The notes under the pieces: model-generated
What the model saw: only the letters and a program-made list of their open reading frames with translations
What the model was told of the DNA's origin: nothing
The model's database searches: none
Virus record (IMG/VR): IMGVR_UViG_3300050821_003459
Span: 1-36,873 of that record
Direction: 5' to 3' (one strand)
Source: a virus
Length of the DNA: 36,873 bases
Position numbers and translations under genes: made by a program
Part shown: in pieces, positions 1-36,873 of the stretch
How positions within the stretch are numbered: the first letter of the stretch is position 1
Layout of the letters: each line of letters begins with the position of its first letter

Positions 1-44
1 ACGCCGAAAAGCCAAGTCGCCGGAAATCAGTTAAGTAACTCACC

Positions 45-317
45 ATGAGAACTACTGTACCAGAAACTGTACCTTGTGTCAAGGGGATAATCCCGGTTTA
101 CTGTGGAGACAGGCCATGCCGTGATTACGCGAAGCCACCGAAGGCCAGCAAGCGTGCCTGGCCTGAAGGAGCTACTTGCGAACGGCGTGGATTCTACCTT
201 GACGGCGAACAGGAGCCACAGCCGAATCCTCCGTGTCCTACTCCACCTGAAGGGATGCAGTATGCAATCGTGTGCGGGCCGAAATTGAGCGTGCCCACCG
301 AAGCTCTCAAACCATGA
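45..317 (+). CDS. Uncertain small ORF, 90 aa
   Basis: This 90-residue reading frame starts at ATG with no clear Shine-Dalgarno sequence before it. The protein is rich in Pro, Cys and charged residues and has no motif I recognise. A second frame at 103-288 overlaps it and is no more convincing. It precedes the lipoprotein gene by 75 bases that carry several in-frame stops. It may be a real small phage gene, the edge of a degraded gene, or chance. Confidence 0.25.
   Translation: MRTTVPETVPCVKGIIPVYCGDRPCRDYAKPPKASKRAWPEGATCERRGFYLDGEQEPQPNPPCPTPPEGMQYAIVCGPKLSVPTEALKP
143..163. repeat. Short inverted repeat GGCCAG/CTGGCC
   Basis: A 6-base perfect inverted repeat with a 9-base loop lies inside the uncertain first ORF. 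It has no T-tract and is not an obvious terminator. In 1-392 I see nothing else firm. Confidence 0.25.
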
Positions 318-392
318 TGTGCGGGTGATTCAAAAGTTTCCAGTTGTAAGCAGTAGGGTCAAAGTAGTACAAGTTTAAGTTAAGGAGAATCT

Positions 393-944
393 ATGAATCG
401 CAGACAATTTACAGGCCATCTGGTAGCAGGTTCGCTGGGCGTTGCGCTCGGTGGAACCACTCTCACGATGTCGGGATGTAGCGCACTCAGCGAATTGGAA
501 ACTTGGGTTCCTGTCGGCCTCACTGCGTTCGACGGTATAGCGGCAATCGTGGATAGCGTATTCACCGCAGTTGCCACTACCGTAGACAATCTATGGGCCG
601 CTGTGCAGAACGCAATCAATCTCTACCAGCACTCTACTGACCCGCAGAACACGCGCCTTGACAAGATCATTGCCACGCTCGACGCGCTGTCGGGTGGCCT
701 CGCCCAAGCACTCGCGGCATTGCCCGTGAGTATTCCCGCTGCTGTGCTCTCCGCTGCCAAACTCGGGCTTTCGCTCTTAATCGCCACGCTCGTTAGCATT
801 CGGAATAAGTTGCAGCCCGTCCCCACTCCGGTAGCGATGGCCGCTGCGATTAGTGGCACTGCGCCAGCGAAATCAACGAAGGACTTCGTAAACAAGTTCA
901 ACGCGATCATGGCAGCGAATGGCCAAAGTTTGCGGGTGAAGTAA
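393..944 (+). CDS. Tat-type secreted lipoprotein, unknown function
   Basis: The start is fixed by a good ribosome site (AAGGAGA) eight bases upstream. The N-terminus has twin arginines (residues 3-4), a hydrophobic stretch and a lipobox-like MSGC with Cys29, so a Tat-exported, lipid-anchored protein is expected. The mature part is mostly alanine-, leucine- and valine-rich helix without catalytic motifs I recognise. Its stop overlaps the ATG of the next gene (TAATG), so the two are probably translationally coupled. Next to a cysteine peptidase and a wall hydrolase, it could act at the cell envelope (outer-membrane lysis factor, superinfection exclusion, or a partner of the peptidase). The role is inference; secretion is read from the sequence. 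Confidence 0.75.
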   Translation: MNRRQFTGHLVAGSLGVALGGTTLTMSGCSALSELETWVPVGLTAFDGIAAIVDSVFTAVATTVDNLWAAVQNAINLYQHSTDPQNTRLDKIIATLDALSGGLAQALAALPVSIPAAVLSAAKLGLSLLIATLVSIRNKLQPVPTPVAMAAAISGTAPAKSTKDFVNKFNAIMAANGQSLRVK

Positions 945-1705
945 TGCCCCTTCCACTCTCAAATGGAGGGCGGCGCTATGGTTTCCGTCCTTCCTTCGCT
1001 GACCCCACCATCCCGAAGTTCACGATGCAACTACCAGTCTCGCTCCCTCCACAGGTAGATTTGTCGCAGTGGCTAGGCCCTGTGAAAGATCAAGGAAGTC
1101 TTGGCGCATGTACTGCGTTCGCCGGTACTGGATATTTCGAGTATCTCCACCGACGCTTCAAGAACGCAACGCCCGTTTTCTCACCGTTGTTCCTCTACTA
1201 TAAAGAACGCGAGCACGATGGCGATTTGGGACAGGGCGACACGGGGAGTTTTGGCAGCACAGCGTTTTGGGTGCTTCACGATACCGGAGCCTGCCTCGAA
1301 AGCACCGACCCTTACGACCCCACGACATTCGAGAATGCACCAACGGACGCGCAACTTGCTGAGGCTGCGAAGTACAAAGTCGGAGCCATGCACACGGTTT
1401 CATCTGTGGACGACATCCGATCTTCTCTTGCTTCGCAGTATCCCGTGCTCATCGGCGTATCCATCTACGACAGTTTTGAGAATGGGGATTGGGGTAGTTC
1501 GTTCGTTATGCCAGCTCCAACTGGAACTCTCCTGGGCGGTCACGAAATCTACATCCACGGCTACGACGATTACGCTAAGCGATTCAACATCCGTAATTCG
1601 TGGAGCGCAACGTGGGGCAATAAGGGCAACTTCTGGGCGGATTATACCCAGCTTGAATCTATCCTGACGGAAGCCCGCATTTTTCATTTTGGAAAGCCTT
1701 GGTGA
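944..1705 (+). CDS. Papain-family (C1A) cysteine peptidase
   Basis: The 253-residue protein shows the papain triad. Gln50 and Cys56 lie in DQGSLGACTAF, matching the family's QGxCGSCWAF. His200 is in GGHEIYIHGY, and Asn218 is in RNSWSATWGNKG, matching NSWGxxWG. It lacks the long inhibitory propeptide of eukaryotic papains and has no evident signal peptide. Known relatives are thiol endopeptidases, some of them bacterial and viral. It overlaps the lipoprotein stop by one base and is followed four bases later by an Ig-like protein. A phage could use it to process virion proteins, attack host surface proteins or aid lysis; which one cannot be told from sequence. Family call is strong, target unknown. 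Confidence 0.9.
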   Translation: MPLPLSNGGRRYGFRPSFADPTIPKFTMQLPVSLPPQVDLSQWLGPVKDQGSLGACTAFAGTGYFEYLHRRFKNATPVFSPLFLYYKEREHDGDLGQGDTGSFGSTAFWVLHDTGACLESTDPYDPTTFENAPTDAQLAEAAKYKVGAMHTVSSVDDIRSSLASQYPVLIGVSIYDSFENGDWGSSFVMPAPTGTLLGGHEIYIHGYDDYAKRFNIRNSWSATWGNKGNFWADYTQLESILTEARIFHFGKPW

Positions 1706-1709
1706 ACGA

Positions 1710-2135
1710 ATGTTTGGAGAGAACGAAGAGAAGCGCCTACTCCACAAGATTCTCGCTATACTTGAGAGGGCCTTCGCAGTAACCGACTTTCGGTTATTTC
1801 AAAGAATAGGAGACTTTGTAACTATGATTACCGGAGTTCAAGCAGGAGCAACAGGAACCTTTCAGATCGGCTTCGTTCCGCCCAACGGAGTCCCACTAAC
1901 CTCAGGACCGACCGTAACAGTAGACGATACGCTCGTCACGCTCGGTCCTGTGTCTACGGACGGGCTGTTCACGTTCACTGCCGCAGTAGCAGCGACAGAT
2001 GTGGCAGCGTCCTTCAACGTAACTGTATCGGGAGTGAACGGCGCGGGTACGGCAATCTCGCACACGTTCAACGTCCCGATTCTCGCAGCGCCAAAGCCGC
2101 AAATTACGGATTTTTCTCTTAATCAGCTTTCGTGA
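1710..2135 (+). CDS. Small Ig-like fold protein
   Basis: The ATG at 1710 lies four bases after the peptidase stop and gives 141 residues: an amphipathic helix (about residues 6-30) followed by a beta-rich Val/Thr/Gly segment like bacterial Ig-like domains. A second candidate start at 1824 has a better ribosome site (TAGGAGA, 1807-1813) and would give only the Ig-like part, 103 residues. I keep the longer form because the upstream segment looks protein-like, but both may be made. The likely role is adhesion or a structural accessory protein; no enzyme motif is present. Confidence 0.6.
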   Translation: MFGENEEKRLLHKILAILERAFAVTDFRLFQRIGDFVTMITGVQAGATGTFQIGFVPPNGVPLTSGPTVTVDDTLVTLGPVSTDGLFTFTAAVAATDVAASFNVTVSGVNGAGTAISHTFNVPILAAPKPQITDFSLNQLS

Positions 2136-2332
2136 TCTTCCGGGAGCGGACGGAAGGGGCCGTCGAGAGGGTGATGGGTTACACTCCTGTGCTTCGCCTT
2201 CATTAAGCGGCCCTCAAGTCTTAGCCCGTTGAACCGATAGCGGGCGGAAAGGTGAGCGTAGACCACCACGTTAGGGGCCAGCGGCGAAAATGGCTGGGTG
2301 ATACCTCCCCGCTGGCCTCTCCCACTTTTGCC
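2136..2332 (+). other. Gene-free stretch with three hairpins
   Basis: About 200 bases without a convincing gene hold three inverted repeats. The first is GACGG/CCGTC (2149-2153 with 2160-2164). The second is GCCCG/CGGGC (2224-2228 with 2241-2245). The third is a 9-base perfect stem GGCCAGCGG/CCGCTGGCC (2276-2284 with 2309-2317), extendable to about 12 pairs. The last one ends 13 bases before the next gene's ATG, which has no ribosome site. It may be a structured leader or a small RNA. No known RNA family was recognised. Confidence 0.4.
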
Positions 2333-2806
2333 ATGAATCCACAACCTTACAATGAACTCTCCGACCTCGTCTTGCTTGAAATCGCCTGCTGGCGCGAAGC
2401 TCGCGGTGAGCCATTCGATGCAAAGCGCGGCGTTTGCCACGTCATAAAGAACCGTTCACTGTCTCCCGCTTGGTGGAACGGGCATATTGCAGGAAGCCTC
2501 TCCAGAGTTATCCTCCAGAAGTGGCAGTTCTCTAGCTTTAATCTTGGCGATCCGAACGAGACGAAGTGGCCCGAGGACGAAGACCCTGCTTTTGCCGAAT
2601 GCTGCGCGGCTGCCGTGCCTGTTTACATGGGTACCGATGAGGACAACACGGATGGAGCTACATCGTACTACGACACGTCAATCGAGTTTCCTCAAGCATG
2701 GGGGCCGCAGGGTGGATGGGTGAACACGCTCAATGTCGGGAGACTACGCTTCTGGAAGCCTCTAGTTCACGCTACCCCATCTGACCTTGACTCTGGCGAC
2801 CTTTGA
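2333..2806 (+). CDS. SleB-like cell-wall hydrolase (endolysin candidate)
   Basis: The 157-residue protein matches the Hydrolase_2/SleB fold. REARGEP (residues 21-27) holds the expected catalytic glutamate, followed by a helix with VCHVIKNR, the GATSYY stretch and a C-terminal beta segment ending near RFWKP. This family cleaves peptidoglycan glycan strands, so it is the best endolysin candidate here. There is no signal peptide, so a holin would be needed for export. I chose the ATG at 2333 because conserved sequence starts just after it; an in-frame GTG at 2252 adds an unconvincing N-terminus. The 3' end overlaps the oppositely directed membrane gene by 35 bases. Confidence 0.8.
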   Translation: MNPQPYNELSDLVLLEIACWREARGEPFDAKRGVCHVIKNRSLSPAWWNGHIAGSLSRVILQKWQFSSFNLGDPNETKWPEDEDPAFAECCAAAVPVYMGTDEDNTDGATSYYDTSIEFPQAWGPQGGWVNTLNVGRLRFWKPLVHATPSDLDSGDL

Positions 2807-3050
2807 ACCATCCTCGCTCGTAGGCTCCTATCCATAACATCCCCGCGCTAAACGTCAAGTATGGGCTTGCATCTCTGAACGTCTCCCACTCGGGGAACAG
2901 GATAAGCAGAAAGTCAATTAGAGCCAATATGAGCCATGCGATACCAAGCGTGCTTACTGTGTTGTTCTTCGCGCAAAACACCGCCAGCGTGCCAAGGATT
3001 AAGCGGGCAAGGCCATCTAGGGCGATGCTTAGGAGTTCCGGGAATCCCAT
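2772..3050 (-). CDS. Small membrane protein, 92 aa
   Basis: The protein has about three hydrophobic segments (roughly residues 5-27, 33-53 and 66-78) and a charged C-terminus. It overlaps the next upstream gene by 22 bases and runs into the end of the wall hydrolase from the other strand. A membrane role such as holin or antiholin is possible because of the lysis-type neighbours, but no family is recognised. It ends in TAG. Confidence 0.6.
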   Translation of the reverse strand: MGFPELLSIALDGLARLILGTLAVFCAKNNTVSTLGIAWLILALIDFLLILFPEWETFRDASPYLTFSAGMLWIGAYERGWFKGRQSQGQMG

Positions 3051-3292
3051 ATCACCCCTGCGAACGTCAGGAAAATAAGGGCCATGAATCCATCGAAGAC
3101 GATGGTGTACAGGCGATGCTCCCAGCCTACGATGTGGCTCATCGCCTCAAGCGTGAATGTCGCAATCAGTTCGATGTCGAGGTACAGCCTAACCGCCCGA
3201 CTGTGATTCGGGGCCGTCCGCGCCCAGATTATCGCGCTCAGCAGCAGGACTGACAGACCATACGTAGCGAGTGCCGACCATAAAATATCCAT
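3029..3292 (-). CDS. Small membrane protein, 87 aa
   Basis: ATG start with GGAG about ten bases upstream. Three hydrophobic stretches (about residues 6-24, 38-52 and 62-82) alternate with basic and acidic loops. It overlaps the following gene by 22 bases, which suggests coupled translation. It resembles phage membrane proteins in layout but has no recognisable motif. Holin-like or exclusion-type functions are both open. Confidence 0.6.
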   Translation of the reverse strand: MDILWSALATYGLSVLLLSAIIWARTAPNHSRAVRLYLDIELIATFTLEAMSHIVGWEHRLYTIVFDGFMALIFLTFAGVIWDSRNS

Positions 3293-3404
3293 TCGCGTTC
3301 TCCGCTGTGGCGGTCAGGCCGTCGCCTTCACAAGTGGCTACAGAAGGATTCGCAACTGTGCAAACTGTGTCGTACACTTCTCCGGGCCGATGTCCACCGC
3401 TCAT
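3189..3404 (-). CDS. Possible small ORF overlapping membrane gene
   Basis: This 71-residue frame begins one base after the stop of the next upstream gene and has GAGG at a workable distance, so initiation is plausible. About half of it overlaps the membrane gene ending at 3029 in another frame. It fills the otherwise empty 3293-3405 interval. The protein has two Cys and no known motif. It may be real or merely the space holding the next gene's leader. Confidence 0.3.
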   Translation of the reverse strand: MSGGHRPGEVYDTVCTVANPSVATCEGDGLTATAENANGYFMVGTRYVWSVSPAAERDNLGADGPESQSGG

Positions 3405-3405
3405 G

Positions 3406-3642
3406 TCAATACCCTCGCCTTCCGTTGATTCGTTTCAACTCACCTTTCACTTCACCAATATCGCTCACCATTTGAAGTTGTCCGTTGGCAATTCCGTCGA
3501 TCCGACCGTGCATACTTTCTACTTTGTCCTCGACCCCTTTAATTCGTGCCGCTAAAGTCCCCGCCGCAAAAATATAACGGAATATCCCAATGAACCATCC
3601 GAGTAGCGCTACCCCCCATGCGGTCTTTTCGTGCGGGTTCAC
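3406..3642 (-). CDS. Small membrane protein with helical tail
   Basis: GTG start with GGAGG five bases upstream. One hydrophobic segment (about residues 9-32) is followed by a charged helix with heptad-like spacing (about 35-75). The layout, one membrane anchor and a coiled helix, recalls phage inner spanins and membrane-anchored coiled-coil proteins. It stands ten bases after the stop of the next upstream gene, whose product has a similar plan. Confidence 0.6.
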   Translation of the reverse strand: MNPHEKTAWGVALLGWFIGIFRYIFAAGTLAARIKGVEDKVESMHGRIDGIANGQLQMVSDIGEVKGELKRINGRRGY

Positions 3643-3652
3643 TGGGCCTCCA

Positions 3653-3952
3653 CTAATGTCCAGGCGCAGTCACCGGATGCGCCGTAACCCCCACTTTCGC
3701 TGCGATGCCCGCAATGTCAACGCTCTGCTGATTCACGCTCTGGCGTAGAGCGGATATTTCGCTGGTCTGCGAATCAATTTTTTGCTGGAGTTCGAGAATG
3801 CGGAGGTTGAGTTCTTTTTCCTGTACGGTATCGGTAGGTGGGGTTGGTGTGCGAAGTACTTGCACGCCCATCCCGAGAAGGACGCTCAGGGCGGCTATCG
3901 CCAGCCACTTCCATAGTTCTTGCTTGCCGTTCTTCCCGTTGGGTTCGCTCAT
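3653..3952 (-). CDS. Membrane-anchored coiled-coil protein (spanin-like)
   Basis: The first 13 residues are polar, residues 14-34 form one hydrophobic helix, and residues 43-80 are a coiled coil with leucine, isoleucine and valine at heptad positions. The short Pro/Thr-rich linker after the membrane helix would place the coil outside the inner membrane, the design of i-spanins (Rz-type). No outer-spanin lipoprotein is nested in it; the lipoprotein at 393-944 is a possible but unproven partner. Function is inferred from architecture only. It ends in TAG. Confidence 0.6.
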   Translation of the reverse strand: MSEPNGKNGKQELWKWLAIAALSVLLGMGVQVLRTPTPPTDTVQEKELNLRILELQQKIDSQTSEISALRQSVNQQSVDIAGIAAKVGVTAHPVTAPGH

Positions 3953-3969
3953 TTAGGTTTAGTGTACGG

Positions 3970-4317
3970 TTAACTGCCCTGTGGAGCAACAGGATTTTTG
4001 TCAGGCTCCCTTGCTTTCGTAATCTGGTGCAGGGTTTCTTGCATTGCGTATTGGTTCAACCAGTGCCAAATGCCGAGAGCGAGAACGCTAAGGGTGGGGA
4101 TCTGGAGCACAAGCTGGTGCCCTCCATCCGTGCTAGGCGTCCATGTGTAGTGGATACCAATGGAAACGGCGAACGCAACGAACATGCTGGCTCCGCGATT
4201 AATCCACGTCCAGTCCTTTTGCAGCAGTGGAAACCATTTCGCAGACTTGAGTTTGTTGATGACGTACACCACGATTGCCGCCGATGTGAAGTGAGTTACC
4301 CCGATACTTGCGTCCAT
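3970..4317 (-). CDS. Holin-like membrane protein
   Basis: A very strong ribosome site (GAGGAGG) precedes the ATG. The 115-residue protein has three hydrophobic segments (about residues 5-20, 42-58 and 70-88) and a polar C-terminus, a layout shared by many phage holins. It is the best-expressed-looking gene of the small membrane cluster and lies near the SleB-like hydrolase. No family motif was recognised, so holin is a position-and-topology inference. Confidence 0.6.
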   Translation of the reverse strand: MDASIGVTHFTSAAIVVYVINKLKSAKWFPLLQKDWTWINRGASMFVAFAVSIGIHYTWTPSTDGGHQLVLQIPTLSVLALGIWHWLNQYAMQETLHQITKAREPDKNPVAPQGS

Positions 4318-4358
4318 CGCTTCCTCCTCAAAGGGCGGAAATAAATCCGCCCCCGGTC

Positions 4359-4607
4359 CTAGAAACTGCCCGTCCGCTTCAACGTGAGCAGGTCATCCCT
4401 TACCTCTGTGGATGAACCTGGCCAGTGAATCAGTTCTGCCTTTTCCAGCATCGCCCCGGCACGCTTCAAGGACCGCACGAACTCCCTTGCAACGCAGTCG
4501 GGACAGGAGGGTGAGCCGCAGAACTGCTGAATCTGGCCCCCATCCTTGATTTGCCTCTGGCAGCCGTGACCGCCTACCGCCGTTACTTCTACTCTGAATT
4601 GACCCAT
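4359..4607 (-). CDS. Small conserved Cys-rich phage protein
   Basis: A GAGGAG ribosome site precedes the ATG. The 82-residue protein has Cys and His clustered at residues 14-38, including GHGCQR and CGSPSCPDC, which looks like a metal-binding knuckle. A charged helix follows (about 41-60). I recognise the general pattern from phage accessory proteins but not its function. It is transcribed after the fibre genes and just before the membrane cluster, and it ends in TAG. Confidence 0.65.
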   Translation of the reverse strand: MGQFRVEVTAVGGHGCQRQIKDGGQIQQFCGSPSCPDCVAREFVRSLKRAGAMLEKAELIHWPGSSTEVRDDLLTLKRTGSF

Positions 4608-4652
4608 TTGTTGCTCCTCATTTGCCGCCCTTTACTCGCAGCAGCAAAACCC

Positions 4653-6674
4653 TCATTGAATTCCCAAAGTGACTACGCCTGTCTTTCCGTTAACGCTCGA
4701 TACACCGAGCGGAATATAACTTCCACCGTTCATGGAAACCCACCAGCAGTTGCAGTCGCTCGCAAAGCAAAGCTGCGTGGTAACTGGAAGCGGCTTGCAA
4801 AGCGTGTGAGTCGCTACTTTCCCGGCGAACATGACAGGAGCAGGTGCGGGTGGCCCTGTACTTGTGCCGCTCAAGTTGAAATTGTCCGGGTTTCCTGCAT
4901 TGTCCGAGAACGCGACGAACGCCGTGTTTACGAAGTTTGGTACTGCTGGCTGATAGATAACGTTGAATGTGCATGTCGCGTTTGGCGCGAGTGTGAAGCC
5001 TGTCCCTGGTATTCCGTTCGTGATCGTAGCAGGCGAGCCGCAGGTATTATTGATGAGAGAAAAGACAGCGGCCCCAAGACTTATATTGCTGACGACTAGA
5101 TTCGCATTTCCTGTGTTCTGAAGCGTTACGGTGATTGGATTACTCGTCAAGCCAGATGGCACTTGCCCGACGTTTACGCTGGCAGGTGTGAATGTGGCAA
5201 TCGGCCCTGTAGCGACCAATGGATTCGGATACGCGAGTGGTGTGTAGTAGAGCGTCCATGTGTTCGTAGCGGTGCATTTGTAAAACACACCTTGCCCGCC
5301 GATTCCTCCGTTGTTCCAACTGCCTTGATCTGTCGCCCAATAGCCGACGCCGGTTGTACAGGTGGCCGGTTTGCTGGCGAGCACTCCCCTGCCGACACCA
5401 ACCGTTCCATTGAAACTATTGTTCTGGTTCCAGAAGCCGTACAGCACTCCCGTCCCATAAGGGCTGATTGCACCGTTCTCGACCACGCCACAGTTGTTAT
5501 TGTGACCACCCACGTCTCCGGTGTGCGCGAACGCCCCGGTCAGTACGCCGTTCGTAAGATTGTTAATGATATAGGAGTTCTGCAATGTCATGTCCGGGCC
5601 AGTCCACGGCGTATTGTCGAAATTCTGAAGGTAGTTGTAGCAGCCCGCTGTACTGTCAGGTGGCACGGCATACTGAAGTACGTCAATATAGGGAGTCCCC
5701 GGCGAAGTGATGGTGTTGTCGAAAAAGAAGTTCCAACTGCCCCTAATCAACGCCCATCGGAAATAGGCGTTTGGAGTTGTGTACGTGTTTCTATACCACT
5801 CCGTAACCATCGTTGAAGTTTGACCGTTGGGAGTGCCAGCGCCACCGTTGTAATAATTCTGAGCACCGTGGCTGTCTTGAAAGTCAGTAGCAGCCGCATT
5901 GTTCGTTTCGTCCCAGGTATTAAAGCGTACTACCCAACGCCCATCCTGTCCGCTCTCCATCCACCCACCGCCGTTGCAAGAGAATGTGGAAGTGTTGTGG
6001 ATAGTGTTCGTCTCAAAGTAGACGTTATCCGCGCTTCCGTAGCTGAACGGGTAGTAAGCGGAGTTTTGCCAAGTCCGCTGATCGCCAGAGCCAAACGACC
6101 TAAAAGGGTACTCCCAACGGTCAAAGGTGTTCTTCCAGATTACGCCCCGAGCTTGAGAACCGACGACCACGCCAGTGTCGTTGTTACAGGAGCTATTACG
6201 AAACAGGTTCCCGGTAATCAGGAAGTTCTTGTACGGTTTCGTGTTGTTGTATGGTGCGCCGGTGATCGAAATGACGCGAAAAATACCCCCGTTTGCGTCG
6301 AAGGTGAAATTTTCTATCCTAATCGTGTCGCTGTTAGCGATTGACGTCGTGTCAGGTCCGACACTGATTAAGACTGCTGACGAACCAAGGCCGTTAGTGA
6401 TGACAGTTGTAGAATTGTTGGCGGGTCCTGCACCAACTAATTTTACGCCTTTTGTGATACACAAAGCCGCCGTAGTCACACCATCAGGGCAAAGATTACC
6501 TGTACTCCACGTTGCCGAACCCGCCGAGACATTGACCGTATCGTTGCGACTTGCGTTCGTTAAGCAGGTATTTACACTTGCTTCATCGGGCGTAGTTGTC
6601 CACGTAGGGCTAGAGCCTGTGCAGGCAGCCCACACACTCGGCGCGAACAGAAACAGTGCGAGGAGTCTACGCAT
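4653..6674 (-). CDS. Secreted beta-helix fibre-like protein with ASH-type domain
   Basis: The 673-residue protein starts with a Sec signal peptide (MRRLLALFLFAPSVWA, cleavage near residue 16). Residues about 30-480 have the repeated Asn/Gly/Thr pattern of right-handed parallel beta-helix (pectate-lyase-like) proteins. A choice-of-anchor-D/ASH-type segment follows (about 490-610; starts ASVNVGQVPSG). The C-terminus carries VNGKTGVVTL, a motif typical of phage tail-fibre ends. A phage fibre with polysaccharide-binding or degrading helix is the likeliest identity, but the signal peptide is odd for a virion protein. Its start overlaps the previous gene's end by eight bases. Confidence 0.75.
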   Translation of the reverse strand: MRRLLALFLFAPSVWAACTGSSPTWTTTPDEASVNTCLTNASRNDTVNVSAGSATWSTGNLCPDGVTTAALCITKGVKLVGAGPANNSTTVITNGLGSSAVLISVGPDTTSIANSDTIRIENFTFDANGGIFRVISITGAPYNNTKPYKNFLITGNLFRNSSCNNDTGVVVGSQARGVIWKNTFDRWEYPFRSFGSGDQRTWQNSAYYPFSYGSADNVYFETNTIHNTSTFSCNGGGWMESGQDGRWVVRFNTWDETNNAAATDFQDSHGAQNYYNGGAGTPNGQTSTMVTEWYRNTYTTPNAYFRWALIRGSWNFFFDNTITSPGTPYIDVLQYAVPPDSTAGCYNYLQNFDNTPWTGPDMTLQNSYIINNLTNGVLTGAFAHTGDVGGHNNNCGVVENGAISPYGTGVLYGFWNQNNSFNGTVGVGRGVLASKPATCTTGVGYWATDQGSWNNGGIGGQGVFYKCTATNTWTLYYTPLAYPNPLVATGPIATFTPASVNVGQVPSGLTSNPITVTLQNTGNANLVVSNISLGAAVFSLINNTCGSPATITNGIPGTGFTLAPNATCTFNVIYQPAVPNFVNTAFVAFSDNAGNPDNFNLSGTSTGPPAPAPVMFAGKVATHTLCKPLPVTTQLCFASDCNCWWVSMNGGSYIPLGVSSVNGKTGVVTLGIQ

Positions 6675-7500
6675 GTTTGAAGCCCCATCCTATAGCGAGA
6701 TAACTTCCCGTCGTACCAAGCGTGATTGTCGGGTTTACCGATCCGCTTCCCGTCCACACGGCGTATTCGAGTGCGTGAGGGTTGTTTCCTCCGAGGCTCG
6801 TATTGCCGCCGCTAGGAATCGTGAATGCAATGGGGCTTGTTCCTGCTGTCCATGCGGTTGAGGTCGCTCCGCCGTCTTGAAAAAATCCAGCGACGATTAG
6901 TTCGCCTGTCTGCGAAGCCGTAAAGCTACCTGAAGTGTCGCCGTTTGTCGCTGCCGAGCCTGTGCCTACTACATTCGTGGCTCCGGTATCGGAGCAGCTT
7001 GCCGCAAGCCCTGATACCTCATAAGCGGTCATAGTGCTAAACGCACCTGCCACTGTGCTGAATTTCGCTGTGGCGGTGGTAAAGCCCCCAGCGCTGCTGC
7101 AAATGACCCACATACCGCCAAATTGTCCGTTAGTTGCGTCATTTACCTGCGCCAACAGCGTAAAGGTGTCAGATGCACCATCCGTAGCAGTTGAACCTGT
7201 AAAAGTTGGTGATGAAGCTCCAGTTTGGGCAAAAATGATAACTGAATGACCAGCCCCAACCGATGAGCCGAACGTCGCTGTGACATCAAGTGTGCTTCCA
7301 CTATTGTTAGCTGCGCTTGCGGCTTGAATGACGACTGGCGTAGTCCCAGTTGCACCTTTGTTGTAATGCCCAGTAACTTCCTGCATATCGTTTAACTCAT
7401 CGAAAGTGAGGTCACGACTTGGGATGGAATCTGCCCTTGATACGCAGGGCGAAACAACGAGGGAAAATATAAGCGCGAGTGTGAGTAGGAATCTCATCAA
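6667..7500 (-). CDS. Secreted beta-rich virion-module protein
   Basis: A signal peptide covers about residues 1-23 (hydrophobic core LLTLALIFSLVV). The mature part is Ser/Thr/Gly/Ala-rich beta structure ending in YLAIGWGFKHA, like concanavalin-type or adhesion domains found in secreted bacterial proteins. It is coupled to its neighbours: its ATG overlaps the stop of the 1561-residue gene by four bases, and its TAG stop lies within the start of the beta-helix gene. It is probably a fibre-associated component. No catalytic motif is visible. Confidence 0.65.
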   Translation of the reverse strand: MMRFLLTLALIFSLVVSPCVSRADSIPSRDLTFDELNDMQEVTGHYNKGATGTTPVVIQAASAANNSGSTLDVTATFGSSVGAGHSVIIFAQTGASSPTFTGSTATDGASDTFTLLAQVNDATNGQFGGMWVICSSAGGFTTATAKFSTVAGAFSTMTAYEVSGLAASCSDTGATNVVGTGSAATNGDTSGSFTASQTGELIVAGFFQDGGATSTAWTAGTSPIAFTIPSGGNTSLGGNNPHALEYAVWTGSGSVNPTITLGTTGSYLAIGWGFKHA

Positions 7501-10500
7501 TTCGCTTGCACCGTGATAAGCCGCGCCACATCCACTGTAGCGCCGTACACACCAACATTTGTGGCGGTATCCGTAGTTCTGGAAATCTTAATCCACAATG
7601 TAGAGCCTGCGATGCAACCTGTTTTCGTCAACCCTGTAAGAGTTGCATTCCACGTCCGGTTTGCGTTGCCATTTAGCGTAATGGTTCCAAATGACTGCGC
7701 CGTGTTAAATGCTACGTCGTCGGTCGTCGAGCCGTCGCCCTTGCCGCAGGATGTAGCCGCCTGCATGATTATCGTGTGGGCATTCGTTGTATCGGTGCTC
7801 GTCAAATCAATCGAAATATCAAGACTCGCCGCCGAGTCCCAATCGTTCGGCAGGTGAACTTTGAAATAGCCAACATCGGACGCACCCCAAGGTGACAACA
7901 GGCCATCTTTATCGTTCGTCCCAGCGCGACAAAGTGCCGCAGGGGTAGCCGCTGTAGACCACGCCGAAGCTGCCGTGGCATTCACGCAGTTCGCAGAAGG
8001 GACGTAAAAGGTTTCTGGGTAATCAATGTAGACACAAGTCTTATTCGCTCCACCGGAAGTACAGACTTGTTTTGCGGCAGCGGCATTTGAAGCGGCAGTC
8101 ACCACATTTGCGGCAACAACGCCAGAATCATTCGCTAGCACGTTGCCGCTTCCAACTGTATAGCCAGCGAGGTCCCCGTTTGTAGGGGTGGCGGCAATTG
8201 CCAATCCAATCGCGTCAGCGTTGTTATCGTAGATATGCCAGTTCTTGTTCGTGGAGTCGTAACAGATCATCGCTGTTGCGCTGGCTGTGCAACCTGCGCC
8301 AGTGGGAATCTTCAAAGTCGCAGCCGAGAAGTCTTGTAGGAACGCCCCATAGGTGTTGGCTTTATCAGTGAACACGGTAGTTGCTGGCAAATCAGCTTCA
8401 CCAGCACTTTGGTATCCCGGAGTCGCCGTTGAACCTGTGTTGTTCATCCAAAATTTGTGTGCGCCTGCCGTTCCAAGCGTTAGCGTAACTGCACCCGTTG
8501 AAGCAGAGTTAGTAATCAACACGCCGTCGCCGGTCAGCGAGGAAACTCCAGCGGATGATGCCCCACAACCAAACGCCCCTGTCGAAGTCGTAAACTGAAG
8601 CGCATTCCCCGCACCTGTGCAATTCGGGAATGCACCAAATTCAGGGACACGGTATGCAATATCGTTAACGCCATCCGAAAAGTGAGGTGCTACCCAGTTT
8701 ATTGGTACTAGCAAAGATGCGCCGCCATTTATGGTGAAGCCGCTGGCGTTCTCAGTGAGCGCTCCAGAAGATGTACCACGATTCCAAAGAATAAATGGCA
8801 TATTAAAACCGAATCCGGTTGTTGAAGGATTAACTAATGTGTAGGTCTGCGCGGCAGAGTTTGTAGCCGTGATGAGCGATGTACGGTCGCTGTAGAGATA
8901 TGTGTACGTTGTCCCTGTTTGCGGATTGATTGGCACGCCGGGAAGCGTGATCGTGGGCGCAACGATAGCGCTCGCTGTGACGTTGTAATTAACGAGATAA
9001 TTTCCGTTCGCAGTAGGTGAGTTCACGCCGCCGAAAGTGCCGCCACCGCCGTTGTACTGAATTGCGTCTGTCGTGCCTCCGGGCGAACCTCCGCCGCCTC
9101 CACCACTACTCCCAGCAAAGCAATCCGTTCCATCGCACCATGCTCTTAGCCCTGAGTTATTGGCGATGATGATGTTCCCAGTCGCCTGATTGCCGTGCAA
9201 TGTGCCGGAATCAATCGAGAGCGTTATCGTTCCGCCAGAGACGTTGAAAATGTCCCAAGTTTGACCACGCAGCGCGTGTTGAAGCGTGAAGGTCAGTGAT
9301 GCTGTTGCCTTGACCGCTCCTTCATTTGCCGTGATCGTGTGATTTGCTGAATAAGCTATGGCCGTTTCGCCCAAGTTTGCTACCGTAATTCCCGGCAGAT
9401 AATTGTTCTGCGTCCCGAAGATGTTGACATTTATATTTTGCCCTATTTGCTGGAGTTGTCCTGCGTTCACGATAGTAGCGTTGTAAAGATTGACACTGCC
9501 GTTGAATGCGTTCCCCGTAATAAGTGGCAAGCCGCCAGAGGGCATGTTGCTGCTGTCGATGTCGATGCTCGCACCAATGCTGTTCGCGTTAGGTGAAAGA
9601 TTCGCAAGCGTCACGTCGCCGGTGTCTATCCATGTATTCCGAAGTGTGATAAATCCGGCTACGTTGCCGCCCAGCACATTTGACAAACTGATGAGTGGCA
9701 TGATGTTCCCTTGAATCTCATGCTTCATATCGAAGGTCATGTCTGCGCCTGTCGCAAGATAGAAAGCGAAGCCACGGCGATTCGCATAGATATTATCGAA
9801 GTTCCACTGCTGGCCGAATTTTGAGACGAAAGCTGGAGTAGCAGTGCTTCCTACTACCTGAGCGGGGCCAGTAGAGAACGTGGAGTTTCTGATATTGCCG
9901 CCAAAGCTGGACGACACGGACGAGGCGTAATCGTAGAATAGAATGGACATATAATCGCCGTTGCCACCGGACACGAACGAGTCGTCCTCAAATATCTGCG
10001 AGCCGTTCTGAAGGGCGTTGAATATGCCGATGCCTCCATTGTTGACCACGTTCAGATAGACCTTGTTGATGGAGCCGCCTTGCTTGAGGAAAAATATCGG
10101 ATTTGCTCCCTGTCCAATGATAGGGATGTGCGGACGAAATCCGAACTGAGCAAGCAGTTCCCTGTTCGATGAACTGTCAGTGCCGTACCACGCGCCGTTG
10201 AACTGAATTGTGTCGGCTGGGCAAATCGTCCCATCCTGATAGACAGTGTTGGCAGTGATGTTTAGATAGGTGCTCGTAACCCAGCAATAAGGCTGCGTGG
10301 CAACGCTCGTCTCAAGCGCCACGGGAAAGCGTATCGTGCCTCCGCCAGCGCCAGAGGTGCCAAAATCGTTTGCTCTTGTCTGTGCGGCCAAGATCGCTGG
10401 CACGTTGTCGAATCGTGTCGCTGACGACGTTACGCTAGTCGTAGCATTATTTGCGAGCGTGAGCGTCGTTCCCGAGATGTTCGTAATTGTTGTGTCGAGC

Positions 10501-12182
10501 GTATCGTTAACTGGCGATGATGGCGGTGTTGTCGGCACCCACCAGGCCGTGACAGGCGCAGCCATCATCGTTGGGCCGTAATCGTCGAATGTGTTGTAAC
10601 TCGCATCGGTGTAGCCGAGGTTGGCGATAAGGCTCATCCCAAGGAATGCCATTGAGCCAGCCGTGCGACCGTACATCAAATACTGTGTCCCATTCGCCCC
10701 AGGCGTCGGCAGAACGACGTGATTGCAAAGCCAGTAATAAAGTGTTCCGCCCGTGGCTGTTGCCGTACTTATTCCACGCGAGGCGTCAACGCCACTGTTA
10801 AAAGTGACGTGAGTTCCGTCTGGTACGGCAAGGACTATCTTCCAACCAGCGAATTCAGCGTCATCCGTTGTGCCTTGTGTTTTGAAGAGGCATCCAGGAG
10901 CAAGATTTGCGCTGGAACCAATTGTTGCCGTGAATGTGTTCAAGATGCCGCTCGCAATACTCGTAATGGCTGTGTTGTTCGCACCAAGCGAAGCGTTGCC
11001 CGTAGATGTTGTCCCATTAGCAGAAGCAACCGTATAACCCTCTCCAACATCGCGCATCGCTGCCGAGTAAGCATAAGGCGTTAAACCCGCTCCAGCAGGT
11101 ACCGTATAGCCCAATCCAGTGAGGTTTGACCCACAGCTTGGCGTCACGGTCGGAACACTGGGAGTTGTCATCGTCTGCGCTGCACCTGCTCCGGCAACCG
11201 CAATGCCCATTCCTTTTGCGAATCCTGTTGCACTCGCTACAGCCAGCGAGTTTGTGCTGCTGCTGATAGTTCCCGTTGTGGCGGGAACGGTGTTTACATT
11301 GACTGGCACAGCACCAAAGGTCGTGATGTCCACGCCCAAATTCGGCCCGGAGAAATGCGGGTCATCAAGACAGTTGAGTGTTGGTGTAACGGTAAGTTCG
11401 GTGCAGTTCGTGTTTGCCAGCGACCCTCCCGTGCCGTATTTTTGCAATGAGTTCACTGGCAGCATGGCAAGATTCGTTAGATTGTTGCTCGCGTTCAGCG
11501 TTAGGCAGACATCCCCAGTGTTCGCGGCGTTGCGCCAGCACACTCCTGACTCGTTATTCGCAAGTCGCAAGGTTCCCGTAGATGCGGACGGACTGGACAA
11601 ACTGATGAAAGGCGCTGTTGCGCTGCCGCCCCCACCGATGCTTGTCCATCCACAAGGCAGGGAACTGCATACTCTGGTTGCGGGGATGCCAGTGTTGAAA
11701 TACTGCTGGCCCAACGTAGCGTTCACTAATTCGTTGTCCGCATAAGCCCTAGTGTTCGGTGGCGGGTTAAACATGCTGATGCGGATACTCGGCGGTGTTG
11801 GAGAGACGGTTTGCGTTGCACCCGTGATCGAAATGCTCTGCACCGTGAAACACGCTGCTGTCGCCAGTGGGCACACAGTTAAGTCCCAACTGCTCCCTGC
11901 TGGTGTTATCGAGGTATTCGATGGAATGCTTACACTGTAGTGTCCAGAACCATCCAGTTGACCGGCAATCGTCTGCGCGGTGGAGAATGGTGCGCCATTC
12001 CAGAAGTACGGCCCGATTGGGTTGGAGGATGCCACACGGAACACAAAACTATAGGTTCCTGCGTACCACTGTTGATTGTCCGGTGTATCCGCGATTGTTC
12101 CACTCACTGTCGTAGACTGCGCGAATATACCAGGAGAAAGTAGAAAGATCAGCACGGCGATAAATGCCAGTTTTCTAATCAA
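7497..12182 (-). CDS. Giant secreted tail-fibre-like protein, 1561 aa
   Basis: This is the largest gene in the window. A signal peptide occupies about residues 1-21 (ending PGIFAQ). The first 150 residues look like an Ig/carboxypeptidase-regulatory-like beta domain. Long stretches of small polar residues and a central beta-helix-like part (about 380-960) follow, then glycine-rich linkers with a GGGGGG-type run near residue 1025. The C-terminal domain is beta-rich (about 1400-1561). This composition is typical of phage fibres and adhesins. It is linked by ATGA overlaps to genes on both sides. Receptor binding is inferred from size, composition and position. Confidence 0.7.
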   Translation of the reverse strand: MIRKLAFIAVLIFLLSPGIFAQSTTVSGTIADTPDNQQWYAGTYSFVFRVASSNPIGPYFWNGAPFSTAQTIAGQLDGSGHYSVSIPSNTSITPAGSSWDLTVCPLATAACFTVQSISITGATQTVSPTPPSIRISMFNPPPNTRAYADNELVNATLGQQYFNTGIPATRVCSSLPCGWTSIGGGGSATAPFISLSSPSASTGTLRLANNESGVCWRNAANTGDVCLTLNASNNLTNLAMLPVNSLQKYGTGGSLANTNCTELTVTPTLNCLDDPHFSGPNLGVDITTFGAVPVNVNTVPATTGTISSSTNSLAVASATGFAKGMGIAVAGAGAAQTMTTPSVPTVTPSCGSNLTGLGYTVPAGAGLTPYAYSAAMRDVGEGYTVASANGTTSTGNASLGANNTAITSIASGILNTFTATIGSSANLAPGCLFKTQGTTDDAEFAGWKIVLAVPDGTHVTFNSGVDASRGISTATATGGTLYYWLCNHVVLPTPGANGTQYLMYGRTAGSMAFLGMSLIANLGYTDASYNTFDDYGPTMMAAPVTAWWVPTTPPSSPVNDTLDTTITNISGTTLTLANNATTSVTSSATRFDNVPAILAAQTRANDFGTSGAGGGTIRFPVALETSVATQPYCWVTSTYLNITANTVYQDGTICPADTIQFNGAWYGTDSSSNRELLAQFGFRPHIPIIGQGANPIFFLKQGGSINKVYLNVVNNGGIGIFNALQNGSQIFEDDSFVSGGNGDYMSILFYDYASSVSSSFGGNIRNSTFSTGPAQVVGSTATPAFVSKFGQQWNFDNIYANRRGFAFYLATGADMTFDMKHEIQGNIMPLISLSNVLGGNVAGFITLRNTWIDTGDVTLANLSPNANSIGASIDIDSSNMPSGGLPLITGNAFNGSVNLYNATIVNAGQLQQIGQNINVNIFGTQNNYLPGITVANLGETAIAYSANHTITANEGAVKATASLTFTLQHALRGQTWDIFNVSGGTITLSIDSGTLHGNQATGNIIIANNSGLRAWCDGTDCFAGSSGGGGGGSPGGTTDAIQYNGGGGTFGGVNSPTANGNYLVNYNVTASAIVAPTITLPGVPINPQTGTTYTYLYSDRTSLITATNSAAQTYTLVNPSTTGFGFNMPFILWNRGTSSGALTENASGFTINGGASLLVPINWVAPHFSDGVNDIAYRVPEFGAFPNCTGAGNALQFTTSTGAFGCGASSAGVSSLTGDGVLITNSASTGAVTLTLGTAGAHKFWMNNTGSTATPGYQSAGEADLPATTVFTDKANTYGAFLQDFSAATLKIPTGAGCTASATAMICYDSTNKNWHIYDNNADAIGLAIAATPTNGDLAGYTVGSGNVLANDSGVVAANVVTAASNAAAAKQVCTSGGANKTCVYIDYPETFYVPSANCVNATAASAWSTAATPAALCRAGTNDKDGLLSPWGASDVGYFKVHLPNDWDSAASLDISIDLTSTDTTNAHTIIMQAATSCGKGDGSTTDDVAFNTAQSFGTITLNGNANRTWNATLTGLTKTGCIAGSTLWIKISRTTDTATNVGVYGATVDVARLITVQAN

Positions 12183-12589
12183 GGCAGCACCCTAACGGAA
12201 TATGTCTTTGCAGTTGGGGTCACAGCCAAAAGCGCACAGACGTTCACCGTCACCGTATTTGTTGCGGTAACGGTTGCAGTGATCGAAGTTCCCAACGCTG
12301 CAATGTTCGTTCCGTCGCTCGGGGTTGCTATCGTCGGCATCCCTACTGTAGCTCCCGTAACCGTTGCTGTTCCAGAAGCGCAAGCCCCTGCCAAGAGAGC
12401 GCCACCACCGATTGATCCGGTTGTTCCGGTCATCATTCCTGAAGTCGCTCCTAAAATCCAGACTGACCCTTTGCAACTCCAAGCGTATCCTGTCGAGCTG
12501 TCTGTGTATGTGCTGCCAGAAACACAAGAACCTGATGGAGCGCCGCTGCCGTTCTGTGTGGACGTACCGGGGAGTTGGCCACGGAACAT
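12179..12589 (-). CDS. Fibre-associated beta-rich protein, 136 aa
   Basis: I set the start at the ATG ending at 12589 because GAGGA lies about seven bases before it; a TTG two codons earlier would sit on that site. The protein has a short Gly/Ser-rich start with two Cys pairs, then Thr/Ala/Val-rich beta sequence very like the 152-residue secreted protein at 21866-22324, although here there is no signal peptide. It overlaps the giant fibre gene start by four bases. It is probably a fibre-base or decoration protein. Confidence 0.65.
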   Translation of the reverse strand: MFRGQLPGTSTQNGSGAPSGSCVSGSTYTDSSTGYAWSCKGSVWILGATSGMMTGTTGSIGGGALLAGACASGTATVTGATVGMPTIATPSDGTNIAALGTSITATVTATNTVTVNVCALLAVTPTAKTYSVRVLP

Positions 12590-12626
12590 AGACAATCCTC
12601 ACTGTGGAGGATTTTAGTCCTATTAC

Positions 12627-13034
12627 TCATAGTATCAAAGGGGTTTTTTGCGCTTCGGAATTTTTATAGTAGATGGCGTCCAGCGCGTCCTCATAGACTC
12701 GCCACTTTACGCCCATTAGTGCGGCCAGTGTCATCTCCATCCCCATCGCAATCAGGTGTTGCCGACCGTAGGGGGCCTTTGGGTTGGTGCCTGGGTCCTC
12801 ATCGTCTTGATGAGCGAGGTCGAATGAATCCACTTGCTTTTCGGTGACGCCATCATTTTTGCAAAGCACTACTTCGATGAGTTCGTGAATTGCTACGAGG
12901 GTGTTGTATTTCCAGTTCCCCGTGTCTGCCACGCGAATCATCAAGCATCCCGGAGAAAGAAATAACCAATCTCCTACCGTCCGGTAGCGCATACACTTCG
13001 GCGGAACAATCTCAACGTGAACTTGCTGAATCAC
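12627..13034 (-). CDS. Conserved phage protein with HELIE motif
   Basis: A GTG at 13034 with GAGGA nine bases upstream gives 135 residues. The central segment has AIHELIEVVLCK followed by an Asp-rich helix and later a GRQHLIA stretch. His-Glu pairs in this layout recall small metalloprotease-like phage proteins, though the classic HExxH is not complete (HELIE). The last third predicts a helix with VKWRVYEDALDAIYY. It lies just downstream of the ATP-grasp gene. Function unknown. Confidence 0.6.
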   Translation of the reverse strand: MIQQVHVEIVPPKCMRYRTVGDWLFLSPGCLMIRVADTGNWKYNTLVAIHELIEVVLCKNDGVTEKQVDSFDLAHQDDEDPGTNPKAPYGRQHLIAMGMEMTLAALMGVKWRVYEDALDAIYYKNSEAQKTPLIL

Positions 13035-13089
13035 GAATAGAAGTCCTCGCTGCCGTAGAAGTACCAGTCGCAATCAATGATGAACTGCG

Positions 13090-14358
13090 TCATTTCAGCA
13101 TCCCCGCCTCTCTCAACTGCCAGTAGCGCTTGCACGCCGCATCGCAAACATCTGTCCGATACTGGGCGTTGGGCACGCGCACTTCCTTTAGCATTTCGTA
13201 GGCTCCATCGAAGGCCGCGCCAGGTGTCTCGCCAACGGCAAGCGGAGACCCCACCCAGCCGCAGAGTCCCGCTGTTTCCAATTCATCCGACTCGCCGCGT
13301 CTCCTCACGTCGTAGATGTAGAAGCGGTCCAGATTCTTTTCGTAGAGTCCTTCGATGGGAACGCCTGCTTTATAGAACTTGTCCGGTAAGCCTTCGCACG
13401 GATACGGCGGCACGGAGAGTCGAACGGAGGCACAGAAGGGATGTTTCAAAGTCATTTCTGGTGGCCGCTCCTCGGATGCAACCGCGCAGAGAAAGTCGCC
13501 GAATCCCATCGGCAAAAGGCGTGTGAGTAAGGCCGTCGCATCGTAGCCGAAGCGCGGGGTGAACTCCAAGGCCCATGTTCCTTCTGCGTTCGTTATCGTG
13601 TTCAGGTCTATAGGACCCACGTAGCCGAGTTCCTGTAGTGGCTCCACGCATTTCTTTAGTCCCTTCTCGAATAGCGCGTTATCTTTGCGGGACATCCAGC
13701 ACAGCGATCCGCTGCATCCTGTGTTCGGTCCAAGTTCACCGTTGAGAAATTTCTTAGTTTCGATTGTGTGGTTTAGTGCGTAATAGCCGGTGGAATTGAT
13801 GTAAACTTCCGTGCTCGCTTCCACGCCTTCCACGAAATCCTGCAAGATGTACTCGCTCACCTTTGCCGAGCGGAACAGCACATCGAAGTACCGCACCATG
13901 TCTTCAGCGTCCCGCGCAACGTATGTCGTGGATTTGTCGTCCTGCTCACCGATGGGCTTAAAGACTAGCTGTTTGTTTCTTTTTTTGATATGGCGAATGC
14001 CATCGGCGGGATTGTCGAACGCTTCCCACGGTGCAACTAGAAGTCCGCAACGCTGCATGAAATCTAGTGCGTAAATGCGATCTTCTTCTAACAAGTCTGC
14101 GAGGGAACTATCGCCAATGGTGGGAACTTTTTCGCGGGCTTCGTCAGCATCCTTGCCCATGCCAGTCGCGTCGAATACGACGCACTCATATTCTTCTGCG
14201 GAATATGCTCCGTCACCCGGCATTATAGTGACGAGTCCTTTCAGCGCTTCGCCGTACCGCTCCTCACTTACCACGGCGCTGACATCGTGGCCTTCCTGCG
14301 CCATCCGCCAAGCCAGCCATGCGCCTTCCCCAAATTGGCTGGCGAGGCAGATTCGCAT
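13090..14358 (-). CDS. PurD-like ATP-grasp ligase
   Basis: The 422-residue protein has the plan of phosphoribosylamine-glycine ligase (GARS). It has a Rossmann-like N-terminus (MRICLASQFG; glycine turn), then an ATP-grasp core with LVFKPIGE (Lys134 near the nucleotide) and YILQDFVEGVEAS. GPNTGCSGSL (about 210-219) matches PurD's GPNTGGMG, and LEFTPRFG (264-271) holds the Glu/Arg of the metal site. PurD joins glycine to phosphoribosylamine with ATP. Divergence in the N- and C-terminal parts suggests a different substrate, perhaps a modifying ligase. A GAGG site sits before the ATG. It lies among fibre and injection genes, with no purine genes nearby. Confidence 0.8.
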   Translation of the reverse strand: MRICLASQFGEGAWLAWRMAQEGHDVSAVVSEERYGEALKGLVTIMPGDGAYSAEEYECVVFDATGMGKDADEAREKVPTIGDSSLADLLEEDRIYALDFMQRCGLLVAPWEAFDNPADGIRHIKKRNKQLVFKPIGEQDDKSTTYVARDAEDMVRYFDVLFRSAKVSEYILQDFVEGVEASTEVYINSTGYYALNHTIETKKFLNGELGPNTGCSGSLCWMSRKDNALFEKGLKKCVEPLQELGYVGPIDLNTITNAEGTWALEFTPRFGYDATALLTRLLPMGFGDFLCAVASEERPPEMTLKHPFCASVRLSVPPYPCEGLPDKFYKAGVPIEGLYEKNLDRFYIYDVRRRGESDELETAGLCGWVGSPLAVGETPGAAFDGAYEMLKEVRVPNAQYRTDVCDAACKRYWQLREAGMLK

Positions 14359-14367
14359 GGAACCTCG

Positions 14368-14619
14368 CTAGAGCACTCCGCCCTTTTTCAGTGGTTCAGT
14401 GTGCAACTCGCGCTTGAGCGTAGTTGTCGTGCCCTTCCAGCCAGGGCGAGTGCGTGACTTGGTGAACTCCTTCTCGCCTTCGATCCCGAGATGGAATGAA
14501 CCGTCCGGTGACTGTCCGCTCTGCACGGGAGAAGTGCTGCCCGGTTCCAACCCGTCTATCTGCTTGCTCGCGTGATGAGCGCACTTCTTAGCGTCTTCGA
14601 TGTTTCCGTAAAAACTCAT
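14368..14619 (-). CDS. Small hydrophilic phage protein, 83 aa
   Basis: ATG start preceded by GAGG. The protein is polar, with a short helix (residues 6-22, containing KKCAHHASKQ) and a Lys/Thr/Gly-rich remainder without known motif. Its TAG stop is in frame with, and only four codons before, the start of the ATP-grasp gene, so read-through would make a fusion. The ribosome site of that gene lies within the gap, so separate translation is the default expectation. Confidence 0.6.
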   Translation of the reverse strand: MSFYGNIEDAKKCAHHASKQIDGLEPGSTSPVQSGQSPDGSFHLGIEGEKEFTKSRTRPGWKGTTTTLKRELHTEPLKKGGVL

Positions 14620-14715
14620 AAAGCCTCACTTTCAAATTGCGGGACGCAACCCACTTGGGATGAAGTCGCTCCCCGCTCGCTCCCAAAGCACTCTGAGAGA
14701 TACCGTAGCACAACT

Positions 14716-15924
14716 TTATGGAACGGGGGTACTCATATGTTTTGCTCCTTCGTACCCAGCCGCGCCCGCCGCCCCTAGCCCGCCAGTGATTAAACCACGA
14801 ATGAGCCACTTCCTCAACTTGTTCTCGGGGACGGTTGTAGCGAATTCCTTTGCGCCTTTCTGCGTAGCGTTCGATGCGTGAACAAGGTCTGTGTAGTCGC
14901 GGTCAAATTCTGCGCTTTCGGGAACCACTTTCCTTGTTTCCTTGCTGATTCCGGTACGCAGTTGGTCAGCAATATCCCCGAATGATTTTGCCTCACTCTC
15001 GTTTGCAAACTTGGCAAAGTTATCCAATCCGCGCTGCACTGTTCGCGCTTCCATTGGTGTCAGGTCGCGCAGAGCCTTTCCGCTCACACCAGCTTTATCG
15101 AGGATTTGCAGCATCCTTTTTTCTGCCTGCTCAAGAAGTTTGGGGTCGGCGATCTCGGAGAATGTCTCGTTCAGCGTGTCTTGAATGTTCACTTTCTTTC
15201 CCGTTTGTGTGGCCGCTTCGAGCGTTGCATCAAGCGCCCTCCCCGCCTTGTCTCTCGCTTGCATGATCGCAGAGTTGCGCTCCAGCGCGTTCATCGTTTT
15301 GAGTTTCTCTTCGGTAAGTCCGTACTTTTGCGCTCCACGCGCCGGATTAGCCGCGAACTCATCTAGTGATGCGGGGGTCTTGCCTGGTATCACTTCCTTC
15401 GCGTCCACGCCGAGAAGTTTATTAATCTTTGCGAGTGGTTCAGCTTTGGTTGAAAGTTTGGAAGCTACAGCCCCAGCGCCTTTAACCGCGAGTCCTTCGC
15501 CACCCGCGAGCATCGTTGTTTTTGCCGCCTCTCCAAGTGCTTCTTTTGGACTTCCCCCACCAGCTAAATTACCAACGCCCGCTCCGGCACCAGCGCCCGA
15601 GGACGAAGCAATCAAACGATACAACCACGGCAATCCTTTTGACGCCGCGCCGAAAGCCTCACCGCCAGCAACGGCCCCGACAACTTCACGCGCCATCTTC
15701 GGAACTTCCGCTCTTGCAACAGGGCCACGCTCACTAATTACCTTTTGCTGTTCGGAAGTAGGATGTGCCCCACCGAAAAACGAAGTCTCCATCTGCGGCT
15801 TGGTTACGGCGGATGGGTCTGGTTTTGTCGGGTCGGGGGTTTCAACTGGAGTGGCATACTTCGCCCACGGCCCCGCTTCACTGGAAGCCTGATACTTCGT
15901 CCAGGGACCGTCTCCGTTTGACAT
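14716..15924 (-). CDS. Injection-type internal virion protein, 402 aa
   Basis: The N-terminus holds two copies of a GPWxKY motif (residues 6-11 and 18-23), a feature I know from phage ejection or internal virion proteins. Gly/Ala-rich and amphipathic helical segments follow (about 75-130), then long charged helices (200-360) and a glycine-rich hydrophobic segment near the C-terminus (about 373-393), suited to membrane insertion. It is coupled to the previous gene by TAATG. A DNA-injection role fits a short-tailed phage. Confidence 0.65.
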   Translation of the reverse strand: MSNGDGPWTKYQASSEAGPWAKYATPVETPDPTKPDPSAVTKPQMETSFFGGAHPTSEQQKVISERGPVARAEVPKMAREVVGAVAGGEAFGAASKGLPWLYRLIASSSGAGAGAGVGNLAGGGSPKEALGEAAKTTMLAGGEGLAVKGAGAVASKLSTKAEPLAKINKLLGVDAKEVIPGKTPASLDEFAANPARGAQKYGLTEEKLKTMNALERNSAIMQARDKAGRALDATLEAATQTGKKVNIQDTLNETFSEIADPKLLEQAEKRMLQILDKAGVSGKALRDLTPMEARTVQRGLDNFAKFANESEAKSFGDIADQLRTGISKETRKVVPESAEFDRDYTDLVHASNATQKGAKEFATTVPENKLRKWLIRGLITGGLGAAGAAGYEGAKHMSTPVP

Positions 15925-17750
15925 TACTGTTTAACCCAGTTTTCTTTCTTGGCAGGATCGCCGCCTTTGAATTTGTAGCCATTCTCAACGTCACCAACTT
16001 TGGGACCACCACCTCCACTAGCCGAAGTATCCGGCAACTTCGATTGCGGCCTGCGGCTAAACAGGGCTTCCGTGGTACGCTTCGCCGCCCCAATCTGCAT
16101 CTTCGCTTCCTTCACGGAACTTGTCCCCGGGCCGGGGATGAGCGCAACCATCGCATTCCGCATCGTGTCCGAACCCGCGCCCATTCCACCTACGGAGCGC
16201 AACACCATCACGTCCTCTTGCATCGCCTTCATGTTGGTCAGGTATTGCAGGACTTCATCGGGTGCGCCTTGCTTGATTTTGTTCACGATCAAAGTCTCAA
16301 ATAGCCCAGGGTCGGGTGAGCGCATTGCTAGCTTGAGAGTAGCCTGCGTCTCTGTATCCAATCCGTTAGGCAACTTGTCTAGCGACTTTTCCAGCGCCTT
16401 AAAGTTAGTGGTCAAGCTCTCATGGACGGCATCACGCGCAGAGACTTTCTCCTGTTCCGAAGCGCCTGTGTACCTGCCCGGTTCTTTAGCCATCTCCATC
16501 GCGCTTACTTCTCTGACTTCTCCGGTCTGTGTATCCGTTACATCCTTGAACGTGTAAAGAGCACGGCCACGCGCATACGATTCACCACGAATAGCAGCCA
16601 GTTTTTCTTTCTGCTTTTCAGAGAATCCTTGCGCGTTCAGTCCGAGTTTTACGGCTTCCTCGTCTTGCTTGGTATAGCCTTCCTGTCCGGGAGCAATCCA
16701 CTTTCCCTCGCGCTTTACGCGCCCCGTTGGGACACCGCCCACCACTTCGAGTTTGCCGTCGTCTACGAATTTCTTGCCTCCCGGCTTTACGCTCTCTCCC
16801 GACTTTGACTTCACTTCAATCGCTGGCTTGGTCGGGTCTGTCTTGTCCAGCGCTACGATGATCTCCGAACCATCAGCTTGCTTCTGTGTCTTGAATTCGT
16901 ATTTCTCAGGAGAACTCTTTTGCGCTCGAATCAATTCCGCTTCCGCCCGCATCATCTCAGCGGCTACCTTCGGGTCTGTTACACCTTGCGTTGTCGGCGC
17001 TTTCTCCTGAATCTCCCGCCCCATCGCCGTGCGCTGTTCGTCGGTCAGTTGTGGTTTCGGTCCGCCCTGCGCTTTCTGGATAAGGTGCTGGAACATCTGC
17101 TTCAAACTTTGCGCCGCTCCCTGCTTTTTCTGGCTCTCGGCGTCCGCCTGCTTCTGTTTCGCCGTGACATTTTTCAACGCTTCCCCGTATACGGTGGTCT
17201 TCTCCGGGTTGAGCCAATCTTGGTTTAACGCCTTCGCCATGTTTTTCAGTTTCTTCGGGTCGCCGAGCGTCGCGTCTACTTTCGCCTGTGCTGCCTTGAT
17301 TGCTTGCTGGTCGCCGGACTGTTGCGCCGTGTAGAGTTCGTTGAGCGAAGCTTGCAGGTAGGTCCAGTCGCCCTCGGCACGCAAGAGTTGGTCCTGTTTC
17401 TGCTTTTGCACGCCATTCTTGATGCTCGCTCCAAGCGTAGCCAAAAACCGTTGCGTACCCCATGCTCCGGGCCGCGCCGTGTTCATTCCGATGTTCCGCG
17501 CTGATTCCACGTCTCCACCCGCAGGGATAGCAGCCGGAACAGCCGTATTAGCCACCTGTTTGCGGCTTGCAGCCTGCATGATGGCCGCAAGAATTTGCTT
17601 GGCCTTATCATTGGGGTTGGCTGTTTGCGGCGCTGGTGCGCCTCCCTGTGAGGGAATTGCGGGCACCTGTCCGCTGTCTAAGCCGGGAATGCTCCCACCG
17701 GCGAAAGGTGCCGTGGTCAGGGGAACCTGAGATTGCGTTTCGAGAGCCAC
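15924..17750 (-). CDS. Large helical internal virion protein, 608 aa
   Basis: The GTG start overlaps the previous stop by one base (TAGTG). The first 90 residues are Pro/Ala/Gly/Gln-rich and probably flexible. Residues about 110-300 are Lys/Gln/Ala-rich helix, and later parts are mixed with a helical C-terminal domain (about 440-560). No lytic transglycosylase motif was seen. Size, composition and location between the tail-adaptor genes and the GPWxKY protein suggest a second injection protein. Confidence 0.6.
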   Translation of the reverse strand: MALETQSQVPLTTAPFAGGSIPGLDSGQVPAIPSQGGAPAPQTANPNDKAKQILAAIMQAASRKQVANTAVPAAIPAGGDVESARNIGMNTARPGAWGTQRFLATLGASIKNGVQKQKQDQLLRAEGDWTYLQASLNELYTAQQSGDQQAIKAAQAKVDATLGDPKKLKNMAKALNQDWLNPEKTTVYGEALKNVTAKQKQADAESQKKQGAAQSLKQMFQHLIQKAQGGPKPQLTDEQRTAMGREIQEKAPTTQGVTDPKVAAEMMRAEAELIRAQKSSPEKYEFKTQKQADGSEIIVALDKTDPTKPAIEVKSKSGESVKPGGKKFVDDGKLEVVGGVPTGRVKREGKWIAPGQEGYTKQDEEAVKLGLNAQGFSEKQKEKLAAIRGESYARGRALYTFKDVTDTQTGEVREVSAMEMAKEPGRYTGASEQEKVSARDAVHESLTTNFKALEKSLDKLPNGLDTETQATLKLAMRSPDPGLFETLIVNKIKQGAPDEVLQYLTNMKAMQEDVMVLRSVGGMGAGSDTMRNAMVALIPGPGTSSVKEAKMQIGAAKRTTEALFSRRPQSKLPDTSASGGGGPKVGDVENGYKFKGGDPAKKENWVKQ

Positions 17751-18565
17751 TAAAACGCTCCTGCAAAGGAACCAATGGTGTCAAGAATCGATGTATCGGC
17801 GAGCGGATTCATGCTCGAAATTGCCGAAGACAATCCCTGCACACCTTTACCAACTAGAGGTATCGCGGAAGTCAGCGTATCTAAGAAACTCGGGCTGTTC
17901 GCCAATGTGGTTTCCGTTCCCTTGGAAATCCCCATGAGCGTGTTCAGTGAATCCGTGACTGATTTTTCGTACATCTGCGCTTCGATCTGGCCCTCGTTCA
18001 ACTGCACCTGTGAAAGATAATCCGCAAGCCCGATCTGCGCTCCGCTCCCAAACCGATTGCCGCTGGTTGAGAACTGTTCCATCAGCGATTCCGTCCCTCG
18101 CTCAATTCCTGGTTGCAACGCAGCGAACAGATTGTTGATGGCATTCTGATTGAATCCCGCTCCGCCTCCCAAGAAACTCATAAGCGCTGCGGCTACACCG
18201 TTCCCAAATGTGTTTCCAAGTTCATCGTGCAGGCGTTTGAGATCGGCAGGCGACATGCCGCTTAAAATTCCACCCGGAGAAGTGCCTGTTCCAGTCCCGC
18301 CACCGCTCCCCGGCAACAGTCCCGTGCTTCCGGGAACTAAACTTGTCGGTGAGTACCCACCAGAGTTCGCCCCAAACGTCGGTACTGCGCTACCAGGCGC
18401 GTAAGGATTCGATGCTGGCGCTCCACTCGGGATGTTCGATGGAGGCAGTACGGGATTCTGACCGCTGGTTGAGCCACGCGCTGGCAAAAGCGGGTCTGTC
18501 CGTCCGTCCAGTCCGGTAGGATTACGTCCGGGAAGTAGCGCCGCCGTGCTTGCGAAGTTGCCCAT
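17750..18565 (-). CDS. Virion structural protein, 271 aa
   Basis: The N-terminal 110 residues are Gly/Pro/Ser-rich and low in complexity. A helical middle follows (about 115-215, including DLKRLHDELG and LADYLSQVQLNEGQIEAQMYEK), then a hydrophobic, glycine-rich C-terminus with weak amphipathic helices. Its plan is like small ejection proteins of podophages. It lies one base after the adaptor gene stop and overlaps the 608-residue gene. Specific role unknown. Confidence 0.6.
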   Translation of the reverse strand: MGNFASTAALLPGRNPTGLDGRTDPLLPARGSTSGQNPVLPPSNIPSGAPASNPYAPGSAVPTFGANSGGYSPTSLVPGSTGLLPGSGGGTGTGTSPGGILSGMSPADLKRLHDELGNTFGNGVAAALMSFLGGGAGFNQNAINNLFAALQPGIERGTESLMEQFSTSGNRFGSGAQIGLADYLSQVQLNEGQIEAQMYEKSVTDSLNTLMGISKGTETTLANSPSFLDTLTSAIPLVGKGVQGLSSAISSMNPLADTSILDTIGSFAGAF

Positions 18566-18566
18566 C

Positions 18567-19367
18567 TTAGTACCTCGAACTGCCCACCGGGAGCATCACG
18601 GGACTCAGCCGCTTGTCCCTCTCAGGTTGCAGTATACGCGCCGCAATTAGGCCCGGTCTACCTTCTTCTCCACCGCTCTGCTGGAACTTCGGGTCGCCGT
18701 AAAGTACGTTGTGGATATAGGTCGCTTGATCGTTCCACCGCAGGGCAATCGCTCCGCGCTCTGCGGCAGCATAGGCTACGATGTCGTGCCATTCCGATGG
18801 GACTCGCACCGGAGATTCAGTAAGATTTTCGCTGAACGGGTGTCGTACTTGGTACGGTAGATAGACATTGTAATTTTGTCCCGGCTGACTTCCGAACCAG
18901 AACATATTCCCGTAGCGCGTGTATTTGAAAGGCACCCCGCCCGGAATGAATAGCAGCGATTGAATCGCTTTCGGTGTCATGTAATCCATCGCGTAACCAA
19001 CAGTGTTGTTCGTGGTCGCTACGATCCCAGCGGATGCAGCCTGCCCCGGTGTAAGGAAAATCACTGGGTCTTCGCTCAACGTCATGTCGTCGCCCTTGTT
19101 CAAAAAGAGCGCCACGGGATACATGTAATTAGAATTTTGCCAACCGAGGCCCGGACCAATCGTTACCAGTGGCCCATTGACGCGCAACTCTTCAAATGGC
19201 CAATTCGCCGTGATTTCCCGTAGCGAGTCACGAATCCACGCGGACGGTCGCATCTCTGGATTTGTTGCGCTCTCACTCACATCTTGGCGATTCTGCAAAT
19301 AGGCTGCGACCTTGTTGATGAGTGAGTTGACTGTGGCGTTTGTCGCCGCTGGAGGAGGAGTCGGCAT
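18567..19367 (-). CDS. Head-tail adaptor-like protein
   Basis: The N-terminal 60 residues are helical and include SAWIRDSLREITANWPFEEL, followed by a beta-sandwich part and a helical C-terminal segment with EWHDIVAYAAAERGAIALRW. This order resembles SU10-type phage adaptor proteins that join portal to tail. Its place, between the small virion genes and the injection genes, agrees. The call is by resemblance of pattern, not a search. Confidence 0.6.
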   Translation of the reverse strand: MPTPPPAATNATVNSLINKVAAYLQNRQDVSESATNPEMRPSAWIRDSLREITANWPFEELRVNGPLVTIGPGLGWQNSNYMYPVALFLNKGDDMTLSEDPVIFLTPGQAASAGIVATTNNTVGYAMDYMTPKAIQSLLFIPGGVPFKYTRYGNMFWFGSQPGQNYNVYLPYQVRHPFSENLTESPVRVPSEWHDIVAYAAAERGAIALRWNDQATYIHNVLYGDPKFQQSGGEEGRPGLIAARILQPERDKRLSPVMLPVGSSRY

Positions 19368-19372
19368 TTAAT

Positions 19373-19768
19373 TCACCCCGCCAAGTACACTTCACACGGA
19401 ACTGTGCCAGCAATGCCCGTCAGAGAAAGCGCCGTATATCCGCTCGTCTTGCTGGCGTTGAACCAGAAGTACACATCCCCTGGCCCGATGAAACACTGCT
19501 GAACTCCGATTACCAGAAAGGTTACGCTGATCCCGAGATTCGCACTCGCGTGGCGATTCCGTACCCATGCCACATAACTCGTCGGCGCTGGTAAATTCAA
19601 GGCGCTTCCTGTTGATAGTGCTTGGAAGTATTCATTGTAAAAAGTCGCTAAAGCTCCGAAGGTCAAACTACCTGGATTTATCATGGAAAGTAGCGGAGTG
19701 TTCGCGGCGAGGTTGTCGTAACCCGCTATGGTGGAGGTCAGCAAGACGTTTACGTTAGGGGTGGACAT
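19373..19768 (-). CDS. Small virion structural protein, 131 aa
   Basis: A GAGGAGG ribosome site precedes the ATG, which suggests strong expression. The protein is beta-rich and hydrophobic, with an aromatic patch (FGALATFYNEYFQAL) and a segment GPGDVYFWFNAS. It has no enzyme motif. It sits in the head-to-tail gene run and is likely a decoration or tail component. Confidence 0.55.
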   Translation of the reverse strand: MSTPNVNVLLTSTIAGYDNLAANTPLLSMINPGSLTFGALATFYNEYFQALSTGSALNLPAPTSYVAWVRNRHASANLGISVTFLVIGVQQCFIGPGDVYFWFNASKTSGYTALSLTGIAGTVPCEVYLAG

Positions 19769-19778
19769 GCCTTCCTCC

Positions 19779-20129
19779 TCAAATCAAGATGAGTCTATAA
19801 TTCGCTGATGCGGTAGTACAGCGAAATGTAGCGCTTGTTTTCGTCCAAGGCGTTACAGGGCTTCTGAAAATTACCCCGCCATTATCCGTGTCCCATCCAT
19901 CTAGGGTTATCGGTATTCTGCCCATCGAATGCGCGATGGTAAAGTCCGTGTTTGGCGTTCCGGGAGTAGTCCCCTGCGCCTTCCAGTTGTTCATGTTATT
20001 GTCTTGGTCTGTGTTCGACATAGTGGAGCCGTGAGAGAGTTGCTTCAACACGCGAGCATTCCGCTCGTTCCACCGCCCGATATTGCGTGGATTCTTTTCG
20101 TCTCCTAGAGATGTTGATTGCGGTCGCAT
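19779..20129 (-). CDS. Small virion protein, 116 aa
   Basis: The ATG at 20129 is one base after the preceding gene's stop. Residues 1-40 are charged (Asp, Lys, Arg, Asn), then Asn-rich, then beta-rich with IAHSMGRIPITLDGW, a motif like the phage-tail H-type repeats that end in a 'hG.xP' turn. Probably a tail or fibre-attachment component; not recognised further. Confidence 0.55.
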   Translation of the reverse strand: MRPQSTSLGDEKNPRNIGRWNERNARVLKQLSHGSTMSNTDQDNNMNNWKAQGTTPGTPNTDFTIAHSMGRIPITLDGWDTDNGGVIFRSPVTPWTKTSATFRCTTASANYRLILI

Positions 20130-20130
20130 A

Positions 20131-20586
20131 TCAGTATGTTGTCGTCTCTACTTTCCCTTCCATCCGCACCTTCGTGATTGACACTGGCCCTCCATTTGCC
20201 GGTCGCACCACCGACAGTTGTAAGTTTGCAGCAGAAATGGTCAATCCATAAATCAGTGTGCAGATTACTTGACTCGCTCCAACGGTCCCGATGTTTATTA
20301 GAGGACTGATACTACTGGTTGGTTTATTAGGGTGCAATGGGTCGCTCGGTCCAATCACACCACTAAGGGCAAGCATTATTCTTGCCACGCCCAGATCACG
20401 GTATGACAAAATCACACGGTTAATTGTCGCCGTGCGTCCGGCAATCGCGTCCTCTACTTTGAAATTGTAGAAACTTCCACTGTTAGGATCGTTAAAGTTT
20501 GTGGGGTCGAAAAAAAACAGAGATGTGCCGTTGGCGATTAACTCAGAGCCTATCGTTTGCTGCATCCCACCGTTCGATGCTGGCAT
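20131..20586 (-). CDS. Virion structural protein, 151 aa
   Basis: A beta-rich protein with the segments SLFFFDPTNFND and TINRVILSYRDLGVARIMLAL. It has no Cys-rich or catalytic motifs. It stands three bases after the hub gene stop and one base before the next gene, in the tail part of the operon. Tail tube or needle-associated roles are possible. Confidence 0.55.
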   Translation of the reverse strand: MPASNGGMQQTIGSELIANGTSLFFFDPTNFNDPNSGSFYNFKVEDAIAGRTATINRVILSYRDLGVARIMLALSGVIGPSDPLHPNKPTSSISPLINIGTVGASQVICTLIYGLTISAANLQLSVVRPANGGPVSITKVRMEGKVETTTY

Positions 20587-20589
20587 ATC

Positions 20590-21855
20590 TCACACCACGT
20601 TCGGGGCGCACGTTATTGAATTAAGTGTAGTGTCCCACGTTGACCAATTCTTATCTTCAAAAGAGTATAGATAGACTCTCACAAAAGTTCCCAAGAGAAT
20701 GAAAAGCTGGTACGTCAGGTAGATGAATCCATTAACCAGTTGCGGAATGATATTGGCAAAAGGGATTGCAGTAGAGTTGGCAAGGTCCTTCATAATCGCG
20801 TCTCTCGACAATCCCCCGATTGGCTGGGCGCTCGTCACGCTTAAACTGTACACATTGTCTTGAGCTATGAAAGCGCAAGTTGGGCCGTATTGCGCTATTG
20901 ACCACGGAAAGATATTCCCGATACCATGTTCGCTGGCCCACATGTGGTCGAACTCCCACGGAGTTGCTGCGCTTCCCGTTGGAGTCATTTGCGTAATACC
21001 AAAATTTCGGAAGATGTATCCCGCGATTCCCAACATCGCTAGTCCTGTTATTTGGTCGGCAACGTCCAAGAATGGGTTGAACCCAGCGCTCGTATTTTGT
21101 GTCGGGTCCCACTGCAAGGGAAGTCCGTTCGCACTCCACCAGATCAAGTTTGGAAAACGGTAAATGTTTCCGTTCCCTTGATCTTTAATGCTCACGTTCG
21201 CCAAAAGCAGGGTGTTGTTTAGTTCTGAAAGATACCCGGCTCCTATGGCAATCGGCCCAATGATTGTTGGCCCTCCGGGAAGACCGCCGCCGACCGTAGG
21301 AGAATCTGTTAGCGAAATCCCGGCAATGGAATTGGAGATTGAACCGTCACCAAATGTATTCGTGAACACAGGTGCCGTTGTGATCCCATCCCAATACCCG
21401 ACAAACGGAGTGATTATCGGTCCACCGCCACCACCTCCAGGAGTCGGACCACGGGATATAAAACTGACATTGGTATAGTAGATTTTGTTTGCAAAAGCCC
21501 GATAACTCACAGGATTCGGGTCCATATTCCCAGGACCGGCAGCTCCCACAGTCGGCCAGTCTAAAAGTGTAGGATTGTACTGGTAGAGTGTCCCCCCTGC
21601 CCAGGCAACTAGGTGGTATGTTCCATTCGCATCCAAGAAAGTTGTCTGGCCGAGAACGCTGTTTCCTATTCCCGCACTCGGGAACGCTGTTAGTTTTGGA
21701 CGTGATCGCAACTCTTTGTTGCGAAGCATGAAGTTGTTAAAAGCTGGAGATTCTTTATCCGAGATTAGGGTTTCTGGTTCTTCTACGTTCAGGCCGCCGC
21801 TGAAGCCTTCATATTCCACGCTGAACGACCCATCCGATTTGATCTGTATGGCCAC
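20590..21855 (-). CDS. Tail hub protein, P22 gp10-like
   Basis: The N-terminus has GFSGGLNVEEPETLISDKES followed by a basic RNKELRSRPK segment. This is the 'GGLN...P..L...E....N' opening I associate with short-tail hub (DNA stabilisation) proteins. The remainder is beta-propeller-like with repeated Trp, Tyr and Asn turns and a glycine run near residue 145. The 421-residue length fits. Such proteins close the portal channel and carry fibres or needle. Family call moderate. Confidence 0.65.
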   Translation of the reverse strand: MAIQIKSDGSFSVEYEGFSGGLNVEEPETLISDKESPAFNNFMLRNKELRSRPKLTAFPSAGIGNSVLGQTTFLDANGTYHLVAWAGGTLYQYNPTLLDWPTVGAAGPGNMDPNPVSYRAFANKIYYTNVSFISRGPTPGGGGGGPIITPFVGYWDGITTAPVFTNTFGDGSISNSIAGISLTDSPTVGGGLPGGPTIIGPIAIGAGYLSELNNTLLLANVSIKDQGNGNIYRFPNLIWWSANGLPLQWDPTQNTSAGFNPFLDVADQITGLAMLGIAGYIFRNFGITQMTPTGSAATPWEFDHMWASEHGIGNIFPWSIAQYGPTCAFIAQDNVYSLSVTSAQPIGGLSRDAIMKDLANSTAIPFANIIPQLVNGFIYLTYQLFILLGTFVRVYLYSFEDKNWSTWDTTLNSITCAPNVV

Positions 21856-21865
21856 ATCACATCCC

Positions 21866-22324
21866 TCAGAACTGCACCACGGTAATGTATCCGGTAATGC
21901 TCACTGTGGTCCCAGCGCTCAACGCGCAAAGAGCCTGTCCTGCTACCGTTCCCAGCGTGCTTCCGCCACCGCCGTTGATGGGTAGAACGGTAGGCGTTCC
22001 AGCCGTGGTGGAGCCTGCCATTGCGCCAGTCAGCGTCGTGGTTCCCGTTCCGCACGATGCGCCTGTGCCGTACTCGAAAACAATGGACCCTGCCGTAGTT
22101 GCGGAACCTGCTATGGTGAGAAGGCCACTGCACACGTAGATTGCTTTGCCTGCGGAAAGTGCGAGAAGTTGCGTAGTTGTCGCCGTCGAGATCGTAATAG
22201 GAATTACAATCTTCTGACTCGTCGAGCAGGGGTCCACTTGAGACGCCAGTACGGGCAACGTTGTCTGTGCCGACGTAAATGCTGGCACAACACACAACGC
22301 TAGAAGTAGAAGCCATCTCTTCAT
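21866..22324 (-). CDS. Secreted beta-rich small protein with signal peptide
   Basis: A Sec signal peptide is clear (MKRWLLLLALCVVPAFTSAQ, cleavage near residue 19-20). The mature protein is Thr/Ala/Gly/Ser-rich with five Cys, all possibly disulphide-forming in the periplasm. Its start overlaps the previous stop by four bases. It lies between the hub gene and a structural gene. Export of a protein from a head-tail operon is unusual and is treated as a finding. Confidence 0.65.
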   Translation of the reverse strand: MKRWLLLLALCVVPAFTSAQTTLPVLASQVDPCSTSQKIVIPITISTATTTQLLALSAGKAIYVCSGLLTIAGSATTAGSIVFEYGTGASCGTGTTTLTGAMAGSTTAGTPTVLPINGGGGSTLGTVAGQALCALSAGTTVSITGYITVVQF

Positions 22325-22824
22325 ACAGACACCTGCAATGTCCCACTCGGCAGCGCGTTAATCACAAGCCCGGAAATGGGGAATACTTTTGCATAGGTCA
22401 GTGTGCCACCGGATACCGCCGTTGGATTCCAAACCGTGCGCCCCATTACATCTGTAAGCAGCAACACGCCGTTGACCGCTGGCCCGTCCCAAAGCATCTG
22501 CGTAACTTCGATGAGCTGGGCGAGTTGCGGAAATAAAATCGAAAGCACGTTGCCCTGTGCTCCAGCGTTTGCCAGCGATGAGCGCCAGTCCTCAATGCGA
22601 ATCAAAAAGTTGTTCGCATCAATGATGGATTCAATCCGGTATGCCCCAGCCCATCCAGATACGTTCGGGTTTTGGATAGAGATGTAATCGTTCGTCGCAT
22701 GGCCATGTGCTGTCGCTGCTACCTGTGCAGAGCGTGCGCCAACCCGCGTGATGGATGTTATAGCTATGGCCGTAGAAACGTCCGCGACCGTAAAATTCCA
22801 CGGGTTGCCGCGAATGTCCGCCAC
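22321..22824 (-). CDS. Virion structural protein, 167 aa
   Basis: The protein is beta-rich with a repeated Ile/Thr/Val pattern and the segment GWAGAYRIESIIDANNFLIRI, typical of tail or baseplate beta-sandwich proteins. It is coupled to both neighbours by short overlaps (ATGA downstream, TAG overlap upstream). No enzyme motif seen. Confidence 0.55.
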   Translation of the reverse strand: MADIRGNPWNFTVADVSTAIAITSITRVGARSAQVAATAHGHATNDYISIQNPNVSGWAGAYRIESIIDANNFLIRIEDWRSSLANAGAQGNVLSILFPQLAQLIEVTQMLWDGPAVNGVLLLTDVMGRTVWNPTAVSGGTLTYAKVFPISGLVINALPSGTLQVSV

Positions 22825-23090
22825 TAGTAAACCCCCGAACTGGCGGGCAGTGTATTCATCTGTGAAAGTGGGTCAACCGGATGGATGAGTTTCGGATCGG
22901 GCACAAGCTCCTGCCTGTCCTTGCTGGCCTCCCGCGCCCACGCCAACTCAATCGCTCCCAGTACAACGTTGTCCTTCACGTCGTTGCACACCAGTTTGCC
23001 ATTGTCCCAAGACATATCGGAGAGTGGCCACTTGCGGTTTGTACGGGCGCAAGTTCCGTACACATCCTCCATGAAGGAGCGCCAGATCAT
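22824..23090 (-). CDS. Small zinc-ribbon-like phage protein
   Basis: The core reads CARTNRKWPLSDMSWDNGK followed by LVCNDVKD, a pattern found in small phage proteins where a Cys-x2-Cys knuckle and a WDNGxLVC turn form a ribbon. Here only two of the usual Cys remain. It is flanked by overlapping starts and stops in the head-gene run. Function unknown; a head-completion role is plausible. Confidence 0.55.
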   Translation of the reverse strand: MIWRSFMEDVYGTCARTNRKWPLSDMSWDNGKLVCNDVKDNVVLGAIELAWAREASKDRQELVPDPKLIHPVDPLSQMNTLPASSGVY

Positions 23091-23371
23091 CAGGCATCTC
23101 CAAGTGTTTCAGTGCCCGCGTGTGGCTCCGGGAGTGGCGTAGCCGGAGCCATAGCGGGTGTGGGGGCAGCATGGAGTGGCAAATCGGATGGAACGCCCGA
23201 TGTCAGCGAAAATGTATCCACTTCACCAAGGCGAGAAAAGTGCTTGAAGATAAGCCAATCAGACGCGGCCTGGACGCTAGCAAAATCTCCCGCTGTGTTG
23301 CAAGAGCACTGAACATGGAACGGCTGGCCGAATCCATCTGGATTGCTTGTGATGACAGCCGAATGGTCCAT
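23090..23371 (-). CDS. Small protein, 93 aa, unknown
   Basis: GAGGAG precedes the ATG. The first 50 residues contain a short beta and helix part with CSCN at 23-26. The last 35 residues are Pro/Ala-rich and probably disordered. It overlaps the next gene's ATG at its stop. It is not recognised and lies between the capsid-side and tail-side genes. Confidence 0.55.
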   Translation of the reverse strand: MDHSAVITSNPDGFGQPFHVQCSCNTAGDFASVQAASDWLIFKHFSRLGEVDTFSLTSGVPSDLPLHAAPTPAMAPATPLPEPHAGTETLGDA

Positions 23372-23382
23372 TGCTCCTCACC

Positions 23383-23949
23383 TCAGAACATCACATACAC
23401 ATTGTACAACATGCTCAAAGTTACGTTGCCGTTTCCGAGTGTAAGCGCCGGAGTTGTGCCAACGAGTTTTACTTCCAGCCCTAAATTGGCGCAATTCGTG
23501 AGGGCGATCTTGCTGCCTGTCGCTGCCGCAAAGTTGGTTGCCACGGTGTCCGCTGCTTGGTCCACAAGCCCAGTAACGAGCATGGAAAGCATGGCGGTTG
23601 CCTTGCCCGTGTATTCGATCTGAAAAGCGTTGTCCGCGTTGCCGATGGTGAACGCAGTCCCTTCAAAATCGTAATCCGCAGTCACCGTCGTTGGAACGAA
23701 CACATATCCAGCCGCAGGGACCAAGTTACCGAGTCCAGAAATTATTGGAGGGGCAACCAACTGGACAGGTGTAGTTTGCAATCCAAGCAGTTGCGCCGTT
23801 GTCAACGTGAGGACAACCGCACAGTCCGACGCCACGCCCATCAACGCAGAGCCGTTGTTCACATTTGAGAACTGGAACTGTTCCCAAAACTGTGACAGTA
23901 GTTCCGGCGAAACGCCCAGTGTGTTATTTTGAAACGGCAGATTGGGCAT
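23383..23949 (-). CDS. Head structural protein, 188 aa
   Basis: AGGAGGG lies before the ATG. The N-terminus is helical (VSPELLSQFWEQFQ), followed by beta-rich sequence and an alanine-rich helix (ATAMLSMLVTGLVDQAAD) before a C-terminal beta end. It follows the major capsid gene directly. Likely a head-decoration, head-completion or tail-tube protein. No family recognised. Confidence 0.6.
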   Translation of the reverse strand: MPNLPFQNNTLGVSPELLSQFWEQFQFSNVNNGSALMGVASDCAVVLTLTTAQLLGLQTTPVQLVAPPIISGLGNLVPAAGYVFVPTTVTADYDFEGTAFTIGNADNAFQIEYTGKATAMLSMLVTGLVDQAADTVATNFAAATGSKIALTNCANLGLEVKLVGTTPALTLGNGNVTLSMLYNVYVMF

Positions 23950-23967
23950 TAAAGCCCTCCTAATGGG

Positions 23968-24927
23968 TTAAGGCCCGTAGCTGAAAAAACAGCCCCTCCA
24001 AGTGAGGGGAACGACACTGAATCTCTGTGTTGACTTGAACAGCAGAACCTCCGTCTTGAAATCATCGTCGGTCGAAGCCATGAGCGGTTCGCGGTCGTAA
24101 AAATTGAGCTGATGCCCTTCCTTGTCGGCGATTAGGCCCCAGCCGTTAGGCGAAGTCAGATAGTTCAGTTCCAATCCCTGCAAGTTTTCCGCGATGACCC
24201 AGTTCAGTTCGTTGTTGCTCGAACCGGGGACGCCAGGGGAGCCAAGTAGTTCGCGCACGTTGCGCCGCTGCTGGACGGTATGGATGAGCCACTTCGGTTT
24301 GACGTGAGCGGGGATGCCGCGATCATCTGGCTGCAAGGCAAGCATGGTGATTGCCTGTTGCAAAGAAGTCATGGTCAGGTCGGAGTCGGGTGACGGACGA
24401 TTGGGGTACGTGCCTGCAGAGTTGATGATGGTCGAAATGTTCGGCGCGATTGTGGTAGCTGTCGGCCCGCCCATCAAAGGCTGCGCTGTATTGAACAGCG
24501 ATACGCCGTTGGTTGTCGTGATGGTTGCGCCAAGATTGAACAGCGATGCGGCCACCGCTTCACGCGAGAACAGTGCGGACTTTGCGTGCGCCTTTGGCAC
24601 GTTGCGAATCAGGCCATACTTGTCGTCCGCAACCAGTTGCCGCGTGGCTTCGGTCAGTAAGCCATATTGAATGTGTACGGCCTTCTTCGTGCCGCCCTGC
24701 AAGATGCCATCCGACTGCGGGGGTGTGCCTTCCTGCATGATCGGCATAGGGCCAGTGCCCGAGAGTTCGTAGAGGATTTCGTAGGCATCCTCGCTCGTCA
24801 TCTCGTTGAGGTAGTGCGTGTACTGCGGCGCGTGCTCCTTGAGGTCGGTTGCCTGCCAAAAGATGTGCCGCAACCCCGGAGCAAGGAGTGGCGGAAACAT
24901 ATTTCTCGAAAGGAAACTTTGGGGCAC
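23968..24927 (-). CDS. Major capsid protein, HK97-fold-like
   Basis: GTG start with AGGAGG upstream. The 319-residue protein has an N-terminal helix region, the segment TKKAVHIQYGLLTEATRQLV typical of the E-loop and spine-helix part of Mu gpT-like/HK97-like capsid proteins, then SREAVAASLFNLG and LQQAITMLALQ helices, and a beta-rich C-terminus ending FSVVPLTWRGCFF. It lies after scaffold-like and decoration-like genes in the usual order. Family is by pattern; its identity as capsid is well supported by context. Confidence 0.8.
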   Translation of the reverse strand: MPQSFLSRNMFPPLLAPGLRHIFWQATDLKEHAPQYTHYLNEMTSEDAYEILYELSGTGPMPIMQEGTPPQSDGILQGGTKKAVHIQYGLLTEATRQLVADDKYGLIRNVPKAHAKSALFSREAVAASLFNLGATITTTNGVSLFNTAQPLMGGPTATTIAPNISTIINSAGTYPNRPSPDSDLTMTSLQQAITMLALQPDDRGIPAHVKPKWLIHTVQQRRNVRELLGSPGVPGSSNNELNWVIAENLQGLELNYLTSPNGWGLIADKEGHQLNFYDREPLMASTDDDFKTEVLLFKSTQRFSVVPLTWRGCFFSYGP

Positions 24928-24958
24928 GACAATCCTCCTATTACTTCACCGAATCTCA

Positions 24959-25588
24959 CTACGCGCTGATGGAAACGTCAGCCTGCAAGAACACGAAAAG
25001 AACGTGACCGCCAACCGTGCCAACGGGATCTAACGGATCGAGGTCAACGATCATAATGGCGGCACTCGCGCCCGTCTTGTTCAGGTCGGCATACCAGAAG
25101 TTGTTGCCCGTGTCTTTCGTCAACCCGATGGCGGTTCCACGAATCTGGTTTGTTGTCGCGGCGGGAGTCACGGTCGCGCTTGTCCCATAGCGTGCGCGGA
25201 AAATCATCAACGGACTGGCGATGAAGAAGTAGTTGTATCCGTCCGTGATCGGCGTCATCGGAGGAGTGATGACGGCAAGAGATTGCGTGGAGTTCGCGGC
25301 GTAGTTACCGACCGTTGAACCCGGCCCTAGAATGGGTGAGAATCCCTGTGGTGCGCCAGCGCCGGTAGTACCCAAGTTCTGCGCGTTCTGTGCGGCAACA
25401 CCGGCGATCAAGTGGCCCGCGCCAACCGTGCCATCCCAAAGCTGTACTCCGCCATCGCCAGAGTTCAGCATCACGGGCATACCGTACAGGAATGTTTGGC
25501 CGGACTCTTCGATGATGGCCTTCGTCGGGAAAGATACCGCATCGCCGTTGTAAAGCTGCGGCTCGATTGCATCGGCAAAGCTGGCCAT
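24959..25588 (-). CDS. Head decoration-like protein, 209 aa
   Basis: AGAGGAGC stands before the ATG. The protein opens with an ordered beta part (YNGDAVSFPTKAII), then Gly/Ala/Thr-rich beta sequence, and ends in VGGHVLFVFLQADVSISA. Position immediately before the capsid gene in transcription order suggests a decoration or capsid-stabilising protein. Its stop is a tandem TAG-TGA (24956-24961), the only such case I noticed in the operon. Confidence 0.65.
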   Translation of the reverse strand: MASFADAIEPQLYNGDAVSFPTKAIIEESGQTFLYGMPVMLNSGDGGVQLWDGTVGAGHLIAGVAAQNAQNLGTTGAGAPQGFSPILGPGSTVGNYAANSTQSLAVITPPMTPITDGYNYFFIASPLMIFRARYGTSATVTPAATTNQIRGTAIGLTKDTGNNFWYADLNKTGASAAIMIVDLDPLDPVGTVGGHVLFVFLQADVSISA

Positions 25589-25601
25589 AAATTATGCTCC
25601 T

Positions 25602-26216
25602 CTATTCCTGCGCCTGTTGCGTAGTCTGCGCGAAAACTGAATGCCCTGGATTGGCCTTGCGGCGCTCATTCGTGATTTGCTCACCGTCTAGTTGCTCGGT
25701 TCGGAAGCCGGGAATCAGATTTTGCGCCGTCATTGGCTTGCCGTCCAAACCAAAGGGCTGCGGGTACGCCAACTGGTAGGCGGCGATGTTCTGTGCCTTC
25801 CGACTCTCGCGCCACATCCGCATCGGAATCTTCATCAGGCGGCGATCTCCAGAGCGAATCTCGTCAGAAAATCCCTTACCGTCCTTTGACTTCCTGTTCT
25901 TGTCCCGACCAACCACCGTGTCTTCCGTGCACATCTGCACATCGTCGGTAGTCGCAAACTGCCATCCGGCGTACTTGAGTCCTTCCACGCGGTCATGGAA
26001 TGGAGTCTGGCCGTTTCGGTCCTCGGCCCAGTGGTAGTGGAAGTCGGTATTCAGGATTCTTTCAACCTTTCCGGAAATGGGAGGGGAGATGCTGCGAGCG
26101 GAAATACTGGAATCAATCAGATCGCGCAACTCTTCTGGCCAAGCGTTCGGGTCCCTGCCGTGGTCCTCAATGAGTTGGCGCTGCAATGCTTTTGGTAATG
26201 TGTAGGATGCACTCAT
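25602..26216 (-). CDS. Conserved head-module protein, 204 aa
   Basis: I chose the ATG at 26216 because it overlaps the scaffold-like gene stop (ATGA). The protein is charged, with a helical N-terminus (LPKALQRQLIEDHGRDP) and the segment RRLMKIPMRMWRESRKAQN in the middle. No enzymatic motif was seen. Placed between scaffold-like and decoration-like genes, it is probably an assembly factor or minor head protein. The stop is TAG, and the ribosome site of the next gene follows at once. Confidence 0.6.
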   Translation of the reverse strand: MSASYTLPKALQRQLIEDHGRDPNAWPEELRDLIDSSISARSISPPISGKVERILNTDFHYHWAEDRNGQTPFHDRVEGLKYAGWQFATTDDVQMCTEDTVVGRDKNRKSKDGKGFSDEIRSGDRRLMKIPMRMWRESRKAQNIAAYQLAYPQPFGLDGKPMTAQNLIPGFRTEQLDGEQITNERRKANPGHSVFAQTTQQAQE

Positions 26217-26893
26217 ACTACCTGCCCCGTTTCCTTCATCCACTTAGCAAACTTGGCAGGGTCCAAGCCGAGTTTTTTAATCTGCTCGGTGGCTGTCAAT
26301 GATTTACCAGTCCGCTCATCCACCCAAGTCAAATCGGGATCGGCAAATGGGGAGTCCTCGCCGCCTGTATTCGCGGCGGCATCTTCGAGGAAAAACTTTT
26401 TTGTGTTGTTGTCTTGGCGCAACCCGCCCTTGATTGCTTCCTGTCCGATTACAAGACTCACGGCGTTGCGACAACGCTGCGGGTAATCCCCTTTCACCTT
26501 GTCATCCATCGGGATTGTTGCGAGAACTTCCTTAATGCGCGGCACCAGCCCCGGCCACTGCGCTTTCACTTCATCCACAACTTCGGATTCAGTGATGCGT
26601 GCGTTGGTCAGCAGCGACACCATGAGTAGGCGCTTGTTTTCGTTTTGCAGTTTTTCTTCTGGCGTGAGGTTGTCTTCAGCGGCGCGAGCGTTGCGGTTCT
26701 TTTCTTCGTTGAGGGAGGCGGTGGCTTCCTCTTCCATCTTGTTCCACTTGCCCAACAGCGTGTCAACGGCTTCAAACTTTGTTTTGAACTTTTCTTCGAT
26801 TGCGGTGCCGAGGCGTTCAACCAACAAGTCCGCTTCGGACTTCGTTTGGCTGTCGTTCGTTCCGTCCGCTGGTTTCTTGTTCCAAAGTCCCAT
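26213..26893 (-). CDS. Scaffold-like assembly protein
   Basis: The 226-residue protein is strongly charged and helical for about residues 15-110 (Lys/Glu/Asn-rich, coiled-coil-like, containing NLTPEEKLQNENKRLL). An Asp/Thr-rich part and a short helical C-terminus follow. Such sequences upstream of a capsid gene are typical of phage scaffolds. No protease domain is fused. It overlaps a small gene at its start and the next gene at its end. Confidence 0.65.
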   Translation of the reverse strand: MGLWNKKPADGTNDSQTKSEADLLVERLGTAIEEKFKTKFEAVDTLLGKWNKMEEEATASLNEEKNRNARAAEDNLTPEEKLQNENKRLLMVSLLTNARITESEVVDEVKAQWPGLVPRIKEVLATIPMDDKVKGDYPQRCRNAVSLVIGQEAIKGGLRQDNNTKKFFLEDAAANTGGEDSPFADPDLTWVDERTGKSLTATEQIKKLGLDPAKFAKWMKETGQVV

Positions 26894-27071
26894 GACTATC
26901 AGTACTCCTTGATGGGACTACGATACTAGTACCAACGGGGGGCTTGTCAAGCCCTATCTTTTGCTTGGCCAATGCCTTCTCTTGAGAGAGAAGAAACCGC
27001 CTCCACCAGTGCTCGGACACGATGTACAGCTCCTCGGTGCACAAACGCAAGCAAACGGGATGAGCCATCAT
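26817..27071 (-). CDS. Small protein overlapping the scaffold gene
   Basis: The ATG at 27071 overlaps the upstream stop (ATGA), giving 84 residues. The N-terminal half contains LRLCTEELYIVSEHWWRRFLL, a helical region with two Trp. The rest overlaps the start of the scaffold-like gene in another frame by 77 bases. The coupling makes expression plausible, but the C-terminal part may be determined by the other frame. Function unknown. Confidence 0.45.
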   Translation of the reverse strand: MMAHPVCLRLCTEELYIVSEHWWRRFLLSQEKALAKQKIGLDKPPVGTSIVVPSRSTDSHGTLEQETSGRNERQPNEVRSGLVG

Positions 27072-27370
27072 TTTCTCTCCTTCCACTCTCGATACTCTTC
27101 CGCGAGGCCGATCAAATCCTCAAACGCTGAAAGTTTCCCTCGCATGAAATTTTGTTCCGCAACGTCTACTTCGTTCTTCGGAATCCCATGCCCGATTTCG
27201 TAACTGTACGAATCTACTTTATCCTGCAACTCCCCCAGGAGCACCGCCCACTCCGGGTAATGCAGGAGCGCCTCCACCCCCGAGTCTTTGGCGAATAACT
27301 TCGGCCATCTTTTGGACTGGGACGGGTCCACCGCCGCCGCTAGCGGGTGCTGGAGGTTTCTCTTGGCCAT
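27068..27370 (-). CDS. Small helical protein overlapping the portal gene
   Basis: The 100-residue protein begins inside the 3' end of the portal gene, sharing 152 bases. Its conserved-looking part, LHYPEWAVLLGELQDKVDSY, is helical and hydrophilic, and a second helix follows (residues 72-98). Similar 'ALL..PEWQ.LL..L' proteins follow portal genes in phages, which suggests that the long overlap is real. Possible role in portal assembly or regulation; unproven. Confidence 0.5.
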   Translation of the reverse strand: MAKRNLQHPLAAAVDPSQSKRWPKLFAKDSGVEALLHYPEWAVLLGELQDKVDSYSYEIGHGIPKNEVDVAEQNFMRGKLSAFEDLIGLAEEYREWKERK

Positions 27371-29213
27371 TTTTTACAAACTCCTCAATCTCTTTCAAGT
27401 CCGGGATAAATTCTTGAGGCTGTTCCGAAATTTGGAACTGGCGCACGATTTCCTGCATCAGTAAAGTTTTGGAAATGATTACGGACAACAGCCACTTTTT
27501 GTACGGGTCGGGAACAGTTGCGGTCATTAACGCCTGAATCTGCGAGCTGGTTTCCTTGATGTACCCACTGACCGCTTGGTTTAGGATAATCAGATTTTGC
27601 TTTGTGATTTCCCTATTCATGCTGGCAGTCGCAGCACGCATAGAGATTTTCAGGACACGCGACAGATGATCGTCGAGCGCAGCGGTCAGCAGCTTCTCGC
27701 TAAGGCCAGCAATTCTAGCCTTGCTGCCAAGGCCCATGAATCCGTAGAAGTCCACGCACAACCCACCAAGTTTTACGTGTGAGTGGCGGAAGTCGGATGT
27801 GCGGTGATCGTTGCGGGAATTTCCATCCTGCATTGTGGACAGCGTAGCCATTGCTCCGTACTGCCCTTTTTTGTTGGTGCCACCCGCTCCCGCCCCTCGA
27901 ACGGCTGGGTCAATTCCAGCCCTCATCTTCGCTTGCTGCATAATCAGTTCTTCGTTTTGCAGCGAAAGAGCACCGATGGCCGCGTTTGCCATTTCGTAGT
28001 GCTGGAACGTGTCTTTCTTGGCGGGGATGAACATGCCCGGCCACAATGTGAAGTTGCGGTCAATTGTTTTATTCTGATTGTCGAGCGTGTTTACGCCCAG
28101 CATTCCGTAGGTAATCGCGTCGTTACGTTGGTTCTTCTGTGTGGAGATTTCCTCTTGGAATCCCTGCAACATCTTTGCGAATCCCTTGCCCTTGATGGAC
28201 AGTCGTGTTTCTACGATAGGCACGCGATTCTTAGGGATGAAGTTGTAGACGCAGTTCAGCATCGTTTTCGAGTGCTGGTGAAACCAACAGATCAGGCGAT
28301 ACTTTTTCTGATTGTGCCACCACGAAAAATAGCACTCGTAGATGTCCCACTCGGCCATCGTGTTATCTTGCGAGTCCTGTAATCCCTTGCGTTGGTTCTC
28401 ACGGCGCTTGATGTCGGATGGTCCGAATCTGTCAGGGTTGCCGAGGATGGCTTTAATTTTCTCGGGGTCAAACTGGCCTTTGTGCGCCCGCTCCATCAGT
28501 TTCCGCTTTTTCAATGTGCAGCGGCGAATGATTGGATCGTTGTCCTCGAACGGAATATCCGGGTTGTCTATCAGGATGTCTTCAAAGGCGAGGTTGATTA
28601 CCTTCGGGCCAGCGTAGAGCGTCTCTGTACCAAAATGTGACTTCCCTTTTGTCCCGTTCTCGCTCGGCGGTTCGTATCCGGCATAGACGGCTTCAATGCG
28701 TTCCTCTGGAGCGACGCACACACGCGCCTTTCCGAGTCCTGCTGAATCCGTGAACCATTCGTTCTCTCGCGTGTACAGGTCCAATTCTTGTGGTTCGTAG
28801 GCTACGTAATCAAAAAAACTTTCCAGCGTTTTAGCTTTTTTGGAATTTTCCTTCGCTTCTTCCGGTTCGGCTTCCGTGAAGTACCGGAAGTTCATCGCTG
28901 GGGAGGTCCCCCAAATCAGTTGGAGAACGCGAGCGGATAAATCATCTACTGCTTCGGCAGCCAGGGGATGCACAAGATTGGAGCAATTCGGGAATGGCCA
29001 ACTCTTGTTCTTCTCGCGTGGCTCCGCGTCCAAGATGCGGCGCAACTCGGGAATTTCTTTGGTGTGGACGCGCTCCCATTTTTTCGAGAGTGCATCTACT
29101 TGCTTCTCAATCCACTTGGCGATGGCCTCTTGGACTTCACTGGGGAAGGAGATGGGGCGAGGCTCGAAACTGCGGGGCGGGCGTTCGGAGATCGTTGCGG
29201 AGGGTGTCGCCAT
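27219..29213 (-). CDS. Portal protein
   Basis: The 664-residue protein begins with a charged helix and has a region with TKEIPELRRIL and an aromatic WPFPNCSNL segment. The central part is beta and helix, and a Gly/Pro/Ala-rich C-terminus ends at GGVAG. Length, position after terminase and pattern fit large portals of P22-like or related short-tailed phages. The portal forms the dodecameric channel at one capsid vertex. It begins without a strong ribosome site. Confidence 0.7.
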   Translation of the reverse strand: MATPSATISERPPRSFEPRPISFPSEVQEAIAKWIEKQVDALSKKWERVHTKEIPELRRILDAEPREKNKSWPFPNCSNLVHPLAAEAVDDLSARVLQLIWGTSPAMNFRYFTEAEPEEAKENSKKAKTLESFFDYVAYEPQELDLYTRENEWFTDSAGLGKARVCVAPEERIEAVYAGYEPPSENGTKGKSHFGTETLYAGPKVINLAFEDILIDNPDIPFEDNDPIIRRCTLKKRKLMERAHKGQFDPEKIKAILGNPDRFGPSDIKRRENQRKGLQDSQDNTMAEWDIYECYFSWWHNQKKYRLICWFHQHSKTMLNCVYNFIPKNRVPIVETRLSIKGKGFAKMLQGFQEEISTQKNQRNDAITYGMLGVNTLDNQNKTIDRNFTLWPGMFIPAKKDTFQHYEMANAAIGALSLQNEELIMQQAKMRAGIDPAVRGAGAGGTNKKGQYGAMATLSTMQDGNSRNDHRTSDFRHSHVKLGGLCVDFYGFMGLGSKARIAGLSEKLLTAALDDHLSRVLKISMRAATASMNREITKQNLIILNQAVSGYIKETSSQIQALMTATVPDPYKKWLLSVIISKTLLMQEIVRQFQISEQPQEFIPDLKEIEEFVKNGQEKPPAPASGGGGPVPVQKMAEVIRQRLGGGGAPALPGVGGAPGGVAG

Positions 29214-29236
29214 AGAGGGAATACTAGCACAAATCT

Positions 29237-29461
29237 TTAATCATCTGTCTCACGAATTAGCCAATCCTTCACCTTGTCGCAAAGCCAGTTTGCCGTCTCC
29301 ACTGTCACGGAATCATTTGAGTCTACGTGTAGCGTATACCCACCGTCCTCTTTTTTCGTATAGAGAATCACCATGACGTGAGTGGAGTTGTCCTCGCTAG
29401 CTTTTTCCGTTGAGCGAATTAGAACGTCCGTGACATCGCCGCCCCGTAGGACTTTGCTCAT
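29237..29461 (-). CDS. Small protein between terminase and portal
   Basis: A 74-residue protein, beta-rich and then helical, with the segments VMVILYTKKEDGGYTLHV and LCDKVKDWLIRETDD. It starts two bases after the terminase stop. No motif is recognised. A packaging or portal accessory is possible by position. Confidence 0.6.
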   Translation of the reverse strand: MSKVLRGGDVTDVLIRSTEKASEDNSTHVMVILYTKKEDGGYTLHVDSNDSVTVETANWLCDKVKDWLIRETDD

Positions 29462-29463
29462 GC

Positions 29464-31140
29464 TCAGTAACCTCCCGCTCCGCTACCACGATTTACGAAC
29501 GCTGTCTGTTGCTCTTGCAGGAACTTATCCGCCCCGTGGACCACTTCAATTGTCTCCGTGAAGTTCCCCAACACGTCAAGGGTGTCTACCGCTCCAGCCG
29601 GGTAGTTGTCGAGTTGATTCACGAATTTCTTCTGACTTTCATGCACCCACAGTTGCCGTCCGCGAAGAATCGGTTCCAGTGATTCAACTCTGTTTTTCAT
29701 AGCTGCCTGTGAATCATCATCGGGAAACGTGTTTACGTTTAGGCGGAACTTTGGCTCCTCGATGCGATCACGCTGCTGAATGTAAAATTCCAAGAGTTCC
29801 GATGCGAGGGTTCCCATCCAGAAGTTGTCGAGCTTCCACCGCTTCGCCGTCTTGTAAATCTCCTCCACTAAATCGGAGTACTTGGAATCCTCGGCCCACA
29901 ACGACATCAAGTAAATGCGCGTGCTCTCGGAGTCGTAGCCTACAATCCAAATTATGTGCTCGATACGATTTACTTTCTTCGCGTGGTTCGGGTCCACGAT
30001 CATGCGGAGAATCAATCCACCTGGTTGGAGGTCTTCAACCACTTCTCCATCTTGGACTTTGTGCTCCAAGAGCAAAATGTTCCGCAGGTCGTGTAGAGGC
30101 AAATCGGGACGCGATTGCTTAAACTTGAAGTAATTCAGGCACTTCACATCAAAGATTTTCTCCCACGGCAACGTGTGGAGGTTTAGGTAAAAGTGTTCGT
30201 AGTCGCCTTTCTGCCCTTCGCCAGCTTCCAGCCGCCCTTTCTCTTTGTGGAGTAGCTCGATAGTCCATTCGGTCGGCAGGATTGGCTTGCCTGCCGGATG
30301 CAACTTGCAGCAACCGCCCTCTGCGCTATGAGTCTCAAACTTAAACTCCGGTTGATATTTCTTAATCCATGCGTTCAGGTCGGCGTGTGCCCATGCGTTC
30401 CCGATTACCAGTTGGCGACGCGCTTGCTTTACCAGTGGGTCAAAGCGTGTTCCCACTTGCTTGTGCCAGTCAACCAAATCTCGGACGATACGCCCATCCC
30501 CTTTCAGCAACGATGTTTGCGCTTCACGGCCAAAGTTGTCGTCTTGAATTATTGAATTGACGTGGATTCCCTGCAACGCTTGGCCGACTCCGCGATACTC
30601 GAAATTCCCCGTTGTGGGGTCGCCACCCGGCAATCTCTTCTGAAATTTGTGATGGTTTGTCCATGTGCAGCCGCGGTCAGGAAGTACTTCCCGGAACGTG
30701 TGCATGAACACATCGTTGTTTTCATAGGCTTCGTCCACACTCTTTCCGATAGCTGCCGCTTGTTCCGCGATCTCATGGCAAACCAGCGTGCGGTGGTTTT
30801 GGTTGTGCATTGCACGCATGAAACGAATCCACGCATCCCCGCAGCCGAGTTGACGCATATTCTCTTCATCGCTATCTGAATACGGGAGCGCCCACCAAAT
30901 AGACAGCCCGATTCCGAGTGTCGTCTTGAAATGCGACATCGGAACTTCCATCACGGAAAATAGGTGTTCACTTTCTAAGGAACGGCAGAGGTACTTGTGG
31001 AGTGTGGTTAGGCGATTCTTCCCGAGCGTATATTTTGTGAACCAATAGAGGCTACCGAGGGAGTTGAGTCGGATAGCGCGAAAGTGTCCGTCGTAGTCGT
31101 CGGATATATCAGGAACGGGGAGGATTTTCCAGCGAGCCAT
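29464..31140 (-). CDS. terL: Terminase large subunit
   Basis: The protein (558 residues) has a Walker-A-like VPMSHFKTTL (66-75; Lys72) and the Walker-B-like IIQDD (197-201). The nuclease half has IVDPNHA (Asp383), a segment near 445-450 (ASELLEF) and VDTLDVL (Asp519/Asp522), matching the three-carboxylate RNase H-like site. TerL motors cut and package phage DNA into the prohead with ATP. No small-terminase gene is clear upstream. It follows the GroES-like gene by one base, an unusual partner for packaging genes. Confidence 0.85.
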   Translation of the reverse strand: MARWKILPVPDISDDYDGHFRAIRLNSLGSLYWFTKYTLGKNRLTTLHKYLCRSLESEHLFSVMEVPMSHFKTTLGIGLSIWWALPYSDSDEENMRQLGCGDAWIRFMRAMHNQNHRTLVCHEIAEQAAAIGKSVDEAYENNDVFMHTFREVLPDRGCTWTNHHKFQKRLPGGDPTTGNFEYRGVGQALQGIHVNSIIQDDNFGREAQTSLLKGDGRIVRDLVDWHKQVGTRFDPLVKQARRQLVIGNAWAHADLNAWIKKYQPEFKFETHSAEGGCCKLHPAGKPILPTEWTIELLHKEKGRLEAGEGQKGDYEHFYLNLHTLPWEKIFDVKCLNYFKFKQSRPDLPLHDLRNILLLEHKVQDGEVVEDLQPGGLILRMIVDPNHAKKVNRIEHIIWIVGYDSESTRIYLMSLWAEDSKYSDLVEEIYKTAKRWKLDNFWMGTLASELLEFYIQQRDRIEEPKFRLNVNTFPDDDSQAAMKNRVESLEPILRGRQLWVHESQKKFVNQLDNYPAGAVDTLDVLGNFTETIEVVHGADKFLQEQQTAFVNRGSGAGGY

Positions 31141-31141
31141 A

Positions 31142-31813
31142 TCAGGCGGCTGTGTGTAGTGCCGCGCTGCGCTTCACTGCGTTCTGTTCCAGTGATCCGT
31201 ACATGCGCGACAAAATTTCTGAATCACGTAGAATTACCAGCACCACTTCCACGGTCTTACCTTTTACCGTGACGGCAGACATGTCGTAGGCGTGCCCAGC
31301 GAACGATGGGTAAATCACTTTATCGCCGCGCTTTCGAGTGGGCAAAATTCCTTTCCCGCAACAGGTCGGACACAGAGAACTTGCCTTAGAAATAAATTCA
31401 ACCGTTCCCGTACCGTCGCACTGTAAACACTTCGTACCGACTAGTGGCCCGATACTCACGATGGTTCCTGTTGTTGGTCGGCCTTTTTCCTTTTCGGGAA
31501 TTACAATCGCTCCACCCTTGCCACCGCACGATGGGCAAACAACCCATCCCCTGCTATCGCACACCGAGCAACGCACGCGCAATGATTCATTGCCAGCTTT
31601 GGGGCGTGTGCCCATGCCGCTACATTCCCCGCACGGAATAGTAGAGACTTCGCGCCCTTCGTGCGTGTGCTTGTTTTCGTCCAAGCATGTTTGGCATTCG
31701 TAGCCGGAGCGGTAGGTGTCCTGCAAAATTATAAGGCGGTCATTGTCTGCCTCAAATCCCGCTTGGCCAATCCAGATCACGTTCTCGTCAAAGTTTGTTT
31801 CGATGTCAGGCAC
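31142..31813 (-). CDS. GroES-like co-chaperonin with DnaJ-type zinc-finger insertions
   Basis: The GTG start has GAGGG upstream. The GroES pattern is visible in pieces: DNDRLIIL (24-30) as the opening strand, GGAIVIPEKEKGRPTTGTIV (100-119) as the end of the mobile loop and next strand, KRGDKVIYPSFAGHAYD (161-177), and VEVVLVILRDSEILSRM (188-204) as the last strand. Into the mobile-loop position is inserted a run with four CxxC pairs (C40/C43, C61/C64, C82/C85, C93/C96). In the roof-loop position are two more (C129/C132, C148/C151). Several are CxxCxGxG as in DnaJ. Known GroES caps GroEL and DnaJ zinc fingers bind substrate. The fusion is inferred from the sequence. It sits directly before terminase. 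Confidence 0.75.
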   Translation of the reverse strand: MPDIETNFDENVIWIGQAGFEADNDRLIILQDTYRSGYECQTCLDENKHTHEGREVSTIPCGECSGMGTRPKAGNESLRVRCSVCDSRGWVVCPSCGGKGGAIVIPEKEKGRPTTGTIVSIGPLVGTKCLQCDGTGTVEFISKASSLCPTCCGKGILPTRKRGDKVIYPSFAGHAYDMSAVTVKGKTVEVVLVILRDSEILSRMYGSLEQNAVKRSAALHTAA

Positions 31814-31825
31814 GCTTTCCCTCCG

Positions 31826-32113
31826 TCACATCTTGATTGAGGATTCAATTATACTCGATGCCGCGTTCGGCCCCGCAAGCTTCATCACCATTACATGGTT
31901 GGAGCCTGGTGGTTGCTGGTTGAAGCCGACAGCGAGCTGCACAACGAGCGCATCCATCGTTACCCCTACTTGGTCTTTGTGGTTTTTAGGGATTCCGGTT
32001 ACGGCGATTCCGCCGTTCTGCACTTTCATGATCGAACCGATAACCCACTCGTTGCCAACTTTTACGTGCACCGCGTCACCTACTGTCAATTCATTCCCCA
32101 TCATGTCTCTCAC
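31826..32113 (-). CDS. Small SH3-like protein, 95 aa
   Basis: The GTG at 32113 overlaps the preceding TGA (GTGA) and has GGAGGTG seven bases upstream. The first 55 residues are beta-rich (ELTVGDAVHVKVGNEWVIG; GGIAVTGIPKN) like a KOW/SH3-type fold. The C-terminal part is helical and glycine-poor. It could bind DNA, RNA or protein. Not recognised. Confidence 0.55.
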   Translation of the reverse strand: MRDMMGNELTVGDAVHVKVGNEWVIGSIMKVQNGGIAVTGIPKNHKDQVGVTMDALVVQLAVGFNQQPPGSNHVMVMKLAGPNAASSIIESSIKM

Positions 32114-32325
32114 GCACCCACCTCCACTTTCTCAATCGTGATGTTCGACGCAAAACTCACGTAGAAAACTGCCACTGACTTGCCGTCGCGTATGATTCGC
32201 AGCAACCGTTCGTCATCTTCCATCTCGCCGGTAAACTTGTCCTTGAGCCGCTTCGCGCACTCGATTCGCTCGCCGGATACGCGGCCTACTTCGCAGCCGT
32301 CTACGCGGATAACGAAAGTTTCCAT
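32110..32325 (-). CDS. Small protein, 71 aa
   Basis: I set the start at the ATG ending at 32325, which overlaps the previous stop (TAATG). The first part is beta (ETFVIRVDGCEVGRVSG), then a charged helix with ECAKRLKDKF, then a beta end. No known motif. It is part of the chain of coupled small genes upstream of the GroES-like gene. Confidence 0.55.
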   Translation of the reverse strand: METFVIRVDGCEVGRVSGERIECAKRLKDKFTGEMEDDERLLRIIRDGKSVAVFYVSFASNITIEKVEVGA

Positions 32326-32576
32326 TATGCCACTTTGCCTTTCAGCGATTCGCGCCACTTCTTTGTTTCTGCTTCCGAGAAGTCCGCAATCTCGCGTAAG
32401 CAAGAATGGTCGAATATCGTATTGTCATAGGGACTGAAAACAAACTTTCGCCATGCGCCGTGGAATAAAATACGCCCCAATACTTCATCGCTCGCCGTGG
32501 CGGTAACTTCCCACATCTTTGTCTTTCTCGCTGGAGCGCCCGCGTGTAATTCGTTGAAGTACAATCTCTCGCTCAT
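32325..32576 (-). CDS. Small conserved phage protein, 83 aa
   Basis: The ATG overlaps the previous stop (ATGA). The protein contains LGRILFHGAWRKFVFSP followed by FDHSCLREIADF, a pattern I know from small phage proteins with a beta-hairpin and a 'CL.EIADF' helix. Function unknown. It may be a minor regulator or host-takeover protein. Confidence 0.6.
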   Translation of the reverse strand: MSERLYFNELHAGAPARKTKMWEVTATASDEVLGRILFHGAWRKFVFSPYDNTIFDHSCLREIADFSEAETKKWRESLKGKVA

Positions 32577-32848
32577 AGTACCTGCTTCACATCGAATCCT
32601 GGGAAAAACTCAAAGTGCTCTTTGTCTGCTGGCTTTACGGGAACGCATAAAACTTCTCCGTTGATTGAAACCCTCGCCTCATGCGAACTGATTCCATTGG
32701 CGAATCCGGGGAAGGTGAACGGTATTCCGCATTGCGTGCAGCGGAGTTTTATGTCGCAAGTATAAGCGTACACTGGCCCACCCTCGCCCCTCGTCAAGCG
32801 ATTCACTTCCGCGTCCACTCGAAAATCCTCATGCTGGCAATCGCTCAC
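32573..32848 (-). CDS. Zinc-ribbon-like phage protein, 91 aa
   Basis: GTG start within GTGA overlap. It has CQHEDF at 4-9 and then YTCDIKLRCTQCGIPFTFPG (Cys31, Cys37, Cys40), a classic knuckle arrangement. The remainder is beta-rich. The pattern is common in small phage accessory proteins. Metal binding is expected; role unknown. Confidence 0.6.
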   Translation of the reverse strand: MSDCQHEDFRVDAEVNRLTRGEGGPVYAYTCDIKLRCTQCGIPFTFPGFANGISSHEARVSINGEVLCVPVKPADKEHFEFFPGFDVKQVL

Positions 32849-32882
32849 TTTTTTCGTGCCCCGTTCTTCGCCGCAAGCGCGG
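32838..32882. repeat. Dispersed repeat, copy A
   Basis: This segment shares the 16-base core TTCGCCGCAAGCGCGG (32867-32882) and neighbouring bases (GCTCAC...CCCGTTC) with copies at 33277-33344 and 34341-34397. On the coding strand it encodes an ALAAK...GARK tail just before a coupled start. Confidence 0.65.
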
Positions 32883-32892
32883 CCCTGTTCAT
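32845..32892 (-). CDS. Micro-ORF, 15 aa, coupled on both sides
   Basis: The ATG overlaps the stop of the gene ending at 32889 (ATGA), and its TGA overlaps the GTG of the next gene (GTGA). The peptide MNRAALAAKNGARKK matches the C-terminal tails of two nearby proteins. It may be translated only to hand ribosomes to the next gene, or be the remnant of a gene lost by recombination at the repeat. Confidence 0.45.
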   Translation of the reverse strand: MNRAALAAKNGARKK

Positions 32893-33284
32893 CGCTTTTC
32901 CAATTCTCCTGCCCATTCGTTGAGAATGTAGTTTGTAGTTGGATTTAGCTTGTGCGACTTCTTTAACTCAAAGCAGAGTTTCGCCGCTTCTATGTTCAGG
33001 CTATTCTCTTCTTCGGCATAGCGATTCATTTTCGCCTGGAACTCATTCTGCGCTTCCTGTCGCTCGAAGCCAATCTTCTGCCGGTGTTCTGCGATACCAA
33101 CGGCCTTTACTCGCTCGTTGCCCGATAGCGCGATCTTCTCACCCGCCAGGGTGGAATGCGAGAATCCGTAGTAGGCTCCTACCAGTATCACGGCGATTGC
33201 CGCAACTACGATAAACTTAAACCATCCCGGAGTAGCTTGAACTTCTTCCTCTTCGCTCTCGATCACTTCAGGTTCTTCGCTCAT
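32889..33284 (-). CDS. Membrane-anchored coiled-coil protein, 131 aa
   Basis: The ATG at 33284 overlaps the previous stop (ATGA). An acidic N-terminus (residues 1-15) precedes one hydrophobic helix (about 21-42). A long charged helix follows (60-130) with AEHRQKIGFERQEAQNEF and likely coiled-coil spacing. It may be an inner-membrane protein with a helical domain outside or inside the cell. Role unknown. Confidence 0.6.
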   Translation of the reverse strand: MSEEPEVIESEEEEVQATPGWFKFIVVAAIAVILVGAYYGFSHSTLAGEKIALSGNERVKAVGIAEHRQKIGFERQEAQNEFQAKMNRYAEEENSLNIEAAKLCFELKKSHKLNPTTNYILNEWAGELEKR

Positions 33285-33344
33285 TTTCCACCCTTTCCAT
33301 TCGATTTCGCGCCCTTCGCCGCAAGCGCGGATTCCCCGGCCACC
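33277..33344. repeat. Dispersed repeat, copy B
   Basis: It shares a 30-base exact block (33315-33344) with copy C, and the shared 16-base core with copy A. It encodes the C-terminal AGESALAAK tail of the 103-residue protein and runs toward the start of the next gene. Confidence 0.7.
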
Positions 33345-33592
33345 GATTTTGGTTCGTCGCATGGATAGTCCGCGAATCCCCAGTAATCTTCTAGCGTGAT
33401 CGCGTCGTCCGTCTTGTCGCTCAAATCTTCGCCGCAGTTGTAGCAACTGGCGTGACTCCCCTGATTGTAGTAGGAGTTGGTGAAGCACGCAGGACATTCG
33501 ATTATGAATATGTCCCAAGCGTGACGGCCTTCGCGTATTGCGGCGATTGTCATCGGGTCATCTTCTGGACGCTGAAATTCTTTGTCGCTCAC
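33281..33592 (-). CDS. Zinc-ribbon-like protein with repeated tail
   Basis: GTG start in a GTGA overlap. Residues 32-53 hold CPACF and CYNCGED, a four-cysteine ribbon. A short acidic part follows and then the tail VAGESALAAKGAKSNGKGGK, which is lysine-rich and matches the tail of the 51-residue gene at 34346. Nucleic-acid binding is possible. The tail belongs to the local DNA repeat. Confidence 0.6.
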   Translation of the reverse strand: MSDKEFQRPEDDPMTIAAIREGRHAWDIFIIECPACFTNSYYNQGSHASCYNCGEDLSDKTDDAITLEDYWGFADYPCDEPKSVAGESALAAKGAKSNGKGGK

Positions 33593-33852
33593 GCTGGCAT
33601 ACCTCCATGTTCCCGCGCCAACCGCTCGCCTTCTTCTCGCGGCATTAACTTCACCTCGATAGAATCCGAATGGTCGTGCAGCACGATTACCAGGTCCTCT
33701 TTGCCCATCGCGTCAATGTCGGCAAGCGAAAACTCGATTCGCTTCTGTTTCAACTTCCACATAATGAACGCCGCAATCTTATGCCAGTGGTCGCGCACGG
33801 TTCCGAGAACCGGATGGTTTGGATTTAGTTCATCGGGAAACGGTAGGCTCAC
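33589..33852 (-). CDS. Small conserved phage protein, 87 aa
   Basis: The GTG at 33852 overlaps the upstream stop (GTGA). The helix-strand pattern DHWHKIAAFIMWKLKQKRI and EDLVIVLHDHSDSIEVKLM is familiar from small phage proteins of unknown function. No catalytic motif. Confidence 0.6.
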   Translation of the reverse strand: MSLPFPDELNPNHPVLGTVRDHWHKIAAFIMWKLKQKRIEFSLADIDAMGKEDLVIVLHDHSDSIEVKLMPREEGERLAREHGGMPA

Positions 33853-34349
33853 GTTCCCACCTGCTCGTCCGTTCCGTCCCAAACAAACTGGTCAAGAGGG
33901 AAGTGTGTTCGGCAGTGGCAGCAAAAAGTGCCGCCGTAGAATCCCGGATCGCGTGCGTAAGTTTCCGCCAGTGCCAAGCCCATCGTGGTAGTTGTGCCGC
34001 AAGTTTTGTGGAGATATGTCCTGCGAACAGGACGCACAAAACCTTTCTTGCGCTCATCGGGGCAGAGCACAACGTAGTCTTTCTGCATACCTGTGCGCGT
34101 GTCAATCTCTCGGTGCTCTGGTGTTTCTGGATTGCCGCTCAACATGCACCGCTTTGACCTATCCGCTTCGGGTATTTCTTCGCGCTTTGCCTCTTCGATT
34201 GCCACCCGTGCGCTCTCTACAAGCCTCTCTACGATGGCAGGATCAGGAGTCAAATCTTCTGGCTTAGGTCCGAGACGACGATGGTGCATAAGTTCGCTTT
34301 CAATCGCCGCGATTCGCTTTTCCAATTCGTTGAGTCGTTCTTCGCTCAC
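33849..34349 (-). CDS. Conserved Cys-rich phage protein, 166 aa
   Basis: GTG start in a GTGA overlap. The N-terminal half is a charged coiled helix (SEERLNELEKRIAAIE). The C-terminal half has YLHKTCGTTTTMGLALAETY and then GGTFCCHCRTHFPLDQFVW, a four-cysteine/His ribbon pattern I recall from many phage accessory proteins. Zinc binding is expected; function unknown. Confidence 0.6.
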   Translation of the reverse strand: MSEERLNELEKRIAAIESELMHHRRLGPKPEDLTPDPAIVERLVESARVAIEEAKREEIPEADRSKRCMLSGNPETPEHREIDTRTGMQKDYVVLCPDERKKGFVRPVRRTYLHKTCGTTTTMGLALAETYARDPGFYGGTFCCHCRTHFPLDQFVWDGTDEQVGT

Positions 34350-34397
34350 TTTCGCGCCCCGTTCTTCTTCGCCGCAAGCGCGGATTCCCCGGCCACC
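34341..34397. repeat. Dispersed repeat, copy C
   Basis: The most complete copy. It shares 30 exact bases (34368-34397) with copy B and the core with copy A. It encodes the tail ESALAAKKNGARK and continues to the coupled GTG of the next gene. Confidence 0.7.
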
Positions 34398-34501
34398 TTC
34401 TCCATCGCCGCTGCTTTAAGATAAGCGCTTAATGGAATAAGGCCAGCCGCGTGTTTTATCTTCGCGTACTCCGCTTCACTCACGATTACTGTAATTCTCA
34501 T
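34346..34501 (-). CDS. Ribbon-helix-helix-like 51-aa protein
   Basis: The ATG ends at 34501 and the TGA overlaps the next GTG (GTGA). The opening MRITVIVSEAEYAKIKHAAG with IPLSAYLKAAAMEKV after it is the beta strand and two helices of CopG/Arc-type ribbon-helix-helix proteins; these dimerise and bind operator DNA. The tail AGESALAAKKNGARK is part of the repeat. As the first gene of the leftward operon, and next to an inverted repeat, it may regulate this operon and the divergent one. An antitoxin-like role is less likely because no toxin is adjacent. Confidence 0.6.
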   Translation of the reverse strand: MRITVIVSEAEYAKIKHAAGLIPLSAYLKAAAMEKVAGESALAAKKNGARK

Positions 34502-34504
34502 ACT

Positions 34505-34539
34505 TGCGCAGCCTAGCGCATGATGATACAGTCTGTCAA
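34505..34539. promoter_or_regulatory. Divergent promoter/operator candidate
   Basis: The space between the two divergent genes is 63 bases. It has a leftward TTGACA (complement of 34534-34539) followed at 17-18 bases by a weak -10 (TAGGCT). The inverted repeat TGCGC/GCGCA (34505-34509 and 34516-34520) overlaps that -10 region and could be an operator. A weak rightward promoter may overlap it. No experimental support. Confidence 0.35.
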
Positions 34540-34564
34540 GTAGTTAGTTTTGAGGAGGAATCGA

Positions 34565-34885
34565 ATGGAAATACCCAATTATCTTCAGGCGGTGAGAGTC
34601 AAGAAGCATGACGACAAATTGAGTATTGCTGAATTGGCGTGCGCTCTCTACGAGGGAATGCCACATGTTCAGAACCTCGCGGAAAAGACAGCACGTAATT
34701 ACGGCAACGCTGGAGCTTTGTCATTCTTCGATCTGATGGGACCGGACGTGCAGAACTTTTGGATGGGAATTGCAAAGCAAATCATCGACCACTCGAAAGA
34801 GTGGGAAGAGAATAACGGTTCAGCGTGCTGCTTGTCGAAGCGTGAACAGAAACGGCTTGCGGAATTACCTCGCGTCAGTTCATAG
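34565..34885 (+). CDS. Small phage protein, 106 aa
   Basis: A strong ribosome site (GAGGAGG, 34552-34558) precedes the ATG at 34565. The protein is helical with WEENNGSACCLSKREQK near its end and no motif I recognise. It is the first gene of the rightward group and its TAG stop lies two bases before the next ATG. Early expression is possible. Confidence 0.65.
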   Translation: MEIPNYLQAVRVKKHDDKLSIAELACALYEGMPHVQNLAEKTARNYGNAGALSFFDLMGPDVQNFWMGIAKQIIDHSKEWEENNGSACCLSKREQKRLAELPRVSS

Positions 34886-34887
34886 AA

Positions 34888-35379
34888 ATGTTATGGCGAC
34901 TTTCAGACCGTGGCGACCCTTCGGCGTGCAAAATCGCTGACCGCCACTACAATCGTCAGAAACCGGGAACTCCTCAGTTCGTTCCACCGGGAAGATGTTT
35001 TGTATTGTTAACCGAAGATTTAACTTGTCTGTGGGTAACTTCGTGGCCATTCGCTCAATTTGTAAAGCATGAATGGGCTGGCGCTTGGGTAAATTCTCTT
35101 TTTCGCCGTGAAGGTGGGGAAAAAGCAAGCATACTTATTCGCGATGCTATTGCGGCGACTCGTTGGTTTTACGGCGACCCACCAGAATTGGGAATGGTCA
35201 CATTTATTGATCGAGAAAAAGTTCGCCCACGCCGAGCGGGTTACGGAAAATGTTATCTCGCAGCTGGCTTTGAAGTGGCCGGGGAAACGAAAGGTGGGTT
35301 ACTTGCACTTAGGATGAGGCCGGAAGTTATGCCGCCAGCGGAGAAACCGCTGATGGGTTGTGACAAATTTTTTACTTGA
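34888..35379 (+). CDS. Conserved phage protein, possibly acetyltransferase-like
   Basis: The 163-residue protein opens MLWRLSDRGDPSACKIADRH and continues to RQKPGTPQFVPPGRCFVLL, a start known to me from phage and prophage proteins with a weak GNAT-like pattern. The middle has beta strands and a Trp-rich stretch, and near the end RAGYGKCYLAAGFEVAGE resembles the GNAT 'GYGK.y...GF' site. It is a hypothesis, not a firm assignment. It may modify host proteins or nucleotides. Ends in TGA, which overlaps a possible promoter. Confidence 0.5.
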   Translation: MLWRLSDRGDPSACKIADRHYNRQKPGTPQFVPPGRCFVLLTEDLTCLWVTSWPFAQFVKHEWAGAWVNSLFRREGGEKASILIRDAIAATRWFYGDPPELGMVTFIDREKVRPRRAGYGKCYLAAGFEVAGETKGGLLALRMRPEVMPPAEKPLMGCDKFFT

Positions 35380-35406
35380 CACGGAAGGGGGTGTGGCAGA
35401 AACTAT
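35376..35406 (+). promoter_or_regulatory. Promoter candidate before the amber-interrupted gene
   Basis: TTGACA (35376-35381) and a weak -10 AACTAT (35401-35406), 19 bases apart, end six bases before the ATG at 35412. If used, transcription would start close to that ATG, so the message would be nearly leaderless, which would explain the lack of a good ribosome site. It would drive the PTH2-like gene and the three tRNA-like elements. Confidence 0.35.
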
Positions 35407-35411
35407 GCGAC

Positions 35412-35849
35412 ATGAAACCCGAACGGTAGATTCCAACCGAACCTTACGTTTACGTTTTTGTCCGCACCGACCTTCCTATTCAGCATCAAATAGTTCAATC
35501 CCTCCACGCTGTTTATCATCTCGCTGGCCTTCGCTGCGAGCAAGGCACGCCTAACATCGTGCTCATCGGCCTTCCCAACATCAAATCACTTCGACGCGCC
35601 GAGAGAAAGTTAGAGGCAGCGAACATTCCTCACTACTCATGGTCCGAACCGGACAACGATTGGGGATTGACTTCGATTGCTACGGCTCCGCTCGTTGGCG
35701 ATCAGCGAAGGGTTCTGGCCGATTATCGAATTTACTCCGCTCCTGTAGCTCAAAATATAGAGCGCCCGACCCTAAATCGGGAGGATGTTGGTGAAATCCC
35801 AACTGGGAGCGCCAAGTTTATGCACGCCGAGTCGGAGGCATCTGACTGA
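35412..35849 (+). CDS. Peptidyl-tRNA-hydrolase-II-like gene with in-frame amber codon
   Basis: From ATG 35412 the frame reads MKPER, then TAG (35427-35429), then IPTEPYVYVFVRTDLP and VQSLHAVYHLAG, matching the PTH2 pattern of a first strand VVRxDL followed by an AAQ/VQ-x-x-HA helix (His32). A strand VLIGLPN and an ALAVxx-type region near 100-110 follow. PTH2 releases peptides from stalled tRNA. After the TAG the first usual start is GTG 35559, which would remove the catalytic helix. Thus either the TAG is read through, or the gene is broken. The last 37 codons coincide with a tRNA gene. Length 145 residues, near PTH2 size (about 115-130) apart from that tail. Confidence 0.6.
35739..35814 (+). 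tRNA. tRNA with CUA (amber) anticodon, C33
   Basis: A complete cloverleaf of 76 bases. The acceptor GCTCCTG pairs with TGGGAGC (last two pairs are G-T), the D stem is GCTC/GAGC, and the anticodon stem is CCCGA/TCGGG with loop CCCTAAA. The T stem is GTTGG/CCAAC, the variable loop has five bases, the discriminator is G, and CCA is encoded. The anticodon at 35772-35774 is CTA, so it could read UAG. Position 33, nearly always U, is C (35771), which may weaken decoding. The element lies wholly inside the 3' end of the PTH2-like reading frame. Confidence 0.8.
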
Positions 35850-35873
35850 CCTTGAGTGGTGCGGCGTGCTCCA
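35822..35873 (+). other. 52-base tRNA-like element lacking a D arm
   Basis: A perfect 7-pair acceptor stem (GCACGCC at 35822-35828 with GGCGTGC at 35863-35869) is followed by T and CCA. Inside are a six-pair hairpin (35830-35835 with 35842-35847) and a short T-arm-like ACC/GGT hairpin. There is no D arm and no readable anticodon in a 7-base loop. It is placed seven bases after one tRNA and four before the next. It could be a processed tRNA mimic, or a deletion remnant. Confidence 0.5.
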
Positions 35874-35877
35874 GTTT

Positions 35878-35983
35878 GCGCCTGTAGCTCAGCGGGAGAG
35901 CAACGGTCTCTAAAACCGTCCTCGAATAGAGCAGCAGGTATTTAACCTGTTGGTCGCGGGTTCAATTCCCGCCAGGCGCTCCA
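35878..35983 (+). tRNA. 106-base tRNA with two anticodon-like arms (CUA, UUU)
   Basis: The acceptor GCGCCTG/CAGGCGC is perfect, with T73 and encoded CCA. The D stem is GCTC/GAGC. The first anticodon arm is ACGGT-CTCTAAA-ACCGT, with U33 present and anticodon CTA (35910-35912). Then comes CCTCGAATAGAGCA and a second arm GCAGG-TATTTAA-CCTGT with TTT at 35941-35943 in the anticodon position, TGGTC, and the T arm GCGGG-TTCAATT-CCCGC. Removing one arm gives a normal-sized tRNA either way. It looks like a fusion of the 5' part of an amber-reading tRNA to the 3' part of a tRNA-Lys-like gene. A long variable arm or an intron are other readings. Confidence 0.75.
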
Positions 35984-36051
35984 GTTTTTAACTTGTATTT
36001 CATCTCAGTTTTGGCACACTATTAACACTTCCGAGTGCTGTCAATCCACCG

Positions 36052-36078
36052 GGGCGTGGAGCCGCGAACTTCACGCCC
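36052..36078 (+). repeat. Inverted repeat GGGCGTG/CACGCCC
   Basis: A 7-base perfect stem with 13-base loop between the tRNA group and the winged-helix gene. There is no T-run, so it is not a standard terminator. It may shape the leader of the next gene, whose ribosome site (GGAGG) can pair with CCCT at 36081-36084. Confidence 0.35.
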
Positions 36079-36098
36079 TACCCTTTCGCGGAGGGGAA

Positions 36099-36791
36099 TT
36101 GCGGAAGTCTCACGACATCGGGCTAAAGCCCGGAATTTTAGATCGTAAACATATCGACGCTATGGGAATGTCTGTCTGGTTGTACGCCTGGATTATTCTC
36201 CATCAAACACAAACAACTGGATTCGTTCACGGCGGAGCCGTTATCACCTACGCGCTCATCCAAGAGGAACTCGATGTCCCATGCCGAACGCTACGTAGAT
36301 GGATGAAAACTCTTCAACGCGGTGGATACATCGAAGTCACCTACTCAGCTTACAAGCGAATGCGAATCAGGGTTGAAAAATCTAAAAAATTCAACCACCG
36401 CCAGCACGCAATCCAGTTCCCCGAATCCATAAGGGCCAATAGTGGCCGTTATATCCGGCCAGATGTGGCCCAAGGTGCGGCCAGAAATGGCCCATTCAAT
36501 AAGAGTTCTAAAGAGAGTTCTATAGAACCTTATAAAGCGGAGGAGGCCGCTGCCGCATTTTCCTGTATTGGGTTCGATGAACCGTTCGGACAACCCCCTT
36601 TCCAGAAAGTATTCCTAGAGAGGATGGCCAAAAGGAACGGAGACTGGCTCACTATGACGATGGAAGCCACGATCCAAGAGTGCCAGAGAAAGAAAATAGG
36701 TATACCCCCACAGTTTTACTCAGCAAAAAGGTCTGTAGAGTCCTTAGAGAACGCCGAAGCAGCCGCCAAGTATAAGAGAACCCCCCTGTAG
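36099..36791 (+). CDS. Winged-helix DNA-binding protein, replication-initiator-like
   Basis: TTG start with GGAGGGG just upstream. The first 80 residues form a helical part (KPGILDRKHIDAMGMSVWLYA) and a winged helix (residues about 49-80: ITYALIQEEL, CRTLRRWMKTLQRGGYIEV). This matches the start of phage replication-organiser-like proteins. A polar linker (100-150) and a helical C-terminus follow. It probably binds origin or operator DNA; no helicase or primase motif is seen. It ends with TAG, and the frame after it continues with only TAG stops to the window end. Confidence 0.65.
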   Translation: MRKSHDIGLKPGILDRKHIDAMGMSVWLYAWIILHQTQTTGFVHGGAVITYALIQEELDVPCRTLRRWMKTLQRGGYIEVTYSAYKRMRIRVEKSKKFNHRQHAIQFPESIRANSGRYIRPDVAQGAARNGPFNKSSKESSIEPYKAEEAAAAFSCIGFDEPFGQPPFQKVFLERMAKRNGDWLTMTMEATIQECQRKKIGIPPQFYSAKRSVESLENAEAAAKYKRTPL

Positions 36792-36873
36792 TTATAGATA
36801 TATAAACAATCCTCGCAACAGGTAATATAGAGTGTTATCAAATACGCCAATAGATAGTACCGGGTTAAAAATT
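36792..36873 (+). other. Gene-free edge with TAG-only open frame
   Basis: The last 82 bases hold no standard gene. In the frame of the winged-helix gene they contain TAG at 36795, 36828 and 36855 but no TAA or TGA. If TAG were read as an amino acid the protein would run out of the window. The stretch is AT-rich. Nothing else is visible. Confidence 0.4.

Follow-up and report, generated by a model that had tools for sequence, protein, structure and literature searches.

We identified a GroES-fold protein that carries a DnaJ-type module in its mobile loop. Its gene, which we name groZ, lies in a viral sequence from IMG/VR that is 36,873 bases long; this whole record is called the window below. 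The protein belongs to a family of 88 distinct proteins, all from viral contigs and all with Cys pairs in the mobile loop. A sequence-only reading of the window had held such a fusion to be undescribed, and as far as we searched this still stands: a literature search, in which subscription papers were little covered, turned up no GroES with a zinc domain in the mobile loop. The family suggests a phage-modified folding machine in uncultured phages.

Table. Features of the window, and two relatives with Cys pairs in the roof loop. Positions are those of the window unless a locus is named.
Feature	Position	Strand	Details
groZ, GroES-fold protein	31142..31813	(-)	223 aa, GTG start; Pfam Cpn10; AlphaFold2
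Ribosome-binding site GGAGGG	31819..31824	(-)	5 bases ahead of the groZ GTG
groZ residues 1-37: N-terminal extension and barrel strand 1, ending ...YRSG	31703..31813	(-)	AlphaFold2 model strands E13-15, E18-20, E26-31
groZ residues 38-99: mobile-loop DnaJ/BSD2-type zinc module (predicted), four CxxC	31517..31702	(-)	CxxC pairs at residues 40/43, 61/64, 82/85, 93/96
groZ residues 100-107 GGAIVIPE: mobile-loop GroEL-contact motif (by sequence)	31493..31516	(-)	
groZ residues 108-123: barrel strand TTGTIVSIGP	31445..31492	(-)	E115-121 in model
groZ residues 124-160: roof-loop insert, two CxxC	31334..31444	(-)	CxxC pairs at residues 129/132 and 148/151
groZ residues 161-206: C-terminal barrel strands KRGDKVIYPSFAG...ILRDSEILSRMYG	31196..31333	(-)	Aligned to 3nx6 55-91; model strands E165-167, E174-181, E187-196, E202-204
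groZ residues 207-223: tail past the GroES fold	31145..31195	(-)	pLDDT ~49-61 from 211 on
Terminase large subunit (terL)	29464..31140	(-)	phrog_38 2.7e-17
Portal-type head-tail protein	27219..29213	(-)	phrog_332 2.3e-6; after terL in relatives too
Small conserved protein upstream of groZ	31826..32113	(-)	phrog_2251 5.5e-5, function unknown
Papain-family cysteine protease	944-1705	(+)	Peptidase_C1 8.7e-14; phrog_16701 peptidase
ATP-grasp protein like PurD/GARS_A	13090-14358	(-)	2e-12; amid large late genes
Head protein candidates	23968-24927 and 20590-21855	(-)	Matches: phrog_133/371 (head maturation protease / major head protein); phrog_3287 virion structural protein
Roof-CxxC relatives	L036 3124-3768; L130 3710-4480		Separate clades

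The sequence-only reading had recognised GroES strands in groZ and, in the mobile loop, four CxxC pairs resembling a DnaJ zinc domain, and had proposed a profile search with both models. In the Pfam comparison, groZ scored 24.1 bits with Cpn10, above the cut-off of 21.1; with DnaJ_CXXCXGXG it reached 18.6 bits and stayed below the cut-off of 32.7. Over the family alignment, the Cpn10 profile matched 66/72 members and the DnaJ_CXXCXGXG profile 47/72 (E <= 0.01). The Pfam scan of groZ returned neither a J-domain match (E <= 10) nor any other DnaJ domain. Using phmmer, residues 100-123 were aligned to Xanthomonas GroES (3nx6) from its residue 22 on, and residues 156-192 to the C-terminal half of the same protein. 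A profile built from the 72 members gave Cpn20 (2e-15) and Cpn10s (6e-9 and weaker) in the PDB, the ten best matches all being Cpn20 or Cpn10 (2e-15 to 1.2e-5). Over the zinc module, the same profile matched the Cys-rich domain of E. coli DnaJ (1exk, 7.6e-4) and BSD2 (1.4e-3), in line with the DnaJ-like character claimed for the loop.

Structure prediction led to the same fold. The AlphaFold2 model from 72 alignment rows had a pLDDT of 83.3 and a pTM of 0.70, and a model from 8 rows was poor (pLDDT 48.9). In the former, both the barrel (mostly 91-97) and the zinc module (90-97) were confidently placed, the contact stretch at residues 101-110 was flexible (pLDDT ~68), and the roof insert was of low confidence (54-63 over most of it). 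In this model the flanking segments form a GroES barrel, whose absence would have refuted the sequence-only reading. The top VIA-align match was T4 gp31 taken from its GroEL complex (2cgt_O, Z 10.6, rmsd 3.1 over 80 residues), followed at ranks 2 to 16 by Cpn10, GroES, and Cpn20 chains, with Z of 7.5-9.7 for Cpn10/GroES; the gp31 entry 1g31 gave Z 9.3. BSD2 (6ekb) matched residues 36-104 at Z 5.7, and DnaJ 1exk was weak (Z 2.6, rmsd 7.6). With Foldseek, the whole model had one PDB match below 0.001, a GroES at rmsd 13.2, and eight matches below 0.001 in a viral library, six of them named GroES and two nameless. The eight Cys of the module lie in a BSD2-like hairpin and would make up two four-Cys sites, predicted to hold zinc.

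The insertion point could be read by comparison with plain phage Cpn10s. In the 87-aa protein of Bacteroides phage DAC19, the loop runs ...KSG-IIIPDSS..., and in a fecal phage protein cut by the contig end ...IGG-IIIPDSA..., while the groZ family reads ...[RK]SG-YEC-module-GKGG-IVxPDSS... at the same place. The module thus interrupts an otherwise ordinary mobile loop, just ahead of the GroEL-contact motif. Taken together, these data confirm that the groZ product has the GroES fold and that its mobile loop harbours a module of DnaJ type.

Scans of viral contigs yielded 71 distinct proteins, which were aligned with the window protein to give 72 rows. Four CxxC pairs were counted in 49 of these, three in 10, and two in 13; adding the members from the terminase scan described below brought the numbers to 65, 10, and 13 among 88 proteins. 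Counted by Cys, 79 of the 88 carry eight or more and the remaining nine precisely four, with none between. What the four-Cys forms retain are the two outermost CxxC pairs. Since in DnaJ a single zinc is bound jointly by the outermost pairs, loss of the inner hairpin in these forms would take away exactly one site. On a tree of the 88 proteins, switches between two CxxC and a higher number occur 8 times, on several branches; it is a quick tree, whose change counts cannot separate gain from loss. It omits duplicates, the cut entries L113, L143, and L002, L003, which is the window itself, and the non-members L030 and L031.

Conservation extended well beyond the Cys pairs. Position 103, the first contact position, is I, L, or V in 88/88 proteins and position 106 is P in 76/88; G116, S120, and G122 are invariant (88/88). 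A strict five-position contact motif is present in 77/88, window protein included, and fails in 11/88. In all 13 gene pairs compared (Nei-Gojobori), pN was lower than pS, with pN/pS of 0.09-0.52 for the whole gene and of 0 to 0.58 for the module alone, these ratios being rough owing to synonymous-site saturation in many of the pairs. Purifying selection acts on barrel and module alike. Conservation, selection, and fold rule out a chance run of CxxC in an unrelated open reading frame, and the presence of the gene in many contigs rules out a single odd fusion or an assembly error.

Some relatives had been found by a pattern that contained the first CxxC, and others by patterns that drew on the module or on the N-terminal part. 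The invariance of the pattern letters in those relatives is thus partly by construction. This bears also on S36 and G37, which are invariant in the 72-row alignment and lie in a stretch included in the search patterns. Since an earlier pattern contained the first CxxC, we used the terminase as the query instead, which made the control free of this bias. Among the best 80 of 482 terminase matches, a groZ relative was found at 62/80 loci, always upstream and on the same strand, and where at least 2 kb of upstream sequence was available, 51/53 loci encoded one; L145, one of the two exceptions, shares its contig with L057, where the gene stands elsewhere. In this set of the best 80, CxxC pairs were present in all 60 uncut proteins, L113 and L143 being cut by contig ends. 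The automatic count took 53/62 control proteins and found four pairs in 49 and two in 4, the latter entries (L163-L166) being one single protein. The other nine were the two end-cut ones and seven in which four mobile-loop CxxC were seen by eye.

Searches outside the viral contigs gave little. A tblastn search of phages with the window protein returned no convincing family member, and searches with other members returned nothing or weak hits; those inspected were plain Cpn10s (L167, L168) or CxxC-rich proteins without a GroES part recognisable by eye (L095, L169). Among these phage hits, we found no member from a cultured phage. A plasmid search with one family member found nothing, and the single match in a genome scan with an alignment of family members was an ordinary DnaJ from a Frankiaceae MAG (L031). 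Incidentally, L169 (275-1441) is a protein from a huge phage (642 kb record) with a long C-terminal run of CxxCxGxG-like repeats. L030 (~2957-4441), a different phage protein of ~490 aa, is rich in CxxCxGxG repeats but has, by eye, no GroES part.

The roof loop told a different story from the mobile loop. The sequence-only reading had placed zinc fingers in both loops. Judged by CxxC pairs, this holds for the window protein, whose roof stretch has 40 residues and two CxxC, and does not hold for the family. The roof stretch is just 7-15 residues long in 82/88 proteins, and roof CxxC pairs occur in 3/88, namely the window protein, L036 (same record as L123), and L130. These three fall in separate clades whose sisters lack the insert, corresponding to three changes on the tree. 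We therefore rejected zinc inserts in both loops as a family property; the family-defining feature is the mobile-loop module only, and the roof insert is rare. Roof inserts of another kind were seen in L071, L076, and L092, with 36-47 residues, no Cys pairs, and many charged and aromatic residues.

We then considered the genomic context. In the window, a single base separates the groZ stop from the terL start, and a PHROGs search of ten further open reading frames of the window gave no match. A relative of the small phrog_2251-type gene stood directly upstream of groZ in 10/20 loci searched. A terminase was found downstream on the same strand in 45/71 loci, and all 45 match phrog_38; the count used a terminase-sized open reading frame, which in L036, L041, and L042 was not the first long one downstream. 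In the other 26/71 loci, the nearest long upstream gene encodes a DUF3987 ATPase in 23 cases and a DNA polymerase A in 3, and most of the long genes downstream lie on the opposite strand. Of these, 24 form one clade (SH-aLRT 99), and the rest are the long branches L029 and L057. Capsid or terminase proteins, proposed as clients in the sequence-only reading, fit the 45 loci upstream of terL and do not fit the other 26, and since these lie beside replication genes, a function restricted to head assembly is not supported across the family. We also noticed terminases with long internal insertions in L010 (2456-5194) and L026 (1811-4237), with open reading frames of 913 and 809 aa, and in L148 (5001-7442, a 2,442-base match); these are possibly inteins or intron-borne genes.

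A phage-encoded GroEL partner was searched for, and no Cpn60 gene was found in 53 records (21 + 32), with the control positive in 14/14 reference genomes. Because the records are linear and possibly fragments, this absence is weak evidence. In the same records, a match passed the Cpn10 cut-off in 21/21 and in 21/32 further ones, with at most one good match each; G008 and G039 each gave a further, weak match that is interrupted by stops. Two of the 32 gave no Cpn10 match at E <= 0.1 despite holding family members.

What follows on zinc, ring formation, GroEL binding, and client handling we infer from the computed fold and its conservation. Our preferred reading, to which we give a probability of roughly 60%, is that groZ is a phage co-chaperonin that stands in for host GroES on host GroEL and bears a holdase-type zinc hairpin. 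What the computation shows is a GroES barrel, a roof loop reduced to about 8 residues in most relatives, a kept GroEL-contact motif, and a DnaJ/BSD2-type hairpin inserted right before it. Replacement of the host lid would fit both the conserved contact motif and the lack of a GroEL gene in the phage records. The subunits would form a heptamer and dock on GroEL via G-x-[ILV]-V-[IV]-P. Each mobile loop would bind two zinc ions, and the window protein, its roof insert counted, three per subunit. Seven zinc hairpins would then be ringed at the GroEL rim. In human Cpn10, peptides inserted in the mobile loop can spare the heptamer given suitable linkers, according to the accessible text of PMC5118791.

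Where the hairpins point can be approached by volume. A protein takes up 1.21 cubic angstroms per dalton. By our own arithmetic, seven modules of 62 residues would occupy ~58,000 cubic angstroms, that is, ~30% of a chamber of 194,000 cubic angstroms (value from the accessible part of PMC6318259). Because they would fill this much of the chamber if placed inside, the hairpins probably point outwards. They might act as a built-in holdase, grabbing phage proteins ahead of encapsulation, or alternatively keep released subunits until assembly, as BSD2 does for Rubisco. Such client holding would be by analogy with BSD2 and ZnJ2, DnaJ-type zinc domains that lack a J-domain and work as chaperones, as stated in the accessible parts of PMC5859369 and PMC5818400, respectively. 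More tentatively, groZ could be lid and assembly factor in one, its rim hairpins catching subunits as they leave or approach; in three clades, the window's among them, the roof, which is otherwise open, holds a second zinc-type knuckle that would perhaps close or gate the dome. If this possibility were true, folding and post-chaperonin assembly, which chloroplasts divide between Cpn20 and BSD2, would be joined in one ring.

The main rival, which we consider somewhat unlikely, retains the GroEL lid and makes the hairpin a mere device to stiffen or position the mobile loop, which would adjust how tightly or selectively it binds host GroEL, with no client contact. The module does lie directly ahead of the contact motif, and the mobile loop of gp31 is likewise longer, 22 vs 16 residues (PMC6318259, accessible part). 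The change from two zinc sites to one, seen on several branches (4 Cys in 9/88), is also easier to accept for a spacer than for a client surface. However, residues 101-110 remain flexible in the model, so that the loop is not obviously stiffened, and proteins with the DnaJ/BSD2 fold typically bind clients.

The region upstream of terL, where groZ is found in 45/71 loci, is a common place for the small terminase gene, and this position could accordingly suggest a nucleic-acid or packaging factor, that is, a zinc-finger ring of GroES fold that replaces or aids the small terminase. The zinc module is in part like anti-TRAP and Q-like antiterminators, with 4/72 members matching each of two Q-like PHROGs. 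This is nevertheless improbable, as the Cpn10 and BSD2 matches outscore the antiterminator ones, the gene follows replication genes in 26/71 loci, and a packaging ring would not need the GroEL-contact motif that has been retained. We regard as a shade less probable still a redox or zinc sensor, in which oxidation would free the zinc and toggle the lid in an Hsp33-like manner: the accessible parts of PMC4428491 and PMC5818400 describe thiol-linked activity of DnaJ and ZnJ2 zinc domains in some assays, but Cys-deficient ZnJ2 still held clients (PMC5818400, accessible part) and nothing specific in the groZ sequence points this way. Least probable of all is an anti-host inhibitor that binds GroEL or host GroES, favouring phage proteins or blocking defence, since the retained motif and the lack of a GroEL gene in the 53 records would suit it, but the full barrel and the purifying selection on barrel and module suit a working lid at least equally, and we saw no sign of hybrid rings.

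Returning to the co-chaperonin with a holdase-type hairpin, a conserved family that has a whole zinc domain built in beside an unbroken contact motif suggests that added functions can be loaded onto the GroEL lid. The family offers a testable case of viruses retuning the folding machine of their host, and it could serve as a natural scaffold when domains are to be fixed onto a chaperonin lid.

Among chaperone contacts, the mobile loop of GroES has been studied in great detail, and to our knowledge it is short and flexible in the known lids. GroES/Cpn10 and chloroplast Cpn20 share with groZ the barrel, the contact motif, and the strand order; unlike groZ, they have a mobile loop without insert. 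Helicobacter HspA is a GroES with a metal-binding histidine-rich tail, and thus resembles groZ, for which an extra metal site is predicted; the site stands at the C-terminus in HspA and would lie in the mobile loop in groZ. The viral chaperonins reported from soil are GroEL-like, the accessible part of PMC8390657 mentioning neither GroES nor zinc. DnaJ, a class I Hsp40, has CxxCxGxG repeats like those of groZ, which is however without the J-domain. T4 gp31 is a phage lid of the GroES fold, as groZ is predicted to be, and was the top structural match of groZ; the mobile loop of gp31 is not known to bear a zinc module. The roof loops of GroES are missing from gp31, whose mobile loop is given as 22 residues (PMC6318259, accessible part). 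Most groZ relatives have a short roof stretch, and the window protein, unlike gp31, has a zinc-type roof insert. Finally, BSD2 and ZnJ2 have the four-CxxC hairpin of the groZ module; they are free-standing proteins, BSD2 working after the chaperonin (accessible part of PMC5859369), whereas in groZ the module is built into the putative chaperonin lid.

Follow-up and report, generated by a model that had tools for sequence, protein, structure and literature searches.

In prfB, the gene for release factor RF2, an in-frame UGA serves autoregulation by frameshift. In the pyrrolysine system, a dedicated CUA tRNA decodes UAG in specific genes, and UAG also stops translation in the same genomes. In phages with code 15 or a related stop-codon reassignment, among them the crAss-like and Lak phages, it is likewise a phage CUA or UCA tRNA that reads the stop codon, and a function in timing control has been proposed for it. 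The same principle has been engineered in a synthetic 'leak dampener', in which an amber-containing gene and a co-expressed suppressor tRNA form a coherent feed-forward loop (PMC7969014). Peptidyl-tRNA hydrolases of the archaeal/eukaryal type (PTH2), on the other side, are known from jumbo phages and have been proposed to act in ribosome rescue (PMC7824862); peptidyl-tRNA drop-off during early elongation is frequent and is cleared by PTH (PMC10192219). Both elements have also been reported from individual phages: the authors describing XacN1 noted two CUA tRNAs whose target genes were not identifiable (PMC5852040), and the Atu_ph07 report noted a UCA tRNA and PTH genes and did not link them. 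While phage PTH2 and phage suppressor tRNAs are already known, their pairing is apparently undescribed, as we found no account of it in the open literature (preprints and most subscription papers were outside the scope of this search).

Here, we analyze a virus record of 36,873 bases from IMG/VR (IMGVR_UViG_3300050821_003459), in the following referred to as the window. An earlier note had pointed to a PTH2-like gene with an in-frame TAG, and the start, TAG and terminal stop codon of this gene are all found where it had placed them (Table 1). The PTH2 gene appears to be locked by the early stop and opened by a phage-made tRNA, and this seems to apply to many unrelated phages; very probably, the window holds one copy of a PTH2(-HD) module that is widespread in phages and gated by an early stop and the phage's own suppressor tRNA. 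What carries this reading at the sequence level is that the early stop is kept across diverged phages, that it comes with a matching tRNA, that stop and anticodon vary together, that the pattern is specific to this module and that a purine follows the stop.

Table 1. Features of the PTH2 locus, in window coordinates
Feature	Position	Strand	Details
PTH2-like gene	35412..35849	+	ATG 35412-35414, in-frame TAG at codon 6, TGA 35847-35849
Early amber codon, conserved	35427..35429	+	next base A (TAG ATT)
Putative suppressor tRNA 1, anticodon CUA	35739..35814	+	loop CCCUAAA, C33, CCA encoded; Rfam RF00005 51.3 bits
tRNA-like three-way-junction element, conserved	35822..35873	+	8-bp acceptor stem, 7-bp hairpin (GGCA loop), 3-bp hairpin (UUGAGU loop), UCCA end
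Putative suppressor tRNA 2, anticodon CUA	35878..35983	+	arm ACGGU-CUCUAAA-ACCGU, CCA encoded; Rfam 61.7 bits

The reading frame opens with ATG AAA CCC GAA CGG TAG ATT CCA ACC GAA CCT TAC GTT TAC GTT TTT. Its PTH2 domain ends at about 35738, from where the frame continues across tRNA 1, which overlaps its 3' end, into the tRNA-like element, within which its TGA is located; tRNA 2 lies downstream. The ATG lacks a well-placed Shine-Dalgarno sequence, which counts against the early stop being a lock.

The assignment to PTH2 was made through relatives. Queried alone, the window protein gave no match to Pfam PF01981 and none in a scan of IMG/VR, but tblastn retrieved relatives in large phages. Ten of the 26 aligned relatives match PF01981, and the proteins of LR756511 and XacN1 exceed its cut-off. 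An AlphaFold model based on the alignment of 26 sequences reached a pLDDT of 91.4, and its top Foldseek matches in the PDB are all PTH2 (1xty, 2zv3 and 1q7s, with E values of 2.5e-5 to about 1e-4). The model confirms the PTH2 fold of the window protein, for which hydrolase activity is predicted. In the terminase relatives L002-L009, the sequence examined contains neither a PTH2 gene nor a tRNA, so that the module is to be regarded as accessory in this phage group.

To follow the early stop beyond the window, we collected homologues from IMG/VR and from isolate phages, clustered them at 90% identity and assigned the resulting 63 clusters to classes by hand. In 46 of them, a start codon is followed by zero to six further codons, a TAG and the PTH2 domain, which may also be part of an HD-PTH2 fusion; among the remainder, one has an early TGA, none a TAA, three are mycobacteriophages with start-TAG-GTG, and 13 are without such a stop in PTH2. 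Of the 49 clusters for which the position was counted, 34 have the stop at codon 3 or 4. Eight genomes of isolate or metagenomic phages show a homologue in which ATG is followed by one or two codons, TAG and the domain, namely ATG CTG TAG in Arash, ATG ACT TAG in ME3, ATG GCA CAA TAG in GAP32 and CBB, ATG ACG CAC TAG in SNUABM19, ATG GCT CAC TAG in Kaldavass and XbC2, and ATG ACT CAC TAG in LR756511. Scans of IMG/VR carry the pattern into very diverged PTH2 subfamilies, and a replicate scan with another subfamily added 15 early-TAG clusters and four loci without the stop (counted by eye). A scan of 84,980 prokaryote genomes with a narrow pattern yielded no cellular homologue. The search of related contigs proposed in the earlier note therefore found the TAG kept in dozens of diverged phages, and the outcome was the opposite of what that note had named as refuting its proposal, namely related phages in which the codon is a sense codon and suppressor tRNAs are absent.

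This conservation also bears on the notion that the stop is a mark of neutral decay or an assembly error, and the genes pseudogenes. Annotators have indeed skipped or truncated these genes, and several phage records show no gene at PTH2 or a later start within the domain. However, the same stop position recurs in dozens of independent assemblies and in sequenced isolates, with the domain intact and conserved, which refutes this explanation and makes it next to impossible.

A further possibility is that the start and stop delimit a short leader ORF (ATG-x-TAG), with PTH2 re-initiating behind the stop at a non-standard codon such as AUU, and that the tRNAs are unrelated to it. In the PTH2 frame of the window, no ATG, GTG or TTG occurs from the TAG up to the conserved YVFVRTDLP motif. 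In favor of re-initiation, the codon after the stop is ATT, ATC or ATA, isoleucine codons that rarely initiate, in 24 of 49 clusters, ATG in one (L075) and GTG in the three mycobacteriophages Myrna, ScoobyDoobyDoo and HyRo. In these three, the GTG fits the Shine-Dalgarno spacing better, and their PTH2 may not need suppression. Elsewhere, however, the stop is also followed by AAC, AAT, ACC, ACT, GTT or GTA, which are not usual starts, and a leader ORF predicts no pairing with suppressor tRNAs.

Such tRNAs are present in the window. The claim that two tRNAs there can display CUA holds: Rfam calls both (35739-35811 and 35878-35980), with a cloverleaf and CUA in the anticodon loop of each. A related contig, L088, carries a tRNA in the same place as tRNA 1 (10301-10376) and a positional counterpart of tRNA 2 (10441-10515). 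ARAGORN in default mode called neither window CUA tRNA, probably because tRNA 1 has C33 and tRNA 2 about 32 extra nucleotides, which fold as a second hairpin at the place of the variable loop; at low stringency, it returned only noise. CUA tRNAs with C33 or inserts that ARAGORN missed were detected instead with Rfam, with a covariance model or with a custom script. ARAGORN's alternative for tRNA 2, an intron-bearing UUA tRNA, was set aside, since the Rfam fit with the CUA arm is better. The C33 of tRNA 1 and the extra arm of tRNA 2 are oddities that speak against suppressor function. From the sequences, we infer that the CUA tRNAs of the window and its relatives are made, charged and able to read the early stop.

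Overall, the examined sequence contains a CUA tRNA in 38 of the 46 early-TAG clusters, a count that includes L068 (C33 loop), L090 (elsewhere in the genome), L146, L147 (long D-loop insert) and L150. The eight clusters for which none was found are mostly fragments, but two of them are long, the 635-kb LR745206 and the 332-kb genome of L163, and none was seen among the tRNAs read there. In the tRNA-rich regions of Arash, GAP32, ME3, SNUABM19, CBB, Kaldavass, XbC2 and LR756511, ARAGORN finds exactly one CUA tRNA per genome, in most cases no more than a few kb from PTH2. Conversely, no CUA tRNA was found in nine clusters without the early stop (RaK2, Hallingskeid, Mx1, LR745208, L073, L100, L145, S-CBWM1 and Lak-A1, the last two scanned for tRNAs over short stretches only). 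XacN1 and RAS14 first seemed to be exceptions, having CUA tRNAs and no TAG beside the domain; read after the fact, their longer HD-PTH2 ORF starts with ATG AAG TAG. One counterexample stands, L265, with a CUA tRNA and a PTH2 without early stop. Fisher tests on the cluster counts took the clusters as independent and, as the phages are related, their P values are descriptive.

The tRNA bodies themselves are not conserved. Acceptor stems and discriminator bases differ widely among the 47 distinct CUA tRNA sequences of the relatives, so that it is the anticodon, rather than one tRNA lineage, that is kept, and the unrelated bodies point to repeated recruitment. Where the stop changes, the anticodon changes with it: the PTH2 of L086 starts with ATG GAA TCG TGA, a UCA tRNA is located about 200 bp upstream of it, and no CUA tRNA turned up. 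In L162 and L166, it is the HD gene rather than PTH2 that contains the early stop, a TGA, and both genomes encode UCA tRNAs; in L099, an internal TGA is accompanied by two tRNAs of this kind. The four clusters that use TGA in PTH2 or in the neighboring HD gene thus all have UCA tRNAs in their genomes. This switch from TAG to TGA in step with the anticodon, together with internal TAGs at conserved sites of the HD gene, argues against re-initiation behind a leader ORF, which we regard as improbable.

The HD gene came to light in a search with HD-PTH2 fusions, in which nearly every locus had an HD gene no more than about 1 kb from a PTH2 domain. It often itself carries an early TAG (e.g. L163, L165, L176 and L214) or an internal one at a conserved site, as in the GAP32 family (ELDTG-TAG-GDPV, annotated there as two ORFs) and in L076 and L078 (DLPP-TAG). 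Pfam support for the HD identity is weak, and neither the window nor its nearest relatives showed an HD gene. The target of the control is the PTH2-HD two-gene module rather than the window locus alone. The arrangement highlighted in the earlier note, with tRNAs inside and after the gene that needs them, is found in the window, but not in most relatives, where the tRNA lies near the gene and not within it.

The pattern is specific to this module. TAG ends ordinary ORFs in the window, as reading the sequence at 3653, 14368, 17750, 22824 and 25602 confirmed, and window ORFs of at least 80 aa end in TGA (29), TAA (9) or TAG (8). In the relatives, too, it ends ordinary genes, mostly with short extensions behind it. 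When we counted early-stop ORFs, defined by a Shine-Dalgarno sequence, a start, zero to six codons, a stop and a long ORF with no other start nearby, PTH2 contributed 21 with TAG and none with TAA or TGA, whereas all other genes contributed 12, 14 and 12, respectively, and thus no excess of early TAGs. The base behind the early PTH2 stops is a purine in 48 of 49 cases (37 A, 11 G; the remaining one is C), compared to 75 of 148 for ordinary TAG stops at the same loci. A purine after the stop is known to favor suppression over termination. For +4U, a strengthening of termination has been described (PMC5289835).

These data also speak to a genome-wide reassignment of TAG (code 15), in which the PTH2 TAG would be one of many. 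Code-15 phages that encode CUA tRNAs are well known (PMC11210395, PMC9523058), the window encodes two such tRNAs, and LR756501 has a second TAG within PTH2 and may be recoded genome-wide. However, TAG is not a sense codon throughout the window; here and in the relatives it ends ordinary ORFs with extensions of normal length behind it, and early TAGs are not in excess outside PTH2. Code 15 is therefore refuted for the window and most relatives and very unlikely as a general explanation, although it may hold for some huge phages. With the early TAG conserved, cognate tRNAs at hand and TAG otherwise a normal stop, the sequences strongly support the proposal of a selective read-through instead of a genome-wide code change.

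This read-through could not be extended to the DnaD-like gene of the window, for which it had also been suggested. Its frame is indeed open past the TAG at 36789, but over just 27 codons to the contig end, with three further TAGs and no TAA or TGA; the probability of encountering neither over this length is (62/64)^27 = 0.43, so that the extension is at chance level. A homologue was found only in L005, and it does not support read-through either.

The third, tRNA-like element of the locus folds with a z score of -3.2 and is present in all six contigs of the clade (the window, L088, L094, L096, L140 and L141), where it adjoins PTH2 and the CUA tRNAs and measures 44-53 nt. Its stems vary in sequence among these contigs and keep their pairing; the consensus fold comprises an acceptor-like stem with an NCCA end and two hairpins, one with a tetraloop and one of 3 bp whose loop is UURA[AGU]U. 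It has no match to tmRNA or any other tRNA-like family in Rfam, and a descriptor of it found no further copy on both strands of the 5.2 Mb of sequence examined. The CCA-ended element described in the earlier note is therefore real and recurs in all five relatives from the clade that were examined, but as its fold contains no anticodon arm, it is probably not a suppressor. We consider it a separate candidate RNA family, which might signal processing by RNase P or act as a decoy that can be aminoacylated.

How might such a locus work? The early stop, one to seven codons after the start, would keep PTH2 off until a phage suppressor tRNA reads it (CUA for UAG, UCA for UGA). PTH2 would then be made only after expression of the phage tRNA and in proportion to the activity of the suppressor relative to RF1. 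As the suppressor would compete with RF1, it would also cause read-through of normal stops and more stalled or dropped peptidyl-tRNA, so that the capacity for peptidyl-tRNA recycling would rise with suppressor-caused read-through and early drop-off, while the dependence of PTH2 on the suppressor would prevent leaky expression. As the tRNA is embedded in the 3' end of the PTH2 frame in the window and its nearest relatives, its excision there would remove the PTH2 stop codon; a single transcript could then yield either the tRNA or the complete PTH2 message.

The purpose is most likely such a feed-forward lock, although we infer this with less certainty than the lock itself. The same lock could serve another end if PTH2-HD were a toxic or conflict gene, for instance one acting on host tRNAs, that is expressed only with the phage's own key tRNA. 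PTH2 and its HD partner do form a conserved two-gene module, and for the PTH2 of jumbo phages, a role in conflicts involving tRNA damage has been proposed (PMC7824862). Toxicity and feed-forward rescue fit the same sequence facts equally well and are not separable here; we consider toxicity possible, but rather unlikely. Going further, we lean slightly toward a circuit that evolved repeatedly, in which many lineages re-recruited tRNAs as cognate suppressors, with amber and opal switching together, in which the suppressors of standard-code phages exist mainly to license PTH2-HD, and to which the clade of the window added tRNA excision and a new tRNA-like RNA.

Our results offer a specific target for unexplained phage suppressor tRNAs, such as the HD-PTH2 ORF of XacN1 with its TAG at codon 3, and predict the correct starts of many phage PTH2 and HD genes that are unannotated or truncated. 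The lock can be tested directly in the culturable phages HyRo, ScoobyDoobyDoo, Arash and pT24.

In relation to the known systems, the jumbo-phage PTH2 proteins belong to the same family, but we did not find the early stop and its pairing with a tRNA described for them (PMC7824862). Unlike in code-15 phages, TAG is still a normal stop here, a single module is targeted at codons 2-8, and the tRNA bodies are diverse. The pyrrolysine system relies on one special tRNA and its synthetase, whereas the bodies of the phage CUA tRNAs resemble those of ordinary class I tRNAs, and the label 'tRNA-Pyl' given to them by ARAGORN reflects the anticodon only. The likeness to prfB is that an early in-frame stop in the gene for a translation factor senses the termination machinery; prfB, however, uses a frameshift, has no tRNA partner and encodes a release factor. 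The engineered leak dampener follows the same logic as the proposed PTH2 lock (PMC7969014) and, if our reading is true, the phage module would be its natural counterpart, a suppressor-tRNA feed-forward circuit that gates one gene and not the code.

Early TAG codons are found at PTH2, the peptidyl-tRNA hydrolase-like gene, in several isolate phages. In Myrna, ScoobyDoobyDoo and HyRo, it starts GTG/ATG-TAG-GTG with a CUA tRNA nearby, which in Myrna is annotated as tRNA-Ser. In the GAP32 family (homologous loci L011, L014 and L065-L072), the HD-domain gene has an internal TAG, at ELDTG-TAG-GDPV, which breaks this single gene up into a pair of annotated ORFs (GAP32_398 and GAP32_399). On the + strand of another homologous contig, L091, we observed a second candidate early-amber gene, which opens with ATG ACA TAG GAC GTT AAG and continues for 157 codons; the 76 codons behind this opening contain no start codon, and the genome encodes three CUA tRNAs. 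A different arrangement is seen in contig L073 (9970-10020), where ATG...CAG TAG G precedes PTH2 and the domain is encoded in frame +1, as would fit a reading of TAGG in one step; no CUA tRNA was found among the tRNAs read there.

Several CUA tRNAs carry C33 (loop CCCUAAA), namely those at window 35739-35814, in locus L012 and at L068 13841-13912, and standard ARAGORN overlooks the first and last of these. The CUA tRNA of locus L219 (G014:124111-124238) has a D-loop insert of about 50 nt, and the second window tRNA also contains extra sequence, an insert of about 32 nt. Next to PTH2 and the CUA tRNAs, six loci share a new, conserved tRNA-like three-way-junction RNA that is absent from Rfam. 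The gene directly upstream of PTH2 in the window has relatives in phages of Salinibacter, Micromonospora and Paenibacillus.

Features at PTH2 loci of the window and its relatives
Feature	Locus	Position	Remark
HD-PTH2 fusion ORF	L019 (XacN1)	943-1803	begins ATG AAG TAG
HD-PTH2 fusion ORF	L021 (RAS14)	943-1803	begins ATG AAG TAG
Three-way-junction RNA	window	35822-35873	
Three-way-junction RNA	L088	10378-10429	
Three-way-junction RNA	L094	10381-10430	
Three-way-junction RNA	L096	7643-7687	
Three-way-junction RNA	L140	2839-2882	
Three-way-junction RNA	L141	6474-6526	
CUA-loop tRNA-like sequence beside PTH2	L094	10303-10373	uncalled by ARAGORN
CUA-loop tRNA-like sequence beside PTH2	L141	6300-6380	uncalled by ARAGORN
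Gene directly upstream of PTH2, 163 aa	window	34888-35379	PHROG 24928

In XacN1 and RAS14, HD and PTH2 are fused behind an early TAG, which in XacN1 is a possible target for CUA tRNAs that have so far been unexplained.

Follow-up and report, generated by a model that had tools for sequence, protein, structure and literature searches.

The DNA at positions 35878–35983 of this phage contig raises the question of whether an RNA in which two consecutive hairpins stand between the D and T arms of a cloverleaf is a working tRNA and, if so, what it decodes. The window, meaning the whole stretch of DNA analysed, was IMG/VR virus record IMGVR_UViG_3300050821_003459 (36,873 bases, standard genetic code), which carries terminase, portal-like and DnaD-like loader genes. 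Also encoded in this small tailed phage are a papain-family cysteine peptidase (PF00112; 944–1705, + strand) and a GARS-like ATP-grasp protein (PF01071; 13090–14358, − strand). DNA-level relatives of this contig end were not found in the phage collection, nor were relatives recovered when sought via the DnaD-like neighbour.

Fold of the double-arm CUA tRNA

The following features of the tRNA were defined:
35878–35983, + strand: CUA tRNA with a 36-nt variable region and encoded CCA (Rfam, covariation, covariance model R1)
35903–35919, + strand: first anticodon arm, ACGGT-CTCTAAA-ACCGT (sequence; loop invariant in all four phages)
35932–35952, + strand: second hairpin, 8 bp with a 5-nt loop, within the variable region 35920–35955 (minimum free energy folds)

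The original prediction, made from the letters alone, had placed a tRNA with perfect acceptor, D and T arms and CCA at exactly these coordinates, and this description was borne out: the acceptor stem paired at 7/7 positions, the D stem at 4/4 and the T stem at 5/5, the discriminator was U73, and CCA was encoded. Covariance-model folding, which had been proposed as a check, gave the same answer, as the Rfam tRNA model (RF00005) matched positions 35878–35980 at 61.7 bits (E = 3.6e-11, gathering threshold 29) and treated the second hairpin as ~31 inserted bases located between the first anticodon arm and the T arm. ARAGORN reported neither this tRNA nor the neighbouring CUA tRNA. The minimum free energy was −47.5 kcal/mol (z = −4.6), and 0 of 200 shuffles were equally stable. 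The first arm, ACGGU-CUCUAAA-ACCGU, displays CUA with a normal U33 as had been claimed, in a 7-nt loop with the anticodon CTA at 35910–35912.

Three relatives with the same architecture were found by pattern scans of viral contigs combined with a custom structural filter: IMG/VR contigs 3300033405_000002 (L021/L277, 332 kb), 3300042090_000565 (L121/L273, 22.7 kb) and 3300043788_000023 (L153/L278, 169.6 kb), of which the first and third are from related jumbo phages. The window and the stretches read of the three relatives had almost no proteins in common except a Pth2-like gene, and both hairpins, whose conservation in relatives had been named as a further check, were kept in all three. The CUCUAAA loop with U33 was present in all four phages, and the RNA is a predicted amber-suppressor tRNA, which should read the UAG stop codon.

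When the four sequences were aligned (alignment A8, n = 4), 98.4% of cells paired and 11 of the 31 pairs carried a two-sided change, compared with 3.8 ± 1.5 in shuffles (0 of 500 as high) and 0 in slid controls. The second hairpin contributed two-sided changes in 3 of its 8 pairs, while the D stem was invariant in all four and therefore uninformative on covariation. The Levitt pair 15–48 was G-C in three phages and A-U in one, as was the tertiary pair 19–56. This covariation, calculated from a small number of sequences (n = 4), speaks for a functional tRNA fold. Covariance model R1, trained on the four sequences, scored them at 118–127 bits and the other tRNAs searched at ≤57, and a fifth double-arm tRNA was not found in the loci searched. 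Four further candidates from viral and genome contigs (L281–L284) were rejected as chance matches of general patterns.

The prediction had allowed that the RNA might be an inactive chimera. Judged from these alignments, it is instead a real tRNA fold, because pairing is compensatory in most stems and the 15–48 and 19–56 contacts change in step with them. A related explanation, that the gene is a fossil, formed by recombination between two tRNA genes and transcribed without any role while other CUA tRNAs do the suppressing, draws on the presence of at least one other CUA tRNA in each of the four genomes; we regard it as unlikely, given that pairing and tertiary contacts have been maintained by compensatory change in four phages and that the CCA is intact and the CUA loop invariant.

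The second hairpin had been described as an anticodon arm of 5 bp with a 7-nt loop displaying UUU and reading AAA. That shape was obtained only when forced. Folded freely, the strands CAGCAGGU/ACCUGUUG form 8 bp around a 5-nt loop in the window, and in all four phages the stem is 7–8 bp and the loop 4–7 nt. The loop sequences (UAUUUAA, UGUUAA, UUUUAA and GAAAUAA) are not conserved, and that of the window has no U33. Two consecutive hairpins thus stand as conserved in four phages, but the second is an oversized variable arm and not an anticodon arm; a dual-anticodon tRNA was rejected on the variation in length and sequence of its loop. A two-state version, in which the GCUC of the D stem pairs with either of two GAGC strands and toggles between the CUA arm and the second arm, would account for the invariance of both GAGC strands in all four sequences. 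It is nonetheless quite improbable, since the second loop is unconserved and makes no proper anticodon loop, the minimum free energy fold keeps the CUA form in all four, and a CUC-GAG mini-hairpin or common origin also explains the invariant GAGC.

The last five bases 5′ of the T stem, UGGUC or UGGUU, behave as a normal variable loop because base 48 changes together with base 15. Tested against the definition of class II tRNAs (a paired variable arm of about 10 nt or longer), the variable region was 34–36 nt with a 7–8 bp stem, and on these sequences the simplest description is a class II-like tRNA. Like class II tRNAs and the tRNA-Sec and allo-tRNAs, some of which read stop codons, it combines a cloverleaf with a base-paired variable arm. 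Unlike theirs, its variable region carries a CUC-loop-GAG segment as well as the 7–8 bp hairpin and has the look of a former second D/anticodon region; at 34–36 nt it also exceeds the usual class II arm. Both GAGC segments resemble D-stem strands. The joining of two tRNA genes, as originally suggested, remains plausible: related phages have single-arm CUA tRNAs (L274 8700–8774 and L275 9644–9717) whose D arms, T arms and variable-loop ends closely resemble those of the double-arm tRNA. The second arm likely arose by fusion of two tRNA copies and would now serve structure rather than decoding.

A Pth2-like gene interrupted by TAG

The region 5′ of the tRNA contained the following features:
34888–35379, + strand: upstream gene (phrog_24928), function unassigned, which stops 32 bases 5′ of the Pth2-like ATG
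35412–35741, + strand: Pth2-like gene, open only through an in-frame TAG (translation, AlphaFold, PDB matches)
35427–35429, + strand: in-frame TAG, codon 6 of the Pth2-like gene (early TAG in homologues)
35739–35814, + strand: companion CUA tRNA, anticodon loop CCCTAAA (C33), T loop TGAAATC (Rfam, 51.3 bits)
35822–35873, + strand: mini tRNA-like element, 7-bp acceptor GCACGCC/GGCGTGC followed by TCCA, with two small hairpins (sequence; counterparts in L273 and L272)

The Pth2-like gene begins ATG AAA CCC GAA CGG TAG ATT CCA (35412–35435). Its protein scored 11.8 bits against Pfam PF01981, below the gathering score of 23, while a profile of 20 Pth2-like members matched a solved peptidyl-tRNA hydrolase (E = 0.007). 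The AlphaFold model had a pLDDT of 90, and its 13 PDB matches at E ≤ 0.001 (best E = 2.3e-5) consisted of Pth2-fold entries and unnamed relatives only. As modelled, the product is a Pth2-fold protein, peptidyl-tRNA hydrolase-like by fold. In this model the TAG (residue 6) belongs to an N-terminal tail of low confidence (mean pLDDT of 58 over residues 1–10); the first beta-strand (residues 12–18) comes after it and ahead of residue 50, where the next possible start is. The 3′ end of the gene is overlapped by the 5′ end of the companion tRNA; the frame continues through that tRNA (35742–35849) to a TGA at 35847–35849, and the same overlap in the same frame was seen in L273.

Homologues were drawn from GenBank phages and IMG/VR. 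The TAG-bearing Pth2-like genes (n = 33) fell into 18 clusters at 80% identity and included those of isolates GAP32, CBB, Serratia phage BF, ME3 and Arash. The early stop was TAG in 32/32 inspected, followed by A in 24 and G in 8, and nearly all lay 2–8 codons past the start. Start codons often had a Shine-Dalgarno-like sequence upstream, and in many of the genes, the window's included, the next possible start was 20–60 codons downstream, past the first strand. Codons between the TAG and that next start gave dN/dS values of 0.04 (GAP32 group) and 0.10 (Arash group); this stretch evolves as protein. In a screen for frames open through an early TAG, the Pth2-like genes were the only large conserved family (35 members), while matching TAA and TGA screens returned families of 4–5 at most. 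In the annotation of GAP32, the Pth2-like gene lacks its N terminus and a neighbouring HD-domain gene is split into separate hypothetical proteins. At L257 (6956–7315), domain and ATG...TAG leader lie in different frames, as though a base had been gained or lost; this contig has 20 tRNAs, with no CUA tRNA recognised and no in-frame TAG.

CUA tRNAs, TAG codons and the HD-domain neighbour

The second family from the screen, far behind the first, was a putative HD-domain protein encoded beside the Pth2-like gene. H73, D74 and further His were invariant, the match to PF01966 was weak (0.016), and the best fold match was the tRNA processing enzyme 3wfo (E = 0.007). An early TAG was found in the HD gene of L258, L278, L279, L118 and LR745206, and a mid-gene TAG at codon 47 across the GAP32 group and at a similar place in L259 and L261–L264. 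This mid-gene TAG falls in a variable loop of the protein, and the gene is under purifying selection on both sides of it (dN/dS of 0.083 on its 5′ side and 0.084 on its 3′ side). XacN1 and RAS14 encode both domains as one fusion protein, HD first, with a single TAG at codon 3; pT24, a Tenacibaculum phage found via the HD protein, has a Pth2-HD fusion in the opposite order with MK-TAG at codon 3, and its genome has a CUA tRNA. An HD gene was not detectable in the window. Because the positions of the TAG change while the codon stays, selection seems to have favoured a UAG gate repeatedly, rather than a particular residue.

Two other explanations were weighed against these data. If activity depended on a special amino acid inserted at UAG, as in the pyrrolysine and selenocysteine systems, conservation of the TAG would be expected; this is very improbable, as the TAG lies in a low-confidence tail or a variable HD loop and its position, and even the gene that carries it, shifts between phages. 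The ARAGORN label tRNA-Pyl reflects only the CUA anticodon. Bypass of the TAG without a tRNA, for example by re-initiation or an alternative start codon directly after it, is suggested by the ATT that often follows, ATT being a rare start codon. We consider bypass improbable too: AAT, AAC, ACC or GTT, none of them a start codon, follows many of the TAGs, there is an ATG 5′ of the TAG that is often accompanied by a Shine-Dalgarno-like sequence, and constraint around codon 47 of the GAP32-group HD gene is equal on both sides.

CUA tRNAs were present in nearly all TAG-bearing genomes examined and adjoined most such Pth2-like genes, with the limitation that loci found by homology are partly related, so that these counts are not independent. 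In RaK2 and Hallingskeid the Pth2-like gene has no in-frame TAG after its start, and no CUA tRNA was recognised. The huge phages LR745206 (L340) and LR756502 (L342) are exceptions: they have the TAG, with no CUA tRNA recognised among ~110 Rfam tRNA matches; LR745206 also has a 124-nt tRNA with an insertion (365524–365647). A CUA tRNA lies beside a Pth2-like gene without TAG in L031, L054, L056 and L108, which were selected through their CUA tRNA and cannot be counted either way. In L259, which has a CUA tRNA, the TAG is absent from the Pth2-like gene and present in the HD gene. Genome-wide recoding of TAG (code 15) was ruled out, TAG being an ordinary terminator of 7/38, 37/197, 4/19 and 12/104 open frames in the four double-arm-tRNA phages, and no excess of back-up stops was found after TAG-ended genes.

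Several further elements were recorded in these clusters. CUA tRNAs with C33 (loop CCCTAAA) recur beside Pth2-like genes at L277 9928, L275 9566 and L269 6483, and non-canonical T loops (TGAAATC, TAAAAAT, CGAGAAT and TAAAAGT) occur in several of the CUA tRNAs. The mini element sits between the two tRNAs of the window, and its hairpin loop GGAGGCATCT is identical in the L273 counterpart; two more such elements are present in L272. Folding of a shifted fragment of the element was not significant (z = −0.8). ARAGORN reported tmRNA genes near the Pth2-like gene and CUA tRNAs in L021 (2638–2988), L274, L275, L278 and L279, that of L021 with an Rfam match to permuted tmRNA.

The tRNAs could also be decoys or spares against host anticodon nucleases, with the TAG of the Pth2-like gene as a sensor of intact tRNA. 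Each cluster has several CUA tRNAs and tRNA-like elements, the best structural match of the HD protein is a tRNA-processing enzyme, and Iyer et al. (2021; PMC7824862) link phage Pth2 to tRNA damage and the rescue of ribosomes. Such a role would add to the reading of UAG, not replace it; as an alternative it seems doubtful.

Proposed readthrough and its meaning

In the reading that we prefer, to which a probability of about 0.72 is assigned, the double-arm tRNA and its companion would let ribosomes read through the codon-6 UAG of the Pth2-like gene. The tRNAs of the cluster probably exist to switch on the one TAG-interrupted gene upstream of them. Unsuppressed, the Pth2-like gene would be translated for five codons only; suppression would allow production of the complete Pth2-fold protein. 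The phage CUA tRNAs, predicted to be charged and suppressing, would compete with release factor 1 at the UAG, and the protein (with the HD protein where present) would appear only once the phage tRNAs accumulate, a form of regulation. In related phages the same kind of tRNAs would also unlock the adjacent HD-domain protein. Other CUA tRNAs of the same genomes could act without the double-arm one.

A reason for gating this gene may be that a suppressor tRNA causes readthrough and stalled ribosomes, which yield the Pth substrate, peptidyl-tRNA. In their very short length, the leaders are also similar to minigenes, which are known for peptidyl-tRNA drop-off. A feedback loop could be closed in either of these ways. 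In the HD gene, the mid-gene TAG misfits the minigene idea and fits suppression alone.

Code-15 phages (crAss-like and Lak) use a phage CUA tRNA to decode in-frame TAG, as proposed here, whereas in the present phages conserved in-frame TAGs were found only in the Pth2-like gene, its HD neighbour or both. CUA tRNAs are likewise found in the standard-code jumbo phages XacN1 (PMC5852040) and RsoM2USA (PMC8504454). Targets of the XacN1 tRNAs were sought by its authors and none was found (PMC5852040), and no specific gene was named as the target in RsoM2USA (PMC8504454). For XacN1, we propose ORF364 as the target; this is the HD-Pth2 fusion, which opens with an in-frame M-K-TAG. A Pth2 fold in jumbo phages was also described by Iyer et al. 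(2021; PMC7824862), with in-frame stop codons in phage Pth2 not mentioned; the present sequences are divergent and under the PF01981 threshold. No relevant two-anticodon or unusual suppressor tRNAs in phages were found in the open papers searched, and a report elsewhere is possible.

Large standard-code phages often carry CUA suppressor tRNAs, for which the searches published in open papers named no specific target. The target proposed here shows conservation among phages of Enterobacterales, Acinetobacter, Xanthomonadales and Bacteroidota; annotations miss it, since gene finders end at the TAG. If the proposal is true, a stop codon gates one or two genes, a use distinct from genome-wide recoding. 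The double-arm tRNA itself widens the known size range of variable arms. The broader proposal, to which we give even odds, is of a translational switch in standard-code phages, in which dedicated CUA suppressors gate a Pth2-like/HD tRNA-maintenance module via UAG-purine and of which the double-arm tRNA represents one structural variant. The module would be made only while the phage's own tRNAs are present and intact, and the arrangement, in which translation by default ends within a few codons, could in addition act as a feedback loop on peptidyl-tRNA.
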